From Saprospiraceae bacterium (GTDB taxonomy: Bacteria; Bacteroidota; Bacteroidia; Chitinophagales; Saprospiraceae), in contig JANWXM010000028.1 in assembly GCA_025055285.1 (NCBI GenBank), positions 1 through 42,529 on the forward strand: 42,529 nt of DNA. The letters run 5' to 3'. Position 1 is the stretch's first letter; each line of letters begins with the position of its first letter. Positions 1 through 42,529 of this stretch are shown one piece after another. The notes under the pieces are model-generated. The model was not told where the DNA came from. It did not search any database and was given only the letters and a program-made list of their open reading frames with translations. A program made the position numbers and the translations under genes.

Positions 1-120
1 CGTCGGCGTTACTACGAGGCGTGGTGGCACTTGGGCAAGCCGGTGGTGGGTGTGGGCGTGCAGTTGTCCAGCCAGCAGCGCAACATCGAGCGCTGGGTAC
101 ATCAAGAGTTGAGTGAATAA
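1..120 (+). CDS. C-terminal fragment, probable AAA-ATPase/PD-(D/E)XK (DUF1703-type) protein
   Basis: The window opens inside a reading frame of 39 sense codons that ends in TAA at 118-120; the start lies outside. The tail reads KPVVGVGVQ followed by RNIERW. This resembles the C-terminal beta-strand and helix of the PDDEXK_9 (DUF1703) nuclease-like domain, which in Bacteroidota is usually fused behind an AAA-ATPase domain of about 500 residues. The body of the protein cannot be seen, so the assignment rests on this short signature only. Nothing links it functionally to the next gene, which is more than 400 bp away. Confidence 0.5.
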   Translation, partial: RRRYYEAWWHLGKPVVGVGVQLSSQQRNIERWVHQELSE

Positions 121-547
121 CATTTCATTGGTTTATGGGAAAGCCCAGCGCTGAAATTTTTAGAAGCTAGTAAAAGAGCCCTGCAAGATTTGTAGAAGTG
201 GCTAACATAGGATTTACTTCTTGTATTAATTTAATAACATTCGCCATAACCTCAAAGTCTATACCGTCTAGGCATGAACTCCGTTTTGCAGCACTATTTT
301 TTCGTTGCAACAAACTGACTGGAGAATGAAAGCCCATATCCATCACGTTGCATTATCCTTCCTTTCGACCATTCAGATTACACCTAACTAGGCATAGTCC
401 TGCTGGAGCAAGCATCAAAATGGCAAACAATTTCACGCAAAGTTTCAAATAGCAATCCGATAATCGTGTAAGGAAAAGATAACTTCCTTACAAACCTTCT
501 TCAAGCGTTCTTCGTCTTCTTGGATAACTAAAACAAAACTTTCAAAT
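121..547. other. Intergenic region upstream of the peroxidase modules
   Basis: These 427 bp contain no convincing coding frame on either strand. The only clear structure is the dyad at 467-492. No full TTTG/TAnnTTTG promoter was found, although a promoter for the peroxidase gene at 548 must lie here or further upstream. Confidence 0.5.
467..492. promoter_or_regulatory. Perfect 9-bp inverted repeat upstream of first peroxidase gene
   Basis: TGTAAGGAA (467-475) and TTCCTTACA (484-492) are perfect reverse complements separated by 8 bases. The dyad ends 55 bp before the ATG at 548. Its size and position suit a dimeric regulator site, but a hairpin in the 5' leader is equally possible. No copy was seen upstream of the second peroxidase gene at 2727. 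Confidence 0.4.
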
Positions 548-1726
548 ATGAAAAGGGTGTTTCGATACGGTCTTGCTGTTCTCCTCCTGTTAGGCATAAT
601 TGGCTGCGAGGAGCAACCAGATTTTGAATATTACTACTATGAGCCTGAAGATTATGCATTGCTGTCGAGATATTTAAATATTCCTCAGGAGCCTATTGAT
701 TACTCTGTCAAACTTCCTGAGGCGATGAGGTTTAGTGGTCTGCTACCTCGGCCTATAGACTCTGATAAAGCCCTCTTAGGGCGTGTGTTGTTTTACGACA
801 AACATCTGTCGAAAGACGGTAAAATTAGCTGTGCAAGTTGCCACAGGCAAGATATTGCTTTTTCTGATGACAAACCGGTAAGTCGAGGTGTTTTCGATCG
901 CGTAGGCACGCGAAATTCAATTGCGCTCGGTTCGGTGTTTAGTTTTGCTGCCTCCTACGGCACTGACCTGTTTGGCCCGGATGGAGTTCCTTTCTTTTGG
1001 GATAATCGCGCCAACACCGCTTCAGAGCAAAACCTCGCCTCTATGACAAATCCAGTGGAAATGGGCATGACCCACACTGAAGTCGTTCGCGCAGTGAGGG
1101 CTCAACCGTATTACGGTCCACTTTTCCGCAAAGCATACGGAGATAGTGGCGTCACAATCGAGCGTATCTCAGAGGCGCTTGCTGAATTCGTCAACGCTAT
1201 CGGCTCCTTTCAAAGTAAATTCGACCGCGAACTCATACGCACTCCCGGTTTTGGTAGCTTGCAGGCACGCGTACACTCGGATTTTCCTGGCTTCACCCCA
1301 GAAGAGAATCGAGGAAAACGGATTTTCCTAGACCGCTGCGCTAGCTGTCACGGCGAAATACACGACCGTCCTTTAAAAAAATTTGCCAGCAACGGCTTAG
1401 ATGCTACTACTACTGACAAAGGTGTAGGAGGGATAACAAACCTGCCCGAACACATGGGTACTTTTAAAGTGCCTCTGTTGCGCAACGTCGCCTTAACAGC
1501 ACCGTATATGCACGATGGCCGCTTTGCTACCTTGGAGGAAGTAATTGATCACTATAGTACAGGTATCAAACCTCATCCTAATCTAAGCTTTGAACTGCGT
1601 TCAGGCAACACACCTATTCGTTTCAATTTCACGCCTCAGCAGAAAAAAGATCTGATCGCCTATTTGAATACGTTAACTGACCTGAATTTCGTGAATGACA
1701 ATCGCTTTTCTAATCCCTTCAAATAA
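548..1726 (+). CDS. Di-haem cytochrome c peroxidase/MauG-like lipoprotein, copy 1
   Basis: This 392-aa protein begins with a lipoprotein signal whose lipobox LGIIGC places the lipidated cysteine at residue 20, so it should be anchored in the envelope on the periplasmic side. Two CASCH haem c motifs lie at residues 95-99 and 264-268. Other bacterial peroxidase signatures are FFWDNR, TNPVEM (the family's catalytic Glu region) and APYMHDGRF (the family's axial Met region). Members of this family (CCP_MauG) reduce hydrogen peroxide with electrons from cytochromes or, in MauG, oxidise a protein partner. Directly after the lipid anchor is an unusual tract, EYYYYEPEDYALL, which is also present in the paralogue at 2727. 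The gene is followed by a small lipoprotein gene, and the pair is duplicated. The electron donor and physiological substrate cannot be read from the sequence. Confidence 0.9.
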   Translation: MKRVFRYGLAVLLLLGIIGCEEQPDFEYYYYEPEDYALLSRYLNIPQEPIDYSVKLPEAMRFSGLLPRPIDSDKALLGRVLFYDKHLSKDGKISCASCHRQDIAFSDDKPVSRGVFDRVGTRNSIALGSVFSFAASYGTDLFGPDGVPFFWDNRANTASEQNLASMTNPVEMGMTHTEVVRAVRAQPYYGPLFRKAYGDSGVTIERISEALAEFVNAIGSFQSKFDRELIRTPGFGSLQARVHSDFPGFTPEENRGKRIFLDRCASCHGEIHDRPLKKFASNGLDATTTDKGVGGITNLPEHMGTFKVPLLRNVALTAPYMHDGRFATLEEVIDHYSTGIKPHPNLSFELRSGNTPIRFNFTPQQKKDLIAYLNTLTDLNFVNDNRFSNPFK

Positions 1727-1886
1727 AGACCTCTAGGGATGAGAGAAAAATATGAGGAAAAAACCTTTTAGCAGCGTAAAAGCAAAGAAGGGAGTTCAAG
1801 ATAACCAGCGTTTACGATTTGAGCACACATCTAAGAATCGATGGGCAAGTTGTCGAGCCTTGTCACAAAGAAAATACATTTTCATC

Positions 1887-2621
1887 ATGCGACGATGGCT
1901 TGCTTTATCGCTGCCTTGGGTAGTTTGGTGTGCATGTAATTCTTATTATTATGCACCAAATACATTATATACTCCGCACCTAATTGAGCGCCATGACGCT
2001 GAACTTGGTATATGCGGTCTTCGCGGTTCCGATTTTTCAGGATTTGAATTTCACGGTACATATGCCTTCACCAATCATTTTGCGCTCATGGCCAATCATT
2101 TAGATGTTAGAGGGAGGAGTCCTTCGCAAGACCGTCGGGGCAACGGTCGCCTTAGCGAGGCCGCACTGGGAGTTTACTTTCCGTTGCGACAGGTCTCGAA
2201 TACTGTATTTGTAGGAGCGGGCACCGGTCAGGTATTCAACGAATTCCCCAAGGGATCCCGAGCAACGCTGAAGTTTCACCGATACTTTGGTCAATATGGC
2301 ATCTCTGTGGAACAAGGTGCTCTTCGCATAGGTACGGGCATTCGGCTCAATTACTTGCATTACCGAGAAGGTCATATTGACTATCGCGTAGGAGAATCTG
2401 ATGTTTCCAAAATCATTTTAATAGAAGAAAATTCTCCCTTCATTTTCCCTGAATTTTCTGTAAACCTGCGCATCGGTAGCCGCCCCGTTTGGGCGAACCT
2501 TTGCTCTACCATTGTAGAGCACGAACGAGCCAAGGAATTAGGATGGGCAACTCAAACGATTGGATTGGGTCTGTTGTTAGAAGTAGATCACTTCTGGCGC
2601 GCCGAGCGCCCTAAAAAATAG
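1887..2621 (+). CDS. Small envelope lipoprotein paired with peroxidase copy 1
   Basis: The frame is open from 1752, but the ATG at 1887 gives a proper signal peptide (MRRWLALSLPWVVWCAC), so that start is preferred; the product is 244 aa. The cysteine context is a poor but acceptable lipobox. The rest is rich in alternating hydrophobic and aromatic residues, suggesting a beta-rich, possibly outer-membrane-associated protein. It shares recognisable blocks with the protein at 4018: YAPNT/YTPNT after the cysteine, a LMANH/LIANH block, and KFHRY before a glycine-rich strand. No known domain was recognised. Position and duplication suggest it works with the peroxidase, but this is inference. Confidence 0.7.
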   Translation: MRRWLALSLPWVVWCACNSYYYAPNTLYTPHLIERHDAELGICGLRGSDFSGFEFHGTYAFTNHFALMANHLDVRGRSPSQDRRGNGRLSEAALGVYFPLRQVSNTVFVGAGTGQVFNEFPKGSRATLKFHRYFGQYGISVEQGALRIGTGIRLNYLHYREGHIDYRVGESDVSKIILIEENSPFIFPEFSVNLRIGSRPVWANLCSTIVEHERAKELGWATQTIGLGLLLEVDHFWRAERPKK

Positions 2622-2726
2622 TTAATTAGGTTAGCCAAACCCTTAAGCGTATGAATTGCGTCTATGATTGCGACTTTAAAAAACAGGGAATCTCTTCATA
2701 AAATACATAAAATAACAGTGGAGCTT

Positions 2727-3908
2727 ATGAAACGCGTTTTCCATTTTGGTCTACCTTTAGTCACCTCCTTGTTGTTGCTGACAGCATGCGAACAAAAGCC
2801 GGACTTTGAGTACTACTACTATGAGCCGGAAGATTACGCGTTGCTATCGCAATACCTTAATTTACCGCAAAGGCCAGATAACTATTCCACCAAATTGCCT
2901 AAACACCTAGAAGCTCAAGGGCTATTTGCGCGAGCAGTAGACCAAGACAAAGCAATCCTTGGGCGTGTATTGTTCTACGACAAAAACTTGTCGAAGGACA
3001 AAAAGGTCAGCTGCGCCAGCTGCCACCGGCAAGAAATTGCTTTCTCGGATGATAAGCCCGTGAGCCGTGGGGTATTTGACCGTGTGGGCACGCGCAATTC
3101 CATCGCATTAGGGTCAGTACTTAACTTCTCTGCTTACTACGGTACCGATTTGTTCGGTCCTAGCGGCATTCCTTTCTTCTGGGATAACCGCGCCAACACA
3201 GCATCGGAGCAAAACCTGGCCACTATGACCAATCCTGTGGAGATGGACATGAAGCACCCTGAAATCGTGGATGCTGTGAAAGCGCAGCCCTACTATGCTC
3301 CGCTGTTCCGAATGGCTTACGGCGACGAGACCGTAACCATTCAACGCATTTCTGAAGCCATTGCCAATTTCGTGAATGCTATCGGCTCCTACCGCAGCAA
3401 ATTTGATCGGGAGGCGGAAAAAACAATAGGTACAGAGGTGTGGAGCAATCGGGAGCGCCTGAACTTCAGCGGCTTCACTCCGGCTGAGAATCGCGGAAAA
3501 CAAATCTATTTGGATAATTGCGCGTCTTGTCACAGCCCATTGCAGGGTCGCCCAATGAAGATGTTCGCTAATAATGGTTTGGATGCGACTATTACTGACA
3601 AGGGCGTAGGCGGCATCACCAATCAACCGGCGCATATGGGTATGTTCAAAGTTCCTCTGCTGCGAAACATCGCTCTAACAGCACCTTACATGCACGATGG
3701 GCGCTTCGCTACCTTGGAAGAAGTAATTGACCACTACAGCACAGGAATTAAGCCTCATCCGAATCTAAGTCCGGAATTGCGCTTGGGAAGCCAGCCTCGC
3801 CGTTTCAACTTCACTCCACAAGAGAAGAGTGATTTGATCGCCTTCCTACACACGTTAACTGATGAGGAGCTTCTGGTAGACAAACGTTTCTCAAACCCGT
3901 TCAAATAA
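2727..3908 (+). CDS. Di-haem cytochrome c peroxidase/MauG-like lipoprotein, copy 2
   Basis: This 393-aa paralogue of the gene at 548 is collinear with it along its whole length, with only one extra residue near the signal peptide. The frame is open from 2664, but the ATG at 2727 aligns with the start of copy 1 and begins the signal peptide MKRVFHFGLPLV. The lipidated cysteine is residue 21 (lipobox LLTAC). Haem motifs CASCH lie at 96-100 and 265-269, and FFWDNR, TNPVEM and APYMHDGRF are all intact. Both copies therefore look functional. The most divergent stretch lies just before the second haem motif (about residues 231-247), which may tune partner binding. The tyrosine-rich EYYYYEPEDYALL tract is unchanged. 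Confidence 0.9.
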   Translation: MKRVFHFGLPLVTSLLLLTACEQKPDFEYYYYEPEDYALLSQYLNLPQRPDNYSTKLPKHLEAQGLFARAVDQDKAILGRVLFYDKNLSKDKKVSCASCHRQEIAFSDDKPVSRGVFDRVGTRNSIALGSVLNFSAYYGTDLFGPSGIPFFWDNRANTASEQNLATMTNPVEMDMKHPEIVDAVKAQPYYAPLFRMAYGDETVTIQRISEAIANFVNAIGSYRSKFDREAEKTIGTEVWSNRERLNFSGFTPAENRGKQIYLDNCASCHSPLQGRPMKMFANNGLDATITDKGVGGITNQPAHMGMFKVPLLRNIALTAPYMHDGRFATLEEVIDHYSTGIKPHPNLSPELRLGSQPRRFNFTPQEKSDLIAFLHTLTDEELLVDKRFSNPFK

Positions 3909-3937
3909 ATGGTTGGAAACCCTCTCCATCTTTTACG

Positions 3938-3979
3938 AATACAGGGAGTTCCGCGTCTGCCTCGGGAACTCCCTGTATT
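3938..3979. promoter_or_regulatory. Perfect 15-bp stem-loop between peroxidase copy 2 and its lipoprotein gene
   Basis: AATACAGGGAGTTCC (3938-3952) and its exact complement (3965-3979) form a 15-bp stem with a 12-base loop. It lies 29 bp after the peroxidase stop and 38 bp before the lipoprotein ATG. No T-run follows, so it does not look like a canonical intrinsic terminator. mRNA stabilisation, differential expression within the operon or a protein-binding dyad are possible roles. Confidence 0.6.
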
Positions 3980-4017
3980 GCATCTATAGAGGCTCCTTGT
4001 TAAAACTCCCCCTGCTT

Positions 4018-4836
4018 ATGCAGACGCATCGCCTAAAGCTTTTCTATGTGATTTTTGTGATTTTGGCCCTGGCTCTAGCTTCTTGCACGAGCAGCCATTT
4101 TTACACACCCAACACTGTAAACTTGCCGACTTTAAGCCAAAGAGGCGATGTAATATTGAGCGGCGCCATTTTTATTGGCGAAAGCCAAAGTGGCTGGGAA
4201 GCGCAAGCTGCATATAGTCCAATTAAACACGTAGGGCTTATCGCCAATCATATCCGACTGCACTATAGGGGAGATACGCCCTTGGATGAATTTCCTATGC
4301 CCCCAATATCCAGTCGAGTTGAGTTTGCAGGCCAATTGCGCCTTACCGAATTAGGCGCAGGTTTCTATCAGCAGGCCGGTAAAAATCAGGAGTACTTACT
4401 TAGCCTATTTGGATGCGTTGGCAAAGCCCAAGCAAACACAACCTACCGTCCTTTTAGTGCCCCCTTAAGGGAAACGCAGTGGAAATTCCATCGCTATACT
4501 CTACAACCAGGTATTCGTCTTCACCATCAGCAATTGCGCTTCGGCACCGCCTTTCGCCTATCCCTAGTTCAATTCACTACCGGCCGCATTGATGCTCGAA
4601 TTCCTGTTCAAGAATTAAAACGCATTGAATTACTCAAAGACCATTCCCCCATGCTGTTCTTAGAAGTCTTGTGGACGATGGGATATTACTTGCGTCCTGT
4701 ACTCGTGAGCATAAACACGACAGGCGTAGCTTTAGGCAATCCGTCGCTTAATGCGTTAGGTCTAGCTAGTAATCATGTTAGCCTGATGGCTAGCCTGAAT
4801 TTACACGATTTGCGAAAAAAAATCGAGAAAAAATAA
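4018..4836 (+). CDS. Small envelope lipoprotein paired with peroxidase copy 2
   Basis: The frame is open from 3913, but that part would run through the 15-bp stem-loop. The ATG at 4018 starts a clear lipoprotein signal with lipobox LALASC, giving 272 aa. The protein is a distant relative of the one at 1887: both have a PNT motif just after the anchor, an ANH block, and a KFHRY segment leading into glycine- and aromatic-rich strands. It has diverged far more than the peroxidases. It is predicted to sit in the outer or inner membrane by its lipid anchor. No domain was recognised and the function is unknown. Confidence 0.7.
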   Translation: MQTHRLKLFYVIFVILALALASCTSSHFYTPNTVNLPTLSQRGDVILSGAIFIGESQSGWEAQAAYSPIKHVGLIANHIRLHYRGDTPLDEFPMPPISSRVEFAGQLRLTELGAGFYQQAGKNQEYLLSLFGCVGKAQANTTYRPFSAPLRETQWKFHRYTLQPGIRLHHQQLRFGTAFRLSLVQFTTGRIDARIPVQELKRIELLKDHSPMLFLEVLWTMGYYLRPVLVSINTTGVALGNPSLNALGLASNHVSLMASLNLHDLRKKIEKK

Positions 4837-4850
4837 GAAACGCTGCTGCC

Positions 4851-5504
4851 CTATTCTGCGTCTCCCTTGCTGCCGTAAGCTAGGTCACCAGCATCGCCCA
4901 AACCTGGCACGATGAAAGCTCTGGCTGTAAGCTCTTCATCTATAGCACCCGCCCACAGGTGAACTTCAGGAAATTGACGTTGAACAGCGTCAATCCCTTG
5001 AGTGCTGGCAATGACGGCAACCACGTGCACAGCTGCAGGCTTTCCGTAGCGCCTTAACTGCTGTAGCGCTAAACAAACGGAAGCGCCTGTGGCTAGCATA
5101 GGGTCGGCTAAGATTAGCACAGCGTCGTCCAGCGGAGGGCAGCTGATGTAGTCGAGTTGGATTTCAAAACGCCCATCGGGCCGCGGGTTGCGGTAAGCGC
5201 TGATGAAAGCATTTTCAGCACGGTCGAAAAAATGAAGTAACCCCTGATGTAGCGGTAGCCCTGCCCGCAGAATGGTAGCCAATATCACGCGGTCAATCGG
5301 CAGGTAAACGGTAGCCGTTCCAAAGGGTGTCTCTACCTCTCGAGCTTGGTAGCGGAGAGTTTTGGAGATTTCGTAAGCCATAACCTCTCCCATGCGCTCC
5401 AGATTGCGCCGAAATCTTAGGCGATCCTTCTGGATAGAGACATCGCGCAGTTCAGCTATAAAATATTGAGCCAGTGTGTGTTGTGCTGATAAGTTAGTAA
5501 CCAT
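4851..5504 (-). CDS. upp: Uracil phosphoribosyltransferase
   Basis: This 217-aa protein should convert uracil and PRPP to UMP in pyrimidine salvage. The PRPP-binding loop is visible as LADPMLATGAS, and the uracil-binding C-terminal segment as VPGLGDAGD, both characteristic of Upp. A longer frame upstream would overlap ddl. The ATG at 5504 begins MVTNLSAQHTLAQ, which fits the family N-terminus and leaves 4 bases between the ddl stop and this start, so the two are probably co-transcribed. It converges on the lipoprotein gene with only 14 bp between stops. The cytoplasmic location is inferred from the family. Confidence 0.9.
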   Translation of the reverse strand: MVTNLSAQHTLAQYFIAELRDVSIQKDRLRFRRNLERMGEVMAYEISKTLRYQAREVETPFGTATVYLPIDRVILATILRAGLPLHQGLLHFFDRAENAFISAYRNPRPDGRFEIQLDYISCPPLDDAVLILADPMLATGASVCLALQQLRRYGKPAAVHVVAVIASTQGIDAVQRQFPEVHLWAGAIDEELTARAFIVPGLGDAGDLAYGSKGDAE

Positions 5505-5508
5505 AATG

Positions 5509-6495
5509 TCAGCATTTGAGTTTGCTCGGTGGATAGCGCATTGCCTCTTCAAGCAAGCAAGTAAAAAATTCTTCCAAAGTCCAGCCAAATGCACGCACTT
5601 GTTGAGGCACGATACTAGCTGGCGATAGACCGGGTATCGTGTTGATCTCCAGCAGATAAAAGGTTTCCTCTACTAGGATGTAATCACATCGAATCACGCC
5701 CCGACAGTTAAATGCTTTATAAAGCTGACGAGACCATTCCTGGCATTGTCTTGCTAGAGTGTCGGGCAAAGGCGCTGGCGTAATTTCTTGAGATTTGCCC
5801 TCATACTTCGCCGCATAATCAAAAAATTCCGTTTCTGGAATGATTTCCGTAATGGGCAGGGTCACAATCTCCTCTCTTGTGCAAAAAACGCCGCTTGAAA
5901 ATTCTCGACCAGGTAAAAAAGCCTCCACGATTGCTTCGCAGTCATAGGGCCACACAGCTTCTAGTGCGGGAGTAAGCTCATGAACAGTTTTCACTTTTGT
6001 GACGCCAAAACTAGAGCCATAAGTGTTTGGCTTAACGAAGAGCGGCAGTCCTAGACGATGGGTCAGAGCCTTGGCATCTATTTTCTCGCCACGGCGTACG
6101 AGTACGGACGGGGCTAAGGGTACGCCCGTTGAAGCAGCAATTTGCTTGGTAAGATGTTTATTCATCGTTAGCGCACTGACAAACCCATCGCAACAGGTAT
6201 AAGGAATACCTAGTAGGTCGAAATAGCCCTGCATCTTACCATCTTCTAAAGGACTGCCGTGAATAGCGCCAAAAATAGCCTCAAAATACACGGTTTCTCC
6301 GCCGATAGTTAATGAAAACGAGTTCTTGTCTATGGCAGTGCCCGTGCTCATTTCGCGCCAGTCTGCACCTTGCACGTCTATGAGAAAGCGCCGGTAGCGG
6401 TCTGTTGGAAGATGCTCATATACCACTTGACCACTGCGTAAGGAAATAATGCGTTCGGCGGAATTGCCGCCTGTCAGGATTGCAATATTTTTCAT
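5509..6495 (-). CDS. ddl: D-alanine--D-alanine ligase
   Basis: This 328-aa ATP-grasp enzyme joins two D-alanines for peptidoglycan precursor synthesis in the cytoplasm. Visible family motifs are the N-terminal loop LTGGNSAER, the segment HGSPLEDGKMQG, the ATP-grasp KPNTYGSSFGV block, a Mg-binding LLEINTIPGL segment, and an EITPAPLP stretch. The frame extends 21 codons further upstream, but the ATG at 6495 starts MKNIAILTGG, the usual Ddl beginning. In the family the segment after PYT is usually glycine-rich, whereas here it is CCDG, a mild deviation. It heads a two-gene unit with upp and is divergent from the sugar transporter. Confidence 0.92.
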   Translation of the reverse strand: MKNIAILTGGNSAERIISLRSGQVVYEHLPTDRYRRFLIDVQGADWREMSTGTAIDKNSFSLTIGGETVYFEAIFGAIHGSPLEDGKMQGYFDLLGIPYTCCDGFVSALTMNKHLTKQIAASTGVPLAPSVLVRRGEKIDAKALTHRLGLPLFVKPNTYGSSFGVTKVKTVHELTPALEAVWPYDCEAIVEAFLPGREFSSGVFCTREEIVTLPITEIIPETEFFDYAAKYEGKSQEITPAPLPDTLARQCQEWSRQLYKAFNCRGVIRCDYILVEETFYLLEINTIPGLSPASIVPQQVRAFGWTLEEFFTCLLEEAMRYPPSKLKC

Positions 6496-6671
6496 AGAAG
6501 AAGCATAAGCGAAGCGAAGGTAGCGTGAGCCATAAACTCCCGGGAAAGAATGTCGCACCGTCGTTCTGTAGAGAGATTATTTACAAAAAATACTTCTTAC
6601 CGTTCTAGGAATGAAGCCAAAGATGTTCTTTTGTCTAAAAGTTGAAAAAAAGGAAGAAATTGACTAAACGT

Positions 6672-8024
6672 ATGACCAACGAAAGTCATCGCAATACTTA
6701 CTGGCTTCCCTTCGCTTTGGTGTGTAGCCTCTTTTTTTTATGGGGACTGGCCAACAGCCTCAACGGTTCGCTTATCCGGCACTTTCAGTTTGCTTTGGAT
6801 CTCAAGCGATGGCAGGCTGGCATTGTAGATTCAGCATTTTACCTAGGGTATTTTATTATGGCCATTCCGGCTGGGCTATTTATGCAGCGCTTCGGCTATA
6901 AGAAGGGCATCCTAGCAGGCTTATTGCTCTACGCTACGGGAGGGCTGCTATTCTTACCTGCGGCCAGCGTACGGGTATACGGCTTTTTTCTGTTTGCCTT
7001 ATTTGTCATCGCCTCTGGCCTCGCCTTTTTAGAAACAGCGGCAAATCTGTACGTTACGGTTTTGGGTAACCCAAAACGAGCTGAGTGGCGTATCAACTTT
7101 GCTCAATCATTCAACGGAATTAGCATTATTCTTGGGCCTGTTATTGGCAGTTTGTTCATCTTCTCGCAACAAGAGTATACACCAGCACTGCTGGCGACGA
7201 TGACACCAGAGCAAATCGAGGCAGCGCGCGTTCAGGAGGCTCTATCGGTGCGAGGTCCTTATGGAGTTATTGCTGGAGTTGTATTGGTAGTAGCTCTCCT
7301 TTTCGGACTGACGCACATGCCTGAGGTGAACCAGGAGGTAGAAGAAATGCAAGGTCGAACAAGCGTGTGGGAACTGTTGCGTTGCTATCGCCATCTGACG
7401 TTGGGTATACTTGCCCAATTTGCTAATGTAGGAGCACAGGCTACCTTATGGGGGTACTTTGTAGACTTTAAGATGGACTTTTCTCCATCTACTCATTTGG
7501 CCATAGCGGTGCCCTATGCCGAATTTTGGCATAGTACCATAAAAAGGGCCTTTGAAGAGATGACCCTAGAACAAATGGCAGGTTATCATGCCTCCTTTGC
7601 CCTTGTACTCTTCATGTTAGGACGTTTCGCGGGCACGTATTTGATGAGCCAAATCACACCGCGCTACGTAATGGTTGGATACTGCCTAGCTGCAGTATCC
7701 TTAGTTGCAGTAGCGCTGTTGGCCGGTGGCCTAGTTGCCATTGCCTGTATTTCGTTGGTCTACTTCTGCCAAAGCATTATGTTTCCTACTATATTTGCAT
7801 TAGCTACCAAGCAGATGGCTCCCGCAGAGCAAAAATTGGCCTCTTCACTGGTCATTATGGCAATCGTAGGCGGTGCCGTTATGCCTCCACTCGCTGGCTT
7901 ACTGTCGCAATGGGGCGGCATGCGTATGGCCTTACTCGTACCTCTTGTGTGTTTTGCTTATGTAGCATTTTATGCCCTATGGGGATATCGCACCAGTCCT
8001 GAACGCACAATAAAACAGATGTAG
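6672..8024 (+). CDS. FucP-type sugar:H+ symporter, MFS (FHS family)
   Basis: This 450-aa polytopic membrane protein of about 12 hydrophobic segments has L-fucose permease-family signatures: FFLWGLANSLNGSLI in the first helix and GYFIMAIPAG followed by RFGYKKGI between helices 2 and 3. Proteins of this family import fucose, glucose/galactose or N-acetyl sugars with protons; the substrate cannot be decided here. A TTG codon at 6642 opens the frame, but the ATG at 6672 (MTNESHRN) is the more credible start just before the first helix. About 70 residues between the sixth and later helices are polar, as expected for the central cytoplasmic loop. No sugar-metabolism gene is adjacent. Confidence 0.85.
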   Translation: MTNESHRNTYWLPFALVCSLFFLWGLANSLNGSLIRHFQFALDLKRWQAGIVDSAFYLGYFIMAIPAGLFMQRFGYKKGILAGLLLYATGGLLFLPAASVRVYGFFLFALFVIASGLAFLETAANLYVTVLGNPKRAEWRINFAQSFNGISIILGPVIGSLFIFSQQEYTPALLATMTPEQIEAARVQEALSVRGPYGVIAGVVLVVALLFGLTHMPEVNQEVEEMQGRTSVWELLRCYRHLTLGILAQFANVGAQATLWGYFVDFKMDFSPSTHLAIAVPYAEFWHSTIKRAFEEMTLEQMAGYHASFALVLFMLGRFAGTYLMSQITPRYVMVGYCLAAVSLVAVALLAGGLVAIACISLVYFCQSIMFPTIFALATKQMAPAEQKLASSLVIMAIVGGAVMPPLAGLLSQWGGMRMALLVPLVCFAYVAFYALWGYRTSPERTIKQM

Positions 8025-8039
8025 TAAAGACAGACCACA

Positions 8040-8996
8040 ATGATGAGAGGATCAAAAAAATTTTTAATTATTCCTTTGTGGCTGGCCCTCGTAGGGTGTA
8101 AAAAGGACTCTTCTCTTTCTCTCGTCTTTGAAGAAATTCGACTTCCTATTTCAGAAGATATCACATGTGTCTGGTTTACAGATAGTTTACACGGTTTTGC
8201 GACAGCAGGAGCAGCTTGGGTACGCGGACATATCCTCTCCACGAGAGACGGAGGGAACACCTGGCGCGTAGACACTACTGTAGTTAATCGCCTTGAATGT
8301 GTAATGTTTGACCGCTTTGGCGTCGGTTATGCAGTAGGGCTGCATGGCCTTGCTCTCATACGCTGGCCCAACGAGCCGTATTGGTATACGTTTCGCACCG
8401 ATTACAACTGGCATCGCAGTGCTTTCTTTTGGAGCTACCGCCACGCCTTACTGGTTTCAGGAGAAGGGTTCCACGGAGGACTTATTCGCAAATTGGGCCC
8501 TGAGGTTTGGTACATAGACACCCTGCATACGTTCACAAACAGCCTCTATGACGTCTGGATGACGGATTCTCTCACGGGCGTTGTGGTAGGAATGGGCTGG
8601 GTGCTACGCACAGAGGACGGCGGCCTCACGTGGTTGCGCCAACCACCTCGAGGCGACCAGTTTTGTTCTGTTCATTTTCCCTGTCCGACAACGGGTTATA
8701 TCTGCGGCCGCAGCGGTACACTACTGAAAACTACCGATGGCGGCCGTTCATGGCAAAGCTTGCACCGGAAAGGGAGCTTTGGGCAAAGCTCTCTTCGAGC
8801 CTTATGGTTCGTCTCCGAACAAGAGGGCTTTCTCGTTGGCGATGCAGGCCTCTTGTGGCAAACAACCGATGGCGGCCGCTCATGGACACCTATAAGCGGC
8901 CTTCCCAAGGATATTAACGCCACTAACATCTTTGTTCTCGGCCGAACTGGCTGGATAACTGCCGACGCAGCTCGAATATTTCGGTTTAGATACTAA
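8040..8996 (+). CDS. Ycf48/BNR-repeat lipoprotein
   Basis: This 318-aa protein starts with a lipoprotein signal (lipobox LVGC, cysteine 20) 15 bp after the transporter. It contains BNR/Asp-box beta-propeller repeats: STRDGGNTW near residue 70, then RTEDGGLTW, KTTDGGRSW and QTTDGGRSW in the second half. The last two are also near-identical in DNA around 8730 and 8870, a sign of recent repeat homogenisation. Such propellers resemble Ycf48/HCF136 and the BNR domains common in Bacteroidota envelope proteins. No sialidase catalytic residues are evident, so a binding or assembly role is likelier than enzymatic activity. It may be co-transcribed with the transporter. Confidence 0.75.
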   Translation: MMRGSKKFLIIPLWLALVGCKKDSSLSLVFEEIRLPISEDITCVWFTDSLHGFATAGAAWVRGHILSTRDGGNTWRVDTTVVNRLECVMFDRFGVGYAVGLHGLALIRWPNEPYWYTFRTDYNWHRSAFFWSYRHALLVSGEGFHGGLIRKLGPEVWYIDTLHTFTNSLYDVWMTDSLTGVVVGMGWVLRTEDGGLTWLRQPPRGDQFCSVHFPCPTTGYICGRSGTLLKTTDGGRSWQSLHRKGSFGQSSLRALWFVSEQEGFLVGDAGLLWQTTDGGRSWTPISGLPKDINATNIFVLGRTGWITADAARIFRFRY

Positions 8997-9052
8997 AGAC
9001 AATAAACCTCCTTCAGTTTTTCGTATTGCTTAATTTATTCTGGTAATCTGTA

Positions 9053-9718
9053 ATGCGTCTCCCTCTCTGGAAAAAGTGGCTTTCTTATCTTTACCCCATA
9101 CCCATAGAACGCTTGTCCTCCTCTAAAAATCCGCAATTGACCGTCGTCCTCGACCGCGGGCGTTTGCAACTCCTTAGCGGAAATGCCATCTATTCTTGGG
9201 ACGACCTGTATCACAATTTCACTACAGCTTTCGCCCAACTCAATATAAAAAACCGAGACACTGCGGATGTGCTCATCTTAGGCCTAGGTCTAGGAAGCAT
9301 TCCCTACATTCTGGAAACGGTGTATCATCGGCAATATCGTTATATTGCCGTCGAATGGGATGAAGCAGTGGCCCACTTGGCAACTAAATACACGCTGCCT
9401 CGCTTGAAAAGTCGGGTAGATATTATTATATCAGACGCCGAGTACTTTGTCTGCGCCACAAGAGCGCAATTTGACCTCATTGCAGTGGATATTTTTGAAG
9501 ACGACCGCACGCCTGCTATCTTTGAATCCGTAGACTTTCTGCGCGCATGCCGCCAACGCTTAAATCCAGAAGGCCTGATTCTTTACAATCGTCTCTACAA
9601 CAGCGACATCAATCGAAAAGACTCTTTGACCTTTTATCGCGAGGTGTTCTGTCGAGTATTCGATAAAGCTTCGACCATTAAGACTGACGGCAACCTTATT
9701 TTAGTCGGATACACTTAG
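9053..9718 (+). CDS. Spermidine synthase-fold / SAM-dependent methyltransferase-like protein
   Basis: This 221-aa protein has a Rossmann-type nucleotide-binding motif, VLILGLGLGSIPYIL, an acidic strand end AVEWD that should contact the ribose, a second acidic motif ISDAEYF, and a VDIFEDD segment. This order matches the SpeE-like family (spermidine synthase fold), of which many bacterial members are orphan enzymes. It is shorter than true SpeE and lacks the N-terminal beta domain, so polyamine synthesis is not implied. It probably acts in the cytoplasm on an unknown acceptor. It ends 5 bp from the stop of the convergent gene at 9724. Confidence 0.65.
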   Translation: MRLPLWKKWLSYLYPIPIERLSSSKNPQLTVVLDRGRLQLLSGNAIYSWDDLYHNFTTAFAQLNIKNRDTADVLILGLGLGSIPYILETVYHRQYRYIAVEWDEAVAHLATKYTLPRLKSRVDIIISDAEYFVCATRAQFDLIAVDIFEDDRTPAIFESVDFLRACRQRLNPEGLILYNRLYNSDINRKDSLTFYREVFCRVFDKASTIKTDGNLILVGYT

Positions 9719-9723
9719 CGTAG

Positions 9724-12700
9724 CTAGAAATCCGTCCCAAGAGCAAAATGCAAGAGAGGTTTCTGAATTGCCCGCGTTTCAATACCCCATGCATAGTCTA
9801 GGCGCAGAAACATGCCCAGGACAGGTGCCCGCACGCCGACGCCGTAGCCCGCTACAATGGGATCTCGGAAATAATTAACCTTGACCGTTACAGTAGGCGG
9901 GTTGTAAAAGAATACGGTGTTGATAGGATTGTCAGGGTCGTAAGGCGAGCGCCCTTGCCAAGCTGTGCCTGCATCGAAGAAGCCAACCAATTGAAAATTG
10001 CGCCAAAAATTGCCCAACGTAGGTTTACGGGTAAAATATTTAAATAGCGGAATGCGTAGTTCACTGTTCATTAGAACATAGGAACTGCCATTTCGAATAT
10101 TTTGGCGAAAACCACGCAAATTTGCTGCTAAAGTTCGAAAGGCGAAGTTGCCCTCTTGTGGCACGGGTATAGTATTGTTGAAGGAAGGGAAAATCCAATT
10201 ATCCACACCACCCAAAAAATACAAGATTCGTTCGGAGCCGAAAGTGGTAGCGCCAGCGAGGCGGACGGCAAGAATGCTACGCCGATCTAAAGGCTGATAA
10301 TGACGAGCATCTAAGCCAATAACTGTCATAAAACCGCGGTCGAAACGAAAGCGCCAGGAAGGCTCGGTATTGAATTCGAAGCGTTTGACCGCCTCTACAA
10401 ATATCTTTGCCCGTGTTCCAGTGCGTATATTGAGATCTACGGGTACGGTGTTGTCGTACACAGCACTCAAGCGCAAGGCCATGCGTTGTTCAGCATAAGC
10501 AGGCGCCTCCAGTGTGCGCCGATTTGTACTGAGGGTAACCGTTTTATCTTGCCTGAGCGTAGCCATGGCGCGCAGACTAAAGAAGGGATCAAGTGGATAG
10601 CGCACTTCGTATTGTCCTAAAACTGTAGTTGTACGGGTCTGAACAGAGGTGGAGGGCCCGCCTGCCCCTTGTTCTAGCGTGTAGGTATTTCCGCGTCGAT
10701 AAAATGCAATGCGCTTATCTAAACGTCGCTTCTTGTTATCGAACCAAAGGAAATATTCTGCGCCACTGAAGGTAGTAGGTAAGCGTGCACCTATTTCGAT
10801 AACATAATCTTCGAGCAAGTCTTTAAAATTTACGCGCATTAGGATACCGGGCGGTGGAGTAGAAAAGGCTTGTGGGCTACCGGCAAAACTCTCTAAACCT
10901 TCGAAGAGTAGATTGTTATCTACCCTGGTAGAAAAGAAGTCCGAGCGAAAACGCACGCGATAGGGTACAATGCGATGAGGCAAAAACCGAGGTACACTTG
11001 CCGGAGGGATAAGCCGAGAGCGGTTATAGGGTCGACTCGCCTCGGGCAATATCGGCTGAGTTTCAGGTTCTTGTAAAGTGATTTCTGGTAAATCTGTTGC
11101 TGTAGAGGGAGCACTAGGCTCTTCCGGACCTCTTTGGCGCAAATACTCAGGCAATTGGAAAAGCCATCCAGGCGGAACCACTTGTACTGAATCGGCATAC
11201 GAGCGCCATACGGGCCCTTGAGAAGTGTCTACGGACTCTGGCGGCGTCTCTTGTAGCGGAGCCGGGGAGACAACGCGCTCCGGCAAGGGCAAGCCAGCTG
11301 CTTGTAAGGTCATTTCTCTGTAGCGCGTAACCCAAGGCTGAACGCGGGTCTCAACCTGAATAGGACGCACATATAGCTGAGTCTTACCATCGCGCCACAG
11401 GCGTTCGACAAGCCGACCCGCTCGAGGAGTAGCATGCAACTCAGCTACATTGCGGTCGTAGTTGGTTTGTGCATAAACCACTGGCCGTTTTTTGACAACA
11501 GCAAAGGTGCGGATGCTATCAATTGTCGTGCTGTCTATATTCTTGAGCACCGTGTCGGTTGGCGCAAGAAAAGTAAGCACCTGCTCCAATGGCCATTCTC
11601 CGCGTCTGTAGGGATTAAGTGCTCGCACTTCAGCGCCATCTTTGAGGTAAATGACATCCTCGTAGTAAGCAACATAAGGTTCTAGATAGCCTGCCTGACG
11701 ATTGGTAATGCCGCTAGCATTGCTAAGAAAGGAAAAATGCTGGCTATCTAACGAGACAGGATACCGCTCATCATAAAGCGGCGTGTTAGTTAGGCGGAGC
11801 AATTGGTTGCTTCGTTTATCGAGGTTGAGAAAAAAGATGTCGAAATGGCCAATAGGCAACACTGTATCCAATCGTTGGGGCGCAAGGGTATCGCTTATGC
11901 GATTGCTGCTGAAGAGAATGCCTCGTTGGCCGTCGAGTATCGCTGCCGAGGCGTCTAGGTCGTCCCAAAAGTCTTGGGTTAGCCGCTCTGTGTTGCGATT
12001 GACAATGTTGTATAAAAACAAGTCTCCATATCCGCGTACGCAAGCGCTAAGGACTAGCACCATCGGATTGAGATAGTCTATGCTGTACACGCGCTGGTAG
12101 TCTGGAGCCAAGGGATTCGTCTGGCGTTTAAAGGTATTGAGGTTTATTTGAGTCAAGTAGAGTGCCCCACGGCTCTCATAGAGAATGGCAATTTCTTGAT
12201 TATTCGGGCTGAACGCTACAAGTGGATAATTTAGGTCGGCAGCTTGAAGTGCATTCCGCTGGCCACCTTTAAAAATGCAGCGAGGTTTTGAATCTTTCCC
12301 TCCTGTCTCGCGTAGCCAAACTCGCCATCTGCCGAGGTCGTTGGTAGCCCATGCTAAGCGCCTCCCGTCAGGACTAATCTTTAACCCATAAATGGGCAAA
12401 TTTCGCCTGTTTTTGAAGGCAACTTCACCTTTCGCATCTGGCTTGCGCGTCCCTTTTCCCTCGTCGCGATAGCGCGCTCGGAAGTATTCCATAAGGGCTT
12501 CCGTAGTACGCCGGTATCCACTACCCAGGACGTAAAGGAAGCCGGCATCTATACTGCGATTAATGCGCGTTAAATAAATGAGGTTACTGATTGTCCCTTT
12601 GCCAAAATGTAAACCAATGTAGTACCAAAATGCATGTCCAGCCAGCCGAGGATATTCTCGCACTAATTGATCGAAAGTAGCATCCTTTTTCCACAAGAGG

Positions 12701-13329
12701 TAGTCTCGCAATTGATTGTCCAACTCGGTGCTCCATTCTTCGCCGCAATAGGCCACTAGTCCTGAGGTGTACCATTGAGGTAAGTGTGAAGACACTGCCG
12801 TCTGAACAATTTCCTGGAGGCTATTGCCATAGATCATAGAGTTAAGAATGACACCCGCTGTTCCCTCGCGCACTTGAGTGCGCAAGCGTTGATGGTCGCC
12901 ATCAAAGAACACAAAAATTCGGTTACCTAAGATCTTGGTTTCTCCGGCCTTCATAGACAGCAGCTCCTCCTCACCAATGTTGCTCTGCTTAAGGTCGCTC
13001 AAATGGGAAAAGACGAGCATCTCAATCTTGTCGGAGATTTGATGCTCTAACAGATGCTGCACCGCAGTAAAATCCCACTCGGCAATCTGAAGTGCGGCTT
13101 GAGCAACATTGCGCGCTTCTCCATACCAATAGGTATCGAAATGGGCCGTTTCATAATGCATCCATTCGTCGAACTGGCGGCCATATTGAACTCGATTTTT
13201 ACCGAAGGAGGTCTGGGCTGTGGTCTGCAAAAACGCTACTCGCGGCATTAAGGCCAACAAAAAAATTAGGCCAACCACGCATAAGGAACACCTACTTTGG
13301 GCCATATGTAGTTTAGTGTAGAATCGCAT
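9724..13329 (-). CDS. Large exported protein: degenerate peptidase-like region, PD40 propeller, Omp85-like barrel
   Basis: The product is 1201 aa (an alternative ATG at 13305 would remove 8 residues). A signal peptide is followed by the FGKNRVQYGRQFDEW region typical of Bacteroidota TolB-like proteins. Residues about 50-270 resemble the peptidase MA fold, including a LPQWYTSGLVAY segment. The HExxH zinc motif expected before it is absent, so this part is probably not an active protease. Residues about 290-600 carry TolB/PD40-type propeller strands (ISPDGRRLAWATN, FSPNNQEIAIL). A proline-rich linker of about 200 residues follows. The last 370 residues look like an Omp85/BamA-type outer-membrane barrel, with FFDAGTAW and GYGVGVRAP and a terminal phenylalanine. 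The architecture suggests an outer-membrane protein with a large periplasmic propeller; its task is unknown. Confidence 0.7.
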   Translation of the reverse strand: MRFYTKLHMAQSRCSLCVVGLIFLLALMPRVAFLQTTAQTSFGKNRVQYGRQFDEWMHYETAHFDTYWYGEARNVAQAALQIAEWDFTAVQHLLEHQISDKIEMLVFSHLSDLKQSNIGEEELLSMKAGETKILGNRIFVFFDGDHQRLRTQVREGTAGVILNSMIYGNSLQEIVQTAVSSHLPQWYTSGLVAYCGEEWSTELDNQLRDYLLWKKDATFDQLVREYPRLAGHAFWYYIGLHFGKGTISNLIYLTRINRSIDAGFLYVLGSGYRRTTEALMEYFRARYRDEGKGTRKPDAKGEVAFKNRRNLPIYGLKISPDGRRLAWATNDLGRWRVWLRETGGKDSKPRCIFKGGQRNALQAADLNYPLVAFSPNNQEIAILYESRGALYLTQINLNTFKRQTNPLAPDYQRVYSIDYLNPMVLVLSACVRGYGDLFLYNIVNRNTERLTQDFWDDLDASAAILDGQRGILFSSNRISDTLAPQRLDTVLPIGHFDIFFLNLDKRSNQLLRLTNTPLYDERYPVSLDSQHFSFLSNASGITNRQAGYLEPYVAYYEDVIYLKDGAEVRALNPYRRGEWPLEQVLTFLAPTDTVLKNIDSTTIDSIRTFAVVKKRPVVYAQTNYDRNVAELHATPRAGRLVERLWRDGKTQLYVRPIQVETRVQPWVTRYREMTLQAAGLPLPERVVSPAPLQETPPESVDTSQGPVWRSYADSVQVVPPGWLFQLPEYLRQRGPEEPSAPSTATDLPEITLQEPETQPILPEASRPYNRSRLIPPASVPRFLPHRIVPYRVRFRSDFFSTRVDNNLLFEGLESFAGSPQAFSTPPPGILMRVNFKDLLEDYVIEIGARLPTTFSGAEYFLWFDNKKRRLDKRIAFYRRGNTYTLEQGAGGPSTSVQTRTTTVLGQYEVRYPLDPFFSLRAMATLRQDKTVTLSTNRRTLEAPAYAEQRMALRLSAVYDNTVPVDLNIRTGTRAKIFVEAVKRFEFNTEPSWRFRFDRGFMTVIGLDARHYQPLDRRSILAVRLAGATTFGSERILYFLGGVDNWIFPSFNNTIPVPQEGNFAFRTLAANLRGFRQNIRNGSSYVLMNSELRIPLFKYFTRKPTLGNFWRNFQLVGFFDAGTAWQGRSPYDPDNPINTVFFYNPPTVTVKVNYFRDPIVAGYGVGVRAPVLGMFLRLDYAWGIETRAIQKPLLHFALGTDF

Positions 13330-13866
13330 ACGACAATAAACACTTTAAGCACTTTTTAGGCTTAACCCTACGGATGATATAACGCCGAGCACAGAGAGAG
13401 CTTGCACACCTTCGTCAATCATCTTCCCTCGGGAAATGTAGTTGCCAAAAGCATAATCGTCTTTGATCTAGCGTCTCGCTGCCTGCCGACGACTTCTTTG
13501 AATTGAACTTAAGCCCTAGGAATCTTCGATGCCGAAGGTAAGAACTAATTTCTGCATCACTAAAAAAAAGCCCTTTTGATTAAGCTAATCAAAGACGCAT
13601 GTCTGAGCACCCATCCTCTTCTCTGTCCACAGACCTAAGCTCGAGTCTGTAGGCATAAATGCCTTTTCTGCAACGCCTCTTTCAAGCCACAGGCTTCGCA
13701 CGCCACACCGCGCATGCATTCTCAGTATCGAAATAGAAAGTACGCCCTTGGCATAGAAATTTCACCAAAGGCGCGTGATTGGGCCAAGAGCGCCTTGCCC
13801 ATTACTCAAACATTTCTAGGAGTAATAGGCAGAGCGAACAACTTTTCTATCCTTGTAAAAACCTTA
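13330..13866. other. Intergenic region between two minus-strand exported-protein genes
   Basis: These 537 bp should hold the promoter of the gene at 9724-13329 and the 3' end of the protease transcript. Only short open frames without recognisable similarity were seen. A terminator-like hairpin lies at 13562-13593. No TAnnTTTG element was found directly before the 13329 start. Confidence 0.45.
13562..13593 (-). terminator. Possible intrinsic terminator, minus strand
   Basis: On the minus strand an 8-bp AT-rich stem (TTTGATTA, 3-base loop, TAATCAAA) is followed after a few bases by a run of eight T. It lies about 270 bp after the protease stop codon. The stem is weak and the T-run is slightly displaced, so the call is tentative. 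Confidence 0.35.
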
Positions 13867-15555
13867 TCAAGGGGTTCTCAACTTGACGGGTTTGCCTTCG
13901 CCAGCTTCGCGCCAGATGGCCTTCTTGTTTCTTTTCGCGGGTTTTGTTTTTTCAGCTAATGCTATTGCATTCACAGCGTTAACTACTCCTCCGCTTATGC
14001 AAAGGTCACTCAGTTTTACTTTTTCAGTGCTCCCTGGTTTGTATACTTCTCCTTGGTGCACGCTTACCGATTTTACTAGAATGTCGCGCACTTGGGCAGC
14101 AGATAGTTCAGGAAAATAGGATCGAATAATGGCGGCCACACCAGCAGCTGAGGGAGACGCCATCGAGGTGCCACTAAAGGTGGCGTACTGATTATCTGGG
14201 ATGGTGGATTTAATCTGGTGTCCTGGAGCAAACAAGTGAACATTGCGTTTGCCGTAATTGGAAAAATTAGCGACGCAGCGCTCTCCACCTGCCCAAGAGA
14301 GTGCGCCTACTTCGAGCCAGTTCGGAGCGACGCGCTCCTTGCGGAATAAACCTCTTCGCACCGGTTCTATGTAGTTAGGGTTAGGGAAATTAGGCCGCAC
14401 ATCGTTATTCGAGGCGTCGTTACCCGCTGCATGCACTAAGAGTACGTCGTGCTCAGCAGCATATTTGGCGGCATCGTCCACGTATTTTTTATCAGGGCTA
14501 TAGCCTTTGCCGAAAGACATGTTGATGATGCTTGCGCCGTTGTCTACTGCATAGCGAATGGCATTGGCCACATCCTTGTCGCGTTCATCGCCGTCAGGTA
14601 CGCAGCGCACGGTCATGATTCGCACGTTGTCAGCAATTCCATTGATGCCAATGCCGTTGTCCCGGACAGCAGCAATAATTCCGGCCACATGGGTACCGTG
14701 AGCAGCGTCAGGGCCTCGGTAATCGTTGTTGCCGTAGAAGCGATTGGTTAGGTCGTTAGGGTTGTCACCCACGATATGCCGCGGGTTATAATCAGGGTTT
14801 AGGTTGTAGCGCAATTGGTTCCCGGTGGTCTCTTCTTTTATTTTCTCTAGATTCTCAGGCGTTATGCCATTTGAAATGAATCGCTTAGCTAGTTCTACGG
14901 CTTTCTCTAATTCCTTGTCGCTCTTTGTGTCCAGCGTCTTAAGATCTTCTTCGGTAAATACTGTCTTGCCCAGGGCATTCGCGATAGTAGCAAAGGCTTT
15001 CTCTATGCGTTCAAACTGAGCAGCTATTTGGGCTTTAGAAGCTTCCGCTTCTCTGCGAGCTTCTTCAAAGTCTTGCTTTATCTTTAAATAGTACTCGTAC
15101 TCCTTTTTCGCTTCACCATACAGTTTTTTAGGGTCAACTCCTTCAAATTTTTTGCTCAAGCGCACGTATTCTCGCGTAAGTTCGAGGGTCTCGTGATGAA
15201 TGTTTTGCCCGTCAGGGCCTCCCAAAAAGTTCCAACCATGGATGTCGTCTACATAGCCGTTATTGTCGTCGTCAATTCCATTTCCGGGTATTTCGCCGGG
15301 ATTTACCCAAATGATATCCTTTAGGTCTTCGTGCATGACATCAACACCTGAGTCGAGCACGGCTACAATGATAGGCTTGCCCTTCCGACCTTTCGCTTTC
15401 AAGATGGCCAGCGCCTTGTCCGAGCTCGTTCCCTGTACTTTGTCGGTAGCTTTATCCAGGGTGAACCAATTGTCGGGTGCTTTCGATTGGCCTAATGAGA
15501 AAAATGCTGGAAGGCAAAACGTTATCACTAGAAGAAGACGCCTCTTGTTCCTCAT
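13867..15555 (-). CDS. Secreted subtilisin-like serine protease (S8)
   Basis: This 562-aa protein begins with a signal peptide (LLLVITFCLPAFFSLGQ). The S8 catalytic triad is complete: Asp68 in VAVLDSGVD, His286 in HGTHVAGI and Ser464 in FSGTSMASPSAAG, with oxyanion Asn379 in AAGND. Between Asp and His there is an insertion of roughly 140 mostly helical, highly charged residues (about 120-260), seen in a Bacteroidota subgroup of S8 proteases. An acidic DDDNNGYVDD loop probably binds calcium. The C-terminus is short, basic and lacks a T9SS sorting domain, so export by Sec to the periplasm is the simplest reading. It stands alone, with more than 500 bp on each side. Confidence 0.9.
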   Translation of the reverse strand: MRNKRRLLLVITFCLPAFFSLGQSKAPDNWFTLDKATDKVQGTSSDKALAILKAKGRKGKPIIVAVLDSGVDVMHEDLKDIIWVNPGEIPGNGIDDDNNGYVDDIHGWNFLGGPDGQNIHHETLELTREYVRLSKKFEGVDPKKLYGEAKKEYEYYLKIKQDFEEARREAEASKAQIAAQFERIEKAFATIANALGKTVFTEEDLKTLDTKSDKELEKAVELAKRFISNGITPENLEKIKEETTGNQLRYNLNPDYNPRHIVGDNPNDLTNRFYGNNDYRGPDAAHGTHVAGIIAAVRDNGIGINGIADNVRIMTVRCVPDGDERDKDVANAIRYAVDNGASIINMSFGKGYSPDKKYVDDAAKYAAEHDVLLVHAAGNDASNNDVRPNFPNPNYIEPVRRGLFRKERVAPNWLEVGALSWAGGERCVANFSNYGKRNVHLFAPGHQIKSTIPDNQYATFSGTSMASPSAAGVAAIIRSYFPELSAAQVRDILVKSVSVHQGEVYKPGSTEKVKLSDLCISGGVVNAVNAIALAEKTKPAKRNKKAIWREAGEGKPVKLRTP

Positions 15556-16077
15556 TGCTTGTCAAGTTTTAGTTTACGAATAGTTTAAAAAACGATCATT
15601 AACCGGCAAAGGTTGCTGTTCTTTTTGAGTTTGGCGAAGGATTTAGACCAAACGAGGAGGTGTTTCGGCTAAGGGCGGCAAAGCGGTTTTTCGAAGCGTT
15701 TTTTAGCGCTCCAATCAAAGAGTTTAATTCGACGATAAATAACCAATAGAATCCGAAGCCACCCAAGTGGCATGCAAAGGAGAGAACAACAGCACCTCAG
15801 GCCGGCTTGCACTTCAGCATCGAGCGAATGATGAACTCGTTTTCCGCAAACCGCTAGTGCCCATTGAATCTTTTGTTGCTAGGTGTTCGCTTACAACGAA
15901 TTGTTGAGAGGCAGATAAAACTCGCTCAGGTGATTTTCAGACGTTTTGAGGTTTTGCTCCACAGCGTTCAGGAAGAAAATACTAGGAAAATGTCCTGCCA
16001 GTAGGCTGTACACTTGTGGCTGTTTGGCCAATTAAACCACCGGCCTCCCAGTTTTTTCGCAAGGGCAGATGCCCACT
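15556..16077. other. Intergenic region upstream of the S8 protease
   Basis: These 522 bp contain only short frames without recognisable similarity. A small GCCAC/GTGGC hairpin lies near 15760. A GGGC/GCCC hairpin directly follows the stop of the gene ending at 16078 on the minus strand, but it lacks a T-run. A near-match to the -7 element (AACCTTTG on the minus strand, near 15604) lies about 50 bp upstream of the protease ATG. Confidence 0.4.
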
Positions 16078-18396
16078 TCAACGCACAATTAACCGCTTCT
16101 CAACTACTCCACTAGTTGTATGGATGCGCAACATGTACATCCCCTTTCGCCAATTGCCGACTTCTATTCGCGTCGTATGCATGCCGGCAGCGCGATGGTC
16201 TTCCATTAGGCGGCCGAGTATGTCGAATATCTCTATGCGTTCTAGAACTGAGCCATTTGAGACGATCCACACGTGGGTTGCGGCGGGATTTGGATGAACA
16301 ACAACCTCCGTTTCGGTAGGATTGACGAGGGTTTCGCTTTTCACGGTTTTATTTAAAACCAACCAAAGCGTATCGAGTACGGCACCTCGCAATGCCAGTG
16401 GTTGTCCTTGAGCGTTAATGCCGCGCACACCTACAATAGGCACCGTGAAGGGAATCCGAAGCGACCCTGAGCGCTCAATTACGTCGATGATGATCACGAA
16501 ATCCGTAGAAAAATTAATTCGTGCGAGGCTCCCGTACCCAGAAACAGTTTTTCCGTCTTTCCGGGCAAGGCCTACATCTAGTTGCCGTCGAGTGTAAATA
16601 TCCTTAGTCAGCAACAAAACATCGCCTAAAACGCCTAGCAGCGAATTGCTGCTGTAAAGCACCTCAGGGTTATGGCTGATGTATTCGGGATACTTGAGTG
16701 CGAAAGCTAAGCCATAAAGATGATGGACTGGATTGGCAACGTTGCCAATATAAATGTCGGCCGAAAGAAACAACGGCTGAGGGTTTTGCGGGTCGATGAC
16801 GATAGAGTCTTGAGAGAAGCGCAACCATACGGGCACACTAGCTTCCGTAGAGGACGAGTCAGCAACTTCAAGAGGAACATAGTTTTTCTCGATAGCAGCG
16901 CGGTCAAACTCATTGATGATGCCATTACCGTCTGTATCTGTGTGCTTAAAATTCGCTGAAGTAACAGCTGTGTGGGCCCAATTAGGAGCAAATTGAGGTG
17001 CCCAAGTCGTAGTGGCAAAAGGTCGAGGAGGACCTATGCGCATGAAGCCCAATCCGATTTGGAGCAAATCGTAGCTATCGGCTCGGCGATCGCCATTGGC
17101 ATCACCAGGAAACACGTAGTCTGTAAACAATGGCCCTATGGAACCTTTCCAGCCGTTAAGGTCTGTGGCCACGATATAGTCTGTTGAGGAAACGCAATGA
17201 TTGTTGCGCCATACGGTCATGTTGACGCGATAGACTCCGCTTTTGCTGTATCGATGGTCTACAACTGTATCGGCTGCCGACCCGACCCACAGAGGTGACC
17301 CATCGCCAAAATCTATTTGGACAACTTGATAGGCACCTACGGAGCGGTTTCGAAAACGAATCCAATAACCACTGTCGGGCACAATAATCATGGGCTCGAC
17401 TTTCAGGTCGGCAATACAATCATTGCTTCCCATGGCGCTACATTCGCCAGCCCACCATCGAGAAATGCCTGCAGCCATAGCAGTACACTCATTCGGATAG
17501 GTGATGCCGTCGCACCCACATACAGGTGAGAAGAACGACGGACACATCCGATTGACCATGAACTGCACTAACGCAGGCTGCATACACTGCGAAGGACCCA
17601 CACTCACTAACTGGCAGCGCGTTGCTTTACAACTGGGATTTTCCGTTTCATACTGAACACAGACATAGTAAGTGCCCTCTCCGGGAAGTAAAGTAGTAAA
17701 CGCAGACGCTTGAGACAGCGTTACACCTGTTTTAGCTAAAAACCATCGAACCGATTTAAGTGAGGGTAAGCCAGAGCTTGTAGGCACCAGTCGCCCTTGT
17801 AATTCGCTGCCCACCGTTGCAAGTTGAACCTCGTAGCCACAATTTTTGTCCTTGCTCGAACTTATCCAAAGCTGTTGAGTATGCGTTGCTCGACACCCAT
17901 CGCCATCGAACAGCGTTAGGCGAACAGTGTGATATCCTTCCTTGGCAAAAGTATGTTGAACCAAACGACCTTCTGCCGTAGTTCCATCGCTAAAATCCCA
18001 GTGGAACCAGGGCTGCTTTGGATTTCGAACCTTGGCTTCAAAGGACCAACGAAAAATATTTTCAGGGCTGATCGTGTAAGTAAAATGCACTTCACACGGC
18101 AAAGTATCGGCCTCACTTATTCGAATTTCTGCCGCCGTCGCGTCTTGTGCCAAGCGAGAGACTCTGGCATGCCCTGCAGAGGCATGAGGTCCTCGCCCAC
18201 CAACCAAAAATATTGCCCTGTCCTTTTCGAGAGATGGTTGGATGAGGCGGATTACTCCTCTGTATGGCCCACTAGAAACAGTCCAACCTACCGTGTACCC
18301 TCGCGCCGACCAAGCACCACAAACTGAAAGACTAGCCATCAAAAAATGCGGTAAAAGCGCGCACAACCGGACAATGTCATGTGCCTTGCCTACCAT
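16078..18396 (-). CDS. T9SS-secreted multidomain protein: PKD, Kazal, PKD, dockerin-like, sorting domain
   Basis: The ATG at 18396 is chosen over an upstream TTG at 18411 and gives 772 aa. PKD domains lie at about 115-180 (WDFSDGTTAEG) and 350-410 (IDFGDGSP). Between them, residues 285-319 match a Kazal inhibitor core (CPSFFSPVCGCDGITYPNEC). Two dockerin/EF-hand-like calcium loops follow: PGDANGDRRADSYD near 435 and DTDGNGIINEFD near 490. The last 75 residues form a type A T9SS sorting domain (VHPNPAATHVW, DILGRLM, GMYMLRI). The signal peptide is unusually long and begins after a charged stretch. The protein should be exported across the outer membrane and attached or released. Inhibition of a foreign or host protease is a possibility raised by the Kazal domain, not shown. 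Confidence 0.8.
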   Translation of the reverse strand: MVGKAHDIVRLCALLPHFLMASLSVCGAWSARGYTVGWTVSSGPYRGVIRLIQPSLEKDRAIFLVGGRGPHASAGHARVSRLAQDATAAEIRISEADTLPCEVHFTYTISPENIFRWSFEAKVRNPKQPWFHWDFSDGTTAEGRLVQHTFAKEGYHTVRLTLFDGDGCRATHTQQLWISSSKDKNCGYEVQLATVGSELQGRLVPTSSGLPSLKSVRWFLAKTGVTLSQASAFTTLLPGEGTYYVCVQYETENPSCKATRCQLVSVGPSQCMQPALVQFMVNRMCPSFFSPVCGCDGITYPNECTAMAAGISRWWAGECSAMGSNDCIADLKVEPMIIVPDSGYWIRFRNRSVGAYQVVQIDFGDGSPLWVGSAADTVVDHRYSKSGVYRVNMTVWRNNHCVSSTDYIVATDLNGWKGSIGPLFTDYVFPGDANGDRRADSYDLLQIGLGFMRIGPPRPFATTTWAPQFAPNWAHTAVTSANFKHTDTDGNGIINEFDRAAIEKNYVPLEVADSSSTEASVPVWLRFSQDSIVIDPQNPQPLFLSADIYIGNVANPVHHLYGLAFALKYPEYISHNPEVLYSSNSLLGVLGDVLLLTKDIYTRRQLDVGLARKDGKTVSGYGSLARINFSTDFVIIIDVIERSGSLRIPFTVPIVGVRGINAQGQPLALRGAVLDTLWLVLNKTVKSETLVNPTETEVVVHPNPAATHVWIVSNGSVLERIEIFDILGRLMEDHRAAGMHTTRIEVGNWRKGMYMLRIHTTSGVVEKRLIVR

Positions 18397-18513
18397 CTCC
18401 TTCTCCTCCAACTTTTTACTTCCGCGAAGATGTCATTCGACAAAGTGCGCAATGAAGGACTTTTTGCGTAACTTGTCGAGGAAAAATAGTTTGCCCCCTC
18501 TCATCTTTTTTTC

Positions 18514-18533
18514 TGATAAATAGCGCTTTATCA
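18514..18533. promoter_or_regulatory. 20-bp near-palindrome between divergent genes
   Basis: TGATAAA (18514-18520) and TTTATCA (18527-18533) are perfect complements around a 6-base centre. The element sits between the divergent genes at 18396 (minus) and 18557 (plus), 23 bp before the latter's ATG. It is placed to bind a dimeric regulator affecting one or both genes. A hairpin in the plus-strand leader is the alternative. Confidence 0.4.
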
Positions 18534-18556
18534 ATACTTGTTGTAGCGTTTTCACC

Positions 18557-19999
18557 ATGATAAGCGACAAGTTGCTTTCTCTCTTGAGCGCACTTTCTCG
18601 GCCAGAGATGAACCGTTTGAGAAAGTTTGTGGATTCACCCTACCTCAATGAACATACCGATGTGCGTCGCCTATTCGAGGTGCTAAATAACGCGCTCCGC
18701 CAGACGGCAGAGAAAAGCCTTAAGCTAGACAAGTTAGCCCTATGGGAAGTGCTATTTCCTGGGCTTCCTTACGACGATGCTCGCTTGCGCCGGCTAATGT
18801 CAGAGTTAACACAAGTTGCTCTGCGCTTTTTAGTGGCCGAAATGCGCCGGCAAGACCCATTGAGCGAAGCTCTTGACCTCCAGCGCGCCTTAGAGCGCTT
18901 CGACTTGCCCAAACATCTGGCAGCTGTTGAACGCTCCATTGAACGACTCATTCAGGAATACCCAGGCAAATCTGCTGATTATCACTATGCTCAATACCGC
19001 AGGCACTGGAACATCTTTGCACGTGCCTCCAAACAGGTAGCTACTGCCGGTTTCTCGGAAAAACTTGCCGCTGCCGACTTTCATCTCGAATGTTTCTATC
19101 TCGTTCAGAAGTTGAAACTTTATATCGACTGGATGCTTTTCCGCGGTTTTCGCGCCAGTGAGCACGAATTGCCACTTATCTCAGGTTTCTGGGAATACTT
19201 AAATGACCCGCGTTTCGATGAAGCACCACTTATTCGAATATTTCAAAAAATTATCCTCTGCTTTAACGAGATGGAGAACGAGACGCATTTTGAAGAGTTG
19301 CTCTGTTTCATGGATAGCAAAGGGAGTCAGTTAGCTCGCTCCGACTTGCGCGAGTGTTTTTTCATCGCTCAAAATTATTGTGCCTTAAAAATCAATCAGG
19401 GCAACACAAGTTATTACCATCGCTATTTTGAACTTATTAAAAAGATGGTTGAACGCGACTTACTCGTCGAAAACAACCAAATTCCAGAAGCCGTGTTCAA
19501 GAATTTCATTACGGTCAGCCTTGGTGCTGGGCAATATGAATGGACCGAGCAATTCATTCACCAATATACTGACTTTCTACCCGCTCGTGTTCGCGAAAAT
19601 GCCCGAACGTTTAATTTAGCGTACGTCTATTTCTATCAAAAAAACTACGATCGCGTTATCGAGTGCCTGCGCGACGTTGAATATAGCGACGTAGTGTATG
19701 CTCTCGGCGCAAAGTCCATTTTATTGCGCACCTATTATGAAATGGGTGAGAGCCTAGCCTTGGAATCTCTTATTGAAAGCTTTCGGGCATTTCTGTTGCG
19801 GAACAAGGTTATTTCCAAGACGCTAAAACGGGAGTACATAAATTTTATTAGTTTAGTAAAGAAACTTGCAACCATCGCTCCCTCCGATAAAAGGGCTTTC
19901 GAACGCTTGCGCCAACGCGTCAATGAGACTTCGTATGCTATGCCCAAGAATTGGCTTTTGAAAAAATTGGTGGAAATAGAGACAGGGAAAAGGCGCTAA
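18557..19999 (+). CDS. Uncharacterised helical protein, KFVxSP family, paralogue 1
   Basis: This 480-aa soluble protein has no signal peptide and no membrane segment. It is almost entirely predicted helix, with heptad- and TPR-like spacing of hydrophobic and aromatic residues. The N-terminus (LLSALSRPEMNRLRKFVDSPYLNE) matches the start of the protein at 25459 (LLTPDELEDLEKFVSSPIFNE). Both continue with an RLF segment and similar FYFLSKL/FYLVQKL stretches. The family seems typical of Bacteroidota and its function is unknown. A helical-repeat scaffold or regulator is a reasonable guess. The ATG is the only sensible start. It is not in an obvious operon: about 300 bp separate it from the pseudouridine synthase. 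Confidence 0.75.
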   Translation: MISDKLLSLLSALSRPEMNRLRKFVDSPYLNEHTDVRRLFEVLNNALRQTAEKSLKLDKLALWEVLFPGLPYDDARLRRLMSELTQVALRFLVAEMRRQDPLSEALDLQRALERFDLPKHLAAVERSIERLIQEYPGKSADYHYAQYRRHWNIFARASKQVATAGFSEKLAAADFHLECFYLVQKLKLYIDWMLFRGFRASEHELPLISGFWEYLNDPRFDEAPLIRIFQKIILCFNEMENETHFEELLCFMDSKGSQLARSDLRECFFIAQNYCALKINQGNTSYYHRYFELIKKMVERDLLVENNQIPEAVFKNFITVSLGAGQYEWTEQFIHQYTDFLPARVRENARTFNLAYVYFYQKNYDRVIECLRDVEYSDVVYALGAKSILLRTYYEMGESLALESLIESFRAFLLRNKVISKTLKREYINFISLVKKLATIAPSDKRAFERLRQRVNETSYAMPKNWLLKKLVEIETGKRR

Positions 20000-20309
20000 T
20001 GCAACATGCTCAACCAACTTGATGGCGTTCGTCGCCCAGAGGTGGAGCAAAGTGTTTTGTCTGTGCTAAGCTTACCTGAAGGAAGTTCTCGCAGCCAAGC
20101 GCTCGACTCCATCAAGAGATCTGTACCTGACTGACAAAGAAGATCTCTGGCTTATTGAGAGACACCAAGTAATCTGTCGGAGCATTCATTTTTTAGTCAA
20201 TAAAGGAAAAATTTGTGGCCCATTACGCTAAATTAATATTATACCCCAATGCTTAGCTGCATATTTGCTGCCTGTTGAAAAATGTATTGTTCAAAGAATA
20301 GTAAAATTC
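20000..20309. other. Intergenic region before the pseudouridine synthase gene
   Basis: Within these 310 bp an ATG at 20006 opens a 42-codon frame ending at 20134. It has no recognisable motif and may be chance or a remnant. The segment 20220-20309 is AT-rich and probably holds the promoter of the next gene. GCATATTTG near 20259 is a one-mismatch -7 element. Confidence 0.35.
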
Positions 20310-21419
20310 ATGGAGGAAAAGAAGCGCCGGCCGCGCATTCAAAGGCCCTTGAAAGACTCCCTGCTGAAAGAGCGGATTGAGTTGGATAAGCCCATTGAAC
20401 GACCATCCCGCGAGAAGGGCGAGAATCGTTCTTTTGGTCGAGGCGAGCGTTACTCAAAACAGGCTTCCGCCCGAGACAAGCGCGATTTTGGGAAAAAGCC
20501 TTTTCGCGAGCGCGGAAATGGCAGCCAAGACAAAGCAGCCCTCTCTACTCATGGTGGTCTCAAAAGGAAAGCTTCTACCCGAAAATCCTCTTCTAGAGAG
20601 ACTTTTCACATCGAGCGCAAGCCGAAGCCTCCACTTCCCACCGGCGTTGGTATGCCGCTCAACAAGTATCTTTCTCATTGTGGCTTAGCTTCCCGGCGAA
20701 AGTCCGTGGAGTATATCGAGAAAGGCTTGGTCACGGTGAATGGAGAAGTCAAGCTCGAGCCCTATTATCGCGTCCAGGAGGGCGACGTTATCCACTGTGA
20801 GGGTAAACTCATGCAAATCCAGGAGCGCAAGGTGTATGTCTTGCTCAACAAACCCAAGGGTCTTATCACTACTACTTCCGACGAGCGCGGACGTCCGACT
20901 GTGCTTGATTTGGTGGACCCTGCCTTCCCAGAGCGCATCTATCCAGTGGGCCGCCTCGACCGAGACACTACCGGCCTGCTTTTGCTTACCAACGATGGTG
21001 AACTGGCAGCGAAACTCACTCATCCCAGTAGTCGAGTCCAGAAGCAGTATCGTGTAACCCTCAATCGCCCCCTTACGAAGGCCGATTTTGAGCGCATTGC
21101 TCAAGGGGTTGAATTGGATGACGGCCCGTTGTATGTCAACTGGATTCGTTATTCCATCGACCAGCCCAAAAAGGACGTCGTTGAGCTTGAAATTACAGAG
21201 GGTCGCAACCGCGTTGTTCGGCGCCTATTTGAGGCCCTAGGCTATGAGGTGCGCAAACTCGATCGCTTCTGTTTTGCCGGACTAACGAAGAAAGGTCTTC
21301 GGCGCGGCGCTTTTCGCGAACTTACTCAACGCGAAATCCACATGCTCAAGCAATACGTAGGGCATCCCTCCGTAGTGGCAAATTCTGCAGAAATTGCCGT
21401 AGGAGAGTCAGACGGATAA
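20310..21419 (+). CDS. rluB: RluB/RsuA-type pseudouridine synthase with basic N-terminal extension
   Basis: This 369-aa enzyme isomerises uridine in ribosomal RNA. An upstream TTG at 20265 opens the frame, but the ATG at 20310 is preferred. Residues 1-114 form a highly charged Arg/Lys/Ser-rich disordered extension, typical of Bacteroidota members and probably RNA-binding. An S4 RNA-binding domain follows at about 115-160 (PLNKYLSHCGLASRRKS). The catalytic motif GRLDRDTTGLLLLTNDG places the nucleophilic Asp at about 217. LNKPKGLITTTSDERGRPTV upstream of it is also diagnostic of the RsuA/RluB/E/F group. The exact target position (23S or 16S) is inferred from the family only. A hairpin follows the stop. 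Confidence 0.88.
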   Translation: MEEKKRRPRIQRPLKDSLLKERIELDKPIERPSREKGENRSFGRGERYSKQASARDKRDFGKKPFRERGNGSQDKAALSTHGGLKRKASTRKSSSRETFHIERKPKPPLPTGVGMPLNKYLSHCGLASRRKSVEYIEKGLVTVNGEVKLEPYYRVQEGDVIHCEGKLMQIQERKVYVLLNKPKGLITTTSDERGRPTVLDLVDPAFPERIYPVGRLDRDTTGLLLLTNDGELAAKLTHPSSRVQKQYRVTLNRPLTKADFERIAQGVELDDGPLYVNWIRYSIDQPKKDVVELEITEGRNRVVRRLFEALGYEVRKLDRFCFAGLTKKGLRRGAFRELTQREIHMLKQYVGHPSVVANSAEIAVGESDG

Positions 21420-21449
21420 AACGGGAAAGCATGCAGCTTTTCATCCCGT
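21415..21449. terminator. Stem-loop after rluB; T-run on the minus side
   Basis: ACGGGA (21421-21426) pairs with TCCCGT (21444-21449), with an inner AAGC/GCTT stem. It starts 2 bp after the rluB stop. On the minus strand the stem is followed by TTTTAT, so it could also end the gcvH transcript about 190 bp downstream of that gene. On the plus strand no T-run follows. Confidence 0.45.
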
Positions 21450-21637
21450 CTTAAGAAAAGTTAAGGGCAGTACTGCGTGCCGAGAAAGCCTAGCTCGCCT
21501 GCAGGGCGCAAAGCAACAGGCGTGGGTATTGCTCTCTTCTCGAGAATTTCTCCTTTCGCTTGTTGAAACGCACAGTGCTTTCTGTTAACGGCCCTCAGTG
21601 CTCTCGAGGTTGGCGAAGGCAAAGCTGCTTCCTTTTG

Positions 21638-22030
21638 TTAGGCCAAATGTGCCTGATATGCAGCAGCATCCATCAAGGTATCTAAGTCGCCAGGATTAAG
21701 CACTTCTACCTTGACAATCCACCCTCTGCCATATGGGTCTTCATTCACAAGAGCGGGATTGCCGCCTCGCGATTCATCAATTTCCGCATTGAACTCTAGC
21801 ACCTTTGCTTTCACAGGCATGAACAAGTCTGAAGTAGTTTTGACCGCTTCTACGGTTCCGAAGACGCCGCGCGCCTCAATGACCTGCCCAACGGTCTCTA
21901 CTTCTATGTAGACAAGTTCGCCCAATTCGCTTTGAGCAAAGTCCGTAATGCCCACGTAAGCGATGTTGTCACTTTCGAGGCGAATCCACTCGTGATCCTC
22001 TGTGTATTTGCAGTTGTCTGGAAAGTGCAT
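21638..22030 (-). CDS. gcvH: Glycine cleavage system H protein
   Basis: This 130-aa lipoyl-carrier protein shuttles the aminomethyl group between the P, T and L proteins during glycine cleavage. The lipoylation site is Lys64 in [13 protein letters not shown]. The family start (YTEDHEWIR) and the following [18 protein letters not shown] block are intact. The length fits the family. It stands alone: genes for the P, T and L proteins are not in the window, which is common in Bacteroidota. A perfect -7 element lies about 40 bp upstream of the start. Confidence 0.95.
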
Positions 22031-22068
22031 GAAAGAAAACGGTTTTTTTTAATTTTTCATTAGCGGCC

Positions 22069-22076
22069 CAAAGGTA
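22069..22076 (-). promoter_or_regulatory. Bacteroidota -7 promoter element for gcvH
   Basis: On the minus strand TACCTTTG matches TAnnTTTG exactly and implies a short leader of about 30 bases before the gcvH ATG at 22030. The -33 position shows a T-rich stretch but not a full TTTG. Confidence 0.55.
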
Positions 22077-22664
22077 AGGCAAGGCAAAAGTTGCTGAAAA
22101 AGTCTCTATTAATTTTTAGACAAGACACATGCGTTTTCTATTCAACAATTATTTTGATTAAGGTAGGGAAACCAGAAAAGAAAGCAGAGCGATACTCTGC
22201 CTCACGTGTGCAAAGTCTATTGTTTTGTTACGCACAGTTTGGCTGGAAGGCCCATCTACGCCTGACCCGCTTGGTTTTCTGTTGGATATCTCATCCACTT
22301 CGAAGAACCTAGCGCTCAAGCCCTGACATCATGTGCAAATGAGGCTGCGCGATGGTTACGAGAGATTTTCAGTTTCACACCCAATATTTTGATTGAACAA
22401 CAGGCGCCGCACAGAACAGCATGTTTGTCGCCCTTGAGTAAGCTCAGTTGTTTCTCGGCAAGAGAAACACTTATTTGAAGACATATGAAGAAAAAAGCGT
22501 CGTCTTTGTCCGGAGCGAAGAATAGCGCCGCGAAGAGGAGGGTACTATAGGCTCTAAACGCTCAACAGATGAGCATGTGGAGGGAGTGTTCACTTTTCCA
22601 GGTTTTAGCAGTACTAAACCCAGTTTAGCGCATATTTATTCTCCTGGGATTGCGGTATGTGCTG
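22077..22664. other. Intergenic region between divergent gcvH and purF
   Basis: No convincing gene is seen. The frame upstream of purF is open to a GTG at 22577 but reads through the probable purF promoter and is not taken as coding. A perfect 8-bp hairpin (TGTTTCTC, 5-base loop, GAGAAACA) lies at 22449-22469 and has no assigned role. Confidence 0.45.
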
Positions 22665-22672
22665 TACCTTTG
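22665..22672 (+). promoter_or_regulatory. Bacteroidota -7 promoter element for purF
   Basis: TACCTTTG matches TAnnTTTG exactly, 33 bp before the ATG at 22706. It lies inside the longer open frame that begins with GTG at 22577, which supports 22706 as the real start. No exact -33 TTTG was found. Confidence 0.55.
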
Positions 22673-22705
22673 CATGCCCGCCTTGCCAACCGTTCACCCT
22701 TTCCG

Positions 22706-24607
22706 ATGAGCGACCTAATTCAGCATGAATGCGGCATAGCAATAGTGCGATTGCTAAAGCCTCTTGATTTTTATATAGAAAAATACGGTACAGCCTTCTA
22801 CGGTTTGCAGAAGCTTCAGCTGCTGATGCAAAAGATGCGCAACCGAGGTCAAGATGGAGCAGGCCTGGCCGTTGTCAAACTGAATCCGAAACCTGGTGAG
22901 CGCTACATCAGCCGGAAACGCAGTAATACGCCCAATACCTACTTAACTGACCTTTTCGACATGGTCTGGGGGCGCATCCGGCAATTGCCCCTCGACCGTC
23001 TCCACGATGTAGCTTGGCTCAAAAGTCATGCTCCATATGCCGGCGAGGTCCTCATGGGGCACCTACGCTATGGCACACACGGAGACAACAGTATCGAGCG
23101 CGTACACCCTTTTCATCGCCAGAATAACTGGATTAACCGAAACCTTTTGCTGGCTGGTAATTTCAACATGACGAATCTGGATGAGCTCTTTAATGAGCTC
23201 ATTGAGTTGGGTCAATATCCGAAAGAAAAGAGCGATACAGTAACGGTGCTCGAAAAAATAGGGCATTTCCTAGACGACGAGGTACAGCGTCTTCACACGT
23301 GGTTCAAGCCCGATGGCTATACCAATCAAGAAATTAATCAGCTCATTTTCGACAACTTAGACATCGCTCGCCTGTTGCGGCGCGCTTGCAAAAAGTTCGA
23401 CGGCGGCTACGTATTGGGAGGCCTTTTAGGTCATGGCGATGCTTTTCTTCTGCGCGATCCTAACGGCATTCGTCCGGCCTATTGGTATCAAGATGAAGAA
23501 GTTGTTGTGGCAGCTTCTGAACGGGCAGCAATACAGACAGTCTTTAACGTACGCTCTAACACTGTACACGAGCTTAAGCCCGCCCATGTTCTTATTATCA
23601 AATACAACGGCGCTGTTAGTGAGCAACCGTTTGCAGAGCCGCGCGAGTTTCGCGCCTGCTCTTTTGAGCGCATCTACTTCAGCCGCGGAAATGACTGTGA
23701 AATCTACCAAGAGCGAAAAAAATTGGGCGAATTCTTAGCAAAGCCTGCATTAGAAGCGGTTAACTTTGACATAGACAATACGCTATTTTCTTTCATACCT
23801 AATACAGCAGAGGTAGCCTTTCAAGGACTAGCAGAGGGCCTAAACCGAGAGCTCAACCGATGGAAAGAAGAGCAAATCCTTTTGCTGGCCGAAAGCGGGG
23901 AACTCAATCCCGAAAAACTGCGCGAGATTTTGAATCATCGCCCGCGGGTGGAGAAACTCATTCACAAAGATGAAAAGCAGCGCACGTTTATTGCTGACGT
24001 TAAAAGCCGCTATAACATGGTCAGTTATGTATACGACGTCACCTATGGCTTAGTGCGCGAGGGTCGAGATAATCTTGTTCTTCTGGATGACTCAATCGTA
24101 CGCGGCACAACCTTACGCGATAGCATCGTAAATATTGCTGCTCGACTCAACCCGCGAAAGATTGTCATCCTCTCTTCGGCGCCTCAAATCCGCTACCCCG
24201 ATTGCTACGGGATTGACATGAGCAAGCTGAAGGACTTTGTCGCCTTTCAGGCACTCATTGAATTGCTGCGCGAAACAGGGCAGGCACATCTTATTCAGGA
24301 AACTTATCAGCGTTGCAAAGCTTCAGAAAACCTGCCTGTAGAGATGGTACAAAATGAACTTATTCCATTGTACAATCACTTCACTTATCAACAGATTACC
24401 GACCGTATCGCTAAGATCGTAACACCCAAGGATATCTTTCCTGAAGTGCAAGTGATTTTCCAGACCCTTGAAAATTTGCACAAAGCTTGCCCTCGCCATC
24501 GGGGCGATTGGTACTTTTCTGGCCTATATCCTACGCCTGGCGGTAATCGCGTAGCGAATCGCGCCTTTATCAATTTTGTAGAAGACCGCGACGAGCGGGC
24601 GTACTAA
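22706..24607 (+). CDS. purF: Amidophosphoribosyltransferase, long Bacteroidota form
   Basis: This 633-aa enzyme makes 5-phosphoribosylamine from PRPP and glutamine, the first step of purine synthesis. The N-terminal glutamine amidotransferase nucleophile is Cys9 in HECGIAIVRLLKPL, which implies removal of a short propeptide. RNRGQDGAG is a further class II amidotransferase motif. The PRPP loop DDSIVRGTT lies at residues 461-469. It is well over 100 residues longer than the E. coli enzyme because of insertions, including one around YFSRGND through HRPRVEKLIHKDE. This length and the opening LLKPLDFYIEKYG are typical of a Bacteroidota PurF class. The ATG at 22706 is chosen because the -7 element sits just before it. 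Confidence 0.9.
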   Translation: MSDLIQHECGIAIVRLLKPLDFYIEKYGTAFYGLQKLQLLMQKMRNRGQDGAGLAVVKLNPKPGERYISRKRSNTPNTYLTDLFDMVWGRIRQLPLDRLHDVAWLKSHAPYAGEVLMGHLRYGTHGDNSIERVHPFHRQNNWINRNLLLAGNFNMTNLDELFNELIELGQYPKEKSDTVTVLEKIGHFLDDEVQRLHTWFKPDGYTNQEINQLIFDNLDIARLLRRACKKFDGGYVLGGLLGHGDAFLLRDPNGIRPAYWYQDEEVVVAASERAAIQTVFNVRSNTVHELKPAHVLIIKYNGAVSEQPFAEPREFRACSFERIYFSRGNDCEIYQERKKLGEFLAKPALEAVNFDIDNTLFSFIPNTAEVAFQGLAEGLNRELNRWKEEQILLLAESGELNPEKLREILNHRPRVEKLIHKDEKQRTFIADVKSRYNMVSYVYDVTYGLVREGRDNLVLLDDSIVRGTTLRDSIVNIAARLNPRKIVILSSAPQIRYPDCYGIDMSKLKDFVAFQALIELLRETGQAHLIQETYQRCKASENLPVEMVQNELIPLYNHFTYQQITDRIAKIVTPKDIFPEVQVIFQTLENLHKACPRHRGDWYFSGLYPTPGGNRVANRAFINFVEDRDERAY

Positions 24608-24612
24608 ATTAG

Positions 24613-24768
24613 GTGCCCTTAGCTCACTTAGAACAGCTCATTGACAATGAATTTGCTCAGGAGGTTCACTTTATTACAGGGAGTGAGCTGCACACAGCCA
24701 TACTAAGCAAGTTGGAGAAATGGCATCTTTGCGTTGCTCACGTAAGAAGGGTCTCTTCACCTAGTTAA
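24613..24768 (+). pseudogene. Small frame resembling the C-terminal half of an Smr domain (possible remnant)
   Basis: A frame of 51 codons starts with GTG 5 bp after the purF stop. It reads LAHLEQLIDNEFAQEVHF then ITGSELHTAILSKLEKW. The pattern of a helix, a hydrophobic strand, a glycine turn and an amphipathic helix resembles the second half of Smr domains (family pattern: IIHGkGxGxLrxAv). The glycine-rich loop is not conserved and the N-terminal LHG part is missing. It could be a gene remnant, a small protein translated with purF, or chance. The resemblance was judged by eye. Confidence 0.25.
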
Positions 24769-24800
24769 TGCGTTAATGCTTACAACCATTGGCAGCGAAT

Positions 24801-24834
24801 AAAAAAGCCCGCCTCCTTCTTTTAGGAAGCGGGC
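24801..24834 (-). terminator. GC-rich hairpin with T-run on the minus strand
   Basis: GCCCGC (24807-24812) pairs with GCGGGC (24829-24834), extended by 3 more pairs after one mismatch. On the minus strand six T follow immediately, so it is a good intrinsic terminator for leftward transcription. On the plus strand no T-run follows, so it is less suited to purF. No minus-strand gene ends here, which raises the possibility of a non-coding transcript. Confidence 0.6.
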
Positions 24835-25458
24835 ACTCCTTCTTATGGAGTTTGAATCCCCCGCCAAGGTTTTTTTCTTTTTTCTTCCGGATTTTGGGGC
24901 GGTTTTTTGGGGCTGTTCTCATTGAGTTTTTTCAGTGGAAAATCAGCCGCTTGTACTAGTGGAGGAAGTCGGATTAGTTTTGAGAAAAAATCAGCAGAAC
25001 GTCGTGCGAGGAGTTCACAGATCTTTCAGGAGGGTTGAGCCGTAACGCACTCGCTCTGCGGACGAGATTGTTCAATGAATTAAGCGTCAGACCTATTACG
25101 CCTAGAAAGAATTTCTAGGCATTTTGGCGGCCTAAATCCCGTGGGCGTCGCAGCTTCCCTTCTGCGAAACGCACGCTCGAAGTGCGTAGGTTTCGAAAGC
25201 CTATGTGAGCAACCTTTCAAGGAACTTGCTCTTTCATGCAAGGAGCGTTAAACGAGAAAAAGGAGTTTGCCGAGGATTGTAAAAAAAGCGCTTTGCTTTG
25301 GCTATCGGTTATTGATGAGATAATTTCGCGGCAGTCGGGCTCGCAGTAGTTCGAAGACAACACAAAGGTGGCTCTCCTAAATGCGGGCCGACAAACACAA
25401 AAAGTGGTTTAACTTCCATTGCAACTTCCAAGCTAGCCCGCCTCGATTGGTTTGAGTC
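24835..25458. other. Gene-free region with multiple hairpins; candidate non-coding RNA
   Basis: More than 600 bp lack any plausible protein. Several stem-loops cluster between 25100 and 25250: a perfect 9-bp stem GCCTAGAAA/TTTCTAGGC at 25100-25120, ACGCAC/GTGCGT at 25169-25187, a bulged stem at 25187-25203, and a CAAG/CTTG stem at 25218-25228. The region is bounded on the minus strand by a promoter-like pair at 25363-25395 and a terminator at 24801-24834. RNase P RNA, tmRNA, SRP RNA and 6S signatures were looked for and not found. Confidence 0.4.
25363..25395 (-). promoter_or_regulatory. Promoter-like TTTG/-7 pair on the minus strand
   Basis: On the minus strand TTTG (25395-25392) is followed after 21 bases by CACCTTTG (25370-25363), one mismatch from TAnnTTTG. 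The same 21-base spacing is found in the promoter at 42442-42474. It would drive transcription leftwards into gene-free sequence. Confidence 0.35.
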
Positions 25459-27189
25459 ATGCATGAGAGTCCATTAGTCCGCACTTTGCAATTGCTCACG
25501 CCTGATGAATTGGAGGATTTAGAGAAGTTCGTGAGCTCGCCTATTTTTAATGAAGCTAACCGCTTTCACGACACTGTACGGCTGTTTAACTACCTGCGCA
25601 CCTTTTATCCACATTTTAGCGCGCCAGATTTAGACAAGTCAGTGGCAGGTAAAAAACTCTTTCCCACGCGCAACCAACCAGAGAATGAGCTTGAGCGCAC
25701 TATGGCGCAGTTGATGCGCATCGTCAAGCAATTCATTAATTTTCGATATTCCGCTGTCAAGGGTGGCCGCGCTGTGCGCAGTGGGCGAAAACAAAACGTG
25801 TTACAGGACCCTGTTTCGTTGCTCAATTTCGCGCGTCAGCAACTGGCCCTAATGCGCTTCTACAGCGAACGACTGCTGCAAAAACCAGCGGATTTTCCGA
25901 AGAACGTCTCTTCAGAAACGAAGACCGATGGCAAAAAGCGGCGTGTTAAACGCGCGGAGAATTTCTTTCGGCACCTGTACGAGGAACTGAAGGAGGCTTT
26001 CGACAGCCAATCGCGCTTTGACCATTTCGAGGAGTATGAGTTCAACGATTTTTATTATTTTCGATACTTGGCTGAGCAAGAAAAAGCAATCTACGAGAGC
26101 CTGCATGAATGGTCGGCGCAAGGAGGCTTTGTCAATCTTTTGGTTGCCACCGAAAGTTTAGACCGCTTTTACTTTTTGAGCAAACTAGACCAAATCTGCC
26201 GGCTCTTGCATTTGCAACAGATTGCCATGCCCTTTCCAGAAAACTCCGACGAATATCGCCGGCTGACGATGAATCAGATGCTGAGCGTTAAAATGGTCAA
26301 ACTTCTCGTTAAGCACGGTTATCTCGAGGGTGACCCAAGTATTGCACTGTATTTCACCCTGTTGCAATTGTTAGTCAAGAAAAAGCCTCAGACAACCGAT
26401 GCATTAGCCGAGCGCTTCTTCCAACTCTTGCGCCAACACGCGAGCCTCGTGCCTGAACGGCGCTTCCGCGACTTCAACGTGATGGTGCGTTCTTACTGGG
26501 CGCGCCGATATCGCCAAACGCGCGAACGCCATTTCTTAGAGCAAATTTTTCTTTCACATCAGGAAGATGTAGAACAGTTGCGCCGCAATAACGAGGACAT
26601 CCAAAGCTCGCATTTTCAGAGTATTCTTTTCAATGCAATCAAACTTGGTCAGCTCGATTGGGCTGAAAATTTCTTGCGAGAGTTTGCTTCGCGCATCACG
26701 GCTACGCCCGAACCTCAACTCGTAGCTGATATTGGGTACGCCATGTTGGCTTTTGCACGAGGGCAATACCACCAGGCTGCCAAATACTTACCGCACTATT
26801 TCGTTTACGGAGCGACTGACGACCCGACTCTCTATTCACTAGCGGCTACCTTGGACGTGCGCATCCGCTATGAACTGGGCACGCTTTTCGACGAAGAAGG
26901 TACCAACATGCGCCGCGCAACGCACAAGCGCATCAAGGAGAACAAAACACTTCGCCCCGAACGCCGCGCTAGCATTTTAGGGTTTTATCAGGCCGCTGTT
27001 CAGCTCTTTCGTCAAAAGGAAAAGCTAGCTCTCCACTCTGCTCCGCCTGCTAACATACGTCGCGAAGTGGAGCGAATATGGTACGACCTAGAAGTCAGCC
27101 CAGTTGTTGATAGCGAATGGCTGCGCGAGAAGTGCCGCGAACTGTTCGCCAAACTACCCAGCTCTACCTCTTCGGGTGCGCTCTCCTAA
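25459..27189 (+). CDS. Uncharacterised helical protein, KFVxSP family, paralogue 2
   Basis: This 576-aa soluble protein is related to the one at 18557: LLTPDELEDLEKFVSSPIFNE at the N-terminus, then RLFNYLR and a FYFLSKLDQICRLL stretch. It is about 100 residues longer, with an additional charged helical insert (residues about 140-180, rich in Lys/Arg) and a longer tail. There is no signal peptide or membrane segment. Predicted helices with aromatic positions throughout suggest a helical-repeat fold. The function is unknown. The ATG at 25459 is the first in frame. The gene converges on the regulator at 27299, with an elaborate palindromic structure between them. Confidence 0.75.
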   Translation: MHESPLVRTLQLLTPDELEDLEKFVSSPIFNEANRFHDTVRLFNYLRTFYPHFSAPDLDKSVAGKKLFPTRNQPENELERTMAQLMRIVKQFINFRYSAVKGGRAVRSGRKQNVLQDPVSLLNFARQQLALMRFYSERLLQKPADFPKNVSSETKTDGKKRRVKRAENFFRHLYEELKEAFDSQSRFDHFEEYEFNDFYYFRYLAEQEKAIYESLHEWSAQGGFVNLLVATESLDRFYFLSKLDQICRLLHLQQIAMPFPENSDEYRRLTMNQMLSVKMVKLLVKHGYLEGDPSIALYFTLLQLLVKKKPQTTDALAERFFQLLRQHASLVPERRFRDFNVMVRSYWARRYRQTRERHFLEQIFLSHQEDVEQLRRNNEDIQSSHFQSILFNAIKLGQLDWAENFLREFASRITATPEPQLVADIGYAMLAFARGQYHQAAKYLPHYFVYGATDDPTLYSLAATLDVRIRYELGTLFDEEGTNMRRATHKRIKENKTLRPERRASILGFYQAAVQLFRQKEKLALHSAPPANIRREVERIWYDLEVSPVVDSEWLREKCRELFAKLPSSTSSGALS

Positions 27190-27206
27190 AGACCCACTTA
27201 AACTTT

Positions 27207-27278
27207 CTTTGGCCTTTACTACGGAGAACACCTTAATTAAGGAGTACTCCGTATCCCCCCTCCGCAGGAAGGCCGAAG
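27207..27278. repeat. Nested palindromic structure between convergent genes
   Basis: The core is a 12-bp palindrome CCTTAATTAAGG (27231-27242). It is flanked by TACGGAG (27220-27226) and CTCCGTA (27247-27253). An outer stem is formed by CTTTGGCCTT (27207-27216) and AAGGCCGAAG (27269-27278), with one G-T wobble. It lies between the stops at 27189 (plus) and 27299 (minus). It may serve as a shared transcript end, although no T-run follows on either strand. Confidence 0.6.
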
Positions 27279-27298
27279 CAACTAGACGGGCAAGGATA

Positions 27299-27799
27299 TC
27301 AGCCAACAACTCGGCTCAACAGATGTAAAACTTGAAGGTGCTCTTCAGTAATCAAGAAAGTCAAAAACTTATCAGCCCGGTGAGAAAACTTACACATCTC
27401 CGAAACAACGTGATGGAAACACTTCGCCTCTGCACTATCGCCTTGAATCTGGCTAAACGCCTCTAGTTCTGCAATTACAGGCTCTAATTCTTTTTTCTTT
27501 CGATAGGCGATGATTTTCTGGATCATCGTCCATATGTCTTTTTCGGCTTCAAAACAATCACCTCGCTTCCCGGGGACGGACTTTTTGCTGATCAATCCCC
27601 AACTTAATAGTTTGCGCAAATTGATGTTGGCGCTACCAACGGAAATATCCAACTGTTGCTTGATCTCCTCTGCTGTGAGTGGTTCAGGTGAGATCAACAA
27701 CAGAGCATGAACTCTTGCCATTGCGGGCGGAATCCCCCAGCAACTCGCCATCTTCCCCCACACTTCAATAAAACGCTGTTTCCCCTCCTGGTAATCCAT
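27299..27799 (-). CDS. GbsR/MarR-family transcriptional regulator
   Basis: This 166-aa winged-helix DNA-binding protein matches the GbsR/MarR group common in Bacteroidota. The opening MDYQEGKQRFIEVWGKM is followed by WGIPPAMARVHALLLISPEPL, the helix-turn-helix segment EIKQQLDISVGSANINLRKL and the wing LISKKSVPGKRGDCF. The frame extends 13 codons further to an ATG at 27838, but the 27799 start gives the usual N-terminus. Relatives respond to small ligands or act as constitutive repressors; no ligand can be inferred. It follows paaC on the same strand after 273 bp. A 10-bp inverted repeat lies 172 bp upstream of its start and is a candidate binding site. Confidence 0.85.
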   Translation of the reverse strand: MDYQEGKQRFIEVWGKMASCWGIPPAMARVHALLLISPEPLTAEEIKQQLDISVGSANINLRKLLSWGLISKKSVPGKRGDCFEAEKDIWTMIQKIIAYRKKKELEPVIAELEAFSQIQGDSAEAKCFHHVVSEMCKFSHRADKFLTFLITEEHLQVLHLLSRVVG

Positions 27800-27970
27800 G
27801 GTCTCGTCCGCGTTGCTTGTATTAAATGCCGTCGGCATCCACTTTGTTCACAGGTGTGCGAAAGAGAAAAACGCGAGTTGCTTGGTCTTAAGGAGAAACT
27901 CTCGACCAAACGCATCAAGCGAATGACGTTGTTGTCTCTGCCAATGCCGCATAGACCAATTGCTCTTCCC

Positions 27971-27996
27971 TGTTCAAATTAAGGAAAATTTGAACA
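27971..27996. promoter_or_regulatory. Perfect 10-bp inverted repeat upstream of the GbsR-type gene
   Basis: TGTTCAAATT (27971-27980) is repeated in inverted orientation as AATTTGAACA (27987-27996) with a 6-base spacer. The 26-bp dyad lies between the stop of paaC and the start of the regulator gene. Its size and symmetry fit a MarR/GbsR operator; a transcript-end hairpin is the alternative, but no T-run follows. Confidence 0.5.
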
Positions 27997-28072
27997 CCTC
28001 TTCTCGATAGCGAGGTTAGGTAAACCCTGCCTACGTTCGAAGGACGAAGTATTCTTTACGCAACAAGCGCTG

Positions 28073-28822
28073 TTACCACTGAAGGCCAGGGTATGCGCGT
28101 TGGAGGAATTGCATCTCTGCTAGAATGTAGCCCAGATGCTCGCTGTGACGTCCATCTTTGCCTCCGCTCTGCATCCAATCGTTGTCGGGTATCTGCAGCG
28201 TAGCCTCTTGCAAGACCTCACGAACTTTGGCCTGCCATAGAGAGCGGATTTGTTCGAGATCTGAGCCGACGCCCATTTCAGCAGCATGTCGCTCTACTTC
28301 ATTCGGGGTGGTCAATTCGCCCGTATACATCCATAGGTCATCCACCGCTGCTTGCATGCGACGATGACTTTCTTCGGTGCCGTCGCCGAGGCGAATAGTC
28401 CATTCACTTGAATATCGCAAGTGGTAAGTCACTTCCTTAAAAGCCTTTTGAGCGATGGCGGCAAGCCGTTCGTCTCGGCTATTGAGCAGAGCCTGATAGT
28501 GGTAGTAATGATAGGTATCGAAAAAAAACTGTCGGACGATAGTATGTGCCCAGTCGCCATTGGGCTGTTCTACTAAGAGAACATTCCGGAATTCGTGCGC
28601 ATCGCGGAAATAGGCCAGGTCGTCTTCTGTACGCCCTCGACCCTCTAGTTCGCCTGCATACGTGAGGAGCAGACGCGCTTGACCTAATAAGTCGAGAGCA
28701 ATGTTCGTTAGGGCGATATCTTGCTCTAGAACAGGGCCGTGTCCACACCATTCACTTAAACGGTGTGAGAGGATGAGAGCATTATCGCCTAGTTGCAACA
28801 CATAAGGAAAACTAGCTTGCAT
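28073..28822 (-). CDS. paaC: Phenylacetyl-CoA epoxidase structural subunit PaaC-like
   Basis: This 249-aa ferritin-fold protein matches PaaC: LGDNALILSHRLSEWCGHGP at the start, then LDLLGQARLLLTYAGE, DDLAYFRD, a YHYYHYQALLNS segment and KEVTYHLRYSSEW. In the known complex PaaC is the non-catalytic partner of the di-iron subunit PaaA and supports epoxidation of phenylacetyl-CoA. Length is as expected for the family. It lies 42 bp after paaB in the same direction. paaA, paaD and paaE are not in the window, although paaA normally precedes paaB; upstream is an unrelated TPR gene. Confidence 0.9.
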   Translation of the reverse strand: MQASFPYVLQLGDNALILSHRLSEWCGHGPVLEQDIALTNIALDLLGQARLLLTYAGELEGRGRTEDDLAYFRDAHEFRNVLLVEQPNGDWAHTIVRQFFFDTYHYYHYQALLNSRDERLAAIAQKAFKEVTYHLRYSSEWTIRLGDGTEESHRRMQAAVDDLWMYTGELTTPNEVERHAAEMGVGSDLEQIRSLWQAKVREVLQEATLQIPDNDWMQSGGKDGRHSEHLGYILAEMQFLQRAYPGLQW

Positions 28823-28864
28823 GTGCGCGCAGGGAGAAATTTAGCCCGTTTCGAACGCTAACAC

Positions 28865-29143
28865 TTACATGTGTTTGACTTCGTCGGGTAGTTTGTAAAA
28901 AGTGGGATGCCGATATATCTTGTCGTTGAAAGGATCGAAGAAGGCCTCTTGATCCTCGGTGGAAGCGTGAATGTATTTGGATTCAACAACCCAAATGCTA
29001 ATGCCTTCGTTTCGCCGGCAATAGACATCCCGCGCGTTTTCAATCGCCATCGCAGCATCTGCAGCATGAAGGCTTCCTACGTGTTTATGACTGAGTCCCT
29101 GTTTAGAGCGGATGAAAACTTCCCACAATGGCCATTCTTTCAT
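28865..29143 (-). CDS. paaB: Phenylacetyl-CoA epoxidase subunit PaaB-like
   Basis: This 92-aa protein matches PaaB: WPLWEVFIRSKQGLSHKHVG at the N-terminus, then HAADAAMAIENARDVYCRR and EGISIWVVES. PaaB is the small subunit thought to bridge or stabilise the PaaA/PaaC assembly. The frame is open further upstream to 29221, but the ATG at 29143 gives the family N-terminus. A perfect -7 element ends 27 bp before it, so the promoter lies inside the longer frame. The gene starts its own transcription unit with paaC and lacks paaA upstream. Confidence 0.9.
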   Translation of the reverse strand: MKEWPLWEVFIRSKQGLSHKHVGSLHAADAAMAIENARDVYCRRNEGISIWVVESKYIHASTEDQEAFFDPFNDKIYRHPTFYKLPDEVKHM

Positions 29144-29169
29144 GGTAGACCTCGTTCCCTTTTTAGATA

Positions 29170-29177
29170 CAAAAATA
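29170..29177 (-). promoter_or_regulatory. Bacteroidota -7 promoter element for paaBC
   Basis: On the minus strand TATTTTTG is an exact TAnnTTTG match, 27 bp before the paaB ATG. No TTTG is present at the -33 position, where a 12-bp palindrome is found instead. This pattern would suit an activated or repressed promoter. Confidence 0.6.
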
Positions 29178-29192
29178 AGCGTTTTTTCACTG

Positions 29193-29204
29193 AAGAGCGC
29201 TCTT
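29193..29204. promoter_or_regulatory. 12-bp palindrome at the paaBC promoter
   Basis: AAGAGCGCTCTT is a perfect palindrome beginning 15 bp upstream of the -7 element of the paaB promoter, where the -33 contacts would fall. It is a candidate operator. A 12-bp palindrome can arise by chance, so position is the main argument. Confidence 0.4.
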
Positions 29205-29254
29205 GAAATAGCGCGACTCATGGTGTAACGTAAACAGAGTGAAAGGCAAAATCC

Positions 29255-30622
29255 TTATGCTCCGCCGAAGAGTTTTTTCCAAAAACCAGTTGAAGACTGC
29301 CTTTGTTGAGCTTTCTGTAGATATTGCCGAGCCACGGGATGATCTGCCCTTAATTCAAGTGTTTGTTGAAATAAGCGAATGGCTTCGTTTGTCTGGCCGT
29401 TTTCATAGGCGATAACCCCTAAGACGGCGTAGGCATCAGCGAATTCCGGGTTGTGCCGAATAGCTTCTCCTAAACAGTGAATAGCCTCGGTGGGATTACC
29501 TGTCATTTTGTGACAAAGACCCAGAAAGTACCACCCGTAGGCATGGTTGGATTTTTGCTGTACGAGTTGCTGAAAGTCTCTTTGAGCGGCGGAGTAATCT
29601 TCCGAGAAGAAATAAGCCATGCCTCGTATGTGTTGAATATCAGGTTGATTAGGGTTAAGGGAGAGTGCATGAGTCAGCGTGTGGATAGCCTGCGGATACG
29701 AGCCGCTGTGGTATTCACAAAGGCCATAGTTGCTCCAGTAAACTGCATTGTCGGGCTCGCGCTGGATAGCGATGCTTAAGTCTTTCATGGCTTCTTGGTA
29801 GCGCTCTAAGGCAACTAGACAGATGCCGCGCAAACCGAAGGCTGTATCGGGTATGAGGTGGTGGCCGATGCAGGCATTAAGGTCAGCAACGGCTTGCTCG
29901 TAGTTTTGAAGGTTGGCTGCTGCAACGGCGCGGTTGTAATGTGCTGTGAAGAGAGAAGGGTCTGCTACCAAAGCCGCTGAGAAGTCCTTGTAGGCTCTTG
30001 CAAAATCTTCCATCTGCTCCATGCGAATGTTGCCGCGGTTGTTTAAGGCTAGTGCATTAGCTGGGTTTATTTTAAGCGCTTCGGAATACCAGTGGATCGC
30101 TTCGTCCCACAATCCTAGTATTTCATGAAGTTGACCGAGGTAATGCATAGCATGCCAAGAACGCGGTTCTACTTGAAGATAAGCACTAAATTGTTGGAGC
30201 GCGCCAGTGTAATCGCCAGCCTCCATTTTTTGTTGGCCTTCCCGAAGGATCGGCGACAATTCCTCGGTTTTAAGGGAGATGCTTGCTTCCTTCTCGAGCG
30301 CAGGTAGGGAAATTCCGGCCGTGGGATTTGCGCTGAGATGCTTTTGTTGGAGCTGCCTACACGTAGTAGTAATGAGCCGCAACACAGCGTAGCTGATGTT
30401 GTTCAGGGCTTGCGCGTATTCACTATAAGGAATGAGGTTTAGGTCTATTTGCTTTTGGATATGGCGAAATTGTTGTCGAAGTGCAAGGACTTCGTCGTCT
30501 ATGCCTAGCCTTGTTTGAGTTCCTACGGCAATGAGGTCGTCTAAGGCTTCCTCAATTTCGCTCTCTGCAATACGAGCGCGAATTTTTTGAAGAGTTTGCA
30601 GGAGAACTTGTGCGTCTGTCAT
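29255..30622 (-). CDS. EAD11-like domain fused to TPR array
   Basis: This 455-aa soluble protein has an N-terminal helical domain (residues 1-90). Its pattern, ARIAESEIEEALDDLIAVG then LALRQQFRHIQKQIDLNL, closing with YSEYAQALNNISYAVLRLI, resembles effector-associated domain 11 (EAD11), an adaptor domain described from bacterial conflict and signalling proteins. From about residue 125 to 445 there are roughly nine or ten TPR units (for example GDYTGALQQFSAYLQVEPRS and WDEAIHWYSEALKINP). The C-terminus ends in WKKLFGG. The gene follows nupC by 9 bp and probably belongs to the same operon. No enzymatic domain is present, so it should act as a protein-interaction platform. A partner with a matching EAD is not in the window. 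Confidence 0.75.
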   Translation of the reverse strand: MTDAQVLLQTLQKIRARIAESEIEEALDDLIAVGTQTRLGIDDEVLALRQQFRHIQKQIDLNLIPYSEYAQALNNISYAVLRLITTTCRQLQQKHLSANPTAGISLPALEKEASISLKTEELSPILREGQQKMEAGDYTGALQQFSAYLQVEPRSWHAMHYLGQLHEILGLWDEAIHWYSEALKINPANALALNNRGNIRMEQMEDFARAYKDFSAALVADPSLFTAHYNRAVAAANLQNYEQAVADLNACIGHHLIPDTAFGLRGICLVALERYQEAMKDLSIAIQREPDNAVYWSNYGLCEYHSGSYPQAIHTLTHALSLNPNQPDIQHIRGMAYFFSEDYSAAQRDFQQLVQQKSNHAYGWYFLGLCHKMTGNPTEAIHCLGEAIRHNPEFADAYAVLGVIAYENGQTNEAIRLFQQTLELRADHPVARQYLQKAQQRQSSTGFWKKLFGGA

Positions 30623-30631
30623 AATTATTTT

Positions 30632-31930
30632 CTATACCAACATACCTGCAATGGTAGCGGTCAAAAAGCACGCAAGCGTTCCTCCTATGAGCGACCAATA
30701 GCCTAATTCTGTTAGCGTACGGCGCTGATTTGGCGCTAAGGTGCCAATGCCGCCTATTTGTATGCCAATAGAAGCAAAGTTGGAAAAACCACACAACGCA
30801 TACAAGGCGATGATCACTGATTTAGGATGCAATTGCGCAGTTTTTTGCATTTCGCTCAGCGCAGTATATCCTACAAATTCGTTAATCATTGTCTTCAGAC
30901 CGAGTAATTGGCCTACTAGCATGCAATCGGCCCACGGAGTGCCCAGTAGCCAAGCTACAGGAGCGAAACAAAGTCCTAGAAGATATGTAAAAGTTAAGCC
31001 TTCGAAACGACCATTAGTGTTCTGAGAGACAACCTCATTTAGCCCTGTCCAGTAGCCTATTGTGTTCTTCAACAGCCAATTGAGCATAAAGATGAGCGCG
31101 ATGAACACGATAAGCATTGCACCGACATTGACAGCCAGGCGCAACCCGTCGGTAGTTCCTTTCGCCACTGCGTCAAGCAAATTGTCTCCTACATAGGTGT
31201 CTGCGTGAGCCAATTTTTCTAAGGCTTGCTTTTCCGTTTCAGGCACTAACATTTTGGCACATACTACTGCTGCTGGAGCCGACATAATGGAGGCAGCCAG
31301 CAAATGGCGGGCAAAGAGTAACCGCTGTGCCGGGTCATCTCCGCCCAAGAAACCTACATAGGCTGCAAAGACTCCTCCGGCAATGGTCGCCATGCCGCCT
31401 GTCATTACGCACAAGATCTCCGAACGAGACATATCTGCTAGGTAGGGGCGAATGATAAGTGGTGCCTCCGTCTGACCGATGAAGACGTTAGCTGCTGCAG
31501 CAAGGCTTTCTGGCCCGCTTAGTCCCATGCTGCGCGTGAGTACCCAGGCAATGGCATAGACAATCTTTTGTAGGATTCCAAAGTAAAACAAAATGGCGGA
31601 TAATGCCGAGTAGAACATCACTGTGGGCAAGACCCGGAAAGCAAAAATATAGCCGAAGCCGTTTTCGCCTGTGGCTAAATCTCCGAAAAGAAAGCGAGCG
31701 CCTTCTTCTGACCACTCGATAATGTAAGTGAAGATTTTGGCGAATTCATCGAATGCCCAGCCAACTGCAGGCACTTTCAAGATGAGCAGGGCAAAGGCAA
31801 GTTGGAGACCAATGCCCGCGCCCACTAATTTCCAGTTGATAGCTCGACGATTGGCACTCAACAGGTAAGCCACAACTAGCAGGGCAAGCATGCCTAGCAA
31901 GCCGCGTCCGATATTTATGAAAAGATCCAT
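30632..31930 (-). CDS. nupC: Concentrative nucleoside transporter (NupC/CNT family)
   Basis: This 432-aa polytopic inner-membrane protein imports nucleosides using an ion gradient. The family signature GQTEAPLIIRPYL lies in the substrate-binding re-entrant region, followed by MTGGMATIAGGVFAAYVG and MSAPAA; the C-terminal half has GTPWADCMLVGQLLGLK and LCGFSNFASIGIQIGG. The start at 31930 begins the first helix directly. It is 50 bp after the SUI1-like gene and 9 bp before the TPR gene. Whether sodium or protons drive it was not decided. Confidence 0.92.
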   Translation of the reverse strand: MDLFINIGRGLLGMLALLVVAYLLSANRRAINWKLVGAGIGLQLAFALLILKVPAVGWAFDEFAKIFTYIIEWSEEGARFLFGDLATGENGFGYIFAFRVLPTVMFYSALSAILFYFGILQKIVYAIAWVLTRSMGLSGPESLAAAANVFIGQTEAPLIIRPYLADMSRSEILCVMTGGMATIAGGVFAAYVGFLGGDDPAQRLLFARHLLAASIMSAPAAVVCAKMLVPETEKQALEKLAHADTYVGDNLLDAVAKGTTDGLRLAVNVGAMLIVFIALIFMLNWLLKNTIGYWTGLNEVVSQNTNGRFEGLTFTYLLGLCFAPVAWLLGTPWADCMLVGQLLGLKTMINEFVGYTALSEMQKTAQLHPKSVIIALYALCGFSNFASIGIQIGGIGTLAPNQRRTLTELGYWSLIGGTLACFLTATIAGMLV

Positions 31931-31980
31931 ACAAGGGCGATTTTGTCGGTGCTTTCAATGGCGTGTGCACATGGGAGCCT

Positions 31981-32334
31981 CTAGGCTCCTGCCTTTTTAA
32001 CGTTTTTATAGCCACGCTCCTGAAGCAGCGTCAATACCCGATCGCGATGATTGCCTTGCAAAATGATAACACCCTCTTTGACGCTACCACCTGTTGCACA
32101 AGTGTTTTTGAGCCACCGTGCTACTTCTTCCAGAGCATCCTCTGGCCCAACAAAGCCCTTAACTAGGGTAACTTCTTTGCCTCCTTTGCCGCGCTCCAAC
32201 CAAATGCGCAGCACTTGGTGTTCGGGCGCCACGGCAGGTGTAGAAGGCTCTTCTCTTTCCATGATTCGCCGGCGAATTTCCGGGTCTGTAGAGAAAACGA
32301 GTTGAGAGGACGGACGTTTATTGCTCTTTGTCAT
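31981..32334 (-). CDS. SUI1/eIF1-like translation factor (YciH family)
   Basis: This 117-aa protein carries a SUI1 domain over its last 75 residues: LRIWLERGKGGKEVTLVKGF, then LKNTCATGGSVKEGVIILQG and a basic end DRVLTLLQERGYKNVKK. A poorly conserved basic N-terminus of about 40 residues precedes it. The bacterial homologue YciH is proposed to influence start-site fidelity at the small ribosomal subunit. It lies 15 bp after the lipid kinase gene and belongs to the rluD operon. Confidence 0.9.
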   Translation of the reverse strand: MTKSNKRPSSQLVFSTDPEIRRRIMEREEPSTPAVAPEHQVLRIWLERGKGGKEVTLVKGFVGPEDALEEVARWLKNTCATGGSVKEGVIILQGNHRDRVLTLLQERGYKNVKKAGA

Positions 32335-32349
32335 AGGGATAGAACAGGT

Positions 32350-33285
32350 TTAGTAGCGTACCGGCGCAAGTATCTTTAGCGCTCGAGGAATTATTTCAAA
32401 TTGAAAGGCATTTCCTTTTCCTAAGCTTTCACCATCGGCGTGTGCAAAGGTGGGTTGTTCGCAAGTAACTTTTACTTGCTTTGCTTGAAAATGTATGACG
32501 AAATGCTCCTTATACAGCCGACCGCTCAAGCTAGAGGGTATGGCTAAGATATAGTGCCAACGCGACACGTTTTTAAATATTACTCCAGAGAAGAGGCCAT
32601 CGTCTACGCAGGCATCAGGCGCTATGTAGAAGGAGTAACCGTACATAGGTCCGTTGGCTATGGTGACGAGAAAGAATGTGTCTTCCCAACACTGTCCTTC
32701 CGCTTCCACTTTATAGCGCACAGGGCGATGCAGCAAACCGCCGACAACGGCATGATAGAGGTAAGGCCAAAAACCGCGGCGGGCGGTTCGTTTCATTCGT
32801 TCAGCTACAGCACCATCATAACCGATACCGGCCACATTCACGAAAGGGCGGCCATTGACCCGACCACAATCTATGAGGCGCGGCTCAGCTGTGTTCAGCA
32901 AACGGATTGCGTGCGCGATGTTGCGGTCATACCCGAGATGCATAGCGAATCCATTACCTGAACCAGCCGGCAGCACACCCATGACGGTATCCGTCTGCAA
33001 AAGGGCCGTCGCCACTTCTTGAGCCGAGCCATCTCCACCTACAGAGACGACGATATCGTAGCCCTCTTCTCGGGCCCGTTGAGCGAGTTCCGTTGCGTGT
33101 CCTGGTCGCTCCGTATGCCAGATGGTATACGTGAATTTTCGATGGTCGAGGTGAGCTTCTATAGCATCGGCAATTTGGGCATGTGTGCGCGCTCCGGCAA
33201 AGGGATTAACCAGAAAGACAATGCGCCTTGGCGGCAGAAGCTCCTTCAAGAAAGCGTGTTTGATGTAAGGATGCGCTTGCTCCAT
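32350..33285 (-). CDS. Diacylglycerol/lipid kinase, DagK/YegS family
   Basis: This 311-aa protein has the lipid-kinase catalytic region: FLVNPFAGARTHAQ, the nucleotide-binding SVGGDGSAQEVATALL and LPAGSGNGFAMHLG, then DCGRVNGRPFVNVAGIGYDG. These enzymes phosphorylate diacylglycerol, ceramide or related lipids at the cytoplasmic membrane face; the substrate is not evident. The frame is open 16 codons upstream, overlapping rluD, but the ATG at 33285 (MEQAHPYIKH) leaves an 8-bp gap to rluD and is preferred. Confidence 0.88.
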   Translation of the reverse strand: MEQAHPYIKHAFLKELLPPRRIVFLVNPFAGARTHAQIADAIEAHLDHRKFTYTIWHTERPGHATELAQRAREEGYDIVVSVGGDGSAQEVATALLQTDTVMGVLPAGSGNGFAMHLGYDRNIAHAIRLLNTAEPRLIDCGRVNGRPFVNVAGIGYDGAVAERMKRTARRGFWPYLYHAVVGGLLHRPVRYKVEAEGQCWEDTFFLVTIANGPMYGYSFYIAPDACVDDGLFSGVIFKNVSRWHYILAIPSSLSGRLYKEHFVIHFQAKQVKVTCEQPTFAHADGESLGKGNAFQFEIIPRALKILAPVRY

Positions 33286-33293
33286 GATGGGCT

Positions 33294-34463
33294 CTATAGG
33301 AGTTGTCGGCGAGCATGGACATATTCGCGCCATTTCTCAATGACAGTAGCCATGTCTGCCGGTAGTTCAGATTCGAAGCGTATGTGCTCGCCGGTGCTCG
33401 GATGCGCAAAACCTAACACCTTAGCGTGAAGCGCCTGGCGCGGCAAGATTTTGAGCAGCCCTTCAACAAATTGCCGATACTTAGGATGCACCGTCCCGTA
33501 GAGAATGTGATTGCCGCCGTATCGCCGGTCGCCAAAAAGTGTATGGCCGATGGATTTCATGTGTACGCGAATTTGATGGGTGCGACCAGTCTCCAGACGG
33601 CATTCCACAAGTGTAACGTAGTAGAAACGCTCTAGTACTCGCCAGTGCGTAACGGCATGTTTGCCACTTTCGCCCTCCGGAAACACCATGAACATTTTGC
33701 GGTCGTTGGGATTTCGTCCAACATTACCCACGATTGTCCCAGCATCCTCCGCTGGATTGCCCCATACTAATGCCCAATAGCGGCGCTCAATCGTGTGGTG
33801 AAAGAATTGATTGGCCAGATAGGCCATGGCATATTCGTTTTTCGCAACGACCATCAGGCCTGTAGTGTCTTTGTCAATGCGGTGTACAATACCAGCACGG
33901 CTCGGCTCATTGCCTTCCTTGACGGGCAATTTTTCGAGTTGCTCCTGCAAGTGCCAGGCAAGCGCATTGACCAATGTCTTGTCGGGTATGCCGACACCCG
34001 GGTGTACTGCCATGTTGGGGGGCTTATTCACTACTATGACATCATTGTCTTCATAGACGATATTTAGAGGAATATTTTGCGGAATAATTTCATATTCTTC
34101 GTCCAAATTTTTGGGCAAGATGATGGATACCCGGTTGCCTGGCTTTACTTTGTAGTTGGGCTTTACTTCCCGGTCATCTACTTTTACGGCACCAGCCCGA
34201 ATTGCTTCCTGCACTTTTGTGCGCGAGCGATTGCTCAAGCGTGCAAGCAAGAATTTATCCAGGCGGATGAGCGACTGTTTCGCATCGGCCACAAATTCCC
34301 GCCGCTCATACAGCCCATCGCTGTCCACATCGCTCTTTTCCTCTAAACTTGCCTCGTCGTCATCCGCGTTCGGGTCGTCGGCCACGTCGTCGAGCGTCTC
34401 GCTATCGAGCTCCTCTGGTGTCGTTATCTCTTGCTTCGTCGTTTCAGGCAGTTCTACCATCAT
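33294..34463 (-). CDS. rluD: RluD-type 23S rRNA pseudouridine synthase with acidic N-terminal extension
   Basis: The product is 389 aa from the ATG at 34463, or one residue shorter from 34460. The first 50 residues are extremely acidic (for example DDVADDPNADDDE), an uncommon appendage opposite in charge to that of the RluB paralogue at 20310. An S4 domain follows at about 65-115 (RLDKFLLARLSNRSRTKVQE). The catalytic motif HRIDKDTTGLMVVAK has the nucleophilic Asp at about 197, and GRTHQIRVHM is intact. It should modify helix 69-type uridines in 23S rRNA, by family. A perfect -7 element lies 29 bp upstream. It heads an operon with lipid kinase, SUI1, nupC and the TPR gene (gaps 8, 15, 50 and 9 bp). 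Confidence 0.88.
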   Translation of the reverse strand: MMVELPETTKQEITTPEELDSETLDDVADDPNADDDEASLEEKSDVDSDGLYERREFVADAKQSLIRLDKFLLARLSNRSRTKVQEAIRAGAVKVDDREVKPNYKVKPGNRVSIILPKNLDEEYEIIPQNIPLNIVYEDNDVIVVNKPPNMAVHPGVGIPDKTLVNALAWHLQEQLEKLPVKEGNEPSRAGIVHRIDKDTTGLMVVAKNEYAMAYLANQFFHHTIERRYWALVWGNPAEDAGTIVGNVGRNPNDRKMFMVFPEGESGKHAVTHWRVLERFYYVTLVECRLETGRTHQIRVHMKSIGHTLFGDRRYGGNHILYGTVHPKYRQFVEGLLKILPRQALHAKVLGFAHPSTGEHIRFESELPADMATVIEKWREYVHARRQLL

Positions 34464-34491
34464 AGTCACTGGGTGCTGTGGGAAGGAACAG

Positions 34492-34499
34492 CAAAGATA
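34492..34499 (-). promoter_or_regulatory. Bacteroidota -7 promoter element for the rluD operon
   Basis: TATCTTTG on the minus strand is an exact TAnnTTTG match, placed 28 bp before the ATG at 34463, giving a leader of about 20 bases. No exact -33 TTTG at 19-21 bp was found. The element lies within the longer open frame, supporting the shorter RluD. Confidence 0.55.
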
Positions 34500-34537
34500 G
34501 GTTACCAAACAAACTCCTTTTGGAAAAATCCAACAAG

Positions 34538-35524
34538 TTACGGCGACGCCTGGTTTAGGTCACAGGAGGCCTGTATGGGCTCGGCCATTTGTTTTTTATG
34601 GCGGCGCAGTTTTTTGAGTAGTTTATACAATTTAAGATTTAGGGAGGGATTAGCTGTAAAGAAATACCCATTGATAGTAAGCCATTCCCGCTCGAAATGT
34701 AGGTCATTTAGTTCCTTATAGGCGACACAGTGTGCCCGACTCAGCGGAGCTCGCCAATATAGTCGGCGGTCTGTCATAGCAAACCCTTCTTTGCCGCTGC
34801 CGGTCAGCGACAAATCGCAAATGAAAAACAATCGCTCAGACCTGTCTGCAAAAAGGAAGCTTTTGCAGGCGTTAGTCAATAGTTCTTGCGGCATCTGGAA
34901 AAAGTTTCTGTAGCATACCTCTGGCTCGCGTTCGAAGTCGAGAAAGTCGAAGATCATGCGCCCTAACTCAAGGCCACTTGGCAAAATGCGCTCGTAGCGG
35001 AGTATAGCACTAGGCAACCAGACGTCGTTAAGGTCAGGGCAGAACTCGATAATAAAATAATCCAACAGCCCATCGAAGGCCTCTTCCAAGAATTCGTCGA
35101 TCTGAGGCAAGCCTGCCAAACCAAAGCGATTCCACAGCGTCATCACATCGCGCACTAGTTGCCCCGTTCGGGCTTCGAAGATCGTTGAAAAACGCGAGTC
35201 GTAGAACCGCTGCACATACTGACTGTGCTTTTGTATGTCGTGTTCTTCCCGAACTCGCTCTAAAAGAAGGCGAAAGAAACAAGCTTTTAACTGGGTACCT
35301 ATGCGCTCTGGGATAAAATCGAGCTTAAATCGAGGCGTATATGTCGCCCTACTGGTTTCTTTCTCGACAAAATGGAACCCGCACTCATGGCAAAAAATCG
35401 CAGCAATAGGATTCTCTGCCCTGCAAATCGGGCATAGCTTGCTTTGCCCTCCCACCTGTTCGCCACATCGATAACAAAACCTACTACCTGGTAATAATTC
35501 CGTCAAACATTTTGTACAGCGCAT
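34538..35524 (-). CDS. Double zinc-ribbon protein with possible PH-like C-terminal region
   Basis: This 328-aa protein starts with two zinc ribbons: C3/C6 with C17/C20 and C31/C34 with C45/C48. A helical middle part (about 70-220) has no recognised family. The C-terminal part (about 235-310) contains KEGFAMTDRRLYWRAP followed by alternating strands. This resembles the first strands of bacterial PH-like domains, which often sense membranes or proteins. No membrane helix is seen. It has its own -7 element and is separated from the proton-channel operon by a strong terminator. The shared zinc-ribbon feature with the small protein at 37386 still suggests a functional link. The function is unknown. 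Confidence 0.65.
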   Translation of the reverse strand: MRCTKCLTELLPGSRFCYRCGEQVGGQSKLCPICRAENPIAAIFCHECGFHFVEKETSRATYTPRFKLDFIPERIGTQLKACFFRLLLERVREEHDIQKHSQYVQRFYDSRFSTIFEARTGQLVRDVMTLWNRFGLAGLPQIDEFLEEAFDGLLDYFIIEFCPDLNDVWLPSAILRYERILPSGLELGRMIFDFLDFEREPEVCYRNFFQMPQELLTNACKSFLFADRSERLFFICDLSLTGSGKEGFAMTDRRLYWRAPLSRAHCVAYKELNDLHFEREWLTINGYFFTANPSLNLKLYKLLKKLRRHKKQMAEPIQASCDLNQASP

Positions 35525-35547
35525 CGCGATTCCCTCGTTTTAGGAGG

Positions 35548-35555
35548 CAAATTTA
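35548..35555 (-). promoter_or_regulatory. Bacteroidota -7 promoter element for the zinc-ribbon gene
   Basis: TAAATTTG on the minus strand is an exact TAnnTTTG match, 24 bp before the ATG at 35524 and just downstream of the terminator at 35591-35630. This supports a separate transcription unit. Confidence 0.55.
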
Positions 35556-35590
35556 AAACTTTTTGTTTATAAAACATCTTCTAACTCTCC

Positions 35591-35630
35591 TAAAAAAATT
35601 ATGGCGCCACTCCGCTTCAGGAGGGCGCCA
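35591..35630 (-). terminator. Intrinsic terminator after the MotA/TolQ-like gene
   Basis: On the minus strand TGGCGCC and GGCGCCA enclose an inner CTCC/GGAG stem, giving about 11 bp with one bulge and a 6-base loop. A run of seven T follows almost directly. It begins about 30 bp after the stop at 35662, so it ends the proton-channel operon. Confidence 0.8.
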
Positions 35631-35661
35631 GCAACGAGAATAGCAGGCAATACAACACCAC

Positions 35662-36483
35662 TTACAAGTGAATCCGATTTACTAGGTTTTCTACGACATA
35701 ACGTTTGCTGCCCGTTAGAAAATCTTCAACGCGGGTCTCCGTGCGCTTGACAACGATACTGACGATAATACCCAGCACTATAGACAAAATGGTGGTAAAA
35801 AATGCCGTGCCCAAGTTGTCAATTAGCATCGAGATATCTGCCGCTCCAATGGCGGTCTGTGGAACGGCAGCAGCGACGGCGCCCGTCGTCGGGCTCGCCT
35901 GAGCCATGAGCCTTACTTCACCCATATTCAAGATAGCGGCAGCCATGCCCAACACGGTGCCTAGGAAACCGAGTGCAGGAATAAGATTTTGGCAAGTATT
36001 GATGAGCCAGAATTCGCGCTCAAAGGCCTTGCGCTGCATGTCGCTGACCGTCTCTACCATGGCCAAAGCATCAGCAGGCGAGTGATTAGAGCGAAACTTA
36101 GTGGCAGCCTGCTTGATAAGGTCAGTGATCATACTTGGGCCTAAGTGTCGTTCGGCCTCGATAGTACGGAGCTTTATTTGATTGACGTCTTCCGGATAGA
36201 GGACATATTGCTCCGTTTCGGGAAGAAGTCGAGCCGAGTAAATGGAATGCTCGCGGCGTAAGCGGGCGTTGAGGGCATCTACGCCAAAAAGAGCGAGAAA
36301 GAAACAAAAGTAAATCGCTCCTTGGATGAGGCCTTCAGGCATTTTGCCGCCCAAGGCAAAGAAGAATGTTTCGGTAAAGGAATTTGGTGGAGAAGCCCAG
36401 TATCCAGCGACAACGAGGATTAACGTACAAACGCTCAGGACTAGGCAATAAGCGATATGGTTATTTTTCTTTTGAGCAAACAT
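35662..36483 (-). CDS. MotA/TolQ/ExbB-type proton channel subunit
   Basis: This 273-aa membrane protein has four hydrophobic helices at about 10-30, 52-71, 165-187 and 224-245, the MotA-like topology. A cytoplasmic stretch of about 90 residues lies between the second and third. The TolQ/ExbB core is visible as ALGFLGTVLGMAAAI in helix 3 (Thr176) and NLGTAFFTTILSIVLG in helix 4 (Thr226, Thr230, Thr231), positions where relatives line the proton path. Such subunits form a pentamer around two copies of a one-helix partner and convert proton flow into movement. The gene just upstream (36524) encodes a plausible partner. No flagellar, Tol or TonB genes are near, so the driven process is unknown. 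Confidence 0.85.
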   Translation of the reverse strand: MFAQKKNNHIAYCLVLSVCTLILVVAGYWASPPNSFTETFFFALGGKMPEGLIQGAIYFCFFLALFGVDALNARLRREHSIYSARLLPETEQYVLYPEDVNQIKLRTIEAERHLGPSMITDLIKQAATKFRSNHSPADALAMVETVSDMQRKAFEREFWLINTCQNLIPALGFLGTVLGMAAAILNMGEVRLMAQASPTTGAVAAAVPQTAIGAADISMLIDNLGTAFFTTILSIVLGIIVSIVVKRTETRVEDFLTGSKRYVVENLVNRIHL

Positions 36484-36523
36484 GGCTACAAGAATTGGTT
36501 TTGGTTAATGTGTGAAAAGGATA

Positions 36524-37408
36524 TTAGCGACTCCACTTACCTTTGGACTTAGACGGGGAGCGAGAAAGGCTATCAGAAGTTGGCACCGACAATGCCGGAG
36601 GAGGCAGCGTTGCTTTTTCGTTGTTGGATCGTGTATTGTTCGTTGGCAGCAGTATCGACTGATAGTCGAGGGCATTGTTCAGTACTTGAAGCGTGCCTGC
36701 CGGTATCCACTCGGTGCTTGAAATGGCGTAAGAGCCAAAGTTGTAAGTGATGCTGCGATAGCCGGGCTGTAATATTTTACCGTATAGCGCGAACGGTTGC
36801 GGACTTGATGTAGCAGTGCGTTTTTTCACGCGTACCCAAACCTCGTATCGCCCAGGTTTAATCCGGGCCTGATAGAAGTAATTAAGGCTTTTTTCGTATT
36901 GAAAGTCATCAGTCTGATACTTACCAGCGCGGCCCGGCTTCCATACCTGATTACCTTGCTTAAGCATAAATTCTACGCTCTGCTTGGCTAGACCTTCTTG
37001 CTGAAGAAGGATAGTGACATCGCCCTTTGCCTGCTTCATCAAGTCTACAACAACGGGATCTTGAGGTGGTGCAGAAGGCGAGGTTTCTTCGGCTTTTTCA
37101 GAAGAGCGCGTCGGTTCGGGCAGTGCAAGCGCTGGTTCTTGCCGTGGCTTTTCTACAGGAGTGAGCATCGGTTCCTGTTTCGGCACAGAGTGCTGCTCTG
37201 TGAGTGCAGAGCGCCTCTGCGAGTTAGACCGCGGCTTCTCCATCTTTTTGTTTTCCACACGTTGCGCCACAGAGGGAGAGGCAGGATGCACCTCTGCGCT
37301 TGCTAGGCGCGCATTTAAAAAATGAAGCACGATAAATACGCCAAGTGCACCGGTGAGGATATCAAGCGCAGAGACAAACATCGGGTTAAAACTCTTCTGG
37401 TTGGCCAT
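36524..37408 (-). CDS. One-helix MotB/TolR/ExbD-like partner with unrecognised periplasmic domain
   Basis: The 294-aa product has a short cytoplasmic N-terminus (KSFNPMFVSALD) and a single membrane helix at about 15-33 with Asp16 at its start. This is the arrangement of TolR, ExbD and MotB, whose helix Asp carries protons. A Pro/Glu/Lys-rich linker follows (about 40-120), then a beta-rich region (about 125-245, with GRYEVWVRVKK and YGKILQPGYRSITYNFGSY) and a low-complexity Ser/Pro tail. No OmpA-type peptidoglycan-binding motif was recognised, so the periplasmic domain differs from MotB. It overlaps the zinc-ribbon gene at 37386 by 23 bp and precedes the channel gene by 40 bp. The assignment as stator partner is inference from topology and neighbours. 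Confidence 0.6.
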   Translation of the reverse strand: MANQKSFNPMFVSALDILTGALGVFIVLHFLNARLASAEVHPASPSVAQRVENKKMEKPRSNSQRRSALTEQHSVPKQEPMLTPVEKPRQEPALALPEPTRSSEKAEETSPSAPPQDPVVVDLMKQAKGDVTILLQQEGLAKQSVEFMLKQGNQVWKPGRAGKYQTDDFQYEKSLNYFYQARIKPGRYEVWVRVKKRTATSSPQPFALYGKILQPGYRSITYNFGSYAISSTEWIPAGTLQVLNNALDYQSILLPTNNTRSNNEKATLPPPALSVPTSDSLSRSPSKSKGKWSR

Positions 37409-37655
37409 AGTGATAAGCTTTGCGGGTGACCGAATGAGGGGTGCAGTCTTTGCCTACAATATCTTCCAGGCGGGCGTTACAGCAGGCGCAGCGGCTGTGA
37501 TGCGCCGGATTTTGCGCTGCACAATTCCAACATATGAGGAACGAAGAGGCGGGAGCAGCTCCGGGCACGGCTCCTTGAGGCAATTTATAGTTGCACTGAC
37601 GGCAGCGCATTTGGTCAGGTGATACAGCGTAACCACAATTAGGACAGTTTCTCAT
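37386..37655 (-). CDS. Small double zinc-ribbon protein
   Basis: This 89-aa protein has two zinc ribbons: C4/C7 with C18/C21 and C42/C45 with C56/C59, each CxxC-x10-CxxC. A glycine/alanine/proline linker joins them, and the last 25 residues are a charged tail. There is no signal peptide, so it should be cytoplasmic. It is the first gene of the set zinc ribbon, one-helix partner, channel, and overlaps the second by 23 bp, implying translational coupling. A role as cytoplasmic adaptor or regulator of the channel is inferred from this alone. Confidence 0.75.
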   Translation of the reverse strand: MRNCPNCGYAVSPDQMRCRQCNYKLPQGAVPGAAPASSFLICWNCAAQNPAHHSRCACCNARLEDIVGKDCTPHSVTRKAYHYGQPEEF

Positions 37656-37733
37656 AACACGAAAATTGGATTTGACGATACGAACCTGAGAAAAAGCCGC
37701 GCGCCCGCGTAAACGCCAAGGAAGGAAGGCAAC

Positions 37734-38462
37734 TTAGAAATAATACATGTAAGACAACCCTACGGAGAGCGTGCGATTCTTAATACCGCTGATGTCAATG
37801 TTGCGAAGGCCGTGGGTATAGCGCACATCGAGGCCGATTTCTCCACTGTCCAAAATGAGCACTATACCAGCACCGAGATTGACACTTAAGTCGCCTTTTC
37901 GATAGTCGTCGTAGCGGCCGCGGCCCATCTCAATGGTGTATTCTTTGCGGTCGGTGAATGCGGACTGTTTCCCTTCGAGGTCGAGATGGACGACATCAAT
38001 CTCTTCGCGGCCAAAGCCGTTGGCCACGGCAATGGAGATGGCCGGCCCGAAAGCTACATAAGCGCCCAACCCACCACCGCCGAAGTTTTTCTCGAACATG
38101 AGAGGAATATCGAGGTAGTGCAAGGTCTCTTGCCGGCGAATTTCCTTGACTTGATAGTCGCGCGGATAGCCAAAGTGCTGACCGTTCCACGACAGTCGAC
38201 TCTCGCTTTTCAGGTTGGCGCCGCGCTGTACGTAAACAATTTCTGGCTGGAAAGTAAAGCGACTGCCCAAATTGAACTCTGCAAACAAAGCACCACCTCC
38301 GCCCAGGCGCAAGTAACTGTCGTGAATATCGTTGAGATCTTTCGAAAGTTTGTACGTAGAAAATGTCGCCATCGGGCGAAAACCTACGCCGCTCAGTTGA
38401 GCGTACACGGCATTTAGGGAAACCAGACTGAGGATAGCCAAAAACACTACGCGGTTTTTCAT
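37734..38462 (-). CDS. Outer-membrane beta-barrel protein (PorT/OMP_b-brl type)
   Basis: The ATG at 38462 gives 242 aa and a clean signal peptide (MKNRVVFLAILSLVSLNAVYAQ); a slightly earlier ATG at 38474 is possible. The mature part alternates polar and hydrophobic residues in about eight to ten strands, opens GVGFRPMATFSTYKL and ends with SVGLSYMYYF, a terminal aromatic. It contains FQPEIVYVQRGA and LDIPLMFEKNF, frequent in the Bacteroidota small-barrel family. The function is unknown. It lies 78 bp upstream of the zinc-ribbon/channel set on the same strand and may be co-transcribed. A 6-bp dyad lies 25 bp before the start. Confidence 0.75.
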   Translation of the reverse strand: MKNRVVFLAILSLVSLNAVYAQLSGVGFRPMATFSTYKLSKDLNDIHDSYLRLGGGGALFAEFNLGSRFTFQPEIVYVQRGANLKSESRLSWNGQHFGYPRDYQVKEIRRQETLHYLDIPLMFEKNFGGGGLGAYVAFGPAISIAVANGFGREEIDVVHLDLEGKQSAFTDRKEYTIEMGRGRYDDYRKGDLSVNLGAGIVLILDSGEIGLDVRYTHGLRNIDISGIKNRTLSVGLSYMYYF

Positions 38463-38486
38463 GACAAATACCATTTTTTAAGTTTC

Positions 38487-38505
38487 GACAAAAGCAATGT
38501 TTGTC
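38487..38505. promoter_or_regulatory. Small dyad upstream of the beta-barrel gene
   Basis: GACAAA (38487-38492) and TTTGTC (38500-38505) are inverted repeats with a 7-base spacer. They lie 25 bp before the barrel gene's ATG, in the region shared with the divergent gene at 38741. Short arms make chance occurrence quite possible. Confidence 0.3.
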
Positions 38506-38740
38506 CTTTAATGCGCACGCTTGTTTAGAGGTAACCACCCCCGCAACTTCTTTTTGATGGAACTTCACGAACAACCTGGAAGTCTGCTTCATTATTCTCC
38601 TCAAGAAAAGCAGCCTGTCTTTCCTTTCTCTCTTTTCCCGAAGGCAATCTCTATGCTCTACTAATAAAGCGGGAATTTTTCGATAAGCTACAACAAAATG
38701 CCCACCTTTGCGCGGTTGGAGAAGATTTTAGCCGTCTATC

Positions 38741-39805
38741 ATGAATGCGATACGAAAACGAATCTTCCAAATCCTCCTATTCATTGGCATAGGCATACTG
38801 TTGCTTGCGTTGGTTTTCTGGCATCAGAACAAGGCTTACCAAGAGCAATGTCGGCTAGAAGGGATTCCGCCTGAGCAATGTCGCTTACTCGATAAATTAC
38901 TCTTCGATTTTTCGAGTGTACGTTTAGAGTGGATGATATTGGTTTGGGCCGCCTTTACCATCAGCATTTTGTTGAGGGCCTGGCGGTGGCAAGTTTTATT
39001 AGAGCCAATGGGCTACAGGGCGCGGCTTGGTAATGCCTTCTGGACAATCGTATTGGGCTATTTTGCCAATCTCGGTCTGCCGCGCATGGGCGAAATAGTG
39101 CGCGCAGGCGTATTGGCACGTTATGAGCGCATACCTGTAGAGCGCGTGATGGGCACCCTAGTCGTAGACCGACTAATGGATATGGTATGCCTAAGTCTAG
39201 TTGTAGGATTAGCTTTTTTATGGGAGGCAGATACGTTGTGGGCTTTTTTGCAGCAAAATCGCGGTTCGGAGGTGCCCTTTTGGAAAAAACCAGCCTTTTT
39301 GGTCTTTTTGGCTTTCCTAGCGAGCCTTGGCGGAGCGGCGTGGTTTTTTCGCCATAAAATTGTACGACTAACTCTTTTCAAGAGGTTTGCTGGTTTGCTA
39401 ACGGGTTTCCTAGAAGGATTGCGCAGTGTGCTTCAGCTCAAGCGAGCTGGCATATTTTGGGCTTGCTCCTTGGGAATTTGGCTCATGTTTTATCTGCAAA
39501 CGTGGTTCAACCTCAGGGCATTTGGGCCTACTGCCCACCTAAGCTGGGATGCAGCCCTCATGGTATTTGTTTTTGGCACCTTGGGGTTCGTCATCCCATC
39601 GCCTGGAGGAATGGGATCGTTTCATGCTTTGGCCATAGCGGGCTTGACGGTATATGCCATTCGCAGTGATGACGCCTTTTCTTATGCCAATATTGCTTTT
39701 TTTGCGGTGCAAATATTGTACAATGTCTTAGGAGGGTTGCTGGCCTTAGTGCTGCTGCCGGTGCTTAATCGCCCTACTTTGAAGGAAGTTTCACAGCATG
39801 GATAA
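38741..39805 (+). CDS. UPF0104/LPG-synthase-type transmembrane protein (flippase-like)
   Basis: This 354-aa integral membrane protein has about seven or eight hydrophobic segments. Family signatures are LLRAWRWQVLLEPMGYRA, GYFANLGLPRMGEIVRAG, VVDRLMDMV and the C-terminal VIPSPGGMGSFHALA, matching the LPG_synthase_TM family (PF03706). Relatives carry out lipid transfer or flipping, such as the membrane part of MprF. The aminoacyl-transfer domain of MprF is absent. It overlaps the next gene by 8 bp, so the two are probably translated together. The link to an RfaE2-like sugar-nucleotide enzyme hints at envelope glycolipid metabolism. Confidence 0.85.
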   Translation: MNAIRKRIFQILLFIGIGILLLALVFWHQNKAYQEQCRLEGIPPEQCRLLDKLLFDFSSVRLEWMILVWAAFTISILLRAWRWQVLLEPMGYRARLGNAFWTIVLGYFANLGLPRMGEIVRAGVLARYERIPVERVMGTLVVDRLMDMVCLSLVVGLAFLWEADTLWAFLQQNRGSEVPFWKKPAFLVFLAFLASLGGAAWFFRHKIVRLTLFKRFAGLLTGFLEGLRSVLQLKRAGIFWACSLGIWLMFYLQTWFNLRAFGPTAHLSWDAALMVFVFGTLGFVIPSPGGMGSFHALAIAGLTVYAIRSDDAFSYANIAFFAVQILYNVLGGLLALVLLPVLNRPTLKEVSQHG

Positions 39806-40295
39806 CTTAACGCGTATTCGGGAGAAAATCTGCACTCTTGAGGAGCTGCTTCGACGCGCTTGCGTTTGGCGGGCTGCGGGAGAGCGCATTGTATTTACCA
39901 ATGGCTGTTTCGACTTACTCCATTACGGCCACATCTGCTACTTAGCTCAAGCGCGTGACTTGGGCGACCATCTAGTGGTAGGTTTAAACAGCACGGATTC
40001 GGTGCGCCGACTCAAGGGGCCGCGGCGACCAATCAACGACGAAGCAACGCGTGCATATGCTCTGGCCGCCATGCAAATGGTAGATGCCGTGATCTTTTTT
40101 GACGAAGACACACCGCTACTCCTCATTGAGGCGCTTCTGCCAGAGGTGTTGGTCAAAGGTGGCGATTGGCGCCCTGAACAGATCGTCGGATCTTCAATCG
40201 TGTTGACTAACGGCGGACAGGTATTGAGTTTGCCATTTGTGGAGGGCTACTCCACCACTTCTATCGAACAAAAAATTCGCACTCAAGCCTTGTAA
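39798..40295 (+). CDS. RfaE2-type nucleotidyltransferase (heptose-1-phosphate adenylyltransferase-like)
   Basis: This 165-aa protein has the cytidylyltransferase fold: FTNGCFDLLHYGHICYL (with the HxGH motif), GLNSTDSVRRLKGPRRPIN, DEDTPLLLIEALLPEVLVKG and VEGYSTTSI. It matches the stand-alone C-terminal domain of HldE/RfaE2, which makes ADP-glycero-manno-heptose from the 1-phosphate for lipopolysaccharide. No other heptose genes are seen, so the exact sugar remains open. It overlaps the upstream membrane gene by 8 bp. Its stop codon is directly followed by the stop of the convergent gene, with no bases between. Confidence 0.88.
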   Translation: MDNLTRIREKICTLEELLRRACVWRAAGERIVFTNGCFDLLHYGHICYLAQARDLGDHLVVGLNSTDSVRRLKGPRRPINDEATRAYALAAMQMVDAVIFFDEDTPLLLIEALLPEVLVKGGDWRPEQIVGSSIVLTNGGQVLSLPFVEGYSTTSIEQKIRTQAL

Positions 40296-42386
40296 TTAAG
40301 GTTTCCATAGGCGCACTGGACCAAGCCATTCGTAACGCTCGGGCAACCACATGCGAAGGACATAAAAGCCCGGCGGCAAAGAATGAGCAGAGAATGCCAC
40401 AGGTGACGTGAGCGAACCTGAGAGAGCATGCCGAGCTACTTCATGGCCCAAGGCATCGAAAAGCACGGCTACAGCACTCGTCTCTTCCCATATTTGGCTC
40501 AACTCTAGGTAGATTTTGTCTCCCACCATAGGATTGGGAAAGACGCGCAAGCGCTCGGCTTTTTCTTCGCTGAAGACTGCGCTGGTTGTTCGTAAGAGGG
40601 TAGCTTTGCCGTCGTAATCCGTCTGCCACAGGCGATAATAATTAATGCCGACATTAGGTGTTAAGTCGAAGTATTCATACTTGCGCCGCTCGCCAGAGGT
40701 ACCTGCACCGCGTACACGTCCTATCACCTGAAAATGGATGGCATCAACCGAATGCTCTACAGTAAAGAAATCGTTGTTGCGCTCTGTTGCAGTTTCCCAC
40801 TGTAGGCGTATTCCGCTACCCATGGCCTGAGCTGTGAAGTGAAGCAACTCAACAGGCAAGGGCGCCGTGCAAGAGCCTGCGCTATTGCAGGCGCTCGGTG
40901 GCGTAAGGCCCAGGCAAGCAGGATGGCCCACGGGCGTCATTGGCCCAGGACCACATGGGTTGGCAGGCAGATTCATTACGTAGTTGGCTCCACTTTCTTC
41001 GTTGGCATTTAACGTACGGCGTGCCTCTCCTGGCCCTATAGAGCGGTGCATGACCGCCGTATTGTCTATGATATGCTGTAACTGATGGCCATGTCCAAAC
41101 TCATGAAAGGCAACACTCTGAAAATCAAATTGTCCGCTTGGTACTGTTGGGTCATCGCAGAAGTACCAGGTGACGCCTGTTTGGCGCAAGTTGATATCTA
41201 TTTCGTTGACCCGCCAGTGAAAATTCCCTCCGCTTGAACAAGCATTATATCGGCTCGTAGCTCTGCCCAGAACACCGCTTGGCAAAGGAGTTCCCACGTC
41301 GTAAGTAATAATGCTAATGCCATCAGCGGATTCCGAGTTGGCTGTAGTAGTAGAGGTAGAGAGTCGCCAATTCACACCAGATTCGCAGCGCCACTCACGC
41401 AAGGCTCGCCCTATGGCATTCACAGCATTCTGATGCGTGCTGTTGCAAATGGAGGTGCTGAGAGTGTAAGTAAGTCCTCCTTGATTATTTACATCAGCTA
41501 GCTTAGCACCCACTTTATTTCCGCTATAGATGAAATTGGTGTATCCAAAGGTAACAGTGAGGTCGGAGGAACTCGTAGCGCTATTGTTGTTCGCATCTAC
41601 CACGGTAATCGGCCCTGTACCTGCACATCCGCCAGCAGCTGACGTAGAGGGTACCACGACCGTTATCTGGGTGTTGGACCAGCTAGTAATGTCGCTCGCA
41701 TCTACATTAAAAGGTGAGCCTGTGTTAGAATTTAGAAAGCGTACAGAACCTGGCGTATTGCCAAACCCACTTCCGTTGATTGTCAATACACTGCCTGTGC
41801 CTGCACTAATAGAGGTCGGTGAAAAAGAACTAATGGAAGGCGTCGATCTGTCTTTGACGAGAATGCCCAACTGGTCATCGAGCACGAGGATATGCGCCTT
41901 TCCTATTAGAGCCTCTACGCGCTGGCGAAGAGCGGCAATACTTGCAAAGAAATGAAAAGGATGCTCTGCAGTACCTGTATGCCTATCGAAGAAAAAGAAA
42001 CCGTGAGGCGAGCCGTAATTTTCCCATGCAGGGCCAACGGGCAAATCATAAGGGCTTGGAATCAGGCAAAAGAGCCCTATGTCTCCCACGCTATATTGCA
42101 CAGACTCAGAAACAACTTGCAACTGGTCGCCAACAACTCCGCCGAGGGTAATGACATTTAGGTACTTACTTACTAAATTGCGGCCTTTGTAGACTCGCGT
42201 CACCTCGACAAGATTGCATGTGTAGATGTTTTGCCGTGGATTATCCCACATAGCCTGTTGAGCAATTATTCGCCCCTCTACGACAAGAGGAGAATTTTGG
42301 AAGGGCTCTTCGAAGGGAAGCTCATACAACTGCGCATAAAGCGAGCTTGCTACGCAAACCAGAAGGCATAAGAACAGGATACGCAT
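40296..42386 (-). CDS. T9SS-secreted metzincin-like metalloprotease with IPT/TIG domain
   Basis: The ATG at 42386 is chosen (an upstream TTG at 42401 is in frame), giving 696 aa with signal peptide MRILFLCLLVCVASSLYAQ. Residues about 182-280 look like an IPT/TIG domain (ISSFSPTSISAGTGSVLTI). The zinc site HEFGHGHQLQH lies at 428-438 with the three metzincin histidines spaced HExxHxxxxxH and a VMHRS Met-turn near 446. The usual glycine at the eighth motif position is Gln. The last 75 residues form a type A T9SS sorting domain (VFPNPMVGDKIYL, DALGHEV, GFYVLRMWL). A cysteine-rich stretch precedes that domain. It should be secreted and may degrade external protein. A complete -33/-7 promoter is found upstream. 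Confidence 0.85.
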   Translation of the reverse strand: MRILFLCLLVCVASSLYAQLYELPFEEPFQNSPLVVEGRIIAQQAMWDNPRQNIYTCNLVEVTRVYKGRNLVSKYLNVITLGGVVGDQLQVVSESVQYSVGDIGLFCLIPSPYDLPVGPAWENYGSPHGFFFFDRHTGTAEHPFHFFASIAALRQRVEALIGKAHILVLDDQLGILVKDRSTPSISSFSPTSISAGTGSVLTINGSGFGNTPGSVRFLNSNTGSPFNVDASDITSWSNTQITVVVPSTSAAGGCAGTGPITVVDANNNSATSSSDLTVTFGYTNFIYSGNKVGAKLADVNNQGGLTYTLSTSICNSTHQNAVNAIGRALREWRCESGVNWRLSTSTTTANSESADGISIITYDVGTPLPSGVLGRATSRYNACSSGGNFHWRVNEIDINLRQTGVTWYFCDDPTVPSGQFDFQSVAFHEFGHGHQLQHIIDNTAVMHRSIGPGEARRTLNANEESGANYVMNLPANPCGPGPMTPVGHPACLGLTPPSACNSAGSCTAPLPVELLHFTAQAMGSGIRLQWETATERNNDFFTVEHSVDAIHFQVIGRVRGAGTSGERRKYEYFDLTPNVGINYYRLWQTDYDGKATLLRTTSAVFSEEKAERLRVFPNPMVGDKIYLELSQIWEETSAVAVLFDALGHEVARHALSGSLTSPVAFSAHSLPPGFYVLRMWLPERYEWLGPVRLWKP

Positions 42387-42441
42387 AACGAAAGCTTTCA
42401 AATAATGAAATTTCTAGACACCTTCACACCTAAAAGAGGCC

Positions 42442-42474
42442 CAAAGATATCTAATGCATCTTCCGCACCCCAAA
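42442..42474 (-). promoter_or_regulatory. Complete Bacteroidota promoter of the metalloprotease gene
   Basis: On the minus strand TTTG (42474-42471) is followed after 21 bases by TATCTTTG (42449-42442). Both elements match the Bacteroidota sigma-ABfr consensus (TTTG, 19-21 bp, TAnnTTTG). The leader to the ATG at 42386 would be about 50 bases. This is the best promoter in the window. Confidence 0.7.
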
Positions 42475-42529
42475 AGTAGAAAATCATGAATAAAAATCCC
42501 AGTAGGAAAGCAGGGAAAGGATGTTTCGA

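Follow-up and report, generated by a model that had tools for sequence, protein, structure and literature searches.

A four-gene unit of Saprospiraceae that may encode an ion motor reaching the outer membrane

Ion motors of the 5:2 type power nutrient import, maintenance of the envelope, swimming, gliding and defence against phage. The non-flagellar family is heterogeneous and takes in generic ion transporters (GIT), as set out in the main text of PMC12505986, from which the words "zinc" and "Bacteroid" are absent. In the relevant part of PMC12204202, TPH-vWA B subunits are proposed to act as force transducers with TolQ-like motors. The window (the whole 42,529-nucleotide stretch analyzed here) contains a four-gene unit on its minus strand, in the order OMP-ZnR-B-A, that encodes an outer-membrane barrel, a zinc ribbon and two ion-motor subunits.

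The first gene, OMP (37734..38462), specifies an outer-membrane beta-barrel of the OMP_b-brl_2 type (Pfam PF13568, E 2.5e-16 on the ORF 37734-38474), with an N-terminus that looks by eye like a signal peptide; a barrel profile found no credible relative in the PDB. Then come ZnR (37386..37655), which encodes an 89-aa double zinc ribbon, B (36524..37408), which encodes the subunit with the Asp16 membrane helix, and A (35662..36483), which encodes the subunit of the MotA/TolQ/ExbB family. After A there is an intrinsic terminator (35592..35630, minus strand), a GGCGCC stem (35630-35602) followed by a run of seven T; folding of the 81-nt stretch yields -29 kcal/mol (z -2.7; one shuffle in 200 did as well), and a simple consensus terminator scan did not list it. 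A sequence-only reading had described a three-gene module of A, B and a small double zinc-ribbon gene overlapping B by 23 bp, closed by a terminator. These three ORFs, the overlap and the terminator were all found as described, but the module proved to be larger, since the barrel gene is a constant fourth member in 17 of 17 related loci.

These loci were retrieved from a species-genome collection with a profile (A1) built from 11 B proteins. The close relatives of the unit are nearly all MAGs by title, and all of the 17 loci but L089 come from records titled as MAGs of Saprospiraceae, Bacteroidota or Bacteroidetes. L089, a short contig, is labelled Thermoanaerobaculia and is probably misbinned; its unit resembles the others and was retained in the counts. 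The order OMP-ZnR-B on one strand occurs in all 17 loci, so the homologues co-occur, as a system of the proposed kind would require, and A is next in 14, the sequence ending before A in the other three (L081, L088 and L089). The ZnR and B genes overlap by 11 bp in 14 loci and by 23 bp in three, 23 bp being also the overlap in the window. On the downstream side no family is common to more than four of the 17 loci, and among 118 flanking ORFs of at least 90 aa no family occurs in more than four, a sigma/anti-sigma pair aside. Part of the conserved gene order is common descent. Within the genus, 11 of the 25 genomes have a B of the window's type; an even sample of the order has it in 5 of 298, all five from the window's genus. 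B is thus not generally needed, which counts against the motor reading. A further zinc-ribbon protein gene just downstream (34538-35524) was considered as a fifth member and rejected: it is in 25/25 genomes of the genus (split into two pieces in G010), mostly away from the unit, and adjoins it only in the window and in one of the 17 loci (L073). The window copy of this genus-wide protein matches the PADLOC model BnzA over residues 163-279 (E 1.1e-8).

Similar units occur more widely. A mixed A profile (A9, E 1e-15 or better) found members in 27 of the 298 genomes sampled from the order, which represent 18 of 140 genera, and one for the window A alone (A5, 1e-12) found them in 5 of the 395 from the phylum, the window's own included. 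Complete OMP-ZnR-B-A sets are present in four loci from other genera of the same family (L177, L178, L180 and L181), and at a fifth (L179) the sequence ends within B. In these other-genus loci ZnR was judged by its four CxxC pairs (that of L177 is under the Pfam cut-off); the L178 barrel passes the Pfam cut-off while those of L177 and L180 do not, and the L177 and L181 barrels were assigned by similarity to other barrels. Within the window's genus, second units with all four genes are found at L096, L098 and L099. The remaining one, L145, has OMP, B and the start of A, with no room for a ZnR gene, which counts against a motor reading that includes ZnR.

More distant A relatives have other companions. 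For instance, in a second family of the same order, 11 of 12 loci have next to A a protein that combines two CxxC pairs with an FHA-like end (L095, L150, L151, L152, L154, L155, L157, L158, L159, L168 and L169, the exception being L166); the count covers 12 of 15 such genomes, leaving out L153, L156 and L160, and the FHA match was computed for L095 alone. In L097, from the same order, an A relative is next to a vWA gene and B is of the vWA type. A TPR-CHAT gene directly follows A in L177 and L100, and other A relatives are beside genes that by eye are Ser/Thr kinase-, PP2C- or trypsin-like. L101 (G009:C3, 1497-6976) carries a more distantly related MotA-like gene together with two short proteins that have an Asp helix and a long one that by eye looks caspase-like, a transposase-like ORF lying between them.

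The A subunit matches Pfam MotA_ExbB (PF01618; E 2.9e-12, 46.9 bits against a cut-off of 22.9). A crude hydropathy scan gave four main hydrophobic segments (6-33, 48-75, 160-190 and 217-250), as foreseen for a MotA/TolQ-like four-helix subunit, plus a weak one (202-221) beside the last, and the protein ends about 25 residues past TM4. Thr176 and Thr231 align with Thr148 and Thr181 of ExbB, which the relevant part of PMC12905483 gives as essential residues; E. coli MotA has Ala at the position of Thr176. TM4 reads AFFTT or AFFAT in the window's clade versus AFDTT in most look-alike units, and the missing Asp counts against a simple motor picture. In a FastTree phylogeny of 31 A sequences the window's clade grouped with the Saprospiraceae units (support 0.977), apart from ExbB, TolQ and MotA. 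The window A is 28-29% identical to its counterparts in L177, L178, L180 and L181 versus 12-17% to ExbB, TolQ and MotA, and an A profile searched against the PDB found only TolQ, weakly (E 0.005). Is the unit simply the Ton system of this organism? The genome has three other MotA_ExbB genes, each in an ExbB-ExbD-TonB-like locus (ExbD and TonB being named by eye), which argues that the unit is not the ordinary Ton system.

B has 294 residues and a single hydrophobic stretch (about 6-40). As had been proposed from the sequence, this one-helix protein has the Asp of TolR, ExbD and MotB: in an alignment of 18 sequences, Asp16 falls on the Asp of the E. coli proteins and on that of two ExbDs encoded elsewhere in the genome, and none of the 18 copies, among them the window's, lacks it. 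The family model for A together with the alignment of B Asp16 and of the two A threonines supports placing the pair in the 5:2 motor family. The rest of B comprises a linker from residue 34 to about 116, a conserved domain (about 117-255), a second linker and a C-terminal GKW motif. The first linker is 76-90 residues long with 16-32% Pro in 16 of 16 complete copies (the window's being lowest in Pro), and GKW is kept in the same 16 of 16. Against Pfam, NCBIfam and PADLOC, at E limits of 1, 1 and 10, B gave no hit; it therefore has no visible OmpA domain and shows no sign of belonging to an unrelated known family. Neither OmpA nor vWA was among the Pfam matches of the window B and 11 members scanned. 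Some of these 11 relatives had weak matches that are not credible as a family identity (best E 0.024), and searches of PHROGs and PDB sequences with B gave nothing useful.

The conserved domain of B was also compared with that of the look-alike units. The latter domain has a DxDL-type motif and is presumably YfaP-like; no Pfam model matched that label. In profile comparisons the window B matched one set of two look-alikes (A8) over the helix only (probability 86%) and another of four (A7) over residues 178-248 only (68%), and A7 and A8 matched each other over the domain (97%). When the B domain alone was compared with nine look-alikes by hhalign, an end-to-end alignment was obtained with a score of 22.8 (probability 6%, E 0.0057), above all 150 column shuffles (mean 12.6, best 22.1) and a reversed control (15.3); a forced global alignment with the same nine gave nothing. 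Searched against the PDB, the profiles of the two look-alike B sets yielded no credible relative (nothing for one, coiled-coil matches for the other). On these comparisons, homology between the domains is possible to likely, and its weakness counts against the motor reading.

ZnR matches Pfam Zn_Ribbon_1 (E 4.2e-6) and its eight-Cys pattern is present in 18 of 18 copies, again including the window. Its N-terminus does not look by eye like a signal peptide, and the protein is probably cytoplasmic and a candidate adaptor.

A putative regulatory pair accompanies many of the units. An ECF-like sigma gene, assigned in L073 by a Sigma70_r2 match just under the Pfam cut-off (E 7.2e-5), lies upstream of the unit in 14 of the 17 loci, on the opposite strand and at 60-100% identity to the L073 protein. 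It is absent from beside the unit at L076 and L078, and L086 is without upstream DNA; at L074 and L089 sigma is separated from the unit by a further ORF. Behind sigma there is a TPR-bearing gene in 13 of the 14 loci (the L079 sequence ends first), which from its place and a weak zf-HC2 match looks anti-sigma-like. Among the other genera, L177 has sigma and a second gene after OMP-ZnR-B-A-CHAT, all on one strand, and in L178 the two are divergent (sigma region 2, E 2.4e-4 and 1.6e-8, respectively); none was found near the units of L180 and L181. One locus, L215 (G011:C78, 6628-10864), has sigma, anti-sigma-like and TPR-CHAT genes in a row without a motor (CHAT E 5.3e-59).

The sigma and OMP genes have a DNA element in common. 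This two-box element, GGTTAC-N17-CANNAA, was read from 13 OMP-upstream regions and in the window lies at 38508..38536 (minus strand), 45 nt upstream of the OMP start. It is present 44-69 nt before the start of 17 of 17 OMP genes with upstream DNA, including four (L074, L078, L081 and L089) not used in defining it. Likewise 14 of 14 sigma genes have it at their start, and none of these was so used. Of the 32 matches in 424,508 strand-bases, 31 are these OMP and sigma sites. The sigma gene of the window's genome is located on another contig and is preceded by the same element (G000:C1:86870-86898), as are the sigma genes on other contigs of G019 and G006. Inspection of the sigma side showed that the element stops 1-2 nt short of the ATG, runs across it, or ends within the first codons. 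An ordinary -35/-10 promoter would fit the OMP side but not these sites, and was rejected as an explanation. No copy of the element turned up in L177, L178, L180, L096, L098, L099 or L145; L181 has a single match, differently spaced and distant from its unit, and L215 has one of the right spacing inside a gene. Its absence from those look-alike loci makes it a feature of the window's type and not of all such units.

A genome-wide regulon was also considered and rejected, as the window's genome has seven matches to the element versus 13 to the backward control, i.e. no enrichment. Two further matches in this genome, their number genome-wide being within chance, are at L224 1319 and L225 1143; by eye, one is close to where a tsaD-like and a DUF4097-like gene begin on opposite strands, and the other precedes an OMP-like gene. 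Within the genus, sigma (at least 62% identity) is encoded by 10 of the 11 genomes that have the unit and by none of the 14 that do not (Fisher 3.4e-6), the unit-bearing exception being G022, whose best match has 39%. However, on a tree of one shared gene these genomes reduce to between one (starred branches) and three independent pairs, so the co-occurrence was discarded as independent evidence.

We favor the reading, with a probability of about 0.6, that the unit encodes a 5:2 ion motor, driven by the proton-motive force, in which B itself transduces force to the outer membrane. Such a complex, whose fold, function, stoichiometry and direction of force we infer, would be a trans-envelope machine powered by the proton (or sodium) gradient, in which five A subunits would enclose a pair of B helices on the pattern of ExbBD, TolQR and MotAB. 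The ion path would involve Asp16 of B with Thr176 and Thr231 of A, and the B dimer would turn or shift. The Pro-containing linker of B (about 80 residues), the domain and the GKW tail would then extend towards the outer membrane, where the barrel from the first gene would be the likely partner; gene order and the length of B are what suggest this reach and contact. ZnR may bind on the cytoplasmic side as an assembly or signalling adaptor, and the ECF-like sigma/anti-sigma pair may be tied to expression of the unit via the shared element.

Could the motor read the envelope rather than work on it? It might be an ion-powered sensor that does no work at the outer membrane but follows the logic of Zorya, where a 5:2 motor senses the envelope and the effector is cytoplasmic; it would register outer-membrane strain or damage via the barrel and signal inwards via ZnR to the sigma/anti-sigma pair and, in some species, a CHAT protease. 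The divergent sigma gene in 14 of 17 loci and its presence beside the L177 and L178 units speak for this, as do the element common to sigma and OMP genes, the TPR-CHAT genes directly after A in L177 and L100, and the FHA, vWA and (by eye) Ser/Thr kinase- and PP2C-like neighbors of distant A relatives. We nevertheless think such a sensor unlikely: CHAT is beside the unit only in L177 and L100 and not in the window's type, L180 and L181 have no sigma that we could find nearby, A has no ZorA-like tail, and PADLOC (4 window proteins and 7 of L177) gave no match to ZorB, ZorC or ZorD. Moreover, the existence of a sigma-TPR-CHAT row without a motor (L215) means that the pairing of sigma and CHAT with the unit may be partly chance. 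We give slightly less credence to a self-regulating form of surface sensor, in which the barrel and a periplasm-spanning B would report the state of the outer membrane via ZnR to the ECF-like sigma/anti-sigma pair (in some species CHAT) and sigma would drive the motor genes via GGTTAC-N17-CANNAA.

T9SS and gliding occur in Bacteroidota, and most relatives of the unit are titled Saprospiraceae or Bacteroidota/Bacteroidetes. B might therefore bind peptidoglycan or a T9SS or gliding component, as an anchored stator or as a secretion or gliding accessory, with the motor moving a surface structure as MotAB and GldLM do. GldL, however, has two helices against the four main hydrophobic segments of A, Pfam detects no OmpA-like domain in B, and the distribution is narrow (5 of 298 genomes of the order). 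Although the 5:2 family includes GldLM and MotAB (relevant part of PMC12905483), we hold such a role to be very improbable. We would say much the same of a plain ion channel or small transporter with the barrel and zinc ribbon as accidental hitch-hikers. Its appeal is that the neighbors are small proteins of common families and that order within one genus can be inherited, but the order is held where the downstream flanks differ, the 11- or 23-bp ZnR/B overlap is kept, and the same order recurs in other genera at 28-29% A identity.

How, then, does the favored B-transducing motor compare with known systems? With Ton the unit shares an A of the MotA/TolQ/ExbB family with the conserved Thr, a one-helix Asp partner, an outer-membrane barrel as likely client and a Pro-containing periplasmic linker, in Ton that of TonB. 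It differs in having no TonB gene, an A outside the ExbB/TolQ clade of the 31-sequence tree, a B of 294 aa with another domain (E. coli ExbD has 141 aa), a small OMP_b-brl_2 barrel instead of a TonB-dependent transporter, and a zinc-ribbon partner. Neither TonB nor a TonB-dependent receptor, nor TolA, TolB or Pal, was detected among 10 window proteins scanned around the unit with Pfam. With Tol-Pal the unit has in common a TolQ/TolR-type pair, without TolA, TolB or Pal in its immediate surroundings. The OmpA-like peptidoglycan-binding domain of the MotAB stator was not found in its B. Zorya likewise has a motor pair with a possible cytoplasmic output, and there is a weak ZorA match near TM4 of A (E 7.4e-5 in the window, 1.5e-6 in L177), whereas the ZorA-like tail and the three other Zor proteins are lacking as noted above. 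The sequence-only statement that Tol, TonB and Zorya companions are absent agrees with these scans, PADLOC giving only weak ZorA stretches among the four window proteins and seven of L177. GldLM is set apart by its two-helix GldL, and no GldL or GldM model was among the NCBIfam matches of four window proteins scanned.

With GIT, a broad group as presented in the main text of PMC12505986, the unit shares a non-flagellar A/B pair and a divergent B domain with no OmpA fold. The suggestion that the locus encodes an undescribed ion-driven machine stands in part: it is a conserved ion-motor module, but its kind is not wholly undescribed, on the evidence of the relevant parts of PMC12505986 and PMC12204202. 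What look like new elements are the barrel as a member of the unit, the zinc ribbon and the sigma link, and no paper on an OMP-zinc-ribbon-MotAB unit was found among open-licence PMC papers. If the favored reading is true, the range of roles of 5:2 motors would be widened by a B transducer that comes with a barrel of its own, a zinc ribbon and a link to sigma. Among published ideas the TPH-vWA transducer comes nearest, in which, according to the relevant part of PMC12204202, one B likewise combines an Asp helix with force transduction and needs neither TolR/ExbD nor TonB/TolA; the unit departs from it in that neither the window B nor any of the 11 members scanned gave a vWA match, and in having barrel and zinc-ribbon genes.
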